Source: Chitinophaga pinensis (GTDB taxonomy: Bacteria; Bacteroidota; Bacteroidia; B-17B0; Aurantibacillaceae). From it: a stretch of DNA of 64,000 nucleotides. This document shows, piece by piece, positions 1 to 64,000 of this stretch. The notes beneath the pieces were generated by a model. It saw only the letters and a list, made by a program, of their open reading frames with translations, ran no database searches and was not told the origin of the DNA. The position numbers and the translations under genes are program-made. How positions within the stretch are numbered: the first letter of the stretch is position 1; every line of letters starts with the position of its first letter. The DNA lies in the NCBI GenBank assembly GCA_945860225.1, contig CAMAPT010000008.1:1-64000 (forward strand), in the 5' to 3' direction.

Positions 1-120
1 TTTCGACTTTTCTAGATCAGGATTGTTAGCAAACGCTAATGTATTATGTTAATTTAATGCTGTTCTGTTTCTAATTCATTTTTATGTCTTTCAAAAATAC
101 AATTATATTTTACAATTCTG
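1..120. repeat. Dispersed repeat A, copy 1 (left edge)
   Basis: Positions 1-120 resemble 62754-62870: the segment from TTTCGACTTTTCTA through AGGATTGTTAGC and AAACGCTAAT is nearly identical, followed by a looser match ending in TCAAAAATACAATT. The core TTAGC-AAAC-GCTAA (about 29-42) is a small perfect inverted repeat. The copy starts at base 1, so it probably extends beyond the window. The right-hand copy lies upstream of a T9SS-exported LamG gene; a similar gene may lie just left of this window (inference). Confidence 0.75.
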
Positions 121-133
121 TGGCCATTTTTGC

Positions 134-167
134 ATAAAAAAAGGTCCCCCCTTTTGAGGTGACCTTC
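134..167 (-). terminator. Rho-independent terminator of the folE operon
   Basis: Read on the minus strand, AAGGTC-A-CCTC, loop AAAA, then GGGG and GGACCTT followed by a run of T. It lies about 20 nt past the folE stop codon. Confidence 0.75.
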
Positions 168-187
168 ATCATTCGGTGTAGTGAAAA

Positions 188-814
188 TTAATGTAATTTG
201 GTGCTAATTAAGCTAATAAATTCTTTGCGTGTGGCATCTTTTAAAAATTCGCCATGAAATGCCGAAGTAGTGGTAGCACTGTTTTGTTTTTGAACCCCAC
301 GCATTTGCATACATAAATGCGAACATTCAATCACCACAGCAACACCTAATGGATTTAAGGTTTCTTGAATACAATCTCTGATTTCATTGGTTAAACGCTC
401 TTGAACTTGCAATCGGCGGGCAAAAGCATCCACCACACGAGGCAATTTACTGAGTCCAACAATATGTCCGTTCGGAATGTAAGCAATATGAGCTTTCCCG
501 AAAAAAGGCAATAAATGGTGTTCACACAAACTATATACTTCTATATCTTTTACAATTACCATTTGGCTATAATCTTCTTTAAACATAGCTGAACGTAAAA
601 TTTCAGCCGGGTCTAAATCATACCCTTGTGTTAAAAATTGCATTGCTTTAGCGGCTCTAATAGGCGTTTTAAGCAATCCTTCTCTACTTGGATTTTCGCC
701 CACATCGTCTAATATGTTTTTATACATATCAGAAATAGAGTCTACTAATTTATTGTTGTAATGATCTATTTTTTGATAACCTATCAAATCGTGTTCAAAT
801 TCTTCGTTCAGCAT
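188..814 (-). CDS. folE: GTP cyclohydrolase I
   Basis: Converts GTP to 7,8-dihydroneopterin triphosphate, the entry step to folate, tetrahydropterins and queuosine; cytosolic. The 208-residue product has the family core: [10 protein letters not shown] (zinc Cys and His), VGLSKLPR and a late HLCMQMRGV with the second zinc Cys. A TTG further upstream (838) is in frame, but the ATG at 814 gives the normal N terminus (MLNEEFEHD). It is the second gene of a minus-strand operon after the PTPS-family gene, with a 41-nt gap, and is followed by a terminator. Family assignment is secure; which pterin end product matters here is not shown. Confidence 0.95.
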
Positions 815-855
815 GTTTCTGTTTTTTAGTATTAACAAGACAAGTTTATAAAAGT

Positions 856-1266
856 TTACTCGCCAAAGTATTCAACATAATTACTGTCGGTTTCGTACAA
901 TTTAATGGCATGCAAAAAGGCTCCCATGGCTTTAATTTTTGGAGCCAAAATATCCCAAATAAAAATAGCTACATTTTCGGTAGAAGGCATAATTGGCATG
1001 CCTTTAACATCCAAATTCAAATTTTTATGATCCAATAGTTCCGTAACATCGGTTTTAATCAAAGAACTTAAGTCTTTTAAATTAACAACAAAGCCGGTGT
1101 CAGGATTAATTTCACCTTTTACGGTGACGTACAGTTCATAATTATGGCCATGCCAATTTTTATTGGCGCATTTTCCAAAAGTGGCGTTATTTTGGTCTTC
1201 ACTCCAAGCCGGATTAAATAATTTATGTGCGGCGTTAAAATGTTCTTTGCGGGTAATATAAATCAT
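856..1266 (-). CDS. 6-pyruvoyl-tetrahydropterin synthase / QueD family enzyme
   Basis: Acts on dihydroneopterin triphosphate, made by the adjacent GTP cyclohydrolase. The 136-residue protein has the zinc-binding pattern of the family: an early HFNAAH and a WHGHNY motif, with a C-terminal [11 protein letters not shown] segment. The family includes QueD (6-carboxytetrahydropterin synthase, queuosine/7-deazaguanine route) and PTPS proper (biopterin). No queC, queE or sepiapterin reductase lies nearby to decide; QueD is the commoner bacterial role. It is first in a two-gene operon with folE and divergent from mqnB, with only 33 nt between the two start codons. Confidence 0.85.
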
Positions 1267-1299
1267 AGTAAATTAACAGATGTAAAAATACTAATATTA

Positions 1300-1965
1300 A
1301 TGAACATTCTTGTCGTATCGGCTACGCATTTTGAGGTACAACCTCTTCTTGATTTTTTGGATATAAAAACACCATTACCAGGCATCAATACAGGTAAAAA
1401 AAACGTAGCATTGGCACATATACATGTCCTCATCACGGGCATCGGCATGGTTGAAACAGCTTTTATGATGGGAAAATGGGTAAATAATTCATATGATTTA
1501 ATTATAAATGTAGGCGTGTGTGGTGCTTTTAATAAAACACGGCCTTTAGGCGAATTGGTTGAAATAACGGAAGATGTTTTAAGTGAATTAGGGGCAGAAG
1601 ATGATGAGAAATTTTTAACCTACGATCAATTAAATTTACCTGGAAAACACATCTTTTATTCGAGCTCCTATAAATCCATTCAGGCAATTAACTTTCTGAA
1701 AAAAGTAAAAGGAATTACCGTTAATTCAATTCATGGCAACGAGGTAAGTATTAATAAAATACAGCAATTATATCATCCCGACGTAGAGAGTATGGAAGGT
1801 GCTGCTTTTTTCAGATCTTGTCAGGAATTAAACATGCCCTATATTCAAATCAGAGCAATTTCCAATTATGTAGAAAAACGCGATAAAAGCAAATGGCAAA
1901 TGCCCTTAGCGATAAAAAATCTAAATGATTTTTTAATTAGTTTTATAGAAGAAACATTCAATTAG
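1300..1965 (+). CDS. mqnB: Futalosine hydrolase
   Basis: Cleaves futalosine to dehypoxanthine futalosine and hypoxanthine in the alternative (futalosine) menaquinone pathway. The 221-residue protein is of the nucleoside phosphorylase/MTAN fold: ITGIGMVETAF and NVGVCGAF near the ribose/purine site and VESMEGAAFF late in the protein. The reading frame is open back to 1225, but the ATG at 1300 gives the usual MNILVVSATHFE start, and an earlier start would run into the divergent gene. It lies 28 nt before mqnD, a second gene of the same pathway, which strengthens the call over other MTAN-like nucleosidases. Confidence 0.9.
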   Translation: MNILVVSATHFEVQPLLDFLDIKTPLPGINTGKKNVALAHIHVLITGIGMVETAFMMGKWVNNSYDLIINVGVCGAFNKTRPLGELVEITEDVLSELGAEDDEKFLTYDQLNLPGKHIFYSSSYKSIQAINFLKKVKGITVNSIHGNEVSINKIQQLYHPDVESMEGAAFFRSCQELNMPYIQIRAISNYVEKRDKSKWQMPLAIKNLNDFLISFIEETFN

Positions 1966-1993
1966 TCAAACTTAAATACACAACCATCACATC

Positions 1994-2824
1994 ATGAATT
2001 TCACACTCGGTTTCTCTCCTTGTCCAAATGACTGCTTTATTTTTGATGCCCTTATACATAAAAAAATAGATACTCATGGTATTAATTTTTCAGTATTGAT
2101 GGAAGATGTGGAAGCCTTAAATCAGCGAGCTTTTAAACAAGAATTAGACATTACAAAATTGAGCTATCATGCTTTTTTATATTTAACAGATTATTATTCA
2201 CTCCTCAATAGTGGCAGTGCCCTAGGCTTTAACTGCGGCCCCATTTTGGTGCAAAGCGCAAATGCAAAAATCAAAGCGATTGATACCGCCAATATTGCCA
2301 TTCCGGGTAAATACACCACGGCTAATTTTCTGTTATCACTCGCCTTTCCGCAAGCAAAAAACAAAAAAGAAATATTGTTTAGTGATATTGAACAGGCGGT
2401 TTTGTCTCATGAGGTAGATGCCGGGTTGCTTATTCATGAAAACCGATTTACTTACAAGGAAAAGGGATTAGAAAAAATCATCGATTTAGGCGAATTTTGG
2501 GATAGCCTGATTCATGCCCCTATTCCTTTAGGAGGCATTGTGGTTAGTAATAAAATAGCAGTTTCTCTTCAACGAACAATCGATCAACTTATTAAAAATA
2601 GTGTAGAATACGCATTTCAAAATCCTGAAAGTTGTATGCCATTTGTGAAAAATCATGCACAAGAAATGAGCGAAGAAGTGATGAAAAAACACATTGCACT
2701 ATACGTCAATCAATTTTCAGTAGATTTGGGCGAAACCGGAAAAAATGCTATTCAACTATTATTTGATAAAGCAAAAGAAACAGGTTTAATTACTAAAATA
2801 TCTCCTCAATTTATTTTAGAGTAA
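1994..2824 (+). CDS. mqnD: 1,4-dihydroxy-6-naphthoate synthase
   Basis: Converts cyclic dehypoxanthine futalosine to 1,4-dihydroxy-6-naphthoate in the futalosine menaquinone pathway. The 276-residue product has a periplasmic-binding-protein-like fold without a signal peptide and begins with the characteristic LGFSPCPNDCFIFDA. It also has a TTANFLLSLAFP segment and a PIPLGG motif. It is probably co-transcribed with mqnB. mqnA, mqnC and mqnE are not in this window, so the pathway must be completed elsewhere. Confidence 0.93.
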   Translation: MNFTLGFSPCPNDCFIFDALIHKKIDTHGINFSVLMEDVEALNQRAFKQELDITKLSYHAFLYLTDYYSLLNSGSALGFNCGPILVQSANAKIKAIDTANIAIPGKYTTANFLLSLAFPQAKNKKEILFSDIEQAVLSHEVDAGLLIHENRFTYKEKGLEKIIDLGEFWDSLIHAPIPLGGIVVSNKIAVSLQRTIDQLIKNSVEYAFQNPESCMPFVKNHAQEMSEEVMKKHIALYVNQFSVDLGETGKNAIQLLFDKAKETGLITKISPQFILE

Positions 2825-2856
2825 ATTGTATTTGATTCTGTTGAAAACGAATTTTT

Positions 2857-3654
2857 TTATCTAAAACATATGCCTAAAAACTTTTTCAATTCTGAATTAG
2901 TTACATCGGTACTCTCCAAAAAACCCATGTGACCATCGTTCTCCAAAAATAATACATGCTTTTTCTGGATAAATTCAGCTTGTTCGAGCAAATCATGGGC
3001 GGGCAATACATTATCCAATTGGCCAATCACCATCATGATTGGATAGGGTGCCATACCTAAAATCACATCTCTATTAGGTCTGTCTTTCATGCCTTCTAGG
3101 GCCGCTATAATAGATTGCTGAGATGTTTGAACAGCTATAGACTGCGCAAAATCAATTTCATTTTTTAATGTATCTATGTGGCTTGGAGCAAATAAATTTT
3201 TGATGACTTCGTCGGTGTAAACGGAATGATTGGCTTTAACTACTTTTATAGAACGTGAGCGGTCTTTCTTTTTTTGTTCACTATCAGCGTATGCCGTTGA
3301 ATGAAATAGACATAACCCTTTAACGTTGTCAGGAAACAAATCGGCAAATGCCAATGCAACATAACCTCCCATGCTATGACCTACTAATATGTATTTTTTT
3401 AAGTTTAAACCGTCCATGACTGATTTAACGCATTTTGCCATCAATTCCATAGTGTGCACATATCCAAAACAATCTGTTTTTCCGTGTCCGGGTAAATCAA
3501 TAGCAATAACTCTGAACGAAGAAGATAAATAATCTATTGTGTTTTTCCAGATTTGGTGAGACCCTAAAAAACCATGAAGTAAAACAACTACTTTTCCTTT
3601 TCCTGTGTCTGAAAAAGTAACAGTGCCTTTTTTAAATTGGGTTGTTTTAAGCAT
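2857..3654 (-). CDS. Alpha/beta-fold hydrolase
   Basis: A 265-residue serine hydrolase of the alpha/beta superfamily. Visible parts are the oxyanion-hole HGFLGS, the nucleophile elbow GHSMGGY, an acid Asp in GQLDNVLP and the catalytic His in NDGHMGF near the C terminus. The substrate cannot be told; MenH- and BioH-like esterases look similar. It lies 4 nt after the J-domain protein gene and is probably co-transcribed with it. No signal peptide, so it is predicted cytosolic. Confidence 0.8.
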   Translation of the reverse strand: MLKTTQFKKGTVTFSDTGKGKVVVLLHGFLGSHQIWKNTIDYLSSSFRVIAIDLPGHGKTDCFGYVHTMELMAKCVKSVMDGLNLKKYILVGHSMGGYVALAFADLFPDNVKGLCLFHSTAYADSEQKKKDRSRSIKVVKANHSVYTDEVIKNLFAPSHIDTLKNEIDFAQSIAVQTSQQSIIAALEGMKDRPNRDVILGMAPYPIMMVIGQLDNVLPAHDLLEQAEFIQKKHVLFLENDGHMGFLESTDVTNSELKKFLGICFR

Positions 3655-3658
3655 ATTT

Positions 3659-4603
3659 TTATTTTGTAAAAAAATCTAATTCATTACTAATACAATGTTT
3701 ATTTTCCACGTCTGAGCTGGCAATACGATTTAAAATAATTTCTTGTGTTGAATTAGTATCAAATAAAATAGGTTTTGGAATCCAGTTTTGATATTGCACT
3801 GTGCTGTCAAAACCACCTAATATTTGATGATTTACATAAGATTTATCATCATTCCAATTTTTCCCTACCCAACATTTCCAATACAATCCCAACGCAGGTA
3901 ATTTATTAAATTCTGCATAAAAATCATTTCTTAAGTAAGTATGTTGTAAATAAGAACTATCACTTTGATTAAAAACAACAATAACTGCATCGTAACCACT
4001 CAAGTTTTTGATTCTTAAAATATGATTGGTATTAAATGTTTGTATTTCTCCATAAAAACCATTAAACGGTTTGTATCCATTTTCCGGTTGAAGAGAAACA
4101 ACTTTATGTATCACAGAATCGGATAATGGCTGGTTCGCGGCCGTCGCAGCTTTAGGCTGAACATCAAATAATGATATAACAAGCATCAATAAGCCAACCG
4201 CTACAGGAGTGGCAAATAAAATGTATTTATAATCACTGTATATTTTTGCTTGCCTCGATGGCTCAACTTTATTTTTTCTGGTATCGTAGTAATTTTTGTA
4301 AAACTGTCTTCGGTTAAATTCCTCTTCGGTGAATGAATAGTCCTTTTGTTTAGTTGTTTTAACCGATGATTTTTTAACCGGTTGAGTGATTTTATTAATC
4401 AACTCATAATCATGTTTTTTTCTCGAATAGGGGTTTAAAAGGACATGATATGCTTTTAAAATATTTTCGAAAACAGCCTTTGCATTTGGGTCATTCGGAT
4501 TTTTATCCGGGTGATAAATTTTGGCCAACTTTCGAAAAGCTGCCTTGATTTCGGAATCAGAGGCATCTTTTGTAAGACCTAAAATCGAATAATAATTAGT
4601 CAT
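3659..4603 (-). CDS. DnaJ-domain membrane protein
   Basis: A protein of about 314 residues with an N-terminal J domain (YYSILGL, then HPDKNPND with the HPD motif that stimulates Hsp70), a charged linker, one transmembrane segment (about residues 180-200, [15 protein letters not shown]) and a C-terminal domain of about 110 residues that I do not recognise. It lacks the G/F and zinc-finger regions of true DnaJ, so it is a specialised J protein that probably recruits DnaK to the membrane (inference). The start is the ATG at 4603; the TTG codon before it is less likely. Upstream partner of the alpha/beta hydrolase gene. Confidence 0.8.
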
Positions 4604-4723
4604 CAAAATAGAACTCGTTTATCTAACTGCATTAAACATCAGAAATCAGACTTTGCTGATTAAAACATTCAATTTACCCACCTTAAAGATACTAAATAAT
4701 GTCAGGAAAAGGCTAGAAAGAAA

Positions 4724-5977
4724 TTATTCTAATGTATTTAAATCTAACTTCTTCAAATCGGGGTTTAATTTATGAACACCCAACACAATCAAAATGGTCA
4801 TTACACCACCAAATACCATGGAGGGAACCAGTCCGAGTAATTTAGCAGCTAAGCCAGATTCAAAAGCTCCTATTTCGTTGCTACTTCCAATAAAAATACT
4901 GTTAACTGCGGCCACCCTTCCCCTCATAGAGTCGGGTGTGCTTAGTTGCAAAATACTGTGACGAACCACTACGCTGATATTATCAAAAGCACCTGTGAAT
5001 AATAACATTGTAAAGGCCAACCAATAATGGGTGCTGATGGCAAAAAAAACAGTAAACACACCAAATGCACCCACGCCTATCAGCAAACTCAATCCGGCAT
5101 GTTTAGACGGTGGATAAAACGTCATATAAAAAGCCATTAATACGGCGCCAATGGCGGGAGCCGTTCGCAATAAACCATATGCCTCTGGACCTAAATGCAA
5201 TATTTTATCCGTAAAAGCCGGAACCAAAGCCACAGCACCTCCAAATAATACCGCAAATAAATCTAAAGACAAGGCACTTAAAATTAATTTATTACCAAAC
5301 ACAAACTTAATACCGACTGTCATGCTTTGAATAAACGATTCTCCGTGCGCTTTTTTCGGCATTGGTTTAGATTTGATGAGACCAAAACATATAATAGCAC
5401 AAACAAACAATAAACAAGTGGTGCCATAACACCAATTGGCATGAAACGAATGATTATAACCATACATCAGCCCAGCTAATACCGGCCCAAGAATTGAACC
5501 TATATGCCATGCGGTACTATTCCATGTGGCTGATTGAGTGTATAATTCCCGTGGAACAATCTGACTCATAAAAGGATGCGTACTAACGGCTAAAAATGAA
5601 CGAATAATTCCAAAAATAAATACGACTCCAAATAAGGCATACATTCCAAAATTTTTCAAAAAACCAAATACTTCATTACTAAATGCGAACAAAAACATGG
5701 AGCCTAACAATAAAGCGATGCACCCTAATAGTAATATTTTTCGGCGATTTATAATGTCTGCCAAATAGCCTGAAAAAAAAGACGTAGCTATAAATGGTAA
5801 GGCTTCTGTTAGACCAATCATGCCTAGTATCAATTCCTCCTTAGAGTATTCATAATAAATTTGCAAATTAATGGTGCTCATTTGCATTTGTATGGCAAGC
5901 GTTAAAAAAAAACGAGCCAATACAAACCACCTAAATTCTTTATGCTTTAAAATTTGAAGGGAAGAATAAAACGACAT
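4724..5977 (-). CDS. MFS transporter (enterobactin-exporter-like group)
   Basis: A 417-residue inner-membrane protein with about twelve hydrophobic segments. It has MFS features such as GYLADIINRRK after the second segment and MRGRVAAVNSIF in the second half, typical of the MFS_3/EntS-like branch. The substrate is unknown. The ATG at 5977 is preferred over a TTG at 5986, because a -7 promoter element (5984-5991) covers that TTG and would place transcription start at or next to the ATG. Divergent from radC. Confidence 0.8.
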   Translation of the reverse strand: MSFYSSLQILKHKEFRWFVLARFFLTLAIQMQMSTINLQIYYEYSKEELILGMIGLTEALPFIATSFFSGYLADIINRRKILLLGCIALLLGSMFLFAFSNEVFGFLKNFGMYALFGVVFIFGIIRSFLAVSTHPFMSQIVPRELYTQSATWNSTAWHIGSILGPVLAGLMYGYNHSFHANWCYGTTCLLFVCAIICFGLIKSKPMPKKAHGESFIQSMTVGIKFVFGNKLILSALSLDLFAVLFGGAVALVPAFTDKILHLGPEAYGLLRTAPAIGAVLMAFYMTFYPPSKHAGLSLLIGVGAFGVFTVFFAISTHYWLAFTMLLFTGAFDNISVVVRHSILQLSTPDSMRGRVAAVNSIFIGSSNEIGAFESGLAAKLLGLVPSMVFGGVMTILIVLGVHKLNPDLKKLDLNTLE

Positions 5978-5983
5978 AGAGAA

Positions 5984-5991
5984 CAAAAGTA
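5984..5991 (-). promoter_or_regulatory. -7 promoter element of the MFS gene
   Basis: Minus strand reads TACTTTTG, a match to the Bacteroidota TAnnTTTG element. It ends 6 nt before the ATG, implying a leaderless or nearly leaderless transcript. Confidence 0.5.
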
Positions 5992-6031
5992 TTATTTTAA
6001 ATTTTATTAAAAAGCATTAATTTTAAACCCA

Positions 6032-6733
6032 TTGGAAGGACCTCAACATAAACATTTAACCATTAAATCGTGGGCAGAAGATGATAGGCCGCGAGAAAAA
6101 CTTATTACTAAAGGTAGGCAGGCACTATCAGACGCAGAGCTTTTAGGTATATTATTGGCATCCGGAAACAAAAATGAAACCGCTGTTCAATTAGCTCAAC
6201 GTATCTTAAATAGTCATCAAAATTCAATCAATCAACTAGCTAAACTACAACTCAATGATTTGAAAAAATTTAAAGGAGTTGGTGAGGCCAAAGCCGTTAC
6301 TATTGCAGCAGCTTTAGAAATTGGAAGGCGAAGAAATGATGAAACCGTTTACGAAAAACCAAAAATCACTTCTTCTCAGCAAGCTTATACTATTTTAAAA
6401 TCAAAATTATCAGATTTGCCTCACGAAGAATTTTGGGTTATGTTTATGACTAGAAGTAACAGTGTTATAAAAACAGAATGCATTAGCAGAGGTGGTATTA
6501 GCGGAACTGTAGTTGATGTTCGCTTAATATTAAAACCAGCCATTGAATGTTTGGCAAGCTCTATTATTTTATCACACAATCATCCATCAGGGAATTTAAA
6601 ACCAAGTAACGAAGACATCTTTTTAACCAAAAAAGTAAAAGAAGCTGCCATGCTGATGGATATTAGTTTACAAGATCATATAATTATCGGAGATCAGTCT
6701 TACTTAAGTTTTGCTGATGAAGGTTTATTATAA
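6032..6733 (+). CDS. radC: RadC family (JAB/MPN domain) protein
   Basis: A 233-residue protein with an N-terminal UPF0758 part (IKSWAEDDRPREKL and a helix-hairpin-helix around FKGVGEAKA) and a C-terminal JAB1/MPN metalloprotease-like domain (SHNHPSG motif, then an Asp-containing DHIIIGD). It is annotated as DNA repair RadC, though the true role is uncertain. The start appears to be a TTG (6032); no ATG or GTG lies between the upstream region and the conserved IKSW block. Divergent from the MFS gene. Confidence 0.9.
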   Translation: MEGPQHKHLTIKSWAEDDRPREKLITKGRQALSDAELLGILLASGNKNETAVQLAQRILNSHQNSINQLAKLQLNDLKKFKGVGEAKAVTIAAALEIGRRRNDETVYEKPKITSSQQAYTILKSKLSDLPHEEFWVMFMTRSNSVIKTECISRGGISGTVVDVRLILKPAIECLASSIILSHNHPSGNLKPSNEDIFLTKKVKEAAMLMDISLQDHIIIGDQSYLSFADEGLL

Positions 6734-6788
6734 ATTACAAATAAGTTGAATTGACTGATCAATAAACTCAAAAAATCTATTTAACCTC

Positions 6789-7934
6789 ATGATAAAAATA
6801 GTTACCATTATCGGGGCGAGACCTCAAATTATCAAGGCGGCTGCTTTAAGCAGAGCCATTGCATCTAAATTCGCTGATTCTATTTCAGAAATTATTGTTC
6901 ATACCGGACAGCATTATGATGAAAATATGAGTCAGGTGTTTTTTGATGAATTAGGCATACCAGCACCACACTATAACTTAAATGTGGGTAGCGGAAGTCA
7001 TGGAAAACAAACGGCCACTATGATTTCAGGTATTGAAGATATTTTGATAAAAGAAAACCCCCATGGTATTGTGTTGTATGGCGATACAAATTCTACATTG
7101 GCAGGAGCTATTGCCGCGAGCAAAATTCATGTACCGGTTATACATATCGAAGCAGGTTTGCGTTCATTTAACAAAGCAATGCCCGAGGAAGTAAATCGTA
7201 TTATGTGCGACCATGTTTCAACCTTGTTGTTTTCTCCTACTCAAACCGGATTCCAAAATTTATTAAATGAAGGCTTTAAAGCTTCCGTTAATAAGCCTTA
7301 TAGCGCCAATAATCCCAAAATTTATCATAGTGGTGATGTGATGTATGACAACAGTTTGCACTTTTCTTCAATTGCCGAAACCCAAACAGATGTGATCACT
7401 AAACATGCTTTACAAAAAAATAATTTTATTTTGGCAACTATACATCGAAATAATAATACCGATGAACCAGCTCGATTAAATGCCTTATTTAATGCCTTAT
7501 ATAAAATCAGTGAAACACATCAAATAGATGTTGTTTTGCCACTTCATCCAAGAACATCCAAGTTACTAAACACTAATTTAAATCCTTCGTTACTCGAAAA
7601 AATTAAATCAAGTACCTATTTCAAAATTACACCTCCTGTTTCATTTTTGGAAATGATTGCTTTAGAAAAAAATTGCAAAATTGTGATGACGGATAGCGGT
7701 GGAGTTCAAAAAGAAGCCTTTTATTTCGAAAAACCATGTGTCATACTTAGACCTGAAACCGAATGGATAGAATTGGTAGAATGTGGCACTGCCATTATAA
7801 CTGATGCAGATGAACAAAAAATTATCTCAGCATTTTCAACTTTAACAACTAAAATCGATATGAAGTTTCCTAAACTTTATGGAGACGGCAAAGCCGCAGA
7901 ATTTATTTGTAGCGAAATGTTGAGTAATTTATAA
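6789..7934 (+). CDS. wecB: UDP-N-acetylglucosamine 2-epimerase (non-hydrolysing)
   Basis: Interconverts UDP-GlcNAc and UDP-ManNAc for surface polysaccharide. The 381-residue product shows the family motifs: IGARPQIIKAA at the N terminus, HTGQHYDENMS, VYGDTNS-type LYGDTNSTLAGA, HIEAGLRSF, PEEVNRI and TDSGGVQKEA with the nucleotide-binding Glu region. Length is typical. It lies 55 nt after radC in the same direction; no partner ManNAc dehydrogenase is adjacent. Confidence 0.93.
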   Translation: MIKIVTIIGARPQIIKAAALSRAIASKFADSISEIIVHTGQHYDENMSQVFFDELGIPAPHYNLNVGSGSHGKQTATMISGIEDILIKENPHGIVLYGDTNSTLAGAIAASKIHVPVIHIEAGLRSFNKAMPEEVNRIMCDHVSTLLFSPTQTGFQNLLNEGFKASVNKPYSANNPKIYHSGDVMYDNSLHFSSIAETQTDVITKHALQKNNFILATIHRNNNTDEPARLNALFNALYKISETHQIDVVLPLHPRTSKLLNTNLNPSLLEKIKSSTYFKITPPVSFLEMIALEKNCKIVMTDSGGVQKEAFYFEKPCVILRPETEWIELVECGTAIITDADEQKIISAFSTLTTKIDMKFPKLYGDGKAAEFICSEMLSNL

Positions 7935-8029
7935 ACATCGCTATTTGTCTTTTTATTATTTGAACGAAATAGCCATAATCAGTCTAATTTTAAAAAATAC
8001 CTTATTTTTACAAACCTAATTTTTAAACG

Positions 8030-9223
8030 ATGAAAACCATTGATAATTTAAATTTTGAAAATAAACGTGCATTAATTCGTGTAGATTTTAATGTTCCCTT
8101 GAACGATGCTTTTGAAGTTACAGATGATACTAGAATAAGAGCTGCTGTACCTACTATTAAAAAAATATTAGAAAAAGGTGGTAGCGTTATTTTAATGTCA
8201 CATTTAGGTCGCCCAAAAGAAGGACCTACTAATAAATATTCGCTTAAACATATCGTCAACACCGTAAGTTCATTAGTAGGAACCCCTGTTCAATTTGCTG
8301 ATGATTGTATCGGCGATGACGCTTACTCAAAATCTTCAACCTTAAAAGCTGGACAAGTTCTTTTATTAGAAAATCTTCGCTTTTATAAAGAAGAAGAAAA
8401 AGGTGATCGTGCTTTTGCAGAAAAAATAAGTCGTCACGGCGATATTTACGTTAATGATGCCTTTGGAACAGCTCACCGCGCCCATGCCTCAACAGCAGTT
8501 ATTGCTCAATTTTTCGAACCTGATTCTAAATGTTTTGGTTACGTTATGGCAAATGAAATTACTAGTATTGACAAAGTGATTAATGGCGCTGAAACACCTT
8601 TTACGGCAATTGTTGGCGGAGCGAAAGTGAGCGACAAAATTTTAATCATTGAACAATTAATGAATAAAGCCAATAACATTTTAATTGGTGGAGGTATGGC
8701 TTTTACTTTTGTAAAAGCTATGGGCGGTTCGATTGGAAAATCATTATGCGAAGAAGATAAACTCGAACTAGCAAAAGGATTATTAGAAAAAGCAAAAGCA
8801 AAAGGAGTAAAATTGTACCTACCTACAGACGCTGTAATTGCTGATAATTTTGCGAATGATGCTAATATAAAATATAGTAGCATTAACACCATACCAGATG
8901 GTTGGATGGGATTAGATATAGGAGATGAAACAATTAAAACATATAGTGAGGTAATTAAAAACTCAAAAACCATCTTATGGAATGGCCCTATGGGGGTATT
9001 TGAAATGAGTAGTTTTGAGGATGGAACTAAACAAGTGGCCTTATCGATTGCAGAAACCTCAAAAAACAATGCTTTTTCACTAATTGGTGGAGGTGATAGT
9101 GTAGCTGCAATCAATAAATACAGTTTAGCAAATCAGGTAAGTTACGTAAGCACCGGTGGAGGCGCTTTATTAGAATATATAGAACAAGGAAGTTTACCTG
9201 GAGTAAGCGCTATCGAAGCATAG
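8030..9223 (+). CDS. pgk: Phosphoglycerate kinase
   Basis: Glycolytic enzyme that transfers phosphate from 1,3-bisphosphoglycerate to ADP. The 397-residue product has [53 protein letters not shown] and the C-terminal GGGDSVAA. Length and motif order are normal. A TTATTTTTA stretch about 20 nt upstream is a weak -7-like candidate. It is followed by the transaldolase-CBS gene, which has its own promoter element. Confidence 0.97.
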
Positions 9224-9280
9224 TCTTTATAAATCCTAATAAAACGATTTTTTGGCAGAAACAGGTTATTAATAAAAATG

Positions 9281-9288
9281 TATATTTG
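9281..9288 (+). promoter_or_regulatory. -7 promoter element for the transaldolase-CBS gene
   Basis: TATATTTG matches TAnnTTTG and lies 21 nt before the ATG at 9310. It overlaps an in-frame TTG (9286), which argues against that codon being the start. Confidence 0.55.
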
Positions 9289-9309
9289 GACTTTACTAAA
9301 ACAAACAAA

Positions 9310-10320
9310 ATGGAATTATATTTAGACTCGGCTAACCTTAAAGAAATTGAAGAAGGTTTTAAACTAGGATTTTTGAATGGTTTAACCACAACACCTACTT
9401 TTATGCAAAAGGAAGGTATTACAGATATAGATGGTACTATCCTAAAACTAAGTAAAATGGTTCCCGTTCTTCAAATAGAGGCGTTGGGAAATTCAGCAGA
9501 AGAAGTTTTAGCAGAAGCTGAACGTCAATTAGCATTAGGTTTAGATCCTCAAAAAACGGTATTTAAAATTCCGGTATCTTTAGAAGGAGTTCGTGCTTGC
9601 AAATTATTACGTGACAAAGGATATTTAGTTAATGTACACTTAGTTTACACCCTTCAACAAGCTTACATGGCTATGCATGCTGGAGCTACTTATGTGTGTC
9701 CGTTGGTTGGTCGTCTTCAAGATCAAGGTCACGATGCTTTAGCTTTAGTAGAACAATGTGTTAATGCTGTTGATTTATATGATTACGACACTAAAATCAT
9801 GTTCTCTTCAGTACGCCATGCCGAACACGTTCGTAATGCAATTAACATAGGAGTTCATACCATTACAGTTCCATTAAAAGTAATGAAACAATTGACAGAA
9901 AATAATTTCACTACTTTGGGTACTGACCAATTTATAATGGATACCCGTTTAATGATGGTTAAAGTCAATGAAGCCATTAAAGGAATTAATCCTTTGGTGT
10001 CTGAAAACACTTCAGTAACAGACGCTATTATTAAAATGACAGAATTTGGATATGGTGCAGTCACTGTTACAAAAGCTGATGGAAGTATTAAAGGGGTATT
10101 TACAGATGGCAGTTTAAGAAAATTAATTGGCGAAAAAGGGAGAGATATTTTAAATAAAAATTTATCTGATTTAGAATATAGAGAACCAATTACCATTGAA
10201 GGGAACGTATTATTAAATGAAGCCAGTAGCTTATTCAAAAAAACCAATGTTGATACCATTGTTGTTACCGAAGCTGGAAAACCTATTGGCATGCTTGATA
10301 TCCAAGATATGAAAGCATAA
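9310..10320 (+). CDS. Transaldolase / fructose-6-phosphate aldolase fused to a CBS-domain pair
   Basis: The first ~215 residues are a class I aldolase of the transaldolase/FSA family. They show the N-terminal LDSANL with its Asp, LTTTPTFM, a FKIPVS segment carrying the probable Schiff-base Lys, a VCPLVGRLQDQG loop and the closing TITVPLKVM. Residues ~222-336 are two CBS motifs. The first contains GVFTDGSLRKL, close to the TDGDLRR motif of arabinose-5-phosphate isomerase (KdsD) CBS pairs. Stand-alone FSA-type enzymes are about 215-220 residues, so this is a fusion. CBS pairs usually bind adenine nucleotides, which suggests energy-linked control of a pentose-phosphate reaction (inference). Confidence 0.88.
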   Translation: MELYLDSANLKEIEEGFKLGFLNGLTTTPTFMQKEGITDIDGTILKLSKMVPVLQIEALGNSAEEVLAEAERQLALGLDPQKTVFKIPVSLEGVRACKLLRDKGYLVNVHLVYTLQQAYMAMHAGATYVCPLVGRLQDQGHDALALVEQCVNAVDLYDYDTKIMFSSVRHAEHVRNAINIGVHTITVPLKVMKQLTENNFTTLGTDQFIMDTRLMMVKVNEAIKGINPLVSENTSVTDAIIKMTEFGYGAVTVTKADGSIKGVFTDGSLRKLIGEKGRDILNKNLSDLEYREPITIEGNVLLNEASSLFKKTNVDTIVVTEAGKPIGMLDIQDMKA

Positions 10321-10411
10321 TTAAAAAAGTTCTTTTTAAATTTTATTTAACTGATAATCAAGCTTATTTACTTTTTTAATATATTGAAAATAGTGTAATA
10401 AGAGTTAGAAG

Positions 10412-10442
10412 TTTGAATATTTAATGATTTAAATTATTTTTG
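10412..10442 (+). promoter_or_regulatory. Promoter of the THX gene (TTTG-N19-TATTTTTG)
   Basis: TTTG at 10412-10415 and TATTTTTG at 10435-10442, with 19 bp between them, match the Bacteroidota -33/-7 consensus. The -7 element ends 26 nt before the start codon. Confidence 0.75.
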
Positions 10443-10468
10443 GAAACATTAACTTAAAAACATGAATT

Positions 10469-10609
10469 ATGGGAAAAGGTGATCAAAGATCAAGACGTGG
10501 AAAAATTCAGATAGGTTCATTTGGTAACCTTCGTCCACGTAAAAAAAGAAAAACAGTTTTAGTAGCCCAATCAACAGCAAGTAAAGCAACTAAAAAAGCA
10601 GCAAAATAA
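10469..10609 (+). CDS. 30S ribosomal protein THX
   Basis: A 46-residue, strongly basic protein beginning MGKGDQRSRRGK and continuing IGSFGNLRPRKK. This is the conserved pattern of the small THX (Thx) protein that sits in the head of the 30S subunit in Thermus and is widespread in Bacteroidota. The C-terminal tail is rich in Lys, Ala and Thr. It has its own strong promoter and terminator, so it is a single-gene transcript. An ATG 7 nt upstream is in another frame and closes quickly. Confidence 0.88.
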   Translation: MGKGDQRSRRGKIQIGSFGNLRPRKKRKTVLVAQSTASKATKKAAK

Positions 10610-10610
10610 A

Positions 10611-10642
10611 CAAAAAAACCGCTTTAGGCGGTTTTTTTGTTT
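10611..10642 (+). terminator. Rho-independent terminator after THX
   Basis: AAAAAAACCGC, loop TTTA, GGCGGTTTTTTTGTTT directly after the THX stop codon: a GC-rich stem with a U tract. Confidence 0.9.
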
Positions 10643-10693
10643 ATTCAGCTAGTTATAATAATCTATCATATTAAAATTAAATACCATTAAATC

Positions 10694-11836
10694 GTGACTT
10701 ATTTTCAACCTGATAAAATTAAAATAGGCGTTTTAGGCGGTGGCCAACTTGGACGCATGATGATACAAAGTGCCATAAACTATAACCTATATATTTGTTG
10801 TTTAGATCCCGATCATAATGCCCCATGTAAATCTATTGCCAATGAATTTACCGTTGGAAGCTTAACCGACTATGATACGGTATATAACTTCGGAAAAAAC
10901 AAAGATATTATTACCATAGAAATTGAAAATGTAAATGTTGAAGCCTTAAAAGAGTTACAAAAAGAAGGTAAAAAAATATTTCCCCAACCCGAAGTCATTG
11001 AAATTATAAAAGATAAGGGCTTACAAAAGATGTTTTATCAGCGAAATGATATTCCAAGTCCCGACTTTTTTTTAATAGAAAATAAATCACAAATTGATAA
11101 ATACAGAGATTTTTTTCCGTTTTTCCAGAAACTCAGAACTGGAGGTTATGATGGAAAAGGTGTAGTAAAACTTGGGCATCCCAATAAAACAGACCATGGA
11201 TTTGATGCTCCTAGCGTACTTGAAAAATTAGTTGACTTTGACAAAGAAATTTCTGTCATTGTGGCCAGAAATGAGTGCGGAGAAACCAAATGTTTTCCGG
11301 CTGTAGAATGTGAATTTAATCCGGAAGCTAATTTAGTTGAATTTTTATTTGCACCGGCTAATATCAAAGCACCAGTAAACAAACAAGCTACAGAAATAGC
11401 CGTTAAAATAGCCGAAAAGCTCAACATTGTTGGCATTTTAGCTGTAGAACTTTTTGTAACCAAAGATGGAAAAGTATTGGTAAACGAAATAGCTCCTCGT
11501 CCACATAATAGCGGCCATCAAACGATAGAAGGCAACATCACCTCCCAATTTGAACAGCATTTAAGAGCTATACTAAATTTACCATTAGGAGATACAGGAC
11601 TTATAAAACCTGCCGTAATGATTAATTTATTAGGAGAAAAAAATCATGAAGGTCCTGCCAAATATGAAGGCTTAACAGATGCCATTAAATATAAAGGAGT
11701 ATATATTCACTTGTATGGAAAAACAACTACGAAACCTTTCCGAAAAATGGGACATGTGACAATAACCGATGAAGATTTAACTTTGGCTAAAAAGAAAGCT
11801 TCAATCATTAAAGATTTGATAAAAATAGTCAGCTAA
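10694..11836 (+). CDS. purK: 5-(carboxyamino)imidazole ribonucleotide synthase
   Basis: ATP-grasp enzyme that carboxylates aminoimidazole ribonucleotide in purine synthesis. The 380-residue product begins with the nucleotide-fold motif GVLGGGQLGRMM. It has KLRTGGYDGKGV in the ATP-grasp loop and EIAPRPHNSGH with metal ligands near the end. The start is a GTG at 10694. purE follows 90 nt downstream; its product uses the product of PurK. Confidence 0.95.
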   Translation: MTYFQPDKIKIGVLGGGQLGRMMIQSAINYNLYICCLDPDHNAPCKSIANEFTVGSLTDYDTVYNFGKNKDIITIEIENVNVEALKELQKEGKKIFPQPEVIEIIKDKGLQKMFYQRNDIPSPDFFLIENKSQIDKYRDFFPFFQKLRTGGYDGKGVVKLGHPNKTDHGFDAPSVLEKLVDFDKEISVIVARNECGETKCFPAVECEFNPEANLVEFLFAPANIKAPVNKQATEIAVKIAEKLNIVGILAVELFVTKDGKVLVNEIAPRPHNSGHQTIEGNITSQFEQHLRAILNLPLGDTGLIKPAVMINLLGEKNHEGPAKYEGLTDAIKYKGVYIHLYGKTTTKPFRKMGHVTITDEDLTLAKKKASIIKDLIKIVS

Positions 11837-11926
11837 TATTATAAATTAGCAAATACAATTTGCAAACTACTTATAATCCAAAACACTCAATTTATTTATT
11901 ATTAATAACCTTTTAAACTACATTAT

Positions 11927-12412
11927 ATGGTTGGTATCATTATGGGAAGTAGCAGTGATTTAAAAATTATGAATGACGCTGCTGATTTTTTAAAAAAAAT
12001 GGAAATTCCTTTCGAAATCACAATTGTTTCAGCACATCGTACACCTGAACGTATGTTTGATTATGCAAAAAATGCTCATCAAAATGGATTTAAGGTAATT
12101 ATTGCCGGAGCTGGTGGAGCCGCGCATTTGCCTGGCATGGTTGCATCTCTTACACCGCTTCCTGTTATTGGTGTTCCTGTTAAATCAAGTAATTCTATCG
12201 ATGGTTGGGATTCTTTATTATCTATTGTACAAATGCCAAATGGTGTGCCCGTGGCTACAGTTGCTGTGAATGCTGCTCAAAATGCCGGCATATTAGCTGC
12301 TCAAATTTTAGGTTGTCAAAATCCAACTATTTTCAACAAGCTCGTAAGTTTTAAAGAAGAGTTGAAAGAAAAAGTTATGAAAAGCTTAGATGAAATAAAA
12401 CACCATCACTAA
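11927..12412 (+). CDS. purE: N5-carboxyaminoimidazole ribonucleotide mutase
   Basis: Moves the carboxyl group of N5-CAIR to C4 to give CAIR, the step after PurK. The 161-residue protein has MGSSSDLKIM, VSAHRTPERM (catalytic His), AGAGGAAHLPGM and GVPVKSS, as in class I PurE. Presence of purK next to it fits class I. The C terminus ends in a short His-rich tail. Confidence 0.96.
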   Translation: MVGIIMGSSSDLKIMNDAADFLKKMEIPFEITIVSAHRTPERMFDYAKNAHQNGFKVIIAGAGGAAHLPGMVASLTPLPVIGVPVKSSNSIDGWDSLLSIVQMPNGVPVATVAVNAAQNAGILAAQILGCQNPTIFNKLVSFKEELKEKVMKSLDEIKHHH

Positions 12413-12426
12413 TAAAAATTGTACTT

Positions 12427-12458
12427 GAAAAAGAGGGAGTAGTTATTTTCTCCCTCTT
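12427..12458 (-). terminator. Terminator between purE and the LON-like gene
   Basis: Stem AAGAGGGAG / CTCCCTCTT with a 10-nt loop. On the minus strand it is followed by a T-rich run, so it ends the LON-like gene; it may also act weakly for purE. Confidence 0.65.
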
Positions 12459-12481
12459 AAAAAGAAATAAAAAATAACAAC

Positions 12482-13084
12482 TTAATTAAGCAAAAACCTT
12501 GACTTCAAATCGGTTTCAAGTTTAATTAAATGAATAAATAACTTTATTTTAGGTTTCAGTAATAATTCTTTATTAAAAGTATGCTTCGCCTTTAATAGCT
12601 CATATTTTTCTAGAGGAGACAAATCAATTAATCGCGCAATTCCGTAAATACTAACGTTCTCAAAAACATCTAAAGAAATCATTTTTTGTTGCGAAATCCA
12701 CAAAAATTCCTTAACAAGTAGTTGAAGAAAATGAGATGGTTGATCTTTTAAAAACTCTTCGTATTCTATCACTCCGGCACCATATAACTTTGGTGAAAGT
12801 ATCTCAGAATATTCAATTAAATGAAACACACGAACGCCTTCAATAACAATGTCCATTTCTCCATTTTCATATTTTTTGGTCACATTGTTGATTTTTACCT
12901 CAATGCCGAAATCCTGAATCTTTTTTTGATAAACAAAAGGAATTCCAAAATGTGCCCCGTTTAACAGGCAATCTGATACCAATTGCTTATATCGTTCTTC
13001 AAAAATATGCAACGTTGCCGATTCTCCTGGCAATAACACCATATTAAGGGGGAATATCGGTATAGTTAACTGCTGCGTAGACAT
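12482..13084 (-). CDS. LON peptidase substrate-binding domain protein
   Basis: A 200-residue stand-alone version of the N-terminal (PUA-like) domain of Lon protease: IPIFPLNMVLLPG, HIFEERYKQLV, GVRVFHLIEY. It has no AAA+ or peptidase part. Such proteins are common in Bacteroidota; their role is unknown and they are presumed to bind proteins. Convergent with purE across a shared terminator, with a 229-nt divergent spacer before the S41 protease gene. Confidence 0.85.
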   Translation of the reverse strand: MSTQQLTIPIFPLNMVLLPGESATLHIFEERYKQLVSDCLLNGAHFGIPFVYQKKIQDFGIEVKINNVTKKYENGEMDIVIEGVRVFHLIEYSEILSPKLYGAGVIEYEEFLKDQPSHFLQLLVKEFLWISQQKMISLDVFENVSIYGIARLIDLSPLEKYELLKAKHTFNKELLLKPKIKLFIHLIKLETDLKSRFLLN

Positions 13085-13228
13085 TGATTTTCTTTTAATT
13101 TAAATAAAAATAAGTTCAGCACATATAATTGAAATTACAAAAACTATGCAAACTATTTTGTGTAGATGCGTGAAAACCGTTTTGCATTGATTCAATCTTG
13201 CACTTTTAAAAACAAGTGACTGTTTATA

Positions 13229-13236
13229 TAGTTTTG
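13229..13236 (+). promoter_or_regulatory. Possible -7 element upstream of the S41 protease
   Basis: TAGTTTTG matches TAnnTTTG, 77 nt before the ATG at 13314. No convincing TTTG is seen at the expected distance upstream, so this is weak. Confidence 0.3.
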
Positions 13237-13313
13237 TAAAAAAACATAAAAGCTAGAACTAAATACAATAATTACATTATTTTTATATGCGTATAAATTT
13301 TAACAACCATTAA

Positions 13314-14993
13314 ATGAAAAAATACCTTGTTATTTTAAGTTTTTCTATAGTCTCGATTTTTGCATTAAATTTCACACAAGATTATTTTGAAATTTCGAAA
13401 AATTTAGATGTTTTCAATACTCTTTATCGAGAATTAAATCTTTCATATGTTGACGAAACAAAACCCGGACAATTAATGAAAACAGGCATTGATGCCATGC
13501 TATCCTCATTAGATCCTTATACAAATTATTATACCGAAAATGACATTGAGGATTATCGTTATATGACAACCGGAGAATATGGGGGAATTGGTGCCCTAAT
13601 TCAAGATATTGATAAAAAAATTACAGTCACAGAACCATATATGGGTTTTGCCGCCTACAAAGCCGGATTAAGAGCGGGAGATGAAATTATCGCCGTAAAC
13701 GGCATGAGTGTAGTTGGTAAAAAAACAGAAGACATTACCACCATGTTAAAAGGTCAGGCAGGAACACCTATTAGCCTAAAAATAATTCGTTTTGGACAAA
13801 CAACACCAACTGAAATAAGCCTAAAACGAGAAGAAATAAAGGTTAAATCCGTACCGTACTATAGTATGTTAAATGATGAAACAGGCTACATTAAACTTAC
13901 TAGTTTTACCGAAAATTGCTCAAATGATGTAAAAGATGCCTTATTAAAATTAAAAGAAAAAAATTGCAAATCCTTGATTCTAGATTTAAGAAGTAATCCC
14001 GGAGGCTTATTACAAGAAGCTGTAAACATCGTTAATTTATTTATAGACAAAAACAATGAAGTTGTATCGACTAAAGGAAAAGTAAAAGAGTGGAATAAAC
14101 AATATTTTTCTGTTTATTCACCCGTAGATACCCAAACACCGTTAGTCGTATTAGTGGATAACAATTCAGCCTCTGCTTCTGAAATTGTATCAGGTGCTCT
14201 CCAAGATTTAGACAGAGCTGTTATCTTAGGTCAACGTTCATACGGGAAAGGTTTAGTGCAACAAACTAGAGATTTGACTTATAACGCTAAGCTGAAAGTA
14301 ACAGTTGCCAAATATTACATCCCAAGTGGTCGTTGCATACAGGCACTAGACTACACGCACAAGGATACCGAAGGACGAGTTGAAAAAGTTCCAGATTCGT
14401 TGATTACAGCTTTTAAAACTAAAAACGGACGAGTTATCTACGACGGAGCGGGTATTTTACCTGACATTAAAACAGAATCTACAAAATACAGCCATATTTT
14501 AACGACCTTATTAAATAAAAACCACATATTTTCATATGTAAACAATTATTTAATCAGCCACCCTCAATACCAAGCATCAGCAAGTACATGTGCTTTGTCG
14601 GATGAAGATTATAAAGATTTTATGTCCTATCTAAAAGGAAAAGATTACAGCTACAAAACCCCAAGCGACTTCGCTTTAGAAGACCTTAAATTAAATGCTA
14701 CTAACGAAAAGTATTTCGAAAGTATTAAATCTGAATTTGATGCCATGGCAAATAAAATGGCAGACAATAAAAAAGATGACTTAGTTCGTTTTAAATCAGA
14801 AATCAAACAAGTCATCGAAGAAGAAATCGTTTCGCGTTTTGAATTTCAAAAAGGACGTATCGAATTTTCACTGAAATATGATCAAGACGTAGCTCAAGCC
14901 AAAAAATTACTATCCGACAAAACCAAAATCACATCCATTTTAACCACTATTGAAAAACCGACTAAACCGTTTAACCCTAACAAACGTTTTTAA
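13314..14993 (+). CDS. S41 family C-terminal processing peptidase with PDZ domain
   Basis: A 559-residue periplasmic protease of the CtpA/Prc type. Order: N-terminal signal/anchor (about 1-20), a helical segment with DAMLSSLDPYT, a PDZ domain (about 85-170, YKAGLRAGDEI), then the S41 core with LRSNPGG, the serine motif SASASEIVSGA and GKGLVQ carrying the general-base Lys. The last ~150 residues are helical and vary between family members. It probably trims or degrades envelope proteins. Transcribed alone; the acyltransferase gene converges on it. Confidence 0.92.
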   Translation: MKKYLVILSFSIVSIFALNFTQDYFEISKNLDVFNTLYRELNLSYVDETKPGQLMKTGIDAMLSSLDPYTNYYTENDIEDYRYMTTGEYGGIGALIQDIDKKITVTEPYMGFAAYKAGLRAGDEIIAVNGMSVVGKKTEDITTMLKGQAGTPISLKIIRFGQTTPTEISLKREEIKVKSVPYYSMLNDETGYIKLTSFTENCSNDVKDALLKLKEKNCKSLILDLRSNPGGLLQEAVNIVNLFIDKNNEVVSTKGKVKEWNKQYFSVYSPVDTQTPLVVLVDNNSASASEIVSGALQDLDRAVILGQRSYGKGLVQQTRDLTYNAKLKVTVAKYYIPSGRCIQALDYTHKDTEGRVEKVPDSLITAFKTKNGRVIYDGAGILPDIKTESTKYSHILTTLLNKNHIFSYVNNYLISHPQYQASASTCALSDEDYKDFMSYLKGKDYSYKTPSDFALEDLKLNATNEKYFESIKSEFDAMANKMADNKKDDLVRFKSEIKQVIEEEIVSRFEFQKGRIEFSLKYDQDVAQAKKLLSDKTKITSILTTIEKPTKPFNPNKRF

Positions 14994-15011
14994 AATAGAT
15001 TAGACTTAGAA

Positions 15012-16190
15012 TTATTTTTCGCCTGATTTAATTATCGCGTATTTATCTTTCATTTTGATAATTGGTTTTTCTAATATGCTGTATGAAATTTTTGAAACGA
15101 TTACCGTTAAAATAATGACAGAAAAATAGATTATCACATTGAATGAAATTTCATTCATACAGTTAGTATAAGGCTTTATGCATGATAAAACAGCCGGTAT
15201 AACCATAAAATGATACATATATATACCGTAAGAAATTTTACCTAAATCATTTAAAATAGAATTCTCTAAAAATGGGACTTTCTTAAATTCAGACACATAT
15301 ATGATCATGAATAAAAAAAGTAATGAATAAACAAGATGGATTCCATCTTGAATCATATTAGGTGTATAAAAAACAAGTAATGCTGTACCTAATAATGAGC
15401 CTAAAAAAAATGCTTTATGATTTAGATAACGTAACAATTTGTTTTCGGTAAAAACAAAATAAGCCCCCAATCCCCCTATAGCCATACATTCAAATTTAGA
15501 CATGGCAACAAACAATTTTAAAGGTTCGTACCAACTCGAATCTTTATAAAAATTCCCTAGAATCAAAATTCCCACTTTAACAGCAATTAATCCTATAATA
15601 ATCAGTAAAAGAGTTTTTACCACATATTTACTTTTCAATATAATCCATGGCCAAATTAAGTAAAATTGTTCCTCTACGCCTATCGACCATGTTTGACCAA
15701 TATTTGGCACAGAAGGATATAAAGAAAAAGCAAGATTAGGCAGAATTAGAGCATATAAAATAAGATTTTCGGAAAAATTTTCGGAAAAAGAATTTTTTAA
15801 ATACGGAATTTCAAAATATTGAAACTGTGGGAGGATAAAAAAGCCTATGAATAATATGGCATAATATAAAGGCCAAATTCTAAGGATTCTTCTGATATAA
15901 AAAGATTTGATATCTATCGTATGAAACCTTTTTTTTTCAGCCAACAGTAAGTAAGTAATCAAAAATCCACTTAATACAAAGAAAAAATAAACGCCGAGAC
16001 CTCCTAAATTAAAAACGAGCGGATTTTTCCAATAATTTTTCATCCCAAAAGAACTCTTTATGAGCTCTATATGCGTAACGATGACTGCAAATGCAGCAAT
16101 AAACCTAAGGCCGTTTAACCCCTCGAAGTAAATCAATTTCTTTGAAGAAAGCATAAAGTAAGGTTTTTGCGTTACATACAAAAATATCAT
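15012..16190 (-). CDS. Acyltransferase 3 family membrane protein (OafA/YrhL type)
   Basis: A 392-residue inner-membrane O-acyltransferase with about ten hydrophobic segments. Family marks are the opening FEGLNGLRFIAAFAVI followed by THIE, the RRILRIWPLYY loop and VGVEEQFYLIWP-like GVEEQFYLIWPW. It would acetylate a surface glycan or lipid, but the target is unknown. The ATG at 16190 gives a short extra N-terminal stretch; an ATG at 16154 (MLSSKKLIYFEG) fits the family start equally well. Confidence 0.88.
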   Translation of the reverse strand: MIFLYVTQKPYFMLSSKKLIYFEGLNGLRFIAAFAVIVTHIELIKSSFGMKNYWKNPLVFNLGGLGVYFFFVLSGFLITYLLLAEKKRFHTIDIKSFYIRRILRIWPLYYAILFIGFFILPQFQYFEIPYLKNSFSENFSENLILYALILPNLAFSLYPSVPNIGQTWSIGVEEQFYLIWPWIILKSKYVVKTLLLIIIGLIAVKVGILILGNFYKDSSWYEPLKLFVAMSKFECMAIGGLGAYFVFTENKLLRYLNHKAFFLGSLLGTALLVFYTPNMIQDGIHLVYSLLFLFMIIYVSEFKKVPFLENSILNDLGKISYGIYMYHFMVIPAVLSCIKPYTNCMNEISFNVIIYFSVIILTVIVSKISYSILEKPIIKMKDKYAIIKSGEK

Positions 16191-16240
16191 TATTTACAAG
16201 CATTCATTCATATAGTTCAAACAAATGATGCCGAATCGCA

Positions 16241-16684
16241 TTATTCCCTTCCTTTTTTATTTTTAATATGTTGGATAATTTCTTTTCTAAATTCGTGCTC
16301 TGCTATGCGTAATTGAGCTACTTTAGTTACCGGTAAAATTTTTTTAAACTTCTCGTAGTATTCTTTATGTAATTCTGCTTCTTTTTTTAAAGCAATTATA
16401 TCGGCATTAATAAGTTCTTCAGCCTCCTTATCTGTAATCTCTGCTTTATTCGCAGATTTCAAATATTGTCTAACATAAGCTTGATTAGCTTCTAACTTAT
16501 CGGTTAATTCGTTATAAAGTGGCCAAAATACCTGAGCTTCATTTGATGTTAAATTTATTTTTTTGGTAATAAATGCCACCTTAAGCACTTCTATCTTTTC
16601 TTTTTTTGCATTTGGTTGAGCCGAAATACATAAAAAAGAACATTGAAGCGATGCAATAAAAATTATTTTTTTGAGTGTTGTCAT
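16241..16684 (-). CDS. Spy/CpxP-like periplasmic protein of an ECF sigma operon
   Basis: A 147-residue protein with a signal peptide (about 1-22, ending CISAQ) and a mature part that is almost all charged helix. A motif LTSNEAQVFWPLYNEL resembles the LTxxQ repeats of Spy/CpxP-type proteins. Similar small proteins follow sigma/anti-sigma pairs in Bacteroidota and are thought to sense envelope stress or metals. Its ATG overlaps the anti-sigma stop codon by one base (TAATG), indicating translational coupling. Confidence 0.7.
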   Translation of the reverse strand: MTTLKKIIFIASLQCSFLCISAQPNAKKEKIEVLKVAFITKKINLTSNEAQVFWPLYNELTDKLEANQAYVRQYLKSANKAEITDKEAEELINADIIALKKEAELHKEYYEKFKKILPVTKVAQLRIAEHEFRKEIIQHIKNKKGRE

Positions 16685-17424
16685 TATAATTCTTCCATTA
16701 AAAAGTTTGTACTTAAGTTATCTATATTCTCATTTTCTGAAACTAAAGATGTATTAATTATTGATAAATACTTGAACTCAGCTTCCACATTTTGTTCATC
16801 AAGCAATTCATATAACTGTTCGTTAGAAAAATTCTGAATGATTGTAGCATTCACAATTTCATTTTTTTCAATACAAGATAAAGATTGACAATCATTTTGA
16901 CTCATACCATTATTTTGATTTAGGATATAAATTCCTATAAAAACAATCATTAACAATACTGAAAAACCATATTTTAAAGCATTACCAGAAATCAAAGAAA
17001 ATATGTTTAGCTTTTCGGAAACGATGTTTTCGTCTGATGTTAATCGATTTTTAATTTGATATGAAAGATTATCGAAATAATTTTCAGGAGTGAAAAAAAC
17101 TTTTGTAACAGGAACATGAGATAAATGACTATAAGGTTTTACTTCGTCATGCACCTCAATTTTTTTCTGAATATCAAGTACTGATTTGTTCCAAAATTCT
17201 GTAATTGGTTCCACTTCTTGTGAAAATTTCTTTTTGGGAATGTTTTTCAAAATTTCAAACTCATTTAGTTCTTGCCCCGAATTTACTTTATTGAAATCAT
17301 TATCAGAAAATGATTTGACATCATTTTCTGATAGCCCCAAAGATTTAAGGTTGTCTGATAAATTATCTTGTTCAGGTATATTGTACAGCGAACTCATTAA
17401 GTATTTAGATAGTTTAAGAATCAT
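16684..17424 (-). CDS. Putative anti-sigma factor with one membrane segment
   Basis: A 246-residue protein with an acidic cytoplasmic N-terminal region (about 1-150), one transmembrane helix (about 165-182, FSVLLMIVFIGIYIL) and a short outer tail of about 60 residues. I do not see a classical zinc-binding anti-sigma HxxxCxxC motif. The call rests on its place directly after the ECF sigma gene (5-nt gap) and on its topology. Confidence 0.6.
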   Translation of the reverse strand: MILKLSKYLMSSLYNIPEQDNLSDNLKSLGLSENDVKSFSDNDFNKVNSGQELNEFEILKNIPKKKFSQEVEPITEFWNKSVLDIQKKIEVHDEVKPYSHLSHVPVTKVFFTPENYFDNLSYQIKNRLTSDENIVSEKLNIFSLISGNALKYGFSVLLMIVFIGIYILNQNNGMSQNDCQSLSCIEKNEIVNATIIQNFSNEQLYELLDEQNVEAEFKYLSIINTSLVSENENIDNLSTNFLMEEL

Positions 17425-17429
17425 TAAGT

Positions 17430-17975
17430 TTAATTTGAAATCAAATATTTTTCAATTTTTTTAGCGGCTATATGATAAGAAGCTTTAAGGGCCCCAACCG
17501 AAGTTTCTAAAATTTGAGACATTTGCTCATAAGGCATTTCATCATAATAACGCAGATTAAAAACAATTCGTTGTTTTTCGGGTAATGTTAAAATAGCTTT
17601 TTGTAATTTTAATTGAATCTGATCGCCCTGAAAATAAATATCACTTTCTAAAGATTTAGCTAATTGATATTCTATTGAATGTATTGAAAGAAAATTAGCT
17701 CGCTTTTTTTGTTTTAAAAATGATAAAGATTCGTTAGTGGCTATTCGATAGAGCCAGGTATACAATTCAGACTCTGCTTTAAATGCCTCTAAATTTTTCC
17801 AAACTTTTATAAATGTATTTTGCAAAATATCATCAGTATCATCGTGGTTAATGACAATCTTTCTAATATGCCAGTAAAGCTTTTTTTGGTATTTCTGTAT
17901 GAGATGATGAAAAGCCATATTTCTAGTGCTTTCATCTTTGAAAAGAGTTAATATTTCATTGTCTGTGTAATGCAA
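17430..17975 (-). CDS. ECF-type RNA polymerase sigma factor
   Basis: A 181-residue sigma-70 family factor with only regions 2 and 4. Region 2 is seen as DDTDDILQNTFIKVWK and the YTWLYRIATNE helix; region 4 as LPEKQRIVFNLRYYDEMPYEQM and then a GALKASYH recognition helix. The best start is a TTG (17975). It heads an operon with the putative anti-sigma factor and the Spy-like protein, typical of envelope-stress circuits. Divergent from rsmA. Confidence 0.9.
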   Translation of the reverse strand: MHYTDNEILTLFKDESTRNMAFHHLIQKYQKKLYWHIRKIVINHDDTDDILQNTFIKVWKNLEAFKAESELYTWLYRIATNESLSFLKQKKRANFLSIHSIEYQLAKSLESDIYFQGDQIQLKLQKAILTLPEKQRIVFNLRYYDEMPYEQMSQILETSVGALKASYHIAAKKIEKYLISN

Positions 17976-18043
17976 TCTCTTTTTGGTTTTAAAACTTGGA
18001 CTATAAAAAACAATTAAAGTTTAATTTGCTTCGAAATATATTA

Positions 18044-18051
18044 TATTTTTG
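18044..18051 (+). promoter_or_regulatory. -7 promoter element of rsmA
   Basis: TATTTTTG matches TAnnTTTG. It lies inside the longest possible rsmA frame, so the true start must be downstream of it, in agreement with a TTG start at 18092. Confidence 0.5.
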
Positions 18052-18091
18052 CATAAAAGCTATTAGAAATCAACAATTTACACATTTTATC

Positions 18092-18868
18092 TTGGCATCA
18101 CCTGTAAAAGCAAAAAAACACTTAGGGCAACATTTTTTAACAGATTTAAATATTGCACAAAAAATAGTTAAAGCCTTACCAGAAGATGATTCACCAATAT
18201 TAGAAATTGGACCCGGAACAGGTGTATTGACTCAATATTTGATTGAAAAAAACAATTTTACGGCTTTTGATATTGATACTGAATCAATAGAATTTTTAAA
18301 ACAAAAATATCCTCAGCATACAGATAAAATTCAATTCCAAGATTTTTTAGAAGCCGATTTAAACCCATTAGCTAATCAGGGAGCATTTAAGGTTATCGGA
18401 AATTTTCCGTACAATATTTCTACTCAAATTATGTTCAAAGTTCTCGAACATCGCCATCAAATTTCGTCTTTAGTAGGAATGTTTCAGAAAGAAGTGGCCG
18501 TAAGAATAGCAGAAAAACCTGGATCAAAAGCTTACGGTATATTAAGTGTATTGCTTCAGGCATTTTATAAAATAGATTATTTATTTACGGTACACGAAAA
18601 CGTGTTTAACCCTCCTCCAAAAGTAAAATCTGCCGTTATCCGATTAACCCGTAATACAACTTCGCAACTTAATTGTAATGAAGATTTGTTTTTTAAAGTG
18701 ATAAAAGCATCTTTTAATCAGCGTCGTAAAACGATTCGTAATTCGGTTAAATCATTATCCGGAAATCATGTAATAAATTCTATATACTTAGATAAAAGAC
18801 CTGAACAACTGTCGGTAAAAGAATTTGTAGAATTAACTAATTCTATAGAAAACTCGATAAAACCATAG
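18092..18868 (+). CDS. rsmA: 16S rRNA dimethyladenosine transferase (KsgA)
   Basis: Dimethylates two adjacent adenosines near the 3' end of 16S rRNA. The 258-residue product has KKHLGQHFL at the N terminus, the SAM-binding ILEIGPGTGVLT, the catalytic NFPYNIS motif and the C-terminal FNQRRKTIRNS. The frame is open to a TTG at 17996, but a promoter element lies inside that extension. The TTG at 18092 gives the family's standard N terminus and length. Confidence 0.93.
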   Translation: MASPVKAKKHLGQHFLTDLNIAQKIVKALPEDDSPILEIGPGTGVLTQYLIEKNNFTAFDIDTESIEFLKQKYPQHTDKIQFQDFLEADLNPLANQGAFKVIGNFPYNISTQIMFKVLEHRHQISSLVGMFQKEVAVRIAEKPGSKAYGILSVLLQAFYKIDYLFTVHENVFNPPPKVKSAVIRLTRNTTSQLNCNEDLFFKVIKASFNQRRKTIRNSVKSLSGNHVINSIYLDKRPEQLSVKEFVELTNSIENSIKP

Positions 18869-18935
18869 CTAAATGCTCGAGTATCGGTATTGAAATTTTA
18901 GTTTAGTTTCTGATTCGTATAAACCAATCGCCATT

Positions 18936-19532
18936 ATGCAACAAAGCTTCTTGATCTTATTTATGATGCTGAATTTTTTGATGAATTCACAGCAAAACAC
19001 TAATCTGGCGTTTTCAAAAAGTTATTCGTTCGAATACGAGGCTCAATATAACAAAGCCATTTCAGCTTTAACAGACACACATACCGATTCTTATCAAATT
19101 AATTTACGATTGGGTTGGTTGCATTATCTTAATAAAGACTACATAAAGTCCGAACAAGCATACAAAAAAGCTATCAGCTCCGAACCAAATTCTATTGAGG
19201 CGCGTTTTGGATTGGTTTTACCTCTATCTGCCGCAGGTAATTGGAATAATGTACTCGCCAACTACTTAGAAATTGTAAAACTAGATCCCAACAACTCTAT
19301 CGCCAATTACAGAATTGCGGGTATTTATTTTGCCAGAAAAGATTATGCCAACGCCATTAGCTACCTAAAAAAGGTACTTAAATTGTACCCTTTTGATTAT
19401 GATAGCAATTTACTTTTTGGAAAAATATTATTACAGCAAACTAAAAACACGGAGGCGAAAAAATATTTTATAAAAGCATTGGAATACAATCCACAATCTG
19501 AAGAGGCAATTTCAGCCTTAAAGAAATTGTAA
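18936..19532 (+). CDS. Secreted tetratricopeptide-repeat protein
   Basis: A 198-residue protein with a hydrophobic N-terminal signal segment and about four TPR units covering the rest (for example RLGWLHYLNKDYIKSEQAY and YFARKDYANAISYLKKV). TPRs mediate protein contacts, and no enzymatic motif is seen. It ends 7 nt before the GTG start of a hybrid histidine kinase, so the two are probably co-expressed. The TPR protein may be an envelope partner of that sensor (inference). Confidence 0.75.
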   Translation: MQQSFLILFMMLNFLMNSQQNTNLAFSKSYSFEYEAQYNKAISALTDTHTDSYQINLRLGWLHYLNKDYIKSEQAYKKAISSEPNSIEARFGLVLPLSAAGNWNNVLANYLEIVKLDPNNSIANYRIAGIYFARKDYANAISYLKKVLKLYPFDYDSNLLFGKILLQQTKNTEAKKYFIKALEYNPQSEEAISALKKL

Positions 19533-19539
19533 AAATGCC

Positions 19540-21765
19540 GTGAATCGCCAAATTAAAACATACACAAAAACAATTATTGTTATCAGTTCTTTGATAAGTA
19601 TTGGCTTGGTATTATTTATCGCTTTCAGTGCCAATTACTATATTTCCAAAATGTCATCCAATAATACTGCATTATACAATGCGTATCATGTATCGGAATT
19701 GATGAAGACTTTCAAAAACAATATAAACATATTAGACAACAAGCAACGTGGTTATCTGATTACAGGAGATGGAAAATTACTTGAAGCCTTTAAACAGAAA
19801 GAAACAGAAACCAAAACATGCTTAAAAAGTATGGAGATGTATTTTTTAGATAAACCAGAAGCTAAAGAATTTAATCACCTCAAAAATTTAACCTATCAAA
19901 AATTACTAGAAGTAAAAGATATTGGTTCTTACGAGACATGGAGTCATATCACTCAAATTCAAGAAAATGGTATAAAAACCATGCATAACATTAATCAAAG
20001 TATAGATACAATAAACTATAGTTTGAATCAATCCACGAAAGTATTGCTTGACAATAGTATCAAATCCGTTCAAATTTCTAAAAAGTGGAGTTATTTAGAA
20101 ATTGTGCTTGGGATACTAACGGCATTGGCGGCTGTTATTATTTTAATTCATGATATTAATACACGAAATCGACTTCAACAAGACCTCCGAATCGCTAAAA
20201 AACGCGCTGATGATAATGCCAGTTTTAAAGAACAATTTTTAGCAAATATGAGTCATGAAATACGAACACCATTAAATGCTGTTTTAGGTTTTTCTGATTT
20301 ATTAGAAAAAACACATTTAAATACAACACAAATAAATTATCTCGAAGCAATAAAATCAAGTAGTTCCAATTTGCTAAATATCATCAATGATATTTTAGAC
20401 TTTTCAAAAATAGAAGCAGGTCAATTAAATATTGAACAGATTCCTTTTAATACATTAGAGTTATTAAACTCTATTAAACTCATTTTTGAACAAAAAGCAA
20501 TTTCTAAAGGCGTTGCATTTCAACTGCACATTGAAAATCATTTTCCTGAATGGTTATCCGGAGATCCAACACGACTAAATCAAATATTAACAAATGTTAT
20601 TTCGAATGCTATTAAATTTACCCATCATGGAACGGTAAGTTTAATTTGCCAAGCTCAAGAAACAACCCAAAACACTGTACTCGTAACCTTTACCATTAAA
20701 GATACAGGGATTGGTATTTCTGCCGATAGATTAACTACTATTTTTGAACGTTTTACTCAAGGAGACTTAGAAACCACGCGTAAATATGGGGGAAGTGGTT
20801 TGGGACTTGCCATTGTAAAACAATTAGTAAATATTCAAGGCGGAAAAATTACCCTAACTAGTAAAGAAAACAAAGGAACAGAATTTGTAATAAGCATGAA
20901 TTATCATATTTGTGATTCTACGCCATCTTTCTCTTCTCAACTCCATCATCAACCATTTAAAATAGCTTCGTCTCATCCGTTCAAAGTTTTATTGGTAGAA
21001 GATAATGAACTTAACCAAAAACTTGCCTCTACCTATTTAAAGGGTTTTGGATTAGAGGTAGATTTAGCTGAAAATGGGCAGATAGCGATTGATTCATTAC
21101 AACATAAAACGTATGATGTAATCATTATGGATATTCAAATGCCTATTTTTGATGGCTATCAAACTTCAGAAAAAATTCGGAAAAAGTTACACTTAACCTT
21201 ACCTATAATTGGCATGACCGCTAATATTATGCCCGACGCACTTAGCAAATGTTTAAAATATGGCATGAATGATTACATCACTAAACCATTCCGGGAATTT
21301 GAACTATATAACATCGTCAAAAAATACGTATTTCAATCAAATCATGTAAATAAATATGATGACAAAAAGATTTCTTTATCAGAAAAAAAAACGACTGATA
21401 AATTTATCAATAAAACACATCTACTCGATTTATCAAGAGGAAACAAGGCTTTTACAATAGAAATTATTGAATTATTCTTAAAACAAACGCCCGAGCAATT
21501 GGATGCTATTGAAACTGCAATTATTCGAAATGACTACAAAGTCATTCAAGCTTTATCTCATAAATTAAAAACTTCTGTTGGATTTATGTCAGTGCATAGC
21601 TTGTTAGAAAAATTAACATCTATGGAAACGATGGCATTGCAAAATGAAGCAATAACAGATATTCAATCGTTGTTCAATGAAATCAAATCAATTTCTCAAT
21701 CCGCCTTGCTTGAATTAAAAAATTTTTCAGATTCTTTGGAAAACAAGACTGACGACTTGATATAA
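19540..21765 (+). CDS. Hybrid sensor histidine kinase with REC and HPt domains
   Basis: A 741-residue membrane sensor with a complete phosphorelay in one chain. Order: TM1 (about 10-33), an extracytoplasmic CHASE3-like domain (about 40-180, with QRGYLITGDGKLLEAF), TM2 (about 186-204), HisKA with phosphorylated His239 (MSHEIRTPLNA), HATPase (DTGIGIS, GGSGLGLAIV), a receiver with Asp531 (IIMDIQMP) and Lys in ITKPF, and a C-terminal HPt domain with His674 (LSHKLKTS). The start is GTG. No separate response regulator is nearby, so the output protein is unknown. Confidence 0.92.
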   Translation: MNRQIKTYTKTIIVISSLISIGLVLFIAFSANYYISKMSSNNTALYNAYHVSELMKTFKNNINILDNKQRGYLITGDGKLLEAFKQKETETKTCLKSMEMYFLDKPEAKEFNHLKNLTYQKLLEVKDIGSYETWSHITQIQENGIKTMHNINQSIDTINYSLNQSTKVLLDNSIKSVQISKKWSYLEIVLGILTALAAVIILIHDINTRNRLQQDLRIAKKRADDNASFKEQFLANMSHEIRTPLNAVLGFSDLLEKTHLNTTQINYLEAIKSSSSNLLNIINDILDFSKIEAGQLNIEQIPFNTLELLNSIKLIFEQKAISKGVAFQLHIENHFPEWLSGDPTRLNQILTNVISNAIKFTHHGTVSLICQAQETTQNTVLVTFTIKDTGIGISADRLTTIFERFTQGDLETTRKYGGSGLGLAIVKQLVNIQGGKITLTSKENKGTEFVISMNYHICDSTPSFSSQLHHQPFKIASSHPFKVLLVEDNELNQKLASTYLKGFGLEVDLAENGQIAIDSLQHKTYDVIIMDIQMPIFDGYQTSEKIRKKLHLTLPIIGMTANIMPDALSKCLKYGMNDYITKPFREFELYNIVKKYVFQSNHVNKYDDKKISLSEKKTTDKFINKTHLLDLSRGNKAFTIEIIELFLKQTPEQLDAIETAIIRNDYKVIQALSHKLKTSVGFMSVHSLLEKLTSMETMALQNEAITDIQSLFNEIKSISQSALLELKNFSDSLENKTDDLI

Positions 21766-21806
21766 GAAGTAAACAGCTTATTGTATCTCATTTATCCTTT
21801 ACTAAA

Positions 21807-22805
21807 TTAATTATAAATCTTAGGATAAGTATCAAATAACATTTCTAATGTTTGAGGAATATGATTGGATAAAACTTGAGGATGATTATTCTTATCATGA
21901 TACCAAGTTTCTATAATTTCATTAAAATCATCGCCTACATCTTCCAATACTTTGACTCCCATTTTACTTAAAGCAGCCGCATTACATTGTTGTTCGTAAT
22001 GATTTTTAATGGGGATGCTAATCAGTTTTTTCTCTAAAAATAAAGCTTCAGATGGGGTTTCAAAACCACCGCCGGTAATAAGACCGTGACTATTAATTAA
22101 ACTTTTATTAAATAAATCTTGATTAATGGGAAAATAAGTAATGTTTTCCTCTATGCGAATAGATTCTGTGCCTTCTAAAAACCATTGAAATTGGATATGT
22201 TTTAATTTAGCGAATGTGCTCTGTAAACAATGTTTTTGAAAAGATGGTAAATAAACCGTAATATGCCCAAGATTTTTTCTTTCGGCGCGTATGAACTCTT
22301 CTTTAATAACGGGAGGAACAATAAACGAGTCGTAAGACTGAAAATGAAAGCCGATGTAATTAGTGGCGCGTGCGTAATGTTTTAAGATAGATTCACCCAC
22401 GATGCTTTTCTTTTCGGGGCGTGGGGTAGCATCTGATTGAAAACTGGCTTGATGCCCTAACTGAACCGAAGGAAGTTTTTTGAGCTTACAAGCCAATGCA
22501 GTCACAAAATCAAAATCATTGATGATAACATCGTATTTTTCGAGAGGCAGGGCATTGGCATCTTTAAACATCATAAAAGGTTTAATGTTTTTTAATACAT
22601 CCGCATAATTCAACCCGCCACATTTTCCGTAATGCAAACTACATCCCTTACTGCGGTATTTGATAGGGATAGAATGATTTAAATTCGAATTGTTGCCACT
22701 TAAGAAAAAATCTACTTCCCCAAATTCTTTTAAGTAAGGATAAAGTTGCTGCGCGCGGCTTATATGACCATTTCCGGTTGCTTGAACGGCATAAAATATT
22801 TTCAT
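21807..22805 (-). CDS. Glycosyltransferase (GT28/MurG-like fold)
   Basis: A 332-residue GT-B glycosyltransferase related to MurG/UGT-type enzymes. It opens with IFYAVQATGNGHISRAQQL (the GxGHxxR loop) and has a donor-binding GLITGGGFETPSEAL segment toward the C terminus. No signal peptide. The substrate is unknown; lipid or cell-wall glycosylation is likely. The ATG at 22805 is chosen because the conserved start begins there. It lies downstream of the LpxH-like phosphoesterase gene in the same direction. Confidence 0.82.
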   Translation of the reverse strand: MKIFYAVQATGNGHISRAQQLYPYLKEFGEVDFFLSGNNSNLNHSIPIKYRSKGCSLHYGKCGGLNYADVLKNIKPFMMFKDANALPLEKYDVIINDFDFVTALACKLKKLPSVQLGHQASFQSDATPRPEKKSIVGESILKHYARATNYIGFHFQSYDSFIVPPVIKEEFIRAERKNLGHITVYLPSFQKHCLQSTFAKLKHIQFQWFLEGTESIRIEENITYFPINQDLFNKSLINSHGLITGGGFETPSEALFLEKKLISIPIKNHYEQQCNAAALSKMGVKVLEDVGDDFNEIIETWYHDKNNHPQVLSNHIPQTLEMLFDTYPKIYN

Positions 22806-22878
22806 TGAAACGAGTTTTATAAAAGCATACACTGTATGAAACAGGTACCCTAAAAATTTATTAAAGAATAAGTACTTA

Positions 22879-23697
22879 TTAAGAAGCTAATATTTTCATC
22901 ACAATATTTTCTTGTTGAAATTTCTCTTGTGGATGAACGAGATTTATATAAGATTGATCATAATGAAAAATAGTCCATTTTCCTTCATGATATTCTAGTG
23001 AAGTAAGATTTTCAATCCAATCACCACTATTCATATAGGTAACTGACCCTTTATCATTTTTAATGGTTTTTATTTTCGGCATGTGAATATGCCCACATAT
23101 CACATAATCATACTCTTTTTCAATGGCAATTTCAGCGGCAGTGCTTTCAAAATCACTTACAAAGGCTACTGCTTTTTTTACGCCATCTTTCACCATTTTT
23201 GAAATACTGAGTTTTTCTTTTCCTACAAGTTGTAGTAACCAATTAATAAATCTATTAATCAATATTAAAAAATCATATCCTTTACCACCTAATTTTGCGA
23301 GTAATTTTGCATACCCCTTAGTACTCGAATCAAAGACATCTCCATGAAATATCCACATTTTCTTTCCGTCTATATCTAATAATAATTTATCTACTATTTC
23401 AAGATTACCCAATTGTAAATCTGAATATTTGCGTAACATTTCATCATGATTTCCGGTAACATAGTAAACCTGCGTGCCATTGCTGGCCATCTTCATTATT
23501 TGCCTAATAACATCCATGTGAGACGATGGAAAATAGGATTTACTAAAATTCCACATATCAATGATGTCGCCATTGAGTATTAGTTTGTTGGGATTAACGG
23601 TTTTTAAATAATGTAACAGCTCTTTGGCATGACAACCGTATGTGCCTAAATGCACATCACTAATAACCAAAAGCTCCAAATTTCTTTGAGAATTCAT
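22879..23697 (-). CDS. Metallophosphoesterase, UDP-2,3-diacylglucosamine diphosphatase-like
   Basis: A 272-residue calcineurin-like phosphoesterase: ISDVHLGTYG, NGDIIDMWNF, VTGNHDEML, FHGDVFD and CGHIHMPK are the metal-ligand blocks in normal order. It resembles the LpxH/YbbF group, which removes UMP from UDP-diacylglucosamine in lipid A synthesis, though several members act on other pyrophosphates. A -7 element lies just upstream. The following gene is a glycosyltransferase, consistent with an envelope-lipid role. Confidence 0.8.
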   Translation of the reverse strand: MNSQRNLELLVISDVHLGTYGCHAKELLHYLKTVNPNKLILNGDIIDMWNFSKSYFPSSHMDVIRQIMKMASNGTQVYYVTGNHDEMLRKYSDLQLGNLEIVDKLLLDIDGKKMWIFHGDVFDSSTKGYAKLLAKLGGKGYDFLILINRFINWLLQLVGKEKLSISKMVKDGVKKAVAFVSDFESTAAEIAIEKEYDYVICGHIHMPKIKTIKNDKGSVTYMNSGDWIENLTSLEYHEGKWTIFHYDQSYINLVHPQEKFQQENIVMKILAS

Positions 23698-23711
23698 TCT
23701 TTTTTTGATTT

Positions 23712-23719
23712 CAAAACTA
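23712..23719 (-). promoter_or_regulatory. -7 promoter element of the metallophosphoesterase gene
   Basis: Minus strand TAGTTTTG (TAnnTTTG), ending 14 nt before the ATG. Confidence 0.45.
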
Positions 23720-23850
23720 TGCCAGGTATATTACCTTATTGTGTCGCATATATTAAAAAACCAATAAGTAATTAATAAGATTAGCTTATTGTAACAAATA
23801 AAATAGCGAAAGAAATAAAAACTAAAAATCAATTGAATCAAACAAAGTCA

Positions 23851-24264
23851 CTAGCTTAATGCAAGAGCATCTAACTTCATTTGTTTAATCATACTTACCA
23901 AGCCATTGGCCCGGGTGGGAGATAAATGCTCGGTTAATCCAATTTTATTAATGAAATCTAAATTAGCATGCATAATATCTTGAGGATGCTGATGAGACAA
24001 CACGCGTATCATAAGCGCAACCATGCCTTTCGTAATAATGGCATCACTATCAGCTGTATAAATTATTTTATCTGCTCTTTTTTCAGAATGAAGCCATACC
24101 CTGCTTTGACAGCCTTTGATGATTTTATCTTCTGTTTTAAATTGATCGTCAATTTTAGGAAGTGATTTACCTAATTCAATTAAATGTTCATATTTTCCTT
24201 CCCAGTCATCACCAAATAACTCAAACTCCTCTATAATTTCGTTTTCAATATCTTCAATAGTCAT
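23851..24264 (-). CDS. sufE: SufE family Fe-S cluster assembly protein
   Basis: A 137-residue sulfur-acceptor protein that takes persulfide from the cysteine desulfurase SufS. The active Cys lies in KGCQSRVWL, followed by the conserved SDAIITKGMVALMI stretch and the HLSPTRANG loop. Transcribed alone, with a -7 element only 4 nt before the ATG. No other suf gene is adjacent. Confidence 0.92.
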   Translation of the reverse strand: MTIEDIENEIIEEFELFGDDWEGKYEHLIELGKSLPKIDDQFKTEDKIIKGCQSRVWLHSEKRADKIIYTADSDAIITKGMVALMIRVLSHQHPQDIMHANLDFINKIGLTEHLSPTRANGLVSMIKQMKLDALALS

Positions 24265-24268
24265 AGGT

Positions 24269-24276
24269 CAAAAATA
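24269..24276 (-). promoter_or_regulatory. -7 promoter element of sufE
   Basis: Minus strand TATTTTTG (TAnnTTTG), ending 4 nt before the ATG. This predicts transcription start at the start codon (leaderless mRNA). Confidence 0.55.
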
Positions 24277-24387
24277 CAATCAATTTTCAGAATCAACCAC
24301 CTGTTTTTTAATTTTTTAACCCACTTTGTGCATTCAAAAATAAAATCCTTTGAATGAACTTTTTTTTATTTACTTTGTATGTAATAC

Positions 24388-25482
24388 GTGGAAATACACT
24401 CCCTACATACATGGATAACTAAACCCGAAGAACCGCTTATTATTGCAGGGCCATGTGGTGCCGAATCAGAAGTTCAGGTATTACAAACAGCTAAAGAACT
24501 TTCTGAAATAAAAAGTTTGAAATTATTTCGTGCCGGCATCTGGAAACCCCGCACACGTCCCAATTCTTTTGAGGGAGTTGGAGAAAAGGGCTTAGTTTGG
24601 CTTAATCAAGTACAGAAAGCATTTAACTTAAAAACCACCGTAGAAGTTGCCAACGCACAACATACCGAATTGGCCCTTAAATATGGGGTTGATGTTTTAT
24701 GGATAGGGGCTCGCACTACGGGTAATCCCTTCAGTGTTCAAGAAATTGCAGATGTTTTAAAGGGTGTAGATATTCCGGTGTTTATTAAAAATCCAATACA
24801 CACCGATTTACAATTATGGTTAGGGGCATTTGAGCGTTTTTCAAATTCGGGAATTAAAAAAATGGTGGCTATTCACCGTGGATTTCATTATGCCGGTAAA
24901 ACAAAATACCGAAATAAACCCATGTGGGAATTACCCATCGAATTAAAAACCTTGTTACCTCAATTACCTATTATATGTGACCCTAGTCATATTTGTGGAA
25001 ATAGAGAAATGATTGCCGATGTGGCTCAAAAAGCACTTGATTTGGGCATGAACGGATTGATGATAGAATCTCACATCAACCCTGCCGAAGCATTAAGTGA
25101 TGGTCAACAACAACTAACCCCTTCCGCTTTAAAAGAATTATTAGCTCACTTAACTTACCGCCGTTCTTCTTCATCTAAACCAGAATGCCTCGATCGTTTG
25201 AGTGAATTTAGAAAGATGATTGACGAAGTTGATGATGAATTGTTGACTATCTTAAAGAAAAGAATGTCCATAATTGAACAAATAGGACACTACAAAGAAG
25301 AGCAAGGGATTACTATTTTTCAATTAGAACGCTGGCAAGAGATATTACGCACCCGTTCTCAGTGGGCCGAAAATTTGGGTATTCCTAAAATATATGCTGA
25401 AAAGCTTTGTTTATTACTGCACGATGAATCTATTCGCATTCAAACCGAAATAATGAATAAAACAAAGTTGCCTAATATTTAG
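24388..25482 (+). CDS. Bifunctional DAHP synthase / chorismate mutase
   Basis: Residues 1-260 are a class I (KDPG-like) 3-deoxy-7-phosphoheptulonate synthase, seen in IIAGPCGAESE, FRAGIWKPRTRPNSFEG, WIGARTTGNPF and CDPSHICGNRE. Residues ~275-360 are an AroQ chorismate mutase (FRKMIDEVDDELLTILKKR). The fusion commits carbon to aromatic amino acids and directs chorismate to prephenate; the mutase part usually mediates feedback. The start is a GTG at 24388. Similar fusions are normal in Bacteroidota. Confidence 0.94.
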   Translation: MEIHSLHTWITKPEEPLIIAGPCGAESEVQVLQTAKELSEIKSLKLFRAGIWKPRTRPNSFEGVGEKGLVWLNQVQKAFNLKTTVEVANAQHTELALKYGVDVLWIGARTTGNPFSVQEIADVLKGVDIPVFIKNPIHTDLQLWLGAFERFSNSGIKKMVAIHRGFHYAGKTKYRNKPMWELPIELKTLLPQLPIICDPSHICGNREMIADVAQKALDLGMNGLMIESHINPAEALSDGQQQLTPSALKELLAHLTYRRSSSSKPECLDRLSEFRKMIDEVDDELLTILKKRMSIIEQIGHYKEEQGITIFQLERWQEILRTRSQWAENLGIPKIYAEKLCLLLHDESIRIQTEIMNKTKLPNI

Positions 25483-25581
25483 CGCTATTTTCTTTTTGTT
25501 TATTTCCTTTAACATTCCTAATTTATTATAATAAAAAACGTAACGTTTTTGATACTTTCTGAAAAACAAATACTTTTATAA

Positions 25582-25662
25582 ACCGCTTCAAACAATTGAA
25601 AATCCAACATAAATTAGTTGCCTAAACCAATGGGTTGTGGCGAATTTATAGGAGTTAGCGGT
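25582..25662. repeat. Imperfect palindrome ending in GTTAGCGGT (attC-like repeat, upstream copy)
   Basis: Nested pairs are seen: ACCGCT (25582) with AGCGGT (25657), ATAAATT (25609) with AATTTAT (25643), GCC with GGC, and AAACC (25624) with GGGTT (25632) around a 3-nt loop. The right half, read on the minus strand (ACCGCTAAC, then CCTATAAATT), matches 26422-26448 in opposite orientation. The arms are unequal (21 versus 7 nt between the outer pairs), so this is not a canonical attC. Confidence 0.5.
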
Positions 25663-25721
25663 CATTGTAAATAGACCAAAGTAAAATTGAACAAACAGAA
25701 TATTAATATTAAGAGAGACAA

Positions 25722-26414
25722 ATGAAAAAAATAGGATTCACTTTTATAATGCTTTTAATAATGTGTTTCATTGGTAAAGCACAGACAACAAGATATTTTG
25801 AATTTTCGCAAACCTGTGGACATGGAAACTGGCAGGACACAACATTTATAGCTTCTACCTCTAATCAGATAGTAATAGACTCAGTTCTTGCTAACTTGGC
25901 CAGACCATTAAACCAGAGAAACTTTATTAACGGACCAATTGATTATGGCAATGGAGGACACAATCACAATGCAAATCATTGGTTTTTATGGCATTTTATT
26001 CCTAATCAATGGAACCTTGCAGAATTGGCAATAGAACTTTGTGATGGTTGTCCTTATACAGATGTTGACGCAGATACAGCTTATTGGGTCGGAACTGTTG
26101 GTCAATTTTGCCCTTGGTCTGGTCGTCCGGTCAGAGAAGTATCAAACCCTTTAGGAATTAACGACCCGATTTTTGAAAAAGAAATTTTACTTTATCCAAA
26201 CCCAGCCAAGGACGAATTAAATTTAAAATGGAATAATTTAAATAATATTTCTGTCACAATATTTGATTCAATAGGACAAGAATTATCAACTTTTATTCTT
26301 TCAAAAGACAAGAACATTATTGACATATCAGAACTACAGAAAGGACTTTACTTTCTGAAAATTATTGACGGAAATAAAACAGGAATAAAAAAATTAATTA
26401 TTGATGGGAAATAA
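25722..26414 (+). CDS. Secreted protein with type IX secretion sorting domain
   Basis: A 230-residue exported protein: signal peptide (about 1-20, ending GKAQ), a ~120-residue N-terminal domain with paired cysteines that I do not recognise, and a T9SS type A C-terminal domain (about 155-230). The sorting domain shows LYPNPAKDELNL, ISELQKGLYFLKI and a terminal KKLIIDGK. It would cross the outer membrane through the type IX system and be cleaved or anchored. The gene is bounded by inverted copies of one repeat, suggesting mobility as a unit (inference). Confidence 0.8.
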   Translation: MKKIGFTFIMLLIMCFIGKAQTTRYFEFSQTCGHGNWQDTTFIASTSNQIVIDSVLANLARPLNQRNFINGPIDYGNGGHNHNANHWFLWHFIPNQWNLAELAIELCDGCPYTDVDADTAYWVGTVGQFCPWSGRPVREVSNPLGINDPIFEKEILLYPNPAKDELNLKWNNLNNISVTIFDSIGQELSTFILSKDKNIIDISELQKGLYFLKIIDGNKTGIKKLIIDGK

Positions 26415-26421
26415 ACAACGA

Positions 26422-26448
26422 ACCGCTAACAGCACCTACTATAAATTG
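26422..26448. repeat. ACCGCTAAC repeat (downstream copy, inverted)
   Basis: ACCGCTAAC followed after about 10 nt by ATAAATT, the reverse complement of the core at 25643-25662. It begins 8 nt after the stop codon of the T9SS gene. No matching GTTAGCGGT follows within 250 nt, so if this was a palindrome its second arm is lost. Confidence 0.55.
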
Positions 26449-26735
26449 GAGCAACAATGCTTAATTAAAGAATTAGAAAATAAATAATCGAAATTTGATT
26501 CTTGCGAATTTTGCAGAAAAAAAATCATCTTCTCTTTCGAACTCGTTGAATTCGAAGTTTTCAAAATTTTTTAAGTGTTAAGCTTCTAGAACAAGAAAGG
26601 AAAGATGAACCGCTTGTCTTAATTTGTAAGATCATTACATTAATTAGACAAGTTACCGATGGCTTAAAAATAAAAGACAAAATCATTACCTACCAACGTC
26701 ATTTAAAAAAGACAACTATTCCGTTACATGTTAGC
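26449..26735. other. Gap with a possible gene relic
   Basis: No intact gene is seen. A plus-strand frame at about 26607-26723 translates to an uninterrupted helical stretch beginning EPLVLICKIITLIRQ, without a start codon; it may be a fragment of a lost gene. The segment ends in GTTAGC directly before the next small ORF. Confidence 0.35.
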
Positions 26736-26942
26736 ATGAAAATAAAAATGAAAACGGAAATATTCAAGGTCAGACGAGCAGGAATCCTTGGGTCAGACTT
26801 TATTCATTTAACTCATTATCTCATTGATCATGATAAAGAAATACCGATTTTCACATTTCATTTGGATAACTTACATTCGGATAAAGCAAAAAAATTAGGT
26901 AACGAACTAACAAGAATAATTAATGATAAATTACAACAGTAG
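26736..26942 (+). CDS. Small hypothetical protein
   Basis: A 68-residue ORF (starting MKIKMKTEIFKVRR) with no signal peptide or membrane segment and no family that I recognise. It has mixed alpha/beta character with several His and Lys. Its ATG follows a GTTAGC core (26730-26735) immediately, the same hexamer as in the repeat upstream of the T9SS gene. It could be a short cassette-like gene, but the coding status is uncertain. Confidence 0.45.
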   Translation: MKIKMKTEIFKVRRAGILGSDFIHLTHYLIDHDKEIPIFTFHLDNLHSDKAKKLGNELTRIINDKLQQ

Positions 26943-27079
26943 CTCTCTAAGAAAACAAGCAGCAAAATAGCTTAACAATATTTAGTGCAGTAAAAAACAA
27001 AAAAACGTTGTTTCTCTACAGTATAAGAAGGTGATATACAAAGGCTTCCTATAGACCCATTTATGCACAATACACCCCT

Positions 27080-27784
27080 TTATTCTTCTCGATTATTTCC
27101 GGTAAATCGCCAAATGTAATATAGCAAAGTAGCTACAGAAGCCAAAGCAGAAACCACATATGTATAAGCCGCCCAATTTAATGCATCTTTGGCCTTTTCG
27201 TGTTCCTGACCTCTGGTGAGATTAGATTGATTTAGCCACGATAAAGCTCTTCTACTTGCATCTAATTCTACAGGAAGTGTAATTAAACTAAACAATGTAA
27301 TTGTACTTTGTAAAATGATGAATAACAATAACATTCCATTCGTTAAGGCTGGCATGGAGAAAGCCACCAAAGCCAATCCAATCGTTAGATAATTCAAAAT
27401 AGTGGAACTAATTTGGACTACAGGAACTAATTGACTTCTCATCGTTAACCATTGGTAGGCAGTAGCATGTTGAACGGCATGTCCACACTCGTGAGCAGCG
27501 ACGGCCGCAGCAGAAATATTTTTCCCATGATACACATCGTAACTTAAATTAACTGTTTTATTAGCCGGATTATAATGGTCTGTCAATTCACCTTCTACAG
27601 AAAGAATTTTGACATCATATATACCATTATCATTCAACATTTTATTCGCAATTTCACGACCACTCAAACCACTACTCAAAAAATCGTGGGCATATTGCGC
27701 AAATTTCTTTTTTAAACGACTACTTACGTACATCCCTAGTCCCATAAATAGTAAGCTAATAATTAGTAAAATTGGATCAAACAT
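27080..27784 (-). CDS. YugP-like zinc membrane metallopeptidase
   Basis: A 234-residue inner-membrane protein with an N-terminal helix (about 3-20), the zinc motif AAHECGHAVQHA (about 108-119) and three further hydrophobic segments. This is the DUF2268/YugP pattern (Zn-dependent protease, putative). Substrates are unknown. It lies upstream of nothing co-directional within 200 nt on either side except the GNAT gene 99 nt away, which is probably separate. Confidence 0.85.
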   Translation of the reverse strand: MFDPILLIISLLFMGLGMYVSSRLKKKFAQYAHDFLSSGLSGREIANKMLNDNGIYDVKILSVEGELTDHYNPANKTVNLSYDVYHGKNISAAAVAAHECGHAVQHATAYQWLTMRSQLVPVVQISSTILNYLTIGLALVAFSMPALTNGMLLLFIILQSTITLFSLITLPVELDASRRALSWLNQSNLTRGQEHEKAKDALNWAAYTYVVSALASVATLLYYIWRFTGNNREE

Positions 27785-27883
27785 AATTTAGTTTTTTTAT
27801 TTGCTCATTATATATCAAGTAAAATACCATTTTATTTTTATCTGACAGAACATCGTGTTAACTGACAAGATTACGATGACTCT

Positions 27884-28387
27884 CTATGATTTATCAATGC
27901 GTTTGCCCACAATAACCAATCCTCTTTCAGTATCTTGCATATTGGCAATTTTAGGGAGGTGTCCCCATTTTTCAAATCCCATGCTATAAAATAACTGAAG
28001 GCTTGGCTCATTGTGATCAAATATAAATCCTAGTAAGGTACTGATATGTAATTGCTCACACGATTCGAATGCTTTCTGCAAACATACTTTTCCTAATCCT
28101 TTGTAACGATAGGCTTCTTCAAGATATAAACTGATTTCTACTGTCCCGTCATAGGCAGGCCTTCCATAAAAAGAGCTAAAACTCATCCATCCGGCATACT
28201 GACTATTTACCAAAACTATCCAAAGAGGCCGATGATTGGGGGTATGACTATCAAACCAATCTCGCCTACTCTCTATACTAATAGGCTCTAAATCGGCCGT
28301 TACCAGCTTTGAAACTATCGTCGAATTATACGTTGCGATGATGTTAGCTAAATCAGCATACTGAGCTTGTCTAAACTGAATTGTCAT
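27884..28387 (-). CDS. GNAT family N-acetyltransferase
   Basis: A 167-residue GCN5-related acetyltransferase of the phosphinothricin acetyltransferase-like group. It starts IQFRQAQYADLANI, has GTVEISLYLEEAYRYKGLGK (acetyl-CoA pyrophosphate loop) and ends with FYSMGFEKWGHLP. The substrate is unknown; family members acetylate amino acid analogues or amines. recN lies 53 nt upstream in the same direction. Confidence 0.87.
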   Translation of the reverse strand: MTIQFRQAQYADLANIIATYNSTIVSKLVTADLEPISIESRRDWFDSHTPNHRPLWIVLVNSQYAGWMSFSSFYGRPAYDGTVEISLYLEEAYRYKGLGKVCLQKAFESCEQLHISTLLGFIFDHNEPSLQLFYSMGFEKWGHLPKIANMQDTERGLVIVGKRIDKS

Positions 28388-28440
28388 AAACCATGAAATT
28401 TGATGAACGTGAAATTTAGCTGACCAACCATCAAGAAAAA

Positions 28441-30096
28441 TTAAGTGTTAAGCAATTCTTTTGCATTTTTTAAAGCAATATCTGTTGGAATTCCGGTACT
28501 CAACATTTTAGCAATTTCGTTAATACGCTCCTCCTGATTCAACGATTTGATATTAGAAGTTGTTTTTTCATCGTCATCAGATTTATATACAAATAAATGC
28601 GTACTACCTTTGCTGGCCATTTGCGGCAAATGAGTGATGGCTATCACTTGCATAGATTTCCCCATATCACACAGTATGTTTCCTATTTTATCCGCCACTT
28701 CGCCACTCACACCCGTATCAATTTCATCAAAAATAATGGTTGGTAATGCGGTTCGTTCTGCTAACAAGGCTTTGAGACACAACATTAAGCGCGACAATTC
28801 TCCTCCTGACGCTGTTTTATATAATTCTTTAAAATCAGACCCCTTATTGGCAGTAAATAAAAAGCAAATATCATCTAATCCATTCAAACCTAAATTAGGT
28901 TGCTGTTTTAATTCTATCTTAAATTGAGCATTTGTCATTGATAAACCGGCAAGCATAGATTTAATATGTTGCTCAATATTACCAATAGATTCTTGACGTT
29001 TATCAGACAATTCTTTCGCTAAAATTTGGCATTGTTTTTCAATGACTAATAATTCTTTTTTCGCTGTTTCAATATTAGATTCTAAAGAAAAGAATTGTTG
29101 AAGTTTAATTTCTATTTCGCTCTTTACTTCCAGTAATTCTAACTCAGATTTGACGCCATGTTTTTTCATAAGGCGGTTAAGTTTATCCAACTTCACATTA
29201 ACTTCTTCCAAACGCAAATTATCATATACCACATCTTCCTCACTTCGCTCAATATCATTTGCCAGTTCCTTTAATTCAATAGTAAGCGAATGCATTCTAT
29301 CGTATAAATCACTGAATTGTTTCCCAAATTTAGATACACTTTGCAATTGTTGTTTAACTTGAGATAATGCAGACAACATATTTTCATCGCCTCCACTTAT
29401 AGCTTGTGATGATTTTACTAAATTAATTTTAATAAATTCCGCATTTTCGAGGGTTTCACTTTCATTCTCCAATAATTGTTGTTCTCCCTCACTAATCGAA
29501 GCCTCTTCCAATTCATCAAACTGAAATTGTAAATAATCCAACTCTTTTCTTGCTTGTACTTCCTGAGCAGTTAAAGATTCAATATGTTTTTTAACTTTTG
29601 TTAGTTGGGCGAATTGTTTTTTATAATCAGAAAATAAAGATTTGGTATGAGCAAATGTATCCACTAATTCAAATTGAAAATCAGTTTCTTTGAGTAATAA
29701 GGTTTCGTGTTGCGAATGAATATCAATGAGTTGACTACCTAGTGATTTTAATACACTCAATGTTGTAGGTGTGTCATTCACAAACGCTCTCGATTTACCC
29801 TCAGGTGTAATTTCTCGTCGTATAACCGTTATTTTTTCGTAATCCAATTGATTGTTTTCGAAAAACGATTCCAGATTATACGATTCGATATTGAAGTGCG
29901 CTTCAATAACACATTTTTGGGTTTTGTCGAGCAATGAATTCACATCAGTTCGATCTCCTAATGTAAGACCAAGTGCACCAAGTAAAATAGATTTTCCGGC
30001 TCCTGTTTCTCCGGTAATAACCGTCAATCCTTTACTCCATTGAACATCAGTTTGTTCTATTAAGGCAAAATTTTGTATTCGTAAATAGTTTAACAT
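28441..30096 (-). CDS. recN: DNA repair protein RecN
   Basis: A 551-residue SMC-like ATPase acting in double-strand break repair. It begins with LRIQNFALIEQ and Walker A GETGAGKSILLGAL, has long coiled coils (about 150-380), and ends with the ABC signature SGGELSRLMLC, Walker B TIIFDEIDTGVSG and ITHLPQMAS. Length and order are normal. Divergent from rpoD across a 256-nt spacer in which I see no further gene. Confidence 0.96.
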   Translation of the reverse strand: MLNYLRIQNFALIEQTDVQWSKGLTVITGETGAGKSILLGALGLTLGDRTDVNSLLDKTQKCVIEAHFNIESYNLESFFENNQLDYEKITVIRREITPEGKSRAFVNDTPTTLSVLKSLGSQLIDIHSQHETLLLKETDFQFELVDTFAHTKSLFSDYKKQFAQLTKVKKHIESLTAQEVQARKELDYLQFQFDELEEASISEGEQQLLENESETLENAEFIKINLVKSSQAISGGDENMLSALSQVKQQLQSVSKFGKQFSDLYDRMHSLTIELKELANDIERSEEDVVYDNLRLEEVNVKLDKLNRLMKKHGVKSELELLEVKSEIEIKLQQFFSLESNIETAKKELLVIEKQCQILAKELSDKRQESIGNIEQHIKSMLAGLSMTNAQFKIELKQQPNLGLNGLDDICFLFTANKGSDFKELYKTASGGELSRLMLCLKALLAERTALPTIIFDEIDTGVSGEVADKIGNILCDMGKSMQVIAITHLPQMASKGSTHLFVYKSDDDEKTTSNIKSLNQEERINEIAKMLSTGIPTDIALKNAKELLNT

Positions 30097-30352
30097 GGTG
30101 GGTTAAATATCGGAAATTAATGTTTTTGCTTTATATATTTTTAATGAGTTGTCGATTCATTTTTCAACAAGCTAACCACTCAAAAACACGTCCCTAATTT
30201 AAACCAATCATTCAATCAATGAAACAATTCACTTACTCGAAACCGTGTAACGAAAACGTTTTTTAAACGTAATACAATACAAGAAACAAATTATCAATTG
30301 CCGATTATTCTGTTTTTAAGTTCCTTAGTTTCTAACCTTTAATCTTCCGACT

Positions 30353-31219
30353 ATGAGACAGTTAAAAATTACCAAGCAAATTACAAATCGTGAAACAGCT
30401 TCTTTGGATATGTATTTACAGGATATTGGGCGCGTAGAATTAATTACGGCTGACGAGGAAGTGATATTGGCTCAAAAAATTAAACAAGGTGATCAACAAG
30501 CTTTAGATAAATTGGTGAAAGCAAATTTGCGTTTCGTTGTGTCTGTTTCAAAGCAATACCAAAATCAAGGATTGAGCCTACCCGACTTGATTAATGAAGG
30601 TAATATGGGGTTAATTAAAGCTGCTCAGCGTTTTGATGAAACTCGGGGATTTAAATTTATTTCTTATGCCGTATGGTGGGTTCGTCAATCTATTTTACAA
30701 GCATTGGCAGAACAATCTCGAATAGTTCGGCTACCTTTAAATAAAATTGGTGCCATTAATAAAATCAATAAAACGTATGCCAAATTAGAGCAAGAATTGG
30801 AACGTGAACCGGTGGCTGAAGAAATTTCGGAAATATTGGATATTATGCCCGATGATATTAGGGAAACCATGAAAAACCAAGGTAGGCACATGAGTATGGA
30901 TGCGCCTTTAGGTAATACAGATGATGGAGGAAGCATGTACGAGTTAATGGAAAACAAACACGAAGCCTCTCCGGATAATGAATTGATTATTGAAAGTTTG
31001 AGAAATGAAATAAACAGAGCTCTTCTTTCATTAACTGCCAGAGAAGCGGATGTAGTAAGATTATATTACGGATTAAGCGGTGGGCATTCCCATTCGCTTG
31101 AAGAAATAGGCGAAAAATTTGAATTGACAAGAGAAAGGGTTCGTCAAATTAAAGAAAAAGCGGTTCGTCGGCTAAAACATAACTCAAGAAGCAAGTTTTT
31201 ATTAGGATATTTGGGATAG
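30353..31219 (+). CDS. rpoD: Primary RNA polymerase sigma factor (RpoD/SigA)
   Basis: A 288-residue sigma-70 factor without region 1.1, the size normal for Bacteroidota. Region 1.2/2: [12 protein letters not shown], then [18 protein letters not shown] and [14 protein letters not shown] (region 2.4). Region 3: [11 protein letters not shown]. Region 4: [22 protein letters not shown], the helix-turn-helix for the -33 element. It would read the TTTG/TAnnTTTG promoters seen in this window. Single gene with its own terminator. Confidence 0.96.
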
Positions 31220-31243
31220 TTGTGTGTATGGTTGATTAAAGTG

Positions 31244-31276
31244 AGGAGGTTGCCGATTGGCACCTCCTTTCTGTTT
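31244..31276 (+). terminator. Rho-independent terminator after rpoD
   Basis: GGAGG-T-TGCC, loop GATT, GGCA-CCTCC, then TTTCTGTTTTTT. A strong stem with a one-base bulge, between rpoD and the converging DUF2452 gene. Confidence 0.85.
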
Positions 31277-31277
31277 T

Positions 31278-31706
31278 TTATTTATTATACATAACTTCCC
31301 ATGTATGATCTCCCAACATTTTTACAGTACCAACATACTCTAACGTTTTGGGAAATTTACCCCAATCATCCGGACCAATCATGAGTAATTTATAAATACC
31401 ATCCTTCAGGTATAAATGATAAATATGACCTATCAATGGTTCAAAAGATAACTCTGCCTGATATATTTTTTCCGATATATCTATTCGCTCACGTAGGGCG
31501 TTAGCCTGCTGCATCAATAATTCAACTTGTTTTTGAATTTGATTCATTTGAATGTTGGTTTGCTCGCGCATGGCGGTTAAGGCCTTCGATTTTATTTTGC
31601 CATTATCTTCGGGTCTGATAACAATGCCTCCTATATGATGAGGATATGGAAGTGTACCCGGATTTTCTGCTACTTTATCTTTATCGATTGGATTTATAAA
31701 TTCCAT
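31278..31706 (-). CDS. DUF2452-like protein
   Basis: A 142-residue soluble protein with an opening PIDKDKVAENPGTLPYPHH, a central coiled coil (about 45-80, rich in Gln) and a C-terminal GTVKMLGDHTWEV segment. This matches my recollection of DUF2452, a family of unknown function in Bacteroidota and other Gram-negatives. No catalytic motif is visible. Converges on the rpoD terminator. Confidence 0.7.
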   Translation of the reverse strand: MEFINPIDKDKVAENPGTLPYPHHIGGIVIRPEDNGKIKSKALTAMREQTNIQMNQIQKQVELLMQQANALRERIDISEKIYQAELSFEPLIGHIYHLYLKDGIYKLLMIGPDDWGKFPKTLEYVGTVKMLGDHTWEVMYNK

Positions 31707-31808
31707 GTGTGTGTAATTTAGGTCAAATGATTTAACCTAATGAACACTTATTATCGACGCTTGTTTAGGCAATTGAGATTTTTCTATTCAAAACGCACCT
31801 AATAGTCC

Positions 31809-32825
31809 TCAAGTCCATACTTTTGTACCTTCGCTGCAATTTTTACAGATATCAATCTCTTGCCTCGATTTGAGTATAGATTGCCTAAAATTTTGGTATT
31901 TACGAGACCTCCACAAAGTTTGAAAGGCCTCTTTTTTCAAATCTCCCATTTGATGACTTGCATCTTTATCGAAACAACAAGGCACAACCAATCCATCCCA
32001 AGTTACCACACAACCACTCCACATGCGCCAGCATTGGTTCAATAATTTATTTTTAATAGAATACGTTCCGTCTGCATTTTTTTTATACCTGCTGTATTCA
32101 ATATGTTCAGGTATCAATTTATTTCCATTGACATAGTTGTAAATTTGAGCGGTTTTAAACACCACTTCATTAACCCCTAACTCTTTGGCCAATTTTTGCA
32201 CATCGTTTATTTGATGCTCATTAGGCTGTACTACTAAAAATTGAAAAACAACATAAGGAGTCCGGCTTTTCAATTTGTTTTTAGCCCAAATAATATGATT
32301 GGTCCCTTCTATCACTTTATGCAAATCACCACCTACCCGATATTGCTGATATGTCTCCTGAGTAGTCCCATCAATAGATATGATGAGTTTATCTAATTTG
32401 CTTTCTACCGTTTTTAAGGCCTGTTCCTTAGTAAGAAAATGGGCGTTAGTAGAAGTAGAGGTGTAAATACCTTTATCAGAGGCATACCGAACCATCTCTA
32501 AAAAATGAGGATTTAAATACGGCTCGCCCTGAAAATAAAAAGTGAGGTAAATCAATTCTTTATAAACCGAATCTATCGTTTGTTGAAAAAAAGTAGGGTT
32601 CAACATACCGGTGGCTCTAGTAAAATTCCTCAATCCACTGGGGCATTCAGGACATCTGAGATTACAACTCGTGGTAGGTTCAATCGACATGCTGATTGGC
32701 AAACCAACCGAGATAGGTTTTTTGATCGTTTTTGAAATAAAATAACTCATCCAAATCTTCCATGCATTGAAGATTTTTTTGATGGTTATTTTCTTAAATA
32801 AATGTATGTGTTTTGAGAATGTCAC
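31809..32825 (-). CDS. Radical SAM/SPASM domain protein
   Basis: A 338-residue radical SAM enzyme. The [4Fe-4S]-SAM motif is CNLRCPEC (CxxxCxxC) near residue 55, followed by FYFQGEPYL and SIDGTTQETY barrel motifs. A C-terminal SPASM region has Cys in NQCWRMWSGC, VPCCFD and ICKNC, ligands for extra clusters. The reaction is unknown. The start is a GTG. It is last in an operon with a glycosyltransferase and a heptose-kinase-like enzyme (10-nt gap), so it may modify a sugar, a glycan or a peptide made there. Confidence 0.85.
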   Translation of the reverse strand: MTFSKHIHLFKKITIKKIFNAWKIWMSYFISKTIKKPISVGLPISMSIEPTTSCNLRCPECPSGLRNFTRATGMLNPTFFQQTIDSVYKELIYLTFYFQGEPYLNPHFLEMVRYASDKGIYTSTSTNAHFLTKEQALKTVESKLDKLIISIDGTTQETYQQYRVGGDLHKVIEGTNHIIWAKNKLKSRTPYVVFQFLVVQPNEHQINDVQKLAKELGVNEVVFKTAQIYNYVNGNKLIPEHIEYSRYKKNADGTYSIKNKLLNQCWRMWSGCVVTWDGLVVPCCFDKDASHQMGDLKKEAFQTLWRSRKYQNFRQSILKSRQEIDICKNCSEGTKVWT

Positions 32826-32834
32826 TTTAAAAAA

Positions 32835-33875
32835 TCACAAATCAAAATCACGATTACTCGTCCAGGTTGTTAATCCCTGATTAGTAAATTTAAAAGCTTG
32901 CACCCTTCCTCCTAGTCCTTCTATAGCTTTAGCAACTTTTATTTTTGTAACAGCCGGGCAATAAAAAAACATAAAGCCACCGCCACCTGCCCCGGATATT
33001 TTTCCGCCCGATGCACCATTTGCAAGAGCTGTTTCATAAACAGTGTCTATTAAGTTATTACTAATGGAATGAGCAATCTTCTTTTTATTAGTCCAACCAA
33101 AATGTAATATTTCTCCAATGGTATTTAAATCGCCACGCAATAAACTATCTTTCATTTGTTGCGCTTGTTCTTTGAGGTGATGCATGGCCTCTACCGACTT
33201 TTCATTTTTTTCTTTTACATTTTTCACCTGCTCATTAATAATGGTGGCAGATAAACGTTGTGTAGCTGTAAAATAGAGCAATAAGTTAAACTCCAATTCA
33301 TAAAGTACTTCTTCTTTGAGCTGTAATGGATTCACAATGACTTTATCGTTCGATAAAAATTCCATAAAATTGACTCCACCAAAAGTAGCAGCATATTGGT
33401 CTTGCTTTCCACCACTCATTCCCAAATCTATCCGCTCTATTTCATAAGCCAAGCGAGCAATATCATATTTACCCAAAGGCAATTTTAACCACTCTACAAA
33501 GGCGCCAATCAGTGAAACCACTATTGTTGAAGAAGTCCCTAGTCCTGAACCCTGAGGAGCCTCAATATATGAGGTTAATCGAAACGATAAAGGTTCTAAT
33601 TTAAACTCTCTTACAATTCGATTGTAAACACCAATAAATAACTCAAAGGGATGAGCAATTTCTAAAACTTTAGAAGAATCAACAGATAATTGCAAATTTT
33701 TTCCATCGATGCAAAATTCAATTTTTCCATTATTTAGTGGTTCCAAACTTGCATATGCATACAAATCGATTGTAGCATTTAAAATAGCGCCTCCAAATAT
33801 ATCGCTGTAGGGCGACACATCCGTACCTCCGCCTGCTAAGCCTATTCTTAATGGTGCTTTACTTCTGATTATCAT
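32835..33875 (-). CDS. GHMP kinase, D-glycero-D-manno-heptose 7-phosphate kinase-like
   Basis: A 346-residue small-molecule kinase. It begins IRSKAPLRIGLAGGGTDV, has the ATP loop PQGSGLGTSSTIVV and the third motif SGAGGGGFMFFY. The start and length fit the HddA group, which phosphorylates heptose 7-phosphate on the way to GDP-heptose; fucose kinase-like enzymes are an alternative. Its ATG overlaps the stop of the upstream glycosyltransferase gene by 4 nt, so translation is coupled. Surface-glycan synthesis is the likely setting. Confidence 0.83.
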   Translation of the reverse strand: MIIRSKAPLRIGLAGGGTDVSPYSDIFGGAILNATIDLYAYASLEPLNNGKIEFCIDGKNLQLSVDSSKVLEIAHPFELFIGVYNRIVREFKLEPLSFRLTSYIEAPQGSGLGTSSTIVVSLIGAFVEWLKLPLGKYDIARLAYEIERIDLGMSGGKQDQYAATFGGVNFMEFLSNDKVIVNPLQLKEEVLYELEFNLLLYFTATQRLSATIINEQVKNVKEKNEKSVEAMHHLKEQAQQMKDSLLRGDLNTIGEILHFGWTNKKKIAHSISNNLIDTVYETALANGASGGKISGAGGGGFMFFYCPAVTKIKVAKAIEGLGGRVQAFKFTNQGLTTWTSNRDFDL

Positions 33876-35005
33876 GTTGTTTTTTTATATAAATCAACTA
33901 CTTCATCCACAAATATTTTCCAATCATATTTTTTCTTTTCAGACTTCATGCCTTCGGTAAAATCTATTATTCTGTCATTTTCAAAATAATCCATAATACC
34001 TTCAGCTATAGCTTTAGCATTTGGTTCCACTACATAACCAGCTACTTTATGAGGAATAATTTCTGATAGCCCTCCAACATTAGTAACAAGCGTTGGTATT
34101 TCGAAATGAAACGATACTTGTGTTACCCCACTTTGGGTAGCAGTTCGATAAGGAAGAGCCACCAAATCAGCTGCCGAAAAATATAATTTTACATCTTCGT
34201 TGGCAATAAATTTAGCGTGCAGAACCACTTGATTTGCGATTTGGTAGGAGGTTATCAAGTCTAAATAAGGTTGCCGGTCTTCGTAAAATTCACCTGCTAT
34301 CACTAATACAATATCTGGATTAGACCTTAACTCATGAAAAGCTTCTAGTAATAAATCTAATCCTTTATATTTTCTAATTAATCCAAAAAACAGAACTAAT
34401 TTCTTACCGGTAGGCAATCCCAATAATTCACGCGCTTTTTGTTTATCTACTTTTTCACCAAACGAGGTATAAAGAGGATGAAGTAAATATTTTTTATGAG
34501 GAGTTGATGTGAATTTATTTAAATCGCTCATCACAGCTTTACTCATCGTAATAAACCCATGACAGCCATTAATGAAATATTTAGAAAAAGCAGTGTCACC
34601 AATTCGTTTTTCATGCGGAATGACATTATCGGTAATGGCTAATACTTTTATTCCCTTTTTACGTATAATTCGAGCTATGCTTCCTAAGGCTGGTCCCATA
34701 AAAGGAATCCAAAAACGAAATACAACAAAATCAGGTTTTTGTTTGATGATAAATTGTGCCGTTTTAATCCAAGATAAAGGATTAACCGAATTAATTAACG
34801 TATGAATCGAAATGCCTTTTGGGGCATGTCCGCTAGTATCAAATTGGGTGCTCCCTGGAAATAAAAAATTAGGATATTGTAAACTATAAGAAATAATTTC
34901 ACATTGATGGCCCTGTCTATTAAACGCTTCGCAAAACAGTTCATCAAATGTGGCTAAACCACCACGTAAGGGATAAGCGGGTCCTATAATAAAAACTTTT
35001 GCCAC
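33872..35005 (-). CDS. Glycosyltransferase family 4/GT1 type
   Basis: A 377-residue GT-B glycosyltransferase. N-terminal acceptor domain starts VFIIGPAYPLRGGLATF; the C-terminal donor domain has LVLFFGLIRKYKGLDLLLEA and then LPYRTATQSGVTQVSFHFE, the nucleotide-sugar site with its Glu. No membrane segment. It lies 10 nt after the M16-like gene and overlaps the GHMP kinase gene, forming an envelope-glycan operon. Confidence 0.88.
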   Translation of the reverse strand: MAKVFIIGPAYPLRGGLATFDELFCEAFNRQGHQCEIISYSLQYPNFLFPGSTQFDTSGHAPKGISIHTLINSVNPLSWIKTAQFIIKQKPDFVVFRFWIPFMGPALGSIARIIRKKGIKVLAITDNVIPHEKRIGDTAFSKYFINGCHGFITMSKAVMSDLNKFTSTPHKKYLLHPLYTSFGEKVDKQKARELLGLPTGKKLVLFFGLIRKYKGLDLLLEAFHELRSNPDIVLVIAGEFYEDRQPYLDLITSYQIANQVVLHAKFIANEDVKLYFSAADLVALPYRTATQSGVTQVSFHFEIPTLVTNVGGLSEIIPHKVAGYVVEPNAKAIAEGIMDYFENDRIIDFTEGMKSEKKKYDWKIFVDEVVDLYKKTT

Positions 35006-35014
35006 TTGATGATG

Positions 35015-36298
35015 TTATATTTGCCCTACAACCAATTCCAATAAATCCTGTTCTTGTAAATATTGATTAGCAAGCGATTTTATTTCTTCGGGGGTAATGG
35101 TTTTCACCGCAGCAAAATACTTGTCAAAATAATCATAATCTAAACCAAATTCCCAAATAGCTTTAAACTTTTCTGCTAATGCATAAGGGCCATCCACACT
35201 TCTCAAAAATTGTCCTAGCACATAATTTCTTACCGTTTCGAGTTCTTCAGCATCTACCAATTCTTCTCTCAACAAACGTATTTCCTTGTATATTTCATTC
35301 AACGCATCTTTAGTAACATCTTTTCCAACTTCGGTTGAAATATAAAAATAACCGTCATTAACTAATGAAGCCAACCCACTTCCTATACCATAAGTATATC
35401 CTTTATCTTCTCTTATATTAGCCATTAGTCGCGACCCAAAATAACCTCCTAATATGGTATTGAGAACTTGAAATTTAAAGTAGTCGGGATGTTTTTTGTT
35501 AAATAATAATCTACCTACTCTTATGGCTGACTGAATAGCATCAGATTTATGAATGTAATGTTTTTGCTGAGTTGAAGTTTCTTTATTAACCTCAGGCACT
35601 GGTATCGGCTGAACATGCCCCCAGTGATCTTTTCCAAAAAACCGATTCAATGTATCGATTAAATCTTTTGATAATTTACCCGATGCAATAATTGTACAAT
35701 TGCCCGAATGATAAAATGTTTGATAAAATTCAATGACACTTTCCAATGACAATTGCGCAAAATCTTCGTTTGTTACAGAAATACCGTATGGGTGTTTTTC
35801 ACCAAAAAGTAATTCTGAAAACCGACGACGGGCTAATACATTAACTTTTTCAGAATTGACGAGGTGTTTTTGTTTTTTATTGGATAAATAGATATCAAAT
35901 TCATCTTTAGGAAAAGTTGGATTTTTAATAATATCTTCAACGTAATGTAAACTTTTATCTAAATACTTATTTAAACTGTACAAGGCTAGTGATGCATAAT
36001 CCTGATCGACAGCACATTCAAAAAAAGACCCATAATAATCAATGTTGTCTGATAATTCGTTGGCAGAGTAATGTTTCGTTCCTGTCTCCAATAAATTATT
36101 AGCTGCTGAGGCTTGTAATGGTATTTTTTGATAAAACATACCAGCCTTAAAAATAAACTCAAGTTTGGTTAATTCCTGCGAACCACTATCAATGGTGTAC
36201 ACTTTTATGCCATTATCTAAGGTATGTGCAAAGGCATGTGGAATTTCAATTTTTTCGATGGTTTTAAAATCGGGAGCTAATTTTCTGTTTAAAGTCAT
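35015..36298 (-). CDS. M16 family protein lacking the zinc-binding motif
   Basis: A 427-residue protein of the M16 (pitrilysin/MPP) fold with two repeated domains. The start LDNGIKVYTIDSGSQ and the late RLMANIREDKGYTYG are typical. At the place where active members have HxxEH, this protein reads AANNLLETGT, so the catalytic His and Glu are absent. In many bacteria an inactive M16 protein pairs with an active one; no active partner lies in this window. First gene of the operon with the glycosyltransferase, GHMP kinase and radical SAM genes. Confidence 0.85.
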   Translation of the reverse strand: MTLNRKLAPDFKTIEKIEIPHAFAHTLDNGIKVYTIDSGSQELTKLEFIFKAGMFYQKIPLQASAANNLLETGTKHYSANELSDNIDYYGSFFECAVDQDYASLALYSLNKYLDKSLHYVEDIIKNPTFPKDEFDIYLSNKKQKHLVNSEKVNVLARRRFSELLFGEKHPYGISVTNEDFAQLSLESVIEFYQTFYHSGNCTIIASGKLSKDLIDTLNRFFGKDHWGHVQPIPVPEVNKETSTQQKHYIHKSDAIQSAIRVGRLLFNKKHPDYFKFQVLNTILGGYFGSRLMANIREDKGYTYGIGSGLASLVNDGYFYISTEVGKDVTKDALNEIYKEIRLLREELVDAEELETVRNYVLGQFLRSVDGPYALAEKFKAIWEFGLDYDYFDKYFAAVKTITPEEIKSLANQYLQEQDLLELVVGQI

Positions 36299-36415
36299 GG
36301 TTTAAATTTACAGAAAAATTATCAGTTCAGAGTTTTCTCAAAAAATTAAAAATGAGACCTCTAAACTCAAAAAACGTTAAAAAAAATGAAATAAAACTGA
36401 TGGAAATACCGTTTT

Positions 36416-36754
36416 TTATAAAGAATCTTTCATTTTAACCAATTGGTCTTTAATACCTTTTAGTTTATGAATCACGTCAACTTTTACTTGGTCAGATTCT
36501 TTTAATCCGCCTTTTAATTTGTCTTTAGCCCCTTGAAGCGTATATCCTTTTTCCTTAACAAGATGAAAAATCAACTTAAAATTTTCAATATCTTTTTTTG
36601 TAAAAAGCCGATTACCCTTTTTATTTTTTGAAGGTGTAATCACATCAAATTCTTTTTCCCAAAAACGAATCAAGGATGTGTTCACATCAAACATATCGGC
36701 AACTTCGCCAATTGAATAAAATAATTTTTCGGTTTCTTTTTCCAATAAAGCCAT
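36416..36754 (-). CDS. MerR family transcriptional regulator
   Basis: A 112-residue DNA-binding protein with an N-terminal winged helix (YSIGEVADMFDVNTSLIRFWEKEF) and NRLFTKKDIENF, then a short dimerisation helix. There is no Cys-based metal-binding tail, so it is of the short group common in Bacteroidota, of unknown target. A -7 element lies 4 nt before the ATG. Divergent from gmk. Confidence 0.87.
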   Translation of the reverse strand: MALLEKETEKLFYSIGEVADMFDVNTSLIRFWEKEFDVITPSKNKKGNRLFTKKDIENFKLIFHLVKEKGYTLQGAKDKLKGGLKESDQVKVDVIHKLKGIKDQLVKMKDSL

Positions 36755-36758
36755 TGCT

Positions 36759-36766
36759 CAAATTTA
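36759..36766 (-). promoter_or_regulatory. -7 promoter element of the merR-type gene
   Basis: Minus strand TAAATTTG (TAnnTTTG), ending 4 nt before the ATG; predicts a leaderless transcript. Confidence 0.5.
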
Positions 36767-36880
36767 TGATAACTCTGAGTTTTAGTTTGGAAAGTTTTTC
36801 AACAAAACCCCATTTTGAATTAACATTATTGAACCTCAGCGATTAAAAAAAGACGAACTACTTTTTTTAACCAAAACCAT

Positions 36881-36888
36881 TATCTTTG
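36881..36888 (+). promoter_or_regulatory. -7 promoter element of gmk
   Basis: TATCTTTG (TAnnTTTG) ends 3 nt before the ATG at 36892. It covers an in-frame TTG (36886), which is therefore unlikely as a start; the mRNA should be leaderless. Confidence 0.55.
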
Positions 36889-36891
36889 CCT

Positions 36892-37464
36892 ATGGAAAAC
36901 GGTAAACTCATTATATTTTCTGCCCCCTCTGGGTCTGGTAAAACAACCATCGTCAGGCATTTATTAAAAACATTTCCTGAACAATTAGAATTTTCTATTT
37001 CAGCCACAAGCCGACCTAAACGGGGTGTTGAAGAAAATGGCAAAGACTATTATTACCTCTCGGTAGATGAGTTTAAAGAAAAAATTGAGCATAAAGAGTT
37101 TTTAGAATGGGAAGAGGTGTATGCCGGCACTCATTACGGAACTTTAAAAAGTGAAGTAACTCGTATTTGGAGCAAAGGCAAACATGTTATTTTTGACATT
37201 GATGTAGAAGGAGGTTTAAATCTCAAAAAACAATTTGGAGAAAAAGCCTTAGCTGTTTTTGTGATGCCTCCCAGTATTAAAATTCTCGAAGAACGCCTAA
37301 ATTCGAGAAGTACCGATTCTCCTGAAAGTATTGCCAGAAGAGTTGAAAAAGCAGAAAAAGAAATTAAGACGGCCGACTTATTTGATGTTTTTATATTAAA
37401 TGAGGTTTTAGAGGACGCTTTATTAAAAGCAGAAAAATTAATAACTGAATTTTTAACAAAATAA
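36892..37464 (+). CDS. gmk: Guanylate kinase
   Basis: Phosphorylates GMP to GDP. The 190-residue product has the P-loop [12 protein letters not shown], the GMP-binding [14 protein letters not shown] with YYYLS, and the lid region [15 protein letters not shown]. Length is typical. The ATG at 36892 (MENGKLIIF) is chosen because the promoter element overlaps any earlier start. Confidence 0.96.
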
Positions 37465-37533
37465 ATGGTAGTATCTCTATCACTGTTTTAATTAACGGAC
37501 TGCTAGTTTCATTAAAACAAAGAGGTAACACCG

Positions 37534-38508
37534 TTACATAGGCTCTAATTGTATGTCATTTCCACACCTAAAATTGTTTTTAGGGCATGTTTTATGTCCA
37601 TGTAATCCGCAAGGCCTGCAATCTAACGATTGAACTTCGATAACCTTCGATTGATAAGACAACGGATAAAATCCGTATGCAGGAATTGTAGAACAAAAAA
37701 ATGCGGTAGTTGGCGCATTTACGGCGGTAGCTAAATGAAGAGGTGCACTATCATTCACGTAATTCATTTTAGCATGTTTCATTAATTCGCATGATTCGAG
37801 CAAGGAAAGAGTTCCTGCCAGATTACGAATACCAGAGTGGTTACTACTGCTTTTAATCTCTTCGCAAAGGTCAATGTCAGACAGAGCACCAAGTAAATAA
37901 ATTTGTGTTTTAGGAGATAAAGCATTACACAACTCAATCCATTTATGTTTTGGCAGTTGTTTGGTAAACCAAACAGAGGAAGGAGCCATACAAACAAACG
38001 ATTGACCAACAAACGCTTCTATTTTTAAAAAATGCTTGTAGGTGGGGTACAATTTAGGTTTTACGACAGATTTGTCGGTAATAAGCTCAATTAAATCATT
38101 ATACCTCGCTATTTCGTGTCTGCCATCTCCAATAATATGTTTGGATTTATAATTAAATAAAAACGAAAATGGGTTTTTATCGTAGCCCGATGTATAAGTT
38201 GCCTTTGAAAACGCTGTTAAAAATCCGGAACTTGCATAGCGATGCAAATTGATAACCGTATCGAATTTCCGTAGCCTGATAGTTTTTAGTAAACCAAATA
38301 AGCTTTTGTATTTCCCTACTTGTTTATCCCAAACCAAAGTTTCGTGCAAAAACGGGTGTTCAGCGTACAATGATTCGTTCCCTTTTCTGACTAAAATAGT
38401 AAGTTTGGCTTTTGGGTAAAACAAATGCAATTTCTCTAATACAGATGATGCTAAAATTGCATCGCCTATAAAAGCTGTTTGGATAACGAGTATGTTGTGA
38501 TGTATCAA
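37534..38508 (-). CDS. Glycosyltransferase family 9 (heptosyltransferase-like)
   Basis: A 324-residue GT-B enzyme of the ADP-heptose:LPS transferase family. It starts HNILVIQTAFIGDAILAS, has MAPSSVWFTKQLPKHKW in the donor domain and ends with cysteines in CRPCGLHGHKTCPKN, a common GT9 feature. It would add heptose or a related sugar to lipopolysaccharide core. The best start is a TTG 9 nt after the dapD stop, so it is probably co-transcribed with dapD. Confidence 0.88.
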   Translation of the reverse strand: MIHHNILVIQTAFIGDAILASSVLEKLHLFYPKAKLTILVRKGNESLYAEHPFLHETLVWDKQVGKYKSLFGLLKTIRLRKFDTVINLHRYASSGFLTAFSKATYTSGYDKNPFSFLFNYKSKHIIGDGRHEIARYNDLIELITDKSVVKPKLYPTYKHFLKIEAFVGQSFVCMAPSSVWFTKQLPKHKWIELCNALSPKTQIYLLGALSDIDLCEEIKSSSNHSGIRNLAGTLSLLESCELMKHAKMNYVNDSAPLHLATAVNAPTTAFFCSTIPAYGFYPLSYQSKVIEVQSLDCRPCGLHGHKTCPKNNFRCGNDIQLEPM

Positions 38509-38517
38509 AATAAAAAA

Positions 38518-39327
38518 TTATATAGCAACATTATATTCTCTCAATGCATCATTAAGAGATGTTTTTAAATCGGTGCTGGCTTTACGTTTTCCTATAATGA
38601 GCGCACAAGGTACTTGAAATTCTCCGGCAGGAAATTGTTTGGTATAAGAACCCGGAATTACCACACTTCTTTCGGGCACATATCCTTTTGTTTCAATTGG
38701 TGCATCGCCTGTTACATCAATAATTTTAGTTGACATGGTTAAACAAACATTGGCGCCCAATACAGCCTCCTTACCAATATGTACCCCTTCTACCACAATA
38801 CAACGCGAGCCTATAAAACAATTGTCTTCGATAATAACCGGAGAGGCTTGCACAGGCTCCAAAACACCACCTATACCTACCCCGCCACTCAAATGAACGT
38901 GTTTGCCAATTTGAGCACAACTCCCAACTGTAGCCCAGGTATCTATCATTGTACCTTCATCTACATAAGCTCCAATATTCACAAATCCGGGCATCATAAT
39001 TACCCCTTTTGAAATATAACTTCCGTAACGCGCTATAGAACCAGGCACCGTTCTGACTCCTGCCTGAGAAAAATTGGTTTTTAATTTCATTTTATCGTGA
39101 AATTCGAAAGGGCCAACCTCCATCACTTCCATTTGCTGAATCGGAAAATATAAAATCACCGCTTTTTTTATCCAATCATTCACTACCCAAGTACCATCTT
39201 CTTTAGGTTCTGCCACGCGTAACGTGCCCTTATCCAATTTTTCTATGATTTGACGGATGATTTCCTGGTTTGTCACATCTTTAAGTAACTCACGATTATT
39301 CCAAATTGCTTCGATAGTAGATTGCAT
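38518..39327 (-). CDS. dapD: 2,3,4,5-tetrahydropyridine-2,6-dicarboxylate N-succinyltransferase
   Basis: Succinylates tetrahydrodipicolinate on the lysine/meso-diaminopimelate pathway. The 269-residue product has an N-terminal helical domain, then a left-handed beta-helix of hexapeptide repeats (for example NIGAYVDEGTMIDTWATVG and GGVGIGGVLEP), then the C-terminal arm with GKRKAST. Length and motifs are typical. It leads a two-gene unit with the family 9 glycosyltransferase. Confidence 0.95.
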   Translation of the reverse strand: MQSTIEAIWNNRELLKDVTNQEIIRQIIEKLDKGTLRVAEPKEDGTWVVNDWIKKAVILYFPIQQMEVMEVGPFEFHDKMKLKTNFSQAGVRTVPGSIARYGSYISKGVIMMPGFVNIGAYVDEGTMIDTWATVGSCAQIGKHVHLSGGVGIGGVLEPVQASPVIIEDNCFIGSRCIVVEGVHIGKEAVLGANVCLTMSTKIIDVTGDAPIETKGYVPERSVVIPGSYTKQFPAGEFQVPCALIIGKRKASTDLKTSLNDALREYNVAI

Positions 39328-39348
39328 AAAAAAAGATTTAAAAAATTC

Positions 39349-39378
39349 TTTGCAATTTAACTAAAATAACTATATTTG
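39349..39378 (+). promoter_or_regulatory. tRNA promoter (TTTG-N18-TATATTTG)
   Basis: TTTG at 39349-39352 and TATATTTG at 39371-39378, spaced 18 bp. This is the clearest -33/-7 match in the window and lies 20 bp before tRNA-Arg. Confidence 0.8.
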
Positions 39379-39397
39379 CTCTCCAAATTTTTGGATT

Positions 39398-39471
39398 GGT
39401 TGTGTAGCTCAACTGGATAGAGCATCTCACTACGGATGAGAAGGTTTGGGGTTCGAATCCCTACACGATCA
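39398..39471 (+). tRNA. tRNA-Arg (ACG)
   Basis: Cloverleaf seen directly: acceptor GGTTGTG / CACGATC (two G-U pairs), D arm TAGCTCAACTGGATAGAGCA, anticodon stem TCTCA/TGAGA with loop CTACGGA (anticodon ACG at 39432-39434), T loop TTCGAAT. No encoded CCA. Confidence 0.93.
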
Positions 39472-39475
39472 CAAA

Positions 39476-39511
39476 CAAAACCCTTTGACATAAAACAGAG
39501 GGTTTTGTTTT
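39476..39511 (+). terminator. Terminator-like hairpin between the two tRNAs
   Basis: CAAAACCC ... GGGTTTTG followed by TTTTT. It could end the tRNA-Arg transcript partly, or act in processing of a joint precursor. Confidence 0.5.
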
Positions 39512-39520
39512 TAATAACAT

Positions 39521-39594
39521 GGTGAGGTAGCTCAGTTGGTTAGAGCATCGGATTCATAACCCGAAGGTCAGGAGTTCAAATCTCCTTCTCACTA
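39521..39594 (+). tRNA. tRNA-Met (CAT), elongator type
   Basis: Acceptor GGTGAGG / TCTCACT, anticodon stem TCGGA/CCCGA with loop TTCATAA (anticodon CAT at 39555-39557), T loop TTCAAAT. The anticodon stem lacks the three G-C pairs of initiator tRNA, so elongator Met is favoured; a lysidine-modified Ile tRNA is less likely from the body sequence. Confidence 0.88.
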
Positions 39595-39597
39595 CAA

Positions 39598-39632
39598 AAA
39601 AAGAGGTTGTTTTATCAAACAACCTCTTTTTT
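39598..39632. terminator. Bidirectional terminator between tRNA-Met and hsdM
   Basis: AAAAGAGGTTGTTT, loop TATC, AAACAACCTCTTTT: a long perfect stem flanked by A and T runs on both sides, able to end both the tRNA and the opposing hsdM transcript. Confidence 0.85.
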
Positions 39633-39665
39633 ATTTTATTTCTGTTATACCCTGTCGCTATCCGG

Positions 39666-41162
39666 CTATTTATTTAAAGCACTAAGTATTGTTCTAAAAC
39701 TTTCTAAGCCTGCTTCTAAATTTTCGACAATGTCTAGGGCTAACACATCAGGGTCGGGTAAATTGTCTAAATCGGCTAGAGATTTATCTTTTAACCAAGT
39801 TATGTCTAATGATGTTTTATCGCGAGCGATGATTTCTTCGTACGTAAATTTGCGCCAACGTCCTTCGGGGTTGGTTTCGGTGTTGTATGTTTCTTTACGT
39901 TTTTTTGGATTGCTTGGATTGTAAAGTTTAATAAAGTCGTTTAAATCATCCAATTTTAATGGATTCTTTTTTAAGGTATGGTGAACATTCGTTCTATAAT
40001 CATACACCCAAATATCTTTGGTTTGAACGGTTTTGCTACTTGGCTTGCCATCAAAAAATAACACGTTAGCTTTGACGCCATTGGCATAAAATATACCTGT
40101 TGGTAAACGTAAAATAGTATGTAGGTCGGTTGTTTCTAATAATTTTTTACGGACTGTTTCACCAACACCTCCTTCAAACAATACGTTATCGGGTAGCACC
40201 ACGGCTGCTTTGCCTGTTGTTTTTAACATGGTGCGAATGTGCTGCACAAAGTTTAATTGCTTGTTGCTCGTAGTTACCCAAAAATCGGTACGGTTATAGG
40301 TTAAGTCTTCTTTTTCTTGCTCGCCTTCTTCGTTGGTAAAGGTCATGCTGCTTTTTTTACCGAAAGGTGGATTGGCTAAAATATAATCGTAGCGGGTTCC
40401 CGAATCTGTTATCAAGGAATCGTTGGGAGAAATGAAATTATCGCTATCAATATCACCAATGTTATGTAAAAACAAATTCATCAGCGCTAAGCGGCGTGTA
40501 CTTGCTACAATTTCGTTACCAAAAAAGGTTTCATATTTTAAAAACTTCTTGGCTTCTTTATCTAAATCTTGGTTATCTACAATCCAATCATAAGCGGCTA
40601 AAAAGAAACCACCTGTACCACAAGCAGGGTCTGCTATCGTCTTCATAGGCTCTGGACGCAAACACTCCACCATGGCTTTAATTAAAGGACGTGGTGTAAA
40701 GTATTGCCCAGCACCACTTTTGGTATCTTCGGCATTTTTTTCTAAAAGGCCTTCGTAAATATCGCCTTTATCTTTTACACCCATTAATATCCAACTCTCG
40801 GCATTAATGAGGGCAATGAGTTTATACAATTTGGCAGGGTCTTGTATTTTATTTTGGCTCTTAGTAAAAATTTGCCCAAGAATGCCTTTTTCTTTGGCTA
40901 GCTCACGCAACATGGTATTATAATGCGTTTCTAACTCTGCACCGCTTTTGTTTATTAAACTCTCCCAACCATATTGTTTTGGGATTGGCATTTTGCGGTT
41001 ATGCGGTGGCTTGCTATATTCATCGGCCATTTTTAAAAATAGCAAATAGGTTAGCTGCTCTAAATAATCGCCGTAGCCAACGCCATCATCTCTTAAGGTT
41101 TGGCAAAATGCCCATACTTTACTAACGATGCTTGATGTGTTTGCGGTTGTGTCTTTGCTCAT
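39666..41162 (-). CDS. hsdM: Type I restriction-modification methyltransferase subunit
   Basis: A 498-residue N6-adenine DNA methyltransferase: N-terminal HsdM_N helices (SKVWAFCQTLRDDGVGYGDYLEQL), SAM motif DPACGTGGFFLAA, and catalytic NPPFGKK (N-P-P-F). It pairs with the HsdS specificity subunit encoded 1.7 kb upstream. Its start codon overlaps the stop of the DUF559 gene by 4 nt. It is last in the operon and faces a terminator next to tRNA-Met. No hsdR motor/nuclease gene is present in the window. Confidence 0.94.
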   Translation of the reverse strand: MSKDTTANTSSIVSKVWAFCQTLRDDGVGYGDYLEQLTYLLFLKMADEYSKPPHNRKMPIPKQYGWESLINKSGAELETHYNTMLRELAKEKGILGQIFTKSQNKIQDPAKLYKLIALINAESWILMGVKDKGDIYEGLLEKNAEDTKSGAGQYFTPRPLIKAMVECLRPEPMKTIADPACGTGGFFLAAYDWIVDNQDLDKEAKKFLKYETFFGNEIVASTRRLALMNLFLHNIGDIDSDNFISPNDSLITDSGTRYDYILANPPFGKKSSMTFTNEEGEQEKEDLTYNRTDFWVTTSNKQLNFVQHIRTMLKTTGKAAVVLPDNVLFEGGVGETVRKKLLETTDLHTILRLPTGIFYANGVKANVLFFDGKPSSKTVQTKDIWVYDYRTNVHHTLKKNPLKLDDLNDFIKLYNPSNPKKRKETYNTETNPEGRWRKFTYEEIIARDKTSLDITWLKDKSLADLDNLPDPDVLALDIVENLEAGLESFRTILSALNK

Positions 41163-41545
41163 AATTTGATTTTATTTTCTAAATAATTTTCAATGCGTTT
41201 TACAATGGTATCTGGTTCGGTAAACAATTCATCGTTTGTGCATCGTATAACCGTTATCCCTAATTCATTAATGATTTTTTCGCGTTGTATATCGCGTTGT
41301 TTTACTTCTTCTAAATCATGTATACTGCCATCAATCTCAATAACCAATAATGCTTCGTGACAATAAAAATCAGCAATAAAATAGTTTAATGGATGTTGCC
41401 TTCTAAATTTTAATCCTAAAATTTTACGGTTACGAGCCATTTGCCAAAACAAATCTTCGGCAGAGGTACTGTTTTTACGCAATAGTTTTGCATTTTTAAA
41501 TGTATTGGGTGTAGCACCGTGATAGTGAGGAATTTTACTGCGCAT
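41159..41545 (-). CDS. DUF559 (Vsr-like PD-(D/E)XK) endonuclease-domain protein
   Basis: A 128-residue protein of the DUF559 family, which has a very-short-patch-repair-like nuclease fold. Motifs: AEDLFWQMARNRKILGLKFRRQ, then FIADFYC and VIEIDGSIHD giving the D...ExD metal site, and RCTNDEL. The ATG at 41545 is chosen; the frame is open further, but that part derives from the adjoining repeat region. Its last codons overlap hsdM (ATGA), so the two are translationally coupled. It may be the nuclease of this locus (inference). Confidence 0.83.
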   Translation of the reverse strand: MRSKIPHYHGATPNTFKNAKLLRKNSTSAEDLFWQMARNRKILGLKFRRQHPLNYFIADFYCHEALLVIEIDGSIHDLEEVKQRDIQREKIINELGITVIRCTNDELFTEPDTIVKRIENYLENKIKL

Positions 41546-41620
41546 GGTTTTAAGGGTTGGATGCGTAGTTAGGTAAAGTGACCTTGCTGTGTTTAGTACT
41601 CTCACCTTTGTGTACAATGA

Positions 41621-41731
41621 CCTCACCCTTAATCCCTCTCCTCAAAGGAGAGGGAGACAGAACAGAAGGAGATAGAACAGGGTGTGCGGTTAGCACCCCC
41701 TTCTCCGAAGGGAGAAGGGCTGGGGATGAGG
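41621..41731. repeat. GC-rich palindromic element
   Basis: Two hairpins, CCCTCTCCT / AGGAGAGGG (41634-41654) and CCCTTCTCC / GGAGAAGGG (41698-41719), lie inside outer arms CCTCA (41621) and TGAGG (41727). The GC content is far above that of the surroundings. It resembles the short palindromic intergenic repeats often scattered in Bacteroidota genomes; it is probably a non-autonomous element. Confidence 0.7.
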
Positions 41732-41759
41732 GCATTACACCCCTACATACCCAACTCAC

Positions 41760-41843
41760 CACATCGCTAAATAAAGGTTGGCAAGATGCCCATACTTTAC
41801 TTACTATGCTTTGCATGTTTACTGGTATACGATTAATCATCAT
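41760..41843 (-). pseudogene. Duplicated 5' fragment of an hsdM-like gene
   Basis: The minus-strand translation SIVSKVWASCQPLFSDV matches the hsdM N terminus (SIVSKVWAFCQTLRDDG), and the DNA agrees at roughly three bases in four over about 50 nt. The match ends abruptly next to the palindromic element. It appears to be what remains of a second hsdM start, left by duplication or by insertion of the DUF559/repeat segment. Confidence 0.65.
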
Positions 41844-41864
41844 GTATCTTAGTTGAATTTTTAA

Positions 41865-42182
41865 TTACAAAGGCGCATCAATTAAATCAATTACAAAATC
41901 GCTGATTTCGTAATGAAACCATTGGTTAAATAATTTCCAATTACGGTTTTGTGGCCAATCGTTTTCATCTGTCCAAATGCCTTCTAATTCTAATTCGAAA
42001 ATTTGTTTGTAATGTTTCTTTATTAATTTTTGGGCATCTTCAAAATCTTCTTTTACCAAATAGGTTTTTGCTTCGCCTAACATATTTTCTTGCATTGGCA
42101 TATCAGGGCACAAGGCGTTATGCCATTGTATAAATGGTTGTTTGTGCAAAATGGTTATGGCGCTTCTGTTAATTAATTCCAT
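41865..42182 (-). CDS. Hypothetical protein in the modification operon
   Basis: A 105-residue acidic soluble protein with conserved-looking Trp and His positions (QWHNALCPD, EDFEDAQKLIKKHYKQIF, WKLFNQWFHYEISDFVIDLID). No known domain is recognised. It starts 5 nt after the zinc-finger gene stop, in one operon with hsdS upstream. Its place inside a modification locus suggests a regulatory or accessory role, but none can be assigned. Confidence 0.7.
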   Translation of the reverse strand: MELINRSAITILHKQPFIQWHNALCPDMPMQENMLGEAKTYLVKEDFEDAQKLIKKHYKQIFELELEGIWTDENDWPQNRNWKLFNQWFHYEISDFVIDLIDAPL

Positions 42183-42187
42183 ATTTT

Positions 42188-42853
42188 TTATTGATGTACA
42201 CCATCTCTTTGTTGATCAATATGACCGCCTGTATAACCACACACACCCATGCGAGGCGAATTTACAACTGGCATTTTTGCGTAATCTTGAAAATCAGCAC
42301 ATTCTTTGTCGTGTTGAGTTGAACAACTTTCGCAAAAGAAATCCCAATCACATACTGTACAAATATTTGCAGCTGGATGTTTTTCGCATTTAGCACAAAT
42401 TAATTTTAAGGGTTCGTTACGCGAAAGCAAAACAATATCCTCCTTAAGGTTGAGTTTATAATTTTTTATACCTTTTAAAAACACACGGGTTGTAGAGCCA
42501 TAATCGTAATCGTGGTAAATTTTAACTTTGGTTTCAAATACATCCATTACCATATGTGTGGTAGATACTTTAAAATCTTTGTGTCCAAAGCCACTCATGT
42601 GTCCGCAGCAGTCTAACCAAATATCTTTTAGAAAGGTATCTATTTTTTTCATGCTTGCTTTGCCTTTTACTAATAGTTGCAAAAACATAACGCCATCTTC
42701 AACCACAATATGACAATAGGTTTCTGGGCTTTTAGCGGCATCTTCTTTTTGCATTTGGGCTAAGTGTGCGGCCAAATGTTTAGTAATTTGTGCGTGTGGC
42801 ACTATTTGTGTGCAATACAAGCACTTTCCTTCTGATGTTAATTCGTGTTCCAT
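42188..42853 (-). CDS. Zinc-finger protein with a pRiA4b ORF-3-like middle region
   Basis: A 221-residue protein. N terminus: CLYCTQIVPHAQITKHLAAH, a C2H2-like finger. Middle (about 45-150): FLQLLVKG, IWLDCCGHMSGFG and YHDYDYGSTTRVF, resembling plasmid pRiA4b ORF-3-like proteins. C terminus: a Cys-rich B-box-like cluster (CAKCEKHPA, CTVCDWDFFCESC, then His and Cys). Such fingers suggest nucleic-acid or protein binding. It lies 12 nt after hsdS and 5 nt before the next gene, so it is part of the modification operon. Confidence 0.65.
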   Translation of the reverse strand: MEHELTSEGKCLYCTQIVPHAQITKHLAAHLAQMQKEDAAKSPETYCHIVVEDGVMFLQLLVKGKASMKKIDTFLKDIWLDCCGHMSGFGHKDFKVSTTHMVMDVFETKVKIYHDYDYGSTTRVFLKGIKNYKLNLKEDIVLLSRNEPLKLICAKCEKHPAANICTVCDWDFFCESCSTQHDKECADFQDYAKMPVVNSPRMGVCGYTGGHIDQQRDGVHQ

Positions 42854-42865
42854 TTTATTTAACTC

Positions 42866-44104
42866 TTAAACTAATTTCCCTTCAAAAGCCTTTTTTAAAA
42901 TACTTTGGCGCAAAGCCTCGGCTTGTTGTAGGCTTTGGTTTATACTTTTTTCCATTTTATCCGCTACACTTAAACGACTCTCGATTTCTTGAACAATTAA
43001 TTGTTGCTCTTCAAATGAACAATAAGGTAAATCATAATCTCTAATTAAGTCAGTATTTAAATTTGGTTGAGCTGCACCCATATTTATATTCCTTAATTCT
43101 CTAGTCTTACTAACCCAGAAATAATATAAATAATGATTACTTCTGATGTCCAAATCCAAAAATGCAGCTACACCGTCATTCATTGTTGCGTTTATCATAC
43201 AAATTTTTGGAACTCCTAATGTTGCACCACTATTTGATAACAATAATGTATTTGGAGCTATTTGTCTGGTTTTATGTAAACCAGCCTCTTTAATTGTATA
43301 AGTATATGTAGTTAAGTAGATTCCATCACCTTTTGTTAAATCAGCAACTTTAAGAAATGGAATATTGCCATTATAAAATTTAGGGTCACCAGCTGGACGT
43401 GGTGAACCACCTCTTACAACTTTAGATACATCAGCTATTTTTACCATTTTCCACCCCTTTGGTAACTCACCATCTTTTACTTTTTTGTTGGTTAGCTTTC
43501 CTTCAAAAGCCCATTTTAAAACAGATTGGCGGTAAGTTTTTAATTGTTGTTGGGCGGTTTTTAAATTGGCAATGCCATTATCTAACTCGCTAAATAGTTC
43601 TTCTATTTTTGAGACGATGGCTTGTTGGGTTGGCAGTGGGGGAAGAGGGAAAGTGAGTTCTGAAAAACTCTTCAAAGATATCTCCTTAAATGTTGTTCCA
43701 CTTGCAACTTGCTCTGCTCTTTGTTTGGAAGCTTTTAGATAGTAATAAATAAAATTACTATCTACATTTTCATATGGTATAATACTTTTAAATCCTTGAT
43801 TGGTACACAATTCATTATCTGCAATTACCACATAACCAATTGGAGCTCTGGAGGAAAATAAAACTGAGCCTTTTGGCATTAGCCTTGCCGAAGAATTCTT
43901 AAGACCTATTTCCGTAATTGATTTAGTACCCTTTTTTATTGTTTTGTTCTTGTATCCAGTTAAATCAGATGGGGAAATCCAACTAATGTCTCCATTCCAA
44001 TATTCATTTACTGCTGTTGAAGGTGTTCCACCGGAAATAATTTTACCTGCCTCACTTAACTTTACTTGCTTCCAACCTTTAGGTAATTTAATATTTGTAC
44101 TCAT
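42866..44104 (-). CDS. hsdS: Type I restriction-modification specificity subunit
   Basis: A 412-residue HsdS with the usual two halves. Each target recognition domain starts with a LPKGWK-type sequence (PKGWKQVKLSEAGKIISGGTP near residue 8; PKGWKMVKIADVSK near 218). Each is followed by a conserved helix (PPLPTQQAIVSKIEELFSEL; FEEQQLIVQEIESRLSV) and a KWAFEGKL/KKAFEGKL end. It should direct HsdM to a bipartite site. It lies downstream of a 12-bp tandem repeat and upstream of two accessory genes rather than next to hsdM. Confidence 0.93.
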   Translation of the reverse strand: MSTNIKLPKGWKQVKLSEAGKIISGGTPSTAVNEYWNGDISWISPSDLTGYKNKTIKKGTKSITEIGLKNSSARLMPKGSVLFSSRAPIGYVVIADNELCTNQGFKSIIPYENVDSNFIYYYLKASKQRAEQVASGTTFKEISLKSFSELTFPLPPLPTQQAIVSKIEELFSELDNGIANLKTAQQQLKTYRQSVLKWAFEGKLTNKKVKDGELPKGWKMVKIADVSKVVRGGSPRPAGDPKFYNGNIPFLKVADLTKGDGIYLTTYTYTIKEAGLHKTRQIAPNTLLLSNSGATLGVPKICMINATMNDGVAAFLDLDIRSNHYLYYFWVSKTRELRNINMGAAQPNLNTDLIRDYDLPYCSFEEQQLIVQEIESRLSVADKMEKSINQSLQQAEALRQSILKKAFEGKLV

Positions 44105-44129
44105 TTAATGTGTTGTTTGTTTTTTATAC

Positions 44130-44255
44130 CCACCTATTCACCCACCTATTCACCCACCTGTTAGACCACCTGTTAGACCACCTATTAGACCACCTATTAG
44201 ACCACCTATTAGACCACCTGTTAGACCACCTGTTAGACCACCTGTTAGACCACCT
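44130..44255. repeat. 12-bp tandem repeat, about 10.5 copies
   Basis: Units CCACCTATTCAC (2), CCACCTGTTAGA (5) and CCACCTATTAGA (3), plus a 6-nt partial unit. On the minus strand the unit reads GTGG-TCTAACAG and carries an in-frame TAA for the upstream ATPase gene, whose stop lies in the first repeat. The array fills most of the spacer up to 25 nt before the hsdS ATG. Confidence 0.95.
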
Positions 44256-45141
44256 TAATTACTTCCCAATTGCCCCCAAATTTAGGTCCTATTCTTTTAA
44301 GCATTCCTTTTTGTTTCAGATTCTCAATTTGTTTTTGTACTGCTGATACATTTATTCCTAATTTTTCGGCCAATTCAGGTTTTGTGATTTTATTGTTATC
44401 GATGATTAAATTTAAAACTTCTTGTTGCCTATCTGTTAGTTTTGCACCAACTTTTGCACTACTTTTTGCATCATCTTTTGTTTGATTAATCTCGGCATTT
44501 TCTCTAAAAAAAGTTACTGCAAAAAAATCATTGAAATGAAATTCAGGCTCAGGTAATTTTGCTTCTTTTATTAAATCCTTTATACGGTTAACGCCTGTGC
44601 CTAATTTTTCAATTAAACCAGCTCTTAGCAGTAAGTCGGAAATAACAGGATTGCGAGATAAACTATATTTGCCAAAATCTTTTTCGGTTAAGCCTTCGGG
44701 TAAACCACCAGGATTAGAAATAATAACACGGTTGCTATAAATTTCAATCATAATGTGTGCGCCAGTTTCTAAATAATTACGATGCGCTACCGCATTCACC
44801 AAAGCTTCGCGTAAGGCTACCAAAGGTATTTCCAAAACATCTTCGCGCTTTAAGCCTTTAATGTGAGACGCCTCGTTTAAATGCCGTCTTAAAAAGGCCA
44901 GTCCCGAATCAATATTTGTAATTAAATCCTCTTTAAAATCTTTACGATCGAGTATATCCACTTTTTCAGTTCCATTAAACGCTACACAGGTAATTTGTGC
45001 TTGTTTAATAATAGATGAAGGGGTAGTTGTAAAAAAAAGAATACCGGCATTGGTAAAATAACGAGTACCAGCAACTTGTTTAACAACACCTAAACTGGAT
45101 AGAATATGAACTTTCCTTAGAAATAGATTTTTGATTATCAT
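44245..45141 (-). pseudogene. ATP-binding protein (AlbA_2/RecG-like family), N-terminally truncated
   Basis: A 298-residue frame with the HATPase_c_4-like core (REALVNAVAHRNYLETG, SNPGGLPEGLTEKDFGK, GLIEKLGTGVNRIKDLI) and a C-terminal winged helix (QQEVLNLIIDNNKITKPELAEKL). Intact relatives carry a Schlafen AlbA_2 domain of ~130 residues first. Here the frame opens at YFTNAGILFF-type sequence, and an in-frame TAA lies ~24 nt upstream of the ATG. It may still be expressed as a regulator in front of hsdS, but I read it as a remnant. Confidence 0.7.
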
Positions 45142-45580
45142 TAAACTAGCAGTCTTGTTTTATGGAGGATTTGAAGTGGCTCTCTAATGACTACATACTG
45201 CTATCAGAGATATACTTTGTTCTGAAAAAGAAATAATTTGACCTATTTTTTGACATTAATTAATTTATTTTTTACTTTGTGTAGAGTTTAACATTAAATC
45301 TAATTCGATAGGTGTAGATATAAGTATTAGACTTTTATTTGGTTAAACAAAAAATATCAACAAAATAAGAGTAGAAATACAATTTGAAATCTGAAAAAAT
45401 GGAAAAACAATGTATGTCGATAAAAATACAGATAGTACATTTTGATTCCAACTAAATAAAACGCAGAGGATTATTTAGAGGATTCGTCCAAACGGACACT
45501 TATAATCAAATGAATTCTATTAAAAACAAGTTTATAAGAATTACAAAAATAAAATACAAGAAATTTTTAAATAACCTAAA
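45142..45580. other. AT-rich intergenic region, no gene seen
   Basis: No supportable ORF, RNA or terminator. A stretch at about 45350-45410 (ATATCAACAAAATAAGAGTAG) is faintly like the dispersed repeat at 48241 and 49259. Confidence 0.4.
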
Positions 45581-46447
45581 ATGACAAATAAAAATTTAAA
45601 TATATCACTAATCATTATTATTTCTACGTTATTAATATCTAGTTGCAAAAATTCTGAGACAAATAAGGGTAATTCTGATGTTAATCAAATAAAACTTAAC
45701 TATAAAGAAGGTTATTATTTAACCAAGGAATACTTAAACTTTAACTTTAAAGATGAAGAAAGTCCAAATGCAATTGGGATAAATATTTCAAAATCTGATT
45801 CCATTTTTTCATTTGTAGATTTTAACTGCCAAGAATGTATGACTATGGGAGATAATTGGACAACTTCAAAATTATTAAGTGAAAGTGAATTTGGTTCTCT
45901 TTGGAGTGCATTGGAAATCAATAACAAATTTGCTTTAGTTGCTAAATTAAGGGGCGGTAAAAATGGCGATACTCTTTACTGGATTTCGAAGGAAAACTTC
46001 AAGATTTTAAATAACTGTCAATTTGATTTTATTGAAAAAGAATTAAATAAATATAAAACTTTACTATTTAATAAAATTGGCAAATTAGAATTTAATAACG
46101 GCAATTGTTTTCCTGTTGGTTGTTTTAGTAATGTTTCGTTTTCGATTGACTACGTTAACAATTTTGCCAAAGTATTTTATATGCTAGGAGATGAAGAATA
46201 TAAAGCTGAAGCTGAAATTTTTATTAACACTAAAGGGGAAGAAATGTTGTTATTAAAAAATATAATTAATATCAAGAATAACGCTCCAAAAGATAATAAA
46301 ATTGTTGTTGTTGAAAAGAATAAGGAATCATCAAAAAAAATAACTCTTTTCTTGTTAGATGAAGCATCAATTGAAAAAGTTGAAAATGAAAAGGATATTA
46401 ATTTTGACAACTATTCCGGTGCCTACTTTCAAAATTTTATCGAATAA
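45581..46447 (+). CDS. Hypothetical lipoprotein
   Basis: A 288-residue protein with a lipoprotein signal peptide (hydrophobic residues 8-20, lipobox LLISSC with Cys22) and a mature part of mixed beta/charged character. It has several Cys (FNCQECMTMG, NNCQFD, NCFPVGCF). I do not recognise the family. It is expected in the outer membrane or periplasm. Codons are very AT-rich, and it lies in an accessory island among other exported unknowns. Confidence 0.65.
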   Translation: MTNKNLNISLIIIISTLLISSCKNSETNKGNSDVNQIKLNYKEGYYLTKEYLNFNFKDEESPNAIGINISKSDSIFSFVDFNCQECMTMGDNWTTSKLLSESEFGSLWSALEINNKFALVAKLRGGKNGDTLYWISKENFKILNNCQFDFIEKELNKYKTLLFNKIGKLEFNNGNCFPVGCFSNVSFSIDYVNNFAKVFYMLGDEEYKAEAEIFINTKGEEMLLLKNIINIKNNAPKDNKIVVVEKNKESSKKITLFLLDEASIEKVENEKDINFDNYSGAYFQNFIE

Positions 46448-47272
46448 TAAAACGATAAGATATACATCTTAAGTGTTTAAATAAACATCTTATACATTTA
46501 ACCTTTATTTTGATCACAGTTTTTTCATCTAGTCAAAATAAAGTTTTATACAATTAACAGGTTCAAAGCTGATATATAACCAGTTGGCGTTTTTTATTAT
46601 AAGTATTCAAAAAAATTACAAGTATGTTAAAAAAATAAATTCATCAAAAAATACAATAATTCATTTAACGAACATAAAATTTTACAAACTAGAAAGAATA
46701 GGTAAAAGTGGTTAATACTTATTATTATTATTCATAATTTGAAATGTAACAAATAATTACTCATGGCAAACAATTAGTTGCCAAAGTTCATATGGAATAA
46801 AAAATTCTCCATGTTAAAAATTAATTAAAACCTCAAAATAAAGTGATGAGATTCTTTTAGTTGTGCTTTATATAATAAATTTCAATTACTGGTTTGCAAT
46901 ATTTTTCCTAAGAGAAAGTTAATTAGTTTTCATACAGATGATTCTATAATTTTTATTGATACAATGACCAAATGACAAGTAAATCCTAAATATCAGTACT
47001 TCTGAGTTTAATTCCCACATGTATAGTAATTTACAGAATATATTTTCTGATTTTTATCGATAAAAAAAGCTAAGTTATTTTTCCATTAAAGCCTAAATGA
47101 AAGATTATTAATAACCTAGATATGGCATTTATTTAATTGTATGATACCTTTAAGGAATATTATTTTCAAATTTATATAAATGGAAAAGTAGTGAAAAATA
47201 GATAAATAAATACATTTGTATACTATTTTTGAATTGATTTTAATTTTTTAAACTAATTTTAAACAAAAAACT
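46448..47272. other. Long AT-rich gap, no gene seen
   Basis: About 825 nt without a supportable gene on either strand; stop codons are dense in all frames. It may be decayed DNA. Confidence 0.4.
47224..47231 (+). promoter_or_regulatory. -7 promoter element of the MORN-like secreted protein gene
   Basis: TATTTTTG (TAnnTTTG), 41 nt before the ATG at 47273. No convincing upstream TTTG at the right distance. Confidence 0.45.
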
Positions 47273-48145
47273 ATGACCAAAATTAAATTTATTTTTATTG
47301 TGTTAATAATTTCATTTTCAATAAGTAAAGTCAAAAGTCACAGCCAATTTACAATTGAAGAAAAAAATAATTATTTAAATGGGCGCGCTGTATGTTTTTT
47401 TTCGCAAACTACAAATAAAAATGATGAAAATTCCCAGTATTACAGCATTTTAGATAAATGTGTAAAAGAATGTAACGGTATGTTAGTGTCAATCAAAAAT
47501 GTACATCAATTATCCGCCTCTTTTACCAGTCGTGGTTATGCTGCTTTAACGGATGAAAAAATACATAGTGAAGCAGATATGCAGCTTCATAAAGTAGTGA
47601 ATATAAAATGGGATCATGTTGTAAATCTTAAAATCAGTACGTTAACATTTCAATATTCTTGTATTTGTATTGAATTCGCAGAAGGCTTCTCCCCCACTGT
47701 TTTTTGGAATAGAACAACAAACTATAGTATAAAAAGTATTCAAGACCCAATGGATATTGATCCGAAAGATTTACCATATGATAACTATTTTAATGATAAA
47801 AAAAAAGGTCGATTTAGTATTGTTGTAAAAAAAGAACAAGCAAATAAATGTATAGAAGCAATAAACCATCTAATTTCTAATTCGAAAGAAAAAAATTCAA
47901 ACCTAACTACTGAACTAACAAGAAATGAAAAATGGTCTGGTGAATATTTAGAAATTTGGCACACCGACTCGACGGGGATAAAACAAGGTAGATACGAAAT
48001 GAGAGACATAACTGGCAAACTAATAAGTTATGGTGACTATAAGGATAACGTAAAGGTAGGTAAATGGTTAATAAACGGTATAACAAATATATATGGTGGA
48101 ATAGGCAACCAATGTTCTTGTTCAGGGTATCATGAAGTCTATTAA
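47273..48145 (+). CDS. Secreted hypothetical protein with a MORN-like tail
   Basis: A 290-residue protein with a signal peptide (about 1-20) and a first ~220 residues that I do not recognise. A C-terminal segment reads GRYEMRDITGKLISYGDYK and then VGKWLINGI, like one MORN/YwqK-type repeat. Such repeats occur in surface proteins and some toxin-related proteins. The function is unknown. It lies alone in the accessory island. Confidence 0.6.
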   Translation: MTKIKFIFIVLIISFSISKVKSHSQFTIEEKNNYLNGRAVCFFSQTTNKNDENSQYYSILDKCVKECNGMLVSIKNVHQLSASFTSRGYAALTDEKIHSEADMQLHKVVNIKWDHVVNLKISTLTFQYSCICIEFAEGFSPTVFWNRTTNYSIKSIQDPMDIDPKDLPYDNYFNDKKKGRFSIVVKKEQANKCIEAINHLISNSKEKNSNLTTELTRNEKWSGEYLEIWHTDSTGIKQGRYEMRDITGKLISYGDYKDNVKVGKWLINGITNIYGGIGNQCSCSGYHEVY

Positions 48146-48240
48146 CTTTTTTAGAATAAAAAAATTAGAATTGTGTTTTATATGTTCTAAATCCAAAATA
48201 TTGGTTTTTTGGTTAATGTTAAGATATTTATCCGCTCCCG

Positions 48241-48330
48241 AAGATTTGTAATTCGTGCGCTAAAATACACTAAATCAAAAGTTAAGTAGATAAGAAAATA
48301 AAATGTCAACAAAATATAAAGCTAGAAGCA
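48241..48330. repeat. Dispersed repeat C, copy 1
   Basis: GATTTGTAATTCGTGCGCTAA followed by AAATCAAAAGTTAAGTAGAT and AATGTCAACAAAATATAAAG matches 49261-49342 over about 85 nt with few changes. It lies between two unknown exported-protein genes. Confidence 0.7.
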
Positions 48331-48420
48331 AATTTTAATGAAAATTTCAATCCGAATTTTTGGTCTGAGGGTACGAAAGCAATTTTATATAATTAAAAAT
48401 AAAAATTAAGAATTGGTTAT

Positions 48421-49095
48421 ATGAAATGGATAATACAAAAAAAATGTATCGAACGTATTGCAAATACGCCCTATTTAGTTTACATAGGTGACAAAAAAAC
48501 AGTAAAACTTAACAAAATTAGAACGTTTAATTTAATTAACTTTCTTTTTGTATCAATATTTTTTTTAGCTTGTTCAGACAAAGATATTACTAACCAAATT
48601 GTTGATAATGAAAACAATGTTAATTATAATGATGCAACTAAGAATTCCCAAGGGCAGCAATTTGCAGAAAATACAAAATTAAACTTATGTGATTTATCTC
48701 CCGATCAAATGTTGGACTACTTGACAACAAAACACTTTACGTTAAATGGAAATGGAGGCGTTTCTTTTCTTAAAAAGGGTGATATAAAAATTAAGCATAG
48801 AGGGAAGGGATACAAGGGTAAGTATGAAATAATGACAAATAATAGTATAAGAATCTATAATTTACTGATAATATCTGGAAATTACAACTCTTCAAATAAT
48901 GATCCATATCCAGATTTGGAGCAGCGTGTCAACGAATACTACCGAGAGGATTACAAGAATAGCACTTCAAATAATCCTCCTTTACAAGGCGTTTTTAATA
49001 TGGACTGTGATGGAATGTTAAGTGGATGTTTAAGAAGCGCTGGAGGTCGAAATAACAACACGTTGAGAATTATGCCAAATGGTTCCTCCCAATAA
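48421..49095 (+). CDS. Hypothetical lipoprotein
   Basis: A 224-residue frame with a lipobox (NFLFVSIFFLACSDKD). The ~50 residues before the Cys are long for a signal peptide, but no ATG lies closer, so the true start may be a non-ATG codon or the N terminus may be disturbed. The mature region has GNGGVSFLKKGDIKIKHRGKG and a Tyr-rich middle. No family is recognised. AT-rich, in the accessory island. Confidence 0.55.
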   Translation: MKWIIQKKCIERIANTPYLVYIGDKKTVKLNKIRTFNLINFLFVSIFFLACSDKDITNQIVDNENNVNYNDATKNSQGQQFAENTKLNLCDLSPDQMLDYLTTKHFTLNGNGGVSFLKKGDIKIKHRGKGYKGKYEIMTNNSIRIYNLLIISGNYNSSNNDPYPDLEQRVNEYYREDYKNSTSNNPPLQGVFNMDCDGMLSGCLRSAGGRNNNTLRIMPNGSSQ

Positions 49096-49258
49096 AAATT
49101 TTTAGGGAATGAGAGTAATTCAGTAGATTAACAATGGAATAATTTTATAAAAGATTTTAAGTTTACTATAATTAATATGGATATTGGAAAATTAAAAAGT
49201 TTAAATGACTAAAAAAAAAATTTGATGGTGGAAATATAGCTGCATTACCTTGCTAAAG

Positions 49259-49342
49259 CGGATTTGCAATCCGTGGGCTAACATAAACTAAATGAATATT
49301 TAAGTATATGAGAAAATAATATGTCAACAAATATAAAGCAAG
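49259..49342. repeat. Dispersed repeat C, copy 2
   Basis: Starts with the perfect hairpin CGGATT-TGC-AATCCG (49259-49273) and then runs parallel to 48241-48330 (ATGTCAACAAATATAAAGC at the end). It lies just before the IS1380 relic. Confidence 0.7.
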
Positions 49343-49402
49343 CATACCATATATCTTATTTCGTAACAATTACCTGTGTTTATTGGGTTGATTTAACCAA
49401 GA

Positions 49403-50325
49403 TTATGCAATAGAAAAAACATGAGTTACTGATTTTTTAGTTACTATATCGAAGAAAGTATCTACCGATCTTCTTTTTTCTACAGTACCACTGATTTTCA
49501 GAGTTTTTATTCGAGCATGTTTTGTAACCCAAGTTACTAATGCAAAGCATTTAAATCTTAAAGTACTTAAATTGTCTTGGAACTTGTTCTTCAAGACAAC
49601 CTGACGAAAAAATGCCATTAGGTTACAAGCCATTAAAATGCTTCTAAAGACAGTCTATGTCCCAAAAAAATTATTTGCATGAAAGGTTTCTAAAGCAAAA
49701 TCATATTTTAGTTTGTTAATGTTGTTTCTAACCGCAACCATTCGTCGAAGTTTTTTCCAATTAGGCGATTGATAAAAAAATTCACACATCTCTGTTCCAT
49801 CTTTGATACTTATCCAGTTGCTTAAATGCCGAACTTCTTTTTTGATCGTTGGGTGAAATTTTTCAGCAGTTACTTAGTTGAGTTTTTTGTTTCTAATTCA
49901 CTCAAAAAATCATTACTATAAAAGCCACTATGGCAACTAACCAATCCTACTTTTTTGTTACTTAATAATTCCAATGTTTCTGCTAAAAATAATTTCGGAC
50001 TAATTGCTGCTCAATTATTTCTTTGACGCATCCACGCATTAACTATAGTCATAAATTCAATTAAAGGATGATGAGAATTGCGATCAAGTTTCTTTGGACT
50101 GTATGCTTTTTTTACTCCATGTTGTTCTCCATAACGAGTAACAACCGTGCTATCTAAATCTAAGGATACATTGTCAAATTGAATTCGATTTAAAAACCTA
50201 GGAAATAATGGAACAAAGGTATCTGTGTTTCTTTTCCAATCAAATTTATTAAAGAACTCATTATACGTGCTTCGCGCCGGCGCTTCCTTCCAATCAAATA
50301 TTTGCTTCAGGGTTTTGGTTTAGCA
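49403..50325 (-). pseudogene. Degenerate IS1380-family transposase
   Basis: The minus strand encodes a recognisable DDE transposase of the IS1380 type, broken by stops and frameshifts. In order: a segment with TLKQIFDWKEAPARS, LDLDSTVVTRYGEQHGVKKA with a catalytic Asp, KLDRNSHHPLIEFM, LVSCHSGFYSNDF, and a C-terminal LMAFFRQVVLKNKF-type end (49403-49633). The N-terminal ~100 residues are missing. It is a relic, not active. Terminal inverted repeats were not found. Confidence 0.8.
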
Positions 50326-50582
50326 TGAATTTAAATTAAAATAAGGTTAAATATAAAATGTAAAAAAATAGTACAAAAAACGAGTTCATTCATCCACTTA
50401 ATAAATAAAAATAACCGCTAATTTTTTATCGAGTTAATTTTGTCGCCAAACATACCTAAACTTGCCTACCGAAAAATACAAAAAAGTATGACTTTTTTCA
50501 ATTGGATTTCATTTCGGAACAATAATTAATGATTCATCTTTCAAAGCAATCCTCAAATCTTAATAAGATCACAAAAACAAAA

Positions 50583-50609
50583 AACCCTTAACTATTTTAG
50601 TCAAGGGTT
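50583..50609 (-). terminator. Terminator after tRNA-Phe
   Basis: Stem AACCCTT / AAGGGTT (plus-strand 50583-50609). On the minus strand it is followed by TTTTTTG-type sequence, 15 nt beyond the tRNA 3' end. Confidence 0.7.
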
Positions 50610-50623
50610 TCTGTTTTTAAAAG

Positions 50624-50696
50624 TGGTACCTCCAGGAATCGAACCAGGGACACACAGATTTTCAGTCTGTTGCTCTACCGACTGAGCTAAGGTACC
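50624..50696 (-). tRNA. tRNA-Phe (GAA)
   Basis: Acceptor GGTACCT / AGGTACC (perfect), D arm TAGCTCAGTCGGTAGAGCA, anticodon stem ACAGA/TCTGT with loop CTGAAAA (anticodon GAA, complement of 50661-50663), T loop TTCGATT. No encoded CCA. Confidence 0.95.
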
Positions 50697-50802
50697 AACA
50701 TATTCGGGGGCAAATGTAATATAAATATTTTAAATTCAAAATAAATATTAAAAAAATATTAATTTAAATGCTGATTTAATGCATTTAGTTATTTTTATCA
50801 AC

Positions 50803-51531
50803 TTGAACTTAATACTCGATATAGGCAATACTCGTATTAAAGCGGCCCTATTTGATGGGCAACGTTTTATGGAGAACCGTATATATAACCAGCCAAATGA
50901 TCTATTAGCTGATGAATTATTTTTATTTCAGGCTCAAAACATCCTAATAGGCAGTGTAGTCGACGGATTAGATCACTTTTATAAATCCTTAAGTTTAATT
51001 CGCCCAACTTTACTTTTTGAGGCTAATACCCCTATTCCATTAACTAATTGTTACCAAACCGTTTCCAGCTTGGGTTCAGATAGATTAGCAGCATCTGTTG
51101 GCGCTTACCATTTATATCCACATTCAAATGTATTGGTAATTGATGCCGGAACTTGTATTAAATATAATTTCACAAATAGCAAAAACGACTATTTGGGAGG
51201 TGGCATTTCGCCGGGAATTCAAATGAGATTTAAGGCGCTCCATCATTTTACAAGTAAATTACCGCTTATTGAGATTGACTCACACGACATCGATTTAATA
51301 GGAGTCAACACCACTCAATCTATATTGTCGGGGGTTGTAAATGGTTGCGTGGCCGAAATTGATGGACTAATTCATGAATACAAAACCAAATTTCCTGACC
51401 TCGTTTGTATTTTAACCGGTGGCGATAGTGAATTCTTGGCAAAACGGTTAAAAAATAGCATCTTTACGCACCAAAATTTGGTTTTGAAAGGCCTTAACGA
51501 TATTTTAATTTACAACCTTGAAAAAAAATAA
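50803..51531 (+). CDS. coaX: Type III pantothenate kinase
   Basis: First step of coenzyme A synthesis. The 242-residue product has LDIGNTRIKAALFDG (phosphate loop), GSDRLAASVGAY, VIDAGTCIKYNF with catalytic Asp, GGGISPGIQMRFKAL and LTGGDSEF. The frame is open to an ATG at 50779, but the family start MNLxLDIGNT is met exactly by the TTG at 50803, and a -7-like TATTTTTA lies in between. Either start is possible. First gene of a unit with the outer-membrane protein and lptC. Confidence 0.92.
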   Translation: MNLILDIGNTRIKAALFDGQRFMENRIYNQPNDLLADELFLFQAQNILIGSVVDGLDHFYKSLSLIRPTLLFEANTPIPLTNCYQTVSSLGSDRLAASVGAYHLYPHSNVLVIDAGTCIKYNFTNSKNDYLGGGISPGIQMRFKALHHFTSKLPLIEIDSHDIDLIGVNTTQSILSGVVNGCVAEIDGLIHEYKTKFPDLVCILTGGDSEFLAKRLKNSIFTHQNLVLKGLNDILIYNLEKK

Positions 51532-52981
51532 CCCTTATTCGTCCTTAAAATTTACATTTATTGCATTGGCTATATTTGTCTTGCATGTATGTTCGTTTTC
51601 GCAAATATTAACATCAAGTCCTTATTCCCGTTATGGATTAGGAGAATTAAATCTTCAAACCTTTGCGGCTCCCTCTGCTATGGGTGGTTCGTTTATCGCC
51701 TACCATCAAGATACCGTTGCGCCATTTTTCATCAACGTCGCTAATCCGGCGGGATTAGCTAGCTTAAAACTGAGTGTGTTTGAAGTTGGAGGGCAAGCCC
51801 AATTTACAAAAATTAGTAGCCAAAGTTCATCTGTAAATAAAAATAATAGTAATTTTTCTTATGCGTCCGTCGGCTTTCCTCTAAAACGTTTTGGAGGTGC
51901 TGCCTTTGGAGTAATGCCTTACAGCACGGTGGGTTATAAAATAACCTCAACACAAGAAGAGGCAAATATTGGAAGCATGAAGTATATTTTTCAGGGCGAT
52001 GGCGGCATAAATAAAGCATTTATTGGATTTGGGATAAAACCATTTAAAAATCAAATTTCAAAATTTCAAAACTCTGCCTTGGCAGACAGCTTGATTCAAT
52101 ACAAAAAAACATCCACCTTTAAGCGTAAAAAATTCGCGAAACAACTATTGTCAGAACTTTCGATAGGAGCTACCGGCAATTATTTATTTGGCACCATTAA
52201 TCAAACTACCGACGGCATATATCCTGGAACCACCACATATTTCAACACTAAAAGACAACGTTCTACTCAAATATCTGATTTTGGATTTAATGCAGGTTTC
52301 CAAACTCATTTCACCATTGATTCGGTTAAATCAAATGGAACAAACCGACTTCTGAAACAAAAAATAAAAATAGGTATTGGTTTTTTTGCTACTAACCCTA
52401 GTCATTTATCAGCTCGTCAATCCTCTATCATTTATAACTACGCCGTTGATGGTTTTGGGATAGAAAGAGCCAAAGATACCATTCTGAACTCTCAGGACAA
52501 TTCTGGAAAAATAACCTTACCATTAGAAATGGGCGCAGGTATTTCTGTAAAAAAAGGAGAATCTTTAACCTTATTATTGGATGCTGCCTCTACTAATTGG
52601 TCGGGATATACTTTTTTTGACTCTCCTTCCAGAACGTTTAAAAATAGTTACAGAGTTTCTGCGGGCATGAACTATGTGCCTAACAAATTAGCATACGGTC
52701 GTTCTAATTATCACAAACGAATCCAATATCGTTTAGGCTTTTCTTATTCCGACGGATATTTAGATTTAAAAAATACGCCTATTAGTAATTATTTTATTTC
52801 AGCTGGCTTGGGTTTACCGGTTGGTATAGGTCGTTTTGATGACATTGCGATTATTAATTTATCGGCCCAATTTGGAAAAATGGGGACTTTAAATAATCAA
52901 TTATTACAGGAACAGTATGTGCGATTAGTAGTGGGATTAACATTCAATAAACGCTGGTTCATTAAATATAAATATGATTAA
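51518..52981 (+). CDS. Outer-membrane beta-barrel protein (uncharacterised)
   Basis: A 487-residue protein with a signal peptide (about 1-30, ending SFSQ) and a mature part of alternating beta strands. It opens with SSPYSRYGLGELN and AMGGSFIAY, and the C-terminal strands end in Phe/Tyr. It resembles outer-membrane transport-like proteins found next to coaX and lptC in many Bacteroidota. The function is unknown. The start is a TTG overlapping the coaX end by 14 nt; lptC starts before its stop codon, so all are coupled. Confidence 0.75.
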   Translation: MKKNNPYSSLKFTFIALAIFVLHVCSFSQILTSSPYSRYGLGELNLQTFAAPSAMGGSFIAYHQDTVAPFFINVANPAGLASLKLSVFEVGGQAQFTKISSQSSSVNKNNSNFSYASVGFPLKRFGGAAFGVMPYSTVGYKITSTQEEANIGSMKYIFQGDGGINKAFIGFGIKPFKNQISKFQNSALADSLIQYKKTSTFKRKKFAKQLLSELSIGATGNYLFGTINQTTDGIYPGTTTYFNTKRQRSTQISDFGFNAGFQTHFTIDSVKSNGTNRLLKQKIKIGIGFFATNPSHLSARQSSIIYNYAVDGFGIERAKDTILNSQDNSGKITLPLEMGAGISVKKGESLTLLLDAASTNWSGYTFFDSPSRTFKNSYRVSAGMNYVPNKLAYGRSNYHKRIQYRLGFSYSDGYLDLKNTPISNYFISAGLGLPVGIGRFDDIAIINLSAQFGKMGTLNNQLLQEQYVRLVVGLTFNKRWFIKYKYD

Positions 52982-53555
52982 ACGCATATCTGTATTTATA
53001 CTAAATAATAAAATACTATGGCTAGTGTTGTGTATTTTCAGTTTCATGACGTCTTGCCAAACCAACCGAAATGAAGTTATGTCTATTGGAAAAAATAGCA
53101 TTACACCTCAGCTGAGTGGCAAAGAAGTGACGATGCTTTTTTCCGATTCAACCGTTTTAAAAATTCGACTACAAACCCCACAAATGCAAAAGTTTGAAAA
53201 AGGGGTAAAAGAACCCATGACCATAATGCCTAAAGGTCTTTTTGTAACCTTTTTTAATACTCAACAAAAAGTAACCACTACATTAAAAGCTGATTACGGG
53301 ATTAGATACGAACGAAGTCAGAGAATGGAAGTAAAATACAATGTTGAAGTAGTGAATGTAAATGGTGAAAAACTAAACACCGAACAGTTAACCTGGGACG
53401 AACAAAAACAAAAAATCGTTTCAAATGCCTTTGTAAAAATAACAACAGCCAAAGAAATTATTACGGGAAATGGATTGGAAGCCAATCAAGATTTTACACA
53501 ATACGAAATAAAAGAAATTACAGGCACCATAAGGCTTGAAAAAGGCGAATTATAA
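52974..53555 (+). CDS. lptC: LPS export periplasmic protein LptC
   Basis: Bitopic component of the lipopolysaccharide transport bridge. The 193-residue product has an N-terminal hydrophobic segment with a lipobox-like SFMTSCQTN and then a beta-jellyroll domain (STVLKIRLQTPQMQKF, KADYGIRYERSQRMEV, VKITTAKEIITGNGLEA), as in the LptC/YrbK family. It overlaps the upstream barrel gene by 8 nt. The Cys suggests it is lipid-anchored, as in some Bacteroidota LptC proteins (inference). Confidence 0.85.
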   Translation: MIKRISVFILNNKILWLVLCIFSFMTSCQTNRNEVMSIGKNSITPQLSGKEVTMLFSDSTVLKIRLQTPQMQKFEKGVKEPMTIMPKGLFVTFFNTQQKVTTTLKADYGIRYERSQRMEVKYNVEVVNVNGEKLNTEQLTWDEQKQKIVSNAFVKITTAKEIITGNGLEANQDFTQYEIKEITGTIRLEKGEL

Positions 53556-53557
53556 TT

Positions 53558-53767
53558 ATGAGTAAATTTTTTAAAATACTAGAAATCATTTGGCTTGCAA
53601 CCGCTTTAGCTTCTGCAGGCATATCTGTTTATTTTTTAATTACCAAAGATAACGACAGTGCATTGTACTTTACATTTGTCTTTATCATTGCCTCCATTAT
53701 GTATTTATTGAGACGCTATCAACGCAAAAATCAAGACAGATTAAAAAATAACCAACCTAGAAAATAA
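53558..53767 (+). CDS. Small two-helix membrane protein
   Basis: A 69-residue protein with two hydrophobic helices (about 8-28 and 36-51) and a basic tail (RRYQRKNQDRLKNNQ). No known function. It starts 2 nt after lptC and is very likely co-translated with it. Confidence 0.7.
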   Translation: MSKFFKILEIIWLATALASAGISVYFLITKDNDSALYFTFVFIIASIMYLLRRYQRKNQDRLKNNQPRK

Positions 53768-53850
53768 CCTTTAGCACAGCACATCAACATAGGTGCAATA
53801 CTTTGCAACCTGGTATTTTGTGAATGGCTATTTACCTTTAATTTTACACT

Positions 53851-54441
53851 ATGTTTACAGGAATTATAGAAGGACTTGCAAAAGTTGAGGCCATAGAACT
53901 AGAAAATACAAATGTTCATTTTACATTTAGTTGTTCTTTCACTAATGAGTTGAAAATCGATCAAAGTGTTGCCCATAATGGGGTGTGCTTAACGGTTGTA
54001 AAAATTAAAGAATCTTACTATACCGTTACTGCTATCGACGAAACACTAAAAAAAACCAATTTAGGTACCTTAAAAATAGGCGACGAAGTAAATTTAGAAC
54101 GTTGTATGCCTGCAAATGGCCGATTTGATGGACATATTGTTCAGGGACATGTTGATCAAACAGGTGTTGTGTCGGCTATAGAAGACCATGCAGGTAGTTG
54201 GACATATACCATCTCCTACAATCCTCAATTAGGCAATATAACCGTTGAAAAAGGAAGTATTACAATAAACGGAACAAGTTTAACAGTCGTTGACTCCAAA
54301 GAAAATTCTTTTTCAGTATGCATCATTCCTTACACGTTCGAACATACTGTTTTCAAACACCTCAAAGTAAATGATATAGTCAATCTTGAATTTGATATCG
54401 TAGGAAAATACGTCGCCAGATTATTAGGTAATAAACAATAA
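53851..54441 (+). CDS. ribE: Riboflavin synthase alpha subunit
   Basis: Dismutates two 6,7-dimethyl-8-ribityllumazine molecules to riboflavin. The 196-residue product has the start MFTGIIEG and two lumazine-binding repeats: NGVCLTVVKI in the first, GRFDGHIVQGHVDQTG at the junction and NGTSLTVVD in the second. Length is typical. ispD follows 4 nt later. Confidence 0.95.
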   Translation: MFTGIIEGLAKVEAIELENTNVHFTFSCSFTNELKIDQSVAHNGVCLTVVKIKESYYTVTAIDETLKKTNLGTLKIGDEVNLERCMPANGRFDGHIVQGHVDQTGVVSAIEDHAGSWTYTISYNPQLGNITVEKGSITINGTSLTVVDSKENSFSVCIIPYTFEHTVFKHLKVNDIVNLEFDIVGKYVARLLGNKQ

Positions 54442-54445
54442 TAGT

Positions 54446-55114
54446 ATGACTTCTCAATATAATGTCATCATTGTGGCAGGGGGAACAGGCAGCAGAATGA
54501 AATCGTCTGTACCAAAACAATTCATAGAAATTAAAGGCAAGCCCATTCTCATTCATACCATCGAAAAGTTTATAGAGTTTGATGAATTTATTCATGTGAT
54601 TGTATGTGTTCATCCCGATTTTTTAAATGATGCGAGATTTATGATTGCTGAACACTTCCCTGAAAAAAATATTCAGATTGTAGCAGGAGGCGAAACCCGA
54701 TTTCATTCAGTGAAAAATGGGTTAAACTGTATAACAAACAAAAATGATATTGTGGGCATTCATGATGCAGCGAGACCATTTGTGAGTACAGAAACCATAA
54801 AACGATGTTTTGAAACCGCTGCTCAAGAAGGCAATGCCATTCCGGTTTCTCCGGTTAACGAGAGTATTCGCATGGTCGTTAACGGTATTAATAAAGCTGT
54901 AAGCCGCGATGATTATAAAATTGTGCAAACACCCCAGTGTTTCATCGTATCTAAAATCAAAAAAGCTTTTGAACAAGGCTATTCTCCTTTTTTTACAGAT
55001 GATGCTACTGTGTTGGAATCGATGGATGAATCCATTATTTTAGTAGATGGTAATCCGGAAAACATCAAAATAACCCATCCCAATGATTTAAAATTCGCCG
55101 AATTATATTTATGA
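54446..55114 (+). CDS. ispD: 2-C-methyl-D-erythritol 4-phosphate cytidylyltransferase
   Basis: Makes CDP-methylerythritol in the non-mevalonate isoprenoid pathway. The 222-residue product has VAGGTGSRMKSSVPKQF (CTP loop), HDAARPFVS, QTPQCF and the C-terminal VDGNPENIKITHPNDL. Its stop overlaps the start of the PolX-like gene by 4 nt. Confidence 0.95.
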   Translation: MTSQYNVIIVAGGTGSRMKSSVPKQFIEIKGKPILIHTIEKFIEFDEFIHVIVCVHPDFLNDARFMIAEHFPEKNIQIVAGGETRFHSVKNGLNCITNKNDIVGIHDAARPFVSTETIKRCFETAAQEGNAIPVSPVNESIRMVVNGINKAVSRDDYKIVQTPQCFIVSKIKKAFEQGYSPFFTDDATVLESMDESIILVDGNPENIKITHPNDLKFAELYL

Positions 55115-56712
55115 TGACTACAGAGGATATAGCAGACGCTTTGGAAATAACCGCCAAATTATTGGAACTTCACAACGAAAATCCATTTAAGGTAAAAGCC
55201 ATAAGCAATGCGGCATACAAATTAGGTAAAACACGATTAGATTTAACTTCACTCGGATTAAACGAACTCATCGGCATTGAAGGAATCAGCAAAAGTTTAG
55301 CCGAAAAAATTATAGATTTTAAAAACACCGGTACCACTGCTGAATTAAAAAACCTACTAGCCAAAACACCAGCCGGTGTTATTGAAATGTTAGGCATAAA
55401 AGGATTGGGGCCAAAAAAAGTACGCCAGTTGTGGCAAGAGTTAGAATTGGAAAGCGTAACCGATTTACTATATGCATGTCATGAAAGTCGTTTGGTAGAA
55501 TTGAAAGGTTTTGGCGAAAAAACACAACAAAGTATTATTCAAAATATCGAATTCAAATTAAAACAAACGGGTTGGTTTCATTATGCATACGCCGAGAAAA
55601 TTGGTCAACCAATTGTGGAGGCTATCAAACAACACACTGATTTGGTAAGTTTTACGGGAGCCATGTACCGTCGGCGAGAAGTAATTGAAGAGATTGACAT
55701 TTTAATTGGAGATGAAAATCTAGATACAGAATTATTTGTTTCAGATACCATTCCCATTAATTTTATTCAAGTAAATCCGACTATTTTTTACAGAAAATTA
55801 GTCGAAACTTCAAGTACCGCAGAACATCTAAATGGTATAGGTTTTAAAAATTTAGAAACTAAACCATATAATGATGAAAAATCTGTTTATTCAAATTTAA
55901 ACATTCAGTATTGTGAACCGGAATTGAGAGAAGGTCTGTTTGAATTAGAAAAAGCTAAAACTCATGAATTACCTCAACTCATTGAATATACAGATTTAAA
56001 AGGCATTCTTCACAATCACTCCACTTACAGTGATGGGATGAATACCTTAGAAGAAATGGCCATTTATTGTAAAAATTTAGGTTATGAATATTTAGGTATA
56101 TGCGATCACTCGCAAACGGCTGTATATGCTGATGGTTTGAAAGTAGAAACGATATTATTACAACACCAAGAAATTGAAAAGCTGAATCATCAATTATATC
56201 CATTTAAAATTTTTAAAGGCATAGAAAGTGATATTTTAAACAATGGAAACCTCGATTACGAAGAGGATGTGCTTAAATCGTTTGATTTTATTGTAGCATC
56301 TGTGCATGCTAATCTTAAAATGGATGAAGAAAAAGCAAACGCTCGTTTAATTAAGGCCATTGAAAATCCCTACACAACTATTTTAGGTCATCCTACAGGA
56401 AGGTTATTATTGGGCAGACCGGGTTATCCCATAAATCATAAAAAAATTATTGATGCTTGTGCCGCCAATAAAGTAGTCATCGAACTCAATGCACATCCTT
56501 ACCGTTTGGATATTGATTGGCGATGGATTCCGTATTGTTTAGAAAAAGGCGTCATGATTTCCATTAATCCGGACGCTCATCAATTACATGGCTATCATGA
56601 CATGCGCTTCGGAACTTATACAGCCAGAAAAGGTCTCTTAACAGCCGATATGTGCCTAAATGCGATGAATTTAATTGAATTTGAAACTTTTTTGAAAACG
56701 TATAAAAAATAA
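55111..56712 (+). CDS. PolX-like helix-hairpin-helix / PHP domain protein
   Basis: A 533-residue member of the bacterial PolX family. Order: N-terminal HhH 8-kDa-like domain (about 1-150, EGISKSLAEKI, IKGLGPKKVRQLW), a polymerase-beta-like palm (about 150-290), and a C-terminal PHP phosphoesterase domain (about 300-530). PHP ligands are present: LHNHSTYSDG, GICDHSQTA, GIESDIL, SVHANL, LGHPTGR and NPDAH. In the palm the expected D-x-D reads EIDIL, so the first Asp is replaced and polymerase activity is doubtful; exonuclease or AP-repair activity of PHP remains plausible. Confidence 0.85.
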   Translation: MMTTEDIADALEITAKLLELHNENPFKVKAISNAAYKLGKTRLDLTSLGLNELIGIEGISKSLAEKIIDFKNTGTTAELKNLLAKTPAGVIEMLGIKGLGPKKVRQLWQELELESVTDLLYACHESRLVELKGFGEKTQQSIIQNIEFKLKQTGWFHYAYAEKIGQPIVEAIKQHTDLVSFTGAMYRRREVIEEIDILIGDENLDTELFVSDTIPINFIQVNPTIFYRKLVETSSTAEHLNGIGFKNLETKPYNDEKSVYSNLNIQYCEPELREGLFELEKAKTHELPQLIEYTDLKGILHNHSTYSDGMNTLEEMAIYCKNLGYEYLGICDHSQTAVYADGLKVETILLQHQEIEKLNHQLYPFKIFKGIESDILNNGNLDYEEDVLKSFDFIVASVHANLKMDEEKANARLIKAIENPYTTILGHPTGRLLLGRPGYPINHKKIIDACAANKVVIELNAHPYRLDIDWRWIPYCLEKGVMISINPDAHQLHGYHDMRFGTYTARKGLLTADMCLNAMNLIEFETFLKTYKK

Positions 56713-56713
56713 C

Positions 56714-58225
56714 ATGGCCATACTGAATTCGATCGCTTCGTGGCTCATGAAAAAACGCATGCACCAAATAGAGTTATTCATGAAATACCCTCATGATGTA
56801 CAAAATGAATGGATGCACAATTTAATTGATTTAGCAAAAGATACTGAATTCGGAAAAACACATCAATTTAAAGACATTAAAAACTACGAACAGTTTAAAC
56901 AACATATCCCTGTTCAAGATTACGAAAGTTTAAAGCCTTACATTGAACGCACCAGAAGAGGCGAACAAAATTTACTGTGGCACTCTGACATTAAATGGTT
57001 TGCTAAGAGCAGTGGCACTACAGATAAAAGCAAATACATTCCGGTTAGCAAAGAATTTTTAAATGGCTGTCATTACAACGGTGGTCGTGATATGATTACT
57101 TTTCATTGTATTAACAATCCAGATACAAAATTATTTACCGGCAAAAATTTAGCATTAGGAGGTAGTTTTAAAAAAGATGACTTTGGTGATTACCAGTCTT
57201 ACCATGGTGATGTAAGCGCCATCATCATTCAAAACTTACCCATGTGGGCAGAATATTTCAGAGCTCCCGATGTGCAAATTGCCTTAATGGAAAATTGGGA
57301 AGATAAACTCGAAAAAATGGCCATATCGATGGCAAACGAAAATGTAACTAGTTTAGCCGGAGTTCCGAGTTGGATGTTGGTATTAATAAAACGGATTTTA
57401 GAATTAAAACAAACAGATAATCTGAAAGATGTATGGCCAAATTTAGAAATATACTTTCATGGAGGAGTGAGCTTTGCACCTTATCAAGAATTATTTCAAG
57501 CATTGTTTAATCAACCTCACATGGCGTACATGCAGCTCTACAGCGCCTCAGAAGGTTTTTTTGGTATACAGGACGAACGGAAGAGTGACGAAATGCTGTT
57601 GATGCTAGATTATGGCATCTTTTACGAATTTATGCCTGTGTCTGAATTACATAAATCAACACCTCTTATTTACAATTTATCAGAAGTTGAAAAAGACAAA
57701 GATTACGCGGTATTAATTTCTACCAATGCAGGGTTATGGCGATATCAGGTAGGAGACACCATTCGGTTTACCAATTTAAACCCTTATCGTTTTGTTGTAA
57801 CCGGCCGAACTAAACAGTATATTAATGTGTTTGGAGAAGAATTAATGATTCACAATGCCGAATCGGCTATTAAAAAAGCTTGCGAAAAAACACATGCTCA
57901 TATTGTTGATTTTACGGTGGCTCCTGTTTTTATGAGTCAAAATACAGGCGCACACGAATGGGTAATTGAATTTGAACAAATACCCGAAAGCATGGATCGT
58001 TTCAAAAAAACCCTAGATGAAGTGCTCAAACAACTCAACTCTGACTACGAAGCTAAACGCTTTAATGATTATATTCTTCAACCACCTATCATACAGGTTA
58101 TGCCGAAAGGCACATTTTATAACTGGCTAAAAGTTAATAATAAACTTGGCGGACAATTTAAGGTACCACGGTTAAACAATGATAGAAAGATCATAGATGA
58201 TATTCTGTCATTTTGTAACAACTAA
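56714..58225 (+). CDS. GH3 family acyl-adenylating protein
   Basis: A 503-residue protein of the GH3 group (ANL superfamily relatives of plant amino acid conjugases). Visible: WFAKSSGTTDKSKYIPV (phosphate-binding loop), GVPSWMLVLIKRI, MQLYSASEGFFGIQD and FVVTGRTKQYINVFGEELM. It probably adenylates a carboxylic acid and joins it to an amine; bacterial substrates are mostly unknown. It begins 1 nt after the PolX-like gene and ends facing the aquaporin gene. Confidence 0.9.
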   Translation: MAILNSIASWLMKKRMHQIELFMKYPHDVQNEWMHNLIDLAKDTEFGKTHQFKDIKNYEQFKQHIPVQDYESLKPYIERTRRGEQNLLWHSDIKWFAKSSGTTDKSKYIPVSKEFLNGCHYNGGRDMITFHCINNPDTKLFTGKNLALGGSFKKDDFGDYQSYHGDVSAIIIQNLPMWAEYFRAPDVQIALMENWEDKLEKMAISMANENVTSLAGVPSWMLVLIKRILELKQTDNLKDVWPNLEIYFHGGVSFAPYQELFQALFNQPHMAYMQLYSASEGFFGIQDERKSDEMLLMLDYGIFYEFMPVSELHKSTPLIYNLSEVEKDKDYAVLISTNAGLWRYQVGDTIRFTNLNPYRFVVTGRTKQYINVFGEELMIHNAESAIKKACEKTHAHIVDFTVAPVFMSQNTGAHEWVIEFEQIPESMDRFKKTLDEVLKQLNSDYEAKRFNDYILQPPIIQVMPKGTFYNWLKVNNKLGGQFKVPRLNNDRKIIDDILSFCNN

Positions 58226-58240
58226 CTTATTTCGTTTTAA

Positions 58241-58900
58241 TTAGTTTTTACTGTGAGATTCTTGTGGTTTTAAATACAACCATAACCAAACAGCCAACAC
58301 AACTCCAATAACGGGTGCTACCATATAAACCCACAAATGCTCTGTGTGTTGCGAAATAATGGCTGGAGCTAACGACCTAATAGGATTCATAGAAGCCCCA
58401 CAAATAGGGCCTGCAAATAGAGCTTCTAAAAGTACTACGCCGCCAATGGCAATGCCCGCAAACATTCCTTGCTCTTTACTACCTTTTGCGACATGCATAA
58501 TAACAAACATCAAAATAAACGTCAGTATCAATTCTAAAATAAAGGATTGCATGATAGGTCCAGCAGGCAAAGTAGCCCCTAGGTATTGGTTAGTTGGAAA
58601 TAAAAAATGTAATACACCACTGGCAGCAAAAGCACCAATCGATTGACTCAATATGTAAGGCAGGATTTCTTTTCCCGGAAATTTTTTAGCCAACCAAAAA
58701 CCTATGGTAACTGCCGGGTTGAGATGCGCTCCTGAAATATCACCTACTGTATAAATCATAGCCGAAACAATTAAACCAAAGGTAGCGGCTACTCCTACGT
58801 GTGTAACTACACCACCTGTTTCCTGATTTATTACAATAGCTCCTGTGCCACAAAACAACAAGGCAAATGTGCCAATCAATTCTGCTATATATTTTCTCAT
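58241..58900 (-). CDS. Aquaporin / MIP family channel
   Basis: A 219-residue membrane channel with six helices and two selectivity loops: HLNPAVTIGFW and SMNPIRSLAPA (the second NPA box is NPI). The ATG at 58900 begins MRKYIAELIGTFALL, the family start, and lies right after the stop of the upstream reductase gene. As the last gene of an arsR operon it is probably an AqpS-type arsenite channel, letting As(III) made by the reductase leave the cell (inference from context). Confidence 0.88.
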   Translation of the reverse strand: MRKYIAELIGTFALLFCGTGAIVINQETGGVVTHVGVAATFGLIVSAMIYTVGDISGAHLNPAVTIGFWLAKKFPGKEILPYILSQSIGAFAASGVLHFLFPTNQYLGATLPAGPIMQSFILELILTFILMFVIMHVAKGSKEQGMFAGIAIGGVVLLEALFAGPICGASMNPIRSLAPAIISQHTEHLWVYMVAPVIGVVLAVWLWLYLKPQESHSKN

Positions 58901-58901
58901 C

Positions 58902-59519
58902 TTATTTTGCTTTTGAAAAAACATATAAAGTTTCTAATGCTATCTGACGACAACGTTCGTCATATTTCGCATCTTGTAAGGGTGTGTTGTCAAATGCTTT
59001 TGGATCATCATAAGTGGTGCCTATTCTCACATCAACACCCGGAATAAACGGGCAATTTTCTTCAGCATCACTACAAGTCATAATAGCCGCAAATCCTGAT
59101 TTCGGATTTCGGTCATCATCATAAGTTTTCGAAAAACATTCTATGGCTGTTTCATCTGCGCTATAAAATACCTGATACACTGGATTATTAGTCTTCGTTT
59201 TTTGTATAACATCAAAACCGACACGCATAACAGCATTTATGGCATTCTGATTAAAAGCTGTGGCTTCGGTACCGCCCGAATAAGTCAATACATGTTTGAT
59301 ACCATAATAACAAGCCGCTACTTGTGCCCATATTTGGCCGAAATGACTGCGACGCGAATTATGCGTACAAATATAAACGAGATGAATTGGTTGATGCGCT
59401 TGCTGTTTCGAACGAATATACTGAGACAATTTTTCTAGTACCAAACGACGGTCTGCTGAAATAGTTTCAAACTCTGAGGTAAGAGCGTCGCAATAATATT
59501 GAATGGATGCTTTTAACAT
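58902..59519 (-). CDS. Arsenate reductase of the low-molecular-weight phosphatase type
   Basis: A 205-residue protein with the phosphatase P-loop CTHNSRRS (CX5RS) at about residue 47, the SGGTEATAFN segment and a late CSDAEENCPFIPG that carries further Cys. This is the thioredoxin-coupled ArsC/LMW-PTP fold that reduces arsenate to arsenite; tyrosine phosphatase activity is the alternative. It is longer than classical ArsC (about 135) because of an N-terminal ~40-residue extension. Second-to-last in the ars operon. Confidence 0.85.
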   Translation of the reverse strand: MLKASIQYYCDALTSEFETISADRRLVLEKLSQYIRSKQQAHQPIHLVYICTHNSRRSHFGQIWAQVAACYYGIKHVLTYSGGTEATAFNQNAINAVMRVGFDVIQKTKTNNPVYQVFYSADETAIECFSKTYDDDRNPKSGFAAIMTCSDAEENCPFIPGVDVRIGTTYDDPKAFDNTPLQDAKYDERCRQIALETLYVFSKAK

Positions 59520-59531
59520 ATTTAAAATCAA

Positions 59532-60005
59532 TTAACAACATTTTCCTCCGGGTGCACAACAACTTTGATTCGCTTTTTCCAAATCAGCCAGATTGACTTT
59601 TAATTTTTCAGCCGGAATTCCGCATTTGTCGTCGGCTAAACAATTAGTCAATTTGCGGGTCAATACAAATTCTTTTCCGTTATAATCTATCCCATATTTA
59701 CCAATCGTTTCTGCTTGGTATTCCACCTCTATTTCTGCATCTTCTATGGCCAATTTGGTTTCAGAAAGGGCGATAATATCCGCTAGTTTTTTGGGTGCTA
59801 ATCGATGATCAAAATCATTGGCCTCCCATAATTGAAAACTAACCGCTTTTTCATCACGAACGGTACCTCCACAATCAATAAAACGCTTCGTAATTTGACC
59901 CACCTCGGTTACATGAAAATGTTTTGGAACTAACGAACCATTAGGCAATACAAAATGAATGTCTGTAACTTTAGTTAAGTGTTTTTTGAATTCTGATAAT
60001 GTCAT
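59532..60005 (-). CDS. DUF6428-like protein with Cys-rich tail
   Basis: A 157-residue protein, family DUF6428 as I remember it, found in Bacteroidota arsenic operons. It has FVLPNGSLVPKHFHVTEVG and ends with two cysteine pairs, CCAPGGKCC, with another Cys pair in CLADDKCG. Vicinal Cys pairs suit As(III) or other thiophilic metals, so it may be a metallochaperone or scavenger (inference). Lies between arsR and the reductase. Confidence 0.7.
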   Translation of the reverse strand: MTLSEFKKHLTKVTDIHFVLPNGSLVPKHFHVTEVGQITKRFIDCGGTVRDEKAVSFQLWEANDFDHRLAPKKLADIIALSETKLAIEDAEIEVEYQAETIGKYGIDYNGKEFVLTRKLTNCLADDKCGIPAEKLKVNLADLEKANQSCCAPGGKCC

Positions 60006-60132
60006 GTGATTGATTTTTTATTTATTGGTATTACTTAATTATAATTGAATATATGATTATAAATAACAGGTGTAAATGAGTATTGATTTAGCAAACAGAA
60101 ATTCATCGCACTTGAACGATATATGAAGCAAA

Positions 60133-60456
60133 TCAACAGCACTCATTGTTAGCTTTATATGATTCAAATAACGAACCCAAATAAGCCTGCGCATTTTTCC
60201 ATTCATCTTGATCAATGCAATAGCAAACTTTTACCCCTTCAATATCTCCTTTTATTAATCCGGCGTCTTTCAATTCTTTTAAATGCTGAGAAACTGTGCT
60301 TTGTGACAAGGGTAACTCATTCACAATATCGCCACAAATACAAGTTTGCTTTTTAATTAATAATTGAAGAATAGCTATGCGAGCAGGATGAGATAAAGCT
60401 TTTGCATACCTTGCTATCTTATTGTTCTTTACAGTAAATTCTTCTTTTTTAGCCAT
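60133..60456 (-). CDS. arsR: ArsR family metalloregulator
   Basis: A 107-residue winged-helix repressor. The helix-turn-helix is [18 protein letters not shown]; the arsenite site appears as TCICGDIV (Cys-x-Cys in the alpha-3 helix), and there is a C-terminal Cys pair (NNECC). It should sit on DNA until As(III) binds. A perfect palindrome lies 10 nt upstream of its ATG. It heads the minus-strand operon arsR, DUF6428, reductase, aquaporin. Confidence 0.93.
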
Positions 60457-60465
60457 ACTAAATAC

Positions 60466-60481
60466 ATCGTAAAAATACGAT
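60466..60481 (-). promoter_or_regulatory. Predicted ArsR operator overlapping the promoter
   Basis: Perfect inverted repeat ATCGTA-AAAA-TACGAT. On the minus strand its middle reads TATTTTTA, a near match to the -7 element, so ArsR binding would block RNA polymerase directly. Confidence 0.7.
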
Positions 60482-60619
60482 TAATTTTTTTATCTAAAAT
60501 CATTTTATTTAAAAATCACTAAAAGCAACAATTGAAGAACAATCAAGAACTATTTTTAATGGAAAAAAATGATGTATATAACATTCTCAGTTGAACGAAT
60601 TTTTTTGTAAATTTAGGAT

Positions 60620-60799
60620 ATGGAAAAATCAATTGTATTGAATACACTGAATAAATTACCGAATAAATTTGATCTTGATGAATTTCTAGAACGACTCATT
60701 GTTATTGAAAAAATTAATGAAGGAATAGAAGATGAAAAGGCGGGTAAAACAGTTAGTCATGAAAAAGTGAAAAAGTTGGTAGCTAAATGGCACAAATAG
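60620..60799 (+). CDS. Antitoxin of a RelE/ParE-type module
   Basis: A 59-residue protein (starting MEKSIVLNTL) of helical, charged character with PNKFDLDEFLERLIVIEKI in the middle, like the short antitoxins that precede ParE toxins. It overlaps the toxin gene by 13 nt, so translation is coupled. It should bind the toxin and repress their joint promoter. No clear DNA-binding motif is visible. Confidence 0.7.
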   Translation: MEKSIVLNTLNKLPNKFDLDEFLERLIVIEKINEGIEDEKAGKTVSHEKVKKLVAKWHK

Positions 60800-61068
60800 A
60801 TTGGACTAAAAAATCGGTAAAAGATTTAAAAGCTATTAACGATTACATTTCACTTGATTCTACATTTTATGCTGCACGTTTTATTTCTAAAATTATAAAA
60901 AGAGTTGAGCAACTAATTGATTTTCCCGAATCAGGACGTGTGGTTCCCGAAAAAAATATCCCTGAAATTCGAGAATTAATTGAAGGAAACTATCGTATTT
61001 TCTACAAACTAAAAAAAGAAAAGGTTACTATTCTAAGAATTCATAATGCTTCAAGAAAAATAAAATAA
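60787..61068 (+). CDS. RelE/ParE family toxin
   Basis: A 93-residue protein of the ParE/RelE superfamily: IDWTKKSVKDLKAINDYIS, FPESGRVVPE, IRELIEGNYRIFYKL and a basic end (RIHNASRKIK). ParE-type members act on gyrase, RelE types on mRNA; the sequence favours ParE. Forms a type II toxin-antitoxin pair with the overlapping upstream gene. Confidence 0.87.
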   Translation: MAQIDWTKKSVKDLKAINDYISLDSTFYAARFISKIIKRVEQLIDFPESGRVVPEKNIPEIRELIEGNYRIFYKLKKEKVTILRIHNASRKIK

Positions 61069-61120
61069 GCTTCTCCTCTCTTATAGCCTAAATTAATATA
61101 AAAATTAGTTATTTGACCTA

Positions 61121-61171
61121 AACCTTTCGATACAATTTTTTGCGAGAGCGAGAGCAAAAAATCACTCAAGG
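61121..61171. repeat. Dispersed palindromic repeat B, copy 1
   Basis: ATTTTTTGC and GCAAAAAAT separated by 10 nt, with flanks AACCTTTCGATA and CACTCAAG. The reverse complement matches 63886-63936 closely outside the loop. Confidence 0.7.
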
Positions 61172-61191
61172 TGACAACGGTCTGTTTTACG

Positions 61192-61227
61192 AAAAAGGCG
61201 AAAATGGAAAACCACTTTCGCCTTTTT
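61192..61227. terminator. Bidirectional terminator between toxin and LamG genes
   Basis: AAAAAGGCGAAA, 12-nt loop, TTTCGCCTTTTT: a perfect 12-bp stem with A/T tracts on both sides, between converging genes. Confidence 0.88.
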
Positions 61228-61264
61228 ACATTATGTAGTAAATTGATTGTTTTTTAACAAACCT

Positions 61265-62584
61265 CTACTCTATGAGTATTTTTCGGGTTTCTACTGTTTT
61301 ACCTTGAGGATCGATGATGTGAATGAAGTATAAACTATGGCTATTCCAATTAGTTAAATTAACACTCGATGTTTGTTGGTTAATTGGCGCAGCAAATAAC
61401 TCTTGCCCTAAGGTATTAGTGATTTTGACGCTATACCCATTCATCATAGCAAAGTTGCCGTAATGGATAACGACATGGTCTTTAGCAGGGTTTGGATATA
61501 CCTTAATGGTATTTTTATTATTTGGAGCCGATAAACCAGTGATAGTGCGGTTAATGACTAAGGTATCGTGTACGGTTATCAAACACGTATCAGCTATTTG
61601 AATGGTAGCCACATCAGAGGTGTCTTTGCAAGTACCCGCTGTAGCTATGACTCTAAATGGTTGGTTATGATTGCCTAATTGCACATTATTAACGGTTAAG
61701 GTTTTGGTGGTAGCTCCATTATATTTTTGGTTAGTGGGCACGTTCATCCATTGTGTTTCTGCAGGTTGTGTTTGCCACTGAAACGTCGCAGAGCCATCAG
61801 CAGCACTCGCGGTAAATGAAGTATTATCGCCCGCTTTCACATTGGCTTTAATTGGAGTAATGCTTGCATTTAAATTACAGCCCGTGTAAAGTGCCGTAAT
61901 TTCTTGTTGAGTTAAAGCACGGTCCCAAATTCCAAAATCATCAAGCTTCCCATTAAATGCGTCATAAGCAGGATGATTCATTCTTCCCATTGCTAAGTTA
62001 CCTGCTAATATTGGTTTACCTGTTGATGCAACTGTTCCAACCAATATTCCATCTTGGTAAAATTTGCCTGAAACACCATCGTTAGTATATACTATATTAG
62101 TCCATTGATTTAAAGATTTTACTGGTACACCATAACCACAAGAAAAACCTGTACTAGTGATACTTCCCATCCATATTTTTATTGTAGAATTATCCCAACC
62201 CCATTGTGCTTGTCCTGGACCATCGCTACCCGGCCAAAATTCAAATAATCGTGGCCCGTAACAACCATTCCCTATTTTACAAACCCAAATAGAAATAGTT
62301 AATCCCGTTTGTATAGTAGATGTATTAACATTAGCATCTATTCTTGTTGCGCATCCTGAACTCGAAAAATAGTAAGCCTTATTTGCAATTCCATTTCTAT
62401 CCGTTGTCAATGTAGCACCATTCACTGTACCGTGATTCCCATTTCCCGAATAATCTTTGGCATCACCATCAAATCCCCAATAACCCACCAAACCATTTGT
62501 AGGCAAATAACTTGGCACCGTTTGCGCCATGGTTACAGTAGCCATGCTCATGGCAGCCACTGCGCTTAATAAAATTCTCTTCAT
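61265..62584 (-). CDS. Secreted LamG-domain protein with T9SS sorting domain
   Basis: A 439-residue exported protein: signal peptide (about 1-20, ending TMAQ), a LamG/concanavalin-like lectin domain (about 25-230, GLVGYWGFDGDAKDYSGNG and the late FNGKLDDFGIWDRALTQQEI), an Ig-like linker (about 235-335) and a type A T9SS domain (KVYPNPAKDHVVIHYG, GQELFA, terminal ETRKILIE). It probably binds carbohydrate at the cell surface. The promoter region contains a strong hairpin and a dispersed repeat also found at the left edge of the window. Confidence 0.87.
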   Translation of the reverse strand: MKRILLSAVAAMSMATVTMAQTVPSYLPTNGLVGYWGFDGDAKDYSGNGNHGTVNGATLTTDRNGIANKAYYFSSSGCATRIDANVNTSTIQTGLTISIWVCKIGNGCYGPRLFEFWPGSDGPGQAQWGWDNSTIKIWMGSITSTGFSCGYGVPVKSLNQWTNIVYTNDGVSGKFYQDGILVGTVASTGKPILAGNLAMGRMNHPAYDAFNGKLDDFGIWDRALTQQEITALYTGCNLNASITPIKANVKAGDNTSFTASAADGSATFQWQTQPAETQWMNVPTNQKYNGATTKTLTVNNVQLGNHNQPFRVIATAGTCKDTSDVATIQIADTCLITVHDTLVINRTITGLSAPNNKNTIKVYPNPAKDHVVIHYGNFAMMNGYSVKITNTLGQELFAAPINQQTSSVNLTNWNSHSLYFIHIIDPQGKTVETRKILIE

Positions 62585-62753
62585 ATTAATTTGTATTGCG
62601 CCACTCTGTCCCGCAGAAGCGGTTATTAATAAAAATAGCGTGAGACAGTTGCTTTAATTTGGTGTAGTGGGAGTCGAAGCCCATAAAGACAAAGTAAAGC
62701 AACGCTCACGCCTTAGCGCAAGCGTTGTGCTTCAACTTTCCTGTCTTGTTTGA
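62585..62753 (-). other. Upstream region of the LamG gene with a strong hairpin
   Basis: At 62701-62726 the minus strand reads AACGCTTGCGC, loop TAAG, GCGTGAGCGTT: an 11-bp stem with two wobble pairs. No ORF is seen here. It could be the terminator-less leader of the LamG mRNA or part of a repeat. Confidence 0.5.
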
Positions 62754-62870
62754 AATTTCGACTTTTCTACACCAGGATTGTTAGCAAACGCTAATCGGTT
62801 ATGTTAATACAGTATCGTTTTTTAATTCTCTCAAAAATACAATTTTTTGTTTCACAATTTTGTTGATTGG
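62754..62870. repeat. Dispersed repeat A, copy 2
   Basis: Matches positions 1-120 (see that entry). It contains the same GTTAGC-AAAC-GCTAA core, lies between the LamG gene and ftsX, and has the same orientation as copy 1. Confidence 0.75.
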
Positions 62871-62991
62871 CAAATTAAGTTAACTCATGTTTAAGGAGCC
62901 TAACAAACAATACCCTGTTAATTATTCATCCACAAAGACTCCTGTGCTTTTTATATTCCGCTTAATTTAGTTGAATATAATTTTAATCAAC

Positions 62992-63861
62992 GTGTCGAAT
63001 AAAACTACCACCAATAAATTAAAAACTTCTTCATTTACGGTCATCATCAGTCTGGCATTGGTTTTATTTATGCTCGGACTCTTAGGATTAGTGGTTATTA
63101 ATGCCAAAAAATTATCTCACCACATCAAAGAAAACATTGGTTTTCAGGTGGTATTAAAAGATACAACCTCTATGGCGGAGTTAGATTTATTAAAACAAGA
63201 AATTAGTTCTTCGGCATTTGCCAAAAAAGTGGAGTACATCAGCAAAGAATTAGCTGCCAAAAAATTACAAGAAGATTTAGGAGAAGACTTCATCAGTTTT
63301 TTAGGCTACAATCCTTTACTTTCATCGTTAGATGTGAAATTAAATCCAGAATATGCCAATATCGATAGTTTATCTGGCTTTGAAAAACAACTCATGCAAC
63401 GGCATTTTGTAAAAGAAGTCATTTACCATAAAGACATGATTAAGCAGGTAAACAGCAATGCTAAAGTCATCAGTATGTACATTTTAATATTCAGCACTTT
63501 GCTTTTAATTGTTGCCATTGCTTTAATTAATAACACGATCAGACTTTCTATTTATGCGAAGCGATTTGTTATCCGAACCATGTATTTGGTAGGTGCTACA
63601 CAAGGGTTTATTCGAATGCCATTTATTTTACAAGGTATTCGTCAGGGTATCATTGCCGGTTTATTGGCCGGATTTTTACTGGCTGGATTTTTGGTATTAA
63701 GTACACGCTATATTCCTGAGTTATTACAATTACAAGACCCTAATTTGTTAGCCTTGTTATTTGGTGGAATCGTCACGCTAGGCATCCTGATTTCCGGATT
63801 AAGCGTTGCACTATCGGTAAGTCGTTATTTAAGACTAAAAACAGACGACTTATATTTCTAA
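62992..63861 (+). CDS. ftsX: Cell-division permease FtsX
   Basis: Membrane partner of the ATPase FtsE that activates peptidoglycan hydrolases at the septum. The 289-residue product has TM1 (about 17-37, VIISLALVLFMLGLLGLVV), an extracytoplasmic loop (about 45-165), then three C-terminal TMs, with TMYLVGATQGFIRMPF between them as in the FtsX family. The frame is open to a TTG at 62971, but the GTG at 62992 (MSNKTTTNK) gives a normal start. No ftsE is adjacent. Confidence 0.9.
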   Translation: MSNKTTTNKLKTSSFTVIISLALVLFMLGLLGLVVINAKKLSHHIKENIGFQVVLKDTTSMAELDLLKQEISSSAFAKKVEYISKELAAKKLQEDLGEDFISFLGYNPLLSSLDVKLNPEYANIDSLSGFEKQLMQRHFVKEVIYHKDMIKQVNSNAKVISMYILIFSTLLLIVAIALINNTIRLSIYAKRFVIRTMYLVGATQGFIRMPFILQGIRQGIIAGLLAGFLLAGFLVLSTRYIPELLQLQDPNLLALLFGGIVTLGILISGLSVALSVSRYLRLKTDDLYF

Positions 63862-63862
63862 T

Positions 63863-63963
63863 TTTTCGTATTGGATAGGTTTCCAACTTGAGTGATTTTT
63901 TGCCATTGTTCTTGCAAAAAATTCTATCCAAAGGTTGTTCTTAGATAGTTCTCGATACGAAAA
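63863..63963. repeat. Nested inverted repeat containing repeat B, copy 2
   Basis: Three stems one inside the other: TTTTCGTAT (63863) with ATACGAAAA (63955), TTGGATAG (63871) with CTATCCAA (63924), and ATTTTTTGC (63895) with GCAAAAAAT (63914). The inner part (63886-63936) is repeat B. It lies 2 nt past the ftsX stop and might also end its transcript. Confidence 0.7.
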
Positions 63964-64000
63964 TTCAAAGAGACAGAATTTTCTACTCGAACCGACAGCA

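Follow-up and report, generated by a model that had tools for sequence, protein, structure and literature searches.

Loss of hsdR and gene-end relics at a type I hsd locus carrying a DUF559 gene

Organization of the hsd locus

The window considered here is the whole stretch of 64,000 nucleotides that was analysed, and it contains a type I-like hsd locus flanked by tRNA genes. An ORF check of the window found all five hsd-locus ORFs on the minus strand, placed and ordered as the first-pass annotation had described them (hsdS, zinc-finger gene, 105-aa gene, DUF559, hsdM), and, as that annotation had also said, no hsdR gene lies between the flanking tRNAs. Absent from the earlier description were the albA fragment, the degenerate hsdM 5' end, the hairpin pair and the hsdR start relic, which are included below; G022 is a related locus.

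39398-39595: tRNAs Arg and Met, one flank of the locus
39666..41162, minus strand: hsdM, 498 aa, type I N6-adenine methyltransferase subunit (motifs, Pfam, codon changes)
41159..41626, minus strand: DUF559 ORF (PD-(D/E)XK, Vsr-like), 155 aa counted from GTG (Pfam)
41621..41732, minus strand: hairpin repeat pair, CCCTCATCCCCAGCCCTTCTCC..GGAGAAGGG and CCCTCTCC..GGAGAGGGATTAAGGGTGAGG, directly upstream of DUF559
41743..41824, minus strand: degenerate hsdM 5' end covering about codons 6-31, left over from a former start of that gene (comparison with hsdM)
41865..42182, minus strand: 105-aa passenger gene, g105 (homologues in related loci)
42188..42853, minus strand: 221-aa Cys/His-rich (zinc-binding-like) passenger gene, the zinc-finger gene zf221 (homologues in related loci)
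42866..44104, minus strand: hsdS, 412 aa, specificity subunit with two target-recognition domains (Pfam)
44130..44255, no strand: 12-bp tandem repeat, 10.5 copies, between the albA fragment and hsdS (equivalent array in G022)
44245..45141, minus strand: albA fragment, the C-terminal 298 aa of an AlbA_2/HATPase_c_4/wHTH (COG2865-like) passenger gene (full gene in G022, 453 aa)
45137..49390, no strand: unrelated DNA on the former site of most of hsdR and of the albA N-terminus (ORF list, comparison with G022)
49391..50310, minus strand: decayed IS1380-like (DDE_Tnp_1_4) transposase with its 5' end missing (77% DNA identity to the intact G022 copy)
50306..50326, minus strand: hsdR start relic (ATGCTAAACCAAAACCCTGAA), 21 nt (identical to hsdR codons 1-7 of G022)
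50623-50696: tRNA Phe, the other flank of the locus

The family calls made at first pass hold. Pfam places hsdM in N6_Mtase (3.5e-68) together with HsdM_N, hsdS in Methylase_S (3.9e-53) and the DUF559 ORF in DUF559 (PF04480; 1.6e-30); the last scores 105.6 bits against a curated cut-off of 20.6 and conserves the D...ExD core, and is thus a member of the family, with a likelier start at the ATG at 41545. The reported 4-nt overlap is real, the DUF559 stop and the hsdM start sharing the letters ATGA. The 105-aa gene has neither a Pfam nor a fold match; its model is fair (pLDDT 80.2) and found nothing in the PDB with E below 1. For the zinc-finger gene Pfam gave only a weak B-box match, and its model was poor (pLDDT 35.5) and was left out of the analysis. 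PADLOC returned no match for either of these two genes and only weak matches for DUF559. The methylation-associated defence system (MADS) was rejected on its curated cut-offs, with 96.6 vs 720 bits for MAD2 and 35.2 vs 400 bits for MAD5.

Loss of hsdR and the remaining methyltransferase

Of the HsdR subunit that a complete type I system would have, the locus retains the 21-nt start relic alone. This relic is collinear, lies on the correct strand, is expected zero times by chance, and is fused to the remnant of the IS1380-like transposase. At the other end of the gap, albA is cut short relative to G022, with DNA similarity ending at 45136, and the unrelated stretch between carries three plus-strand ORFs (45581-46447, 47273-48145 and 48421-49095). 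The absence of hsdR is a deletion that has left relics, rather than an alternative design. We suggest that an IS1380-like insertion and deletion took hsdR except for its first 21 nt, and that the same event would have taken the first third of albA.

A matching hsdR elsewhere in the genome had been named at first pass as evidence against a locus that works without one. No second hsdR of this locus's family is present on any contig of the 99.97%-complete draft genome, and the sole other HsdR, about 27-33% identical, is part of a second system. An assembly artefact might be suspected in a draft of 47 contigs, but the window has no Ns and the junction itself holds the decayed IS and the hsdR relic; with the family missing from every contig, we regard this explanation as extremely improbable.

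Because hsdR has been deleted, the locus cannot restrict in the usual way. The earlier suggestion that it is modification-only is plausible in so far as the cognate hsdR is gone from locus and genome and HsdM has kept the motifs expected of a type I methyltransferase (ADPACGTGGF and NPPFG, both intact), and HsdS, with its two target-recognition domains, has what a type I specificity subunit should have. The methylation itself we infer: HsdM2-HsdS would still methylate a bipartite motif, and the locus is probably an orphan m6A methyltransferase. Judged from its unique codon changes, 4 nonsynonymous vs 32 synonymous, hsdM is under purifying selection, which may largely predate the loss of hsdR. 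An hsdR-less methyltransferase locus of this kind is a ruin and not a new restriction design, and it cautions against reading a missing subunit plus an odd nuclease as a new system.

Passenger genes and gene-end relics in related loci

The survey covered about 87 loci sharing this hsdM at 69-96% identity, and counts refer to distinct loci where stated, L066 and G031 apparently being one contig with an identical locus layout. The common plan is hsdR, variable genes, hsdS, variable genes, hsdM. Whether related loci also lack hsdR, a question posed by the first-pass annotation, can be answered in the negative: the gene is present 5' of hsdS in 65 distinct loci, and in L061 and L101 it lies farther upstream. 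The passenger cargo comprises 122 non-core clusters (232 ORFs), among them AAA_21/AAA_15, AlbA_2, Fic, RhuM, GmrSD, McrBC, AbiC and RloB. Variable ORFs occupy both slots between the hsd genes, which is the mark of the rlo/mlo type, and in the window these slots hold the albA fragment 5' of hsdS and zf221, g105 and DUF559 between hsdS and hsdM. In four other loci (L076, L078, L084 and L104) a homologue of the 105-aa gene is the immediate 5' neighbour of hsdM, and the zinc-finger gene has homologues in L090 and L101. The locus is modular, and DUF559 is rare in it, occurring in three of the roughly 87 (the window, G022 and L125). With high confidence, we interpret the locus as the remains of a common type I operon of the order hsdR, passengers, hsdS, passengers, hsdM, from which hsdR was deleted and in which the DUF559, zinc-finger and 105-aa genes are passengers. 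On this reading these three are interchangeable and substitute for neither motor nor cutter.

In Campylobacter jejuni, type I hsd loci bear ORFs termed rlo (R-linked) or mlo (M-linked) (Miller et al. 2005, cited in PMC5183652), and the best reading of the window is an hsdR-deleted locus of this kind. As those loci are outlined in that source, both share the order hsdR, intervening ORFs, hsdS, intervening ORFs, hsdM with variable passengers, and the relatives of the window locus carry an RloB-family protein among their cargo. Against the same outline, the window differs in its deleted hsdR, in its DUF559, zinc-finger and 105-aa passengers, and in the gene-end relics that mark insertion events here. 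EcoprrI/PrrC and other embedded passengers (PMC12707154) are likewise defence-like accessory genes within a type I operon, whereas the window has no PrrC and we do not attribute restriction sensing to its passengers.

The hsdM 5' relic of the window, whose 24-nt core is expected zero times by chance, precedes DUF559 in the gene direction. Further hsdM 5' end relics occur in G022 and L072, hsdR 3' end relics in L092, L124, L130 and L131, and an hsdM 3' end relic in L118; in all, 8 of the roughly 87 loci bear relics, a minority. Internal tiles of hsdR or hsdM yielded none with E < 1e-3. In the four loci where the 105-aa gene directly adjoins hsdM, it stands where the window has the hsdM relic. 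The ancestral order was probably hsdS, zinc finger, 105 aa, hsdM, and a later event probably put a hairpin repeat, DUF559 and a fresh hsdM start before hsdM, the displaced older 5' end staying behind as the relic. The relics elsewhere suggest that passengers accrete by recombination at core-gene ends, through homology-facilitated illegitimate recombination (HFIR) or an equivalent; HFIR, circular-cassette integration and other routes leave one and the same product. HFIR has been proposed for the build-up of T6SS effector/immunity arrays (PMC5361080), where a conserved core gene also anchors recombination and displaced gene ends and modules persist, although here recombination would be anchored at the 3' end of hsdR and at both ends of hsdM, with defence-like passengers as the modules. 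Gene-end relics are a readable record of passenger entry into type I loci, and through them the origin of rlo/mlo-type gene swapping can be tested; this relic pattern and the mobile DUF559 are the points of interest here.

The DUF559 gene beside hsdM

The first-pass annotation proposed that the DUF559 nuclease could cut in place of HsdR, which would make this a new type I-like system in which HsdM and HsdS guide the nuclease to unmethylated DNA. The overlapping ORFs and the conserved D...ExD core would fit such a system, as would the identical DUF559-hsdM junction of G022 and the low dN/dS of DUF559 (about 0.07; dN 0.030, dS 0.44, relative to the 84% identical G022 homologue). We nevertheless consider it very improbable. 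Near relatives have hsdR, and G022 and L125, whose DUF559 genes show that the family is not confined to the window as the proposal's own test had allowed for, both carry a full hsdR as well; in G022, moreover, DUF559 now precedes an hsdM relic and a Fic gene instead of hsdM. Nor is the 4-nt overlap peculiar to DUF559: an unrelated 227-aa gene makes it too in L043, and the window holds clear hsdR relics. The rarity of DUF559 in the survey also weighs against substitution, and it rejects DUF559 as an obligate hsdM partner. By the codon comparison DUF559 is under purifying selection, and its 4-nt junction with hsdM is identical in two genera, so that some functional connection is conceivable.

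By analogy with VsrA/ScmA in Caulobacter and PrrC/EcoprrI, DUF559 might serve the methyltransferase as its guardian or as a Vsr-like repair partner. The Caulobacter protein belongs to the same DUF559 PD-(D/E)XK family and is functionally tied to a solitary cytosine methyltransferase (PMC12907096), and PrrC is encoded as a passenger within a type I locus (PMC12707154). VsrA, however, has its functional tie to a 5mC methyltransferase unlinked to its gene, whereas the window DUF559 lies against an m6A-type hsdM on one side and a hairpin repeat on the other. Since HsdM is of the adenine methyltransferase family, mismatches from 5mC deamination are not to be expected, and DUF559 is seldom found in related hsd loci. 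Such a role is unlikely. A further alternative concerns arrival only and is compatible with the hsdR-deleted operon: DUF559 would be a hairpin-associated selfish, homing-like mobile nuclease gene that adjoins hsdM by its own mobility and is meaningless for modification. In this bacterial family, the domain occurs in frame inside leuS (two sites), metH and hutU, several stand-alone relatives carry in-frame stops, and hairpins number 0.97/kb within 300 bp of DUF559 vs 0.03/kb farther out, whereas control loci have none over 205 kb. On the other side, the pattern used detects a hairpin at only about half of the sampled DUF559 loci (14/26), and the hsd copy is a free-standing ORF whose two hairpins both lie upstream of it, as does the equivalent pair in G022, instead of flanking it as in the leuS and metH copies. 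We hold this alternative to be a real possibility, somewhat short of even.

The two hairpin repeats have no further matches in the window, and the DUF559 passenger is probably mobile. For the hsdR-deleted type I locus, a fuller account, tentative and close to evenly balanced, would have DUF559 as a hairpin-bordered mobile nuclease element that enters essential or conserved genes in frame (leuS at two sites, metH at two sites, and hutU), apparently without splicing, the hsd copy being a stand-alone form carried along by type I loci that gain their passengers through core-gene-end recombination, with relics of 65-200 bp left behind. As mobile elements go, hairpin-bounded DUF559 copies lying in frame within genes for a tRNA synthetase and for metabolism would be unusual; among the papers searched there was no account of DUF559 in-frame insertions or leuS insertions, which is no proof of novelty. 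In the genome that contains the window, the domain interrupts metH at a site across which each of the 19 genus relatives aligns in two abutting segments.

Loss of hsdR from the window locus

The locus is bounded by tRNA-Phe on one side and tRNA-Met/Arg on the other, and its genes are transcribed in the following order:

45141-44245, minus strand, AlbA_2/HATPase fragment (albA)
44104-42866, minus strand, hsdS
42853-42188, minus strand, Cys/His-rich 221-aa gene
42182-41865, minus strand, 105-aa gene
41626-41159, minus strand, DUF559 gene
41162-39666, minus strand, hsdM

The order from hsdS to hsdM, the DUF559/hsdM overlap (ATGA) and the absence of hsdR from the interval between the tRNAs agree with the first-pass annotation. 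A 12-bp tandem repeat array separates albA and hsdS in the window (44130-44255) and in G022, a comparison genome with a full hsdR (array at L042 4492-4601); its copy number could influence hsdS expression.

Related loci do generally carry hsdR. This hsdM, at 69-96% identity, turned up in about 87 loci when 87 same-family genomes were searched and GTDB contigs scanned. The normal order in loci with enough sequence puts hsdR (~940 aa) first, hsdS in the middle and hsdM last, with variable DNA in each of the two gaps; hsdR matches lie 5' of hsdS in 65 distinct loci. Two seemingly hsdR-less loci (L061, L101) belong to genomes that do encode an hsdR of this family outside the locus, in the case of L061 a short way upstream within the same stretch, and most of the other loci without hsdR are truncated by contig ends. 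A second, independent loss is found in a Brocadia MAG (L076), where hsdR is reduced to its first 74-80 codons, carrying an in-frame stop, alongside a 3' fragment of hsdS. In the G022 hsdR (L042 319-3141), the peptide VPSPEGEGKGEGKT resembles a short repeat inserted in frame within the coding sequence.

The window locus once possessed hsdR and then lost it. At 50306-50326 the first 21 nt of hsdR (ATGCTAAACCAAAACCCTGAA) survive as an exact copy, in collinear position and in the correct orientation; chance alone would be expected to give no such match. This relic is joined to the following remnant, with CAAATA common to both:

49391-50310, decayed IS1380-like transposase (DDE_Tnp_1_4; 77% DNA identity to the intact G022 copy)

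About 4.3 kb of unrelated DNA lies between this remnant and albA, which can be aligned at the DNA level with its 453-aa G022 counterpart only from codon 161 onward (window 45136). The loss probably proceeded by transposon insertion and then deletion. The segment replacing hsdR contains, at 45581-49095, three ORFs on the plus strand that have no Pfam family assignment. A cognate hsdR does not reside elsewhere either: the 99.97%-complete genome holds no other hsdR of this family, and the best remaining match (~27-33% identical) lies on contig C5, where it is part of a separate system.

The SAM and NPPF motifs of HsdM are intact. Compared with three relatives it has 4 nonsynonymous and 32 synonymous unique codon changes, a constraint no laxer than in hsdR-bearing relatives. 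HsdS has retained its full length and both target-recognition domains. Judged from these sequences, the two probably still methylate. The locus is of an already known kind, the rlo/mlo-type type I locus, reduced to a probable orphan methyltransferase.

DUF559 as a passenger

We considered the earlier proposal that DUF559 could cut in place of HsdR. The survey does not support it. Besides the window, DUF559 is confined to two loci: G022, where a protein 84% identical lies between hsdS and hsdM, and L125, where a 36% identical one separates hsdR from hsdS. Both of these loci possess hsdR. Nor is the overlap DUF559-specific, since an unrelated 227-aa gene in L043 likewise overlaps hsdM by 4 nt. 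DUF559 is a passenger of the hsd locus, and comparison of the window and G022 copies (dN 0.030, dS 0.44) shows purifying selection on it. Passenger genes form 122 clusters across the loci, with defence-like families well represented (AAA_21/AAA_15, SLFN_AlbA_2, Fic, RhuM, DUF4062, GmrSD, McrBC, AbiC, RloB). Such variable, defence-rich cargo corresponds to the rlo and mlo genes of Campylobacter jejuni (Miller et al. 2005, as cited in PMC5183652), and a passenger embedded in this way is already known in PrrC (PMC12707154).

The hairpin repeat CCTCAYCCC..CYTCTCC has exactly two matches in the window, both just upstream of DUF559, and likewise lies upstream of DUF559 in G022. In this bacterial family 14 of 26 DUF559 loci carry it; across the 26 its density is 0.97 per kb up to 300 bp from DUF559 and 0.03 per kb farther away, and there is none in 205 kb of control loci. 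In many of the sampled genomes DUF559 sits in frame inside housekeeping genes with a hairpin flanking each side, as in leuS and metH; it also lies in hutU (genes named from translated flanks). The hsd-locus copy differs in being stand-alone with both hairpins upstream, which makes it a candidate member of the in-frame element type.

The leuS editing region holds an in-frame DUF559 in 15 genomes (L188-L202); in others (L203-L217) it has no DUF559, the position being either empty or occupied by other short repeats. DUF559 fills a second leuS site in G011, G020, G035, G077 and G082. In the window's own genome, metH residues ~770-923 are an in-frame, hairpin-bordered DUF559 (L052, contig C3, ~69982-74258, and L168). 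In all 19 genus relatives metH aligns over this site, without the insert, as two segments that abut directly, and the sequences of seven of them show it uninterrupted. This patchy filled and empty distribution suggests mobility. In L206 and L209, a different palindromic-repeat peptide (RHPELVSGSQEMLKQVQHD) lies in frame at the leuS site elsewhere occupied by DUF559.

Gene-end relics and passenger entry

Upstream of DUF559, window 41743-41824 is a degenerate copy of hsdM codons ~6-31. A homologue of the 105-aa gene lies directly 5' of hsdM in four other loci, and the relic therefore marks a former hsdM start. In G022 an hsdM relic of 23-26 codons lies between DUF559 and Fic, within the order hsdS, DUF559, relic, Fic, hsdM; L072 has a clean hsdM relic of ~22 codons. 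The hsdR 3' end, including the stop codon, lies behind a Fic-like gene in L124 and L131 (Fic by cargo-cluster similarity) and behind a PIN-like gene in L130; L092 has a further hsdR 3' end relic, and in L118 an hsdM 3' end is found downstream of hsdM. When hsdR and hsdM were tiled over all intervals, relics came from gene ends only, with no match to internal tiles below E = 1e-3.

These relics are probably a record of passenger entry. Most simply, recombination would have been anchored in a conserved core gene, leaving an illegitimate joint on the opposite side, the scheme also proposed for T6SS effector arrays (PMC5361080). Circular cassettes integrating through short core-gene ends may also be the route and would give an identical product. 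The pattern of relics merits following up, as do the DUF559 copies associated with hairpins. The relics in L124, L130, L131, L092, L118 and L072 adjoin passenger genes inside type I loci.
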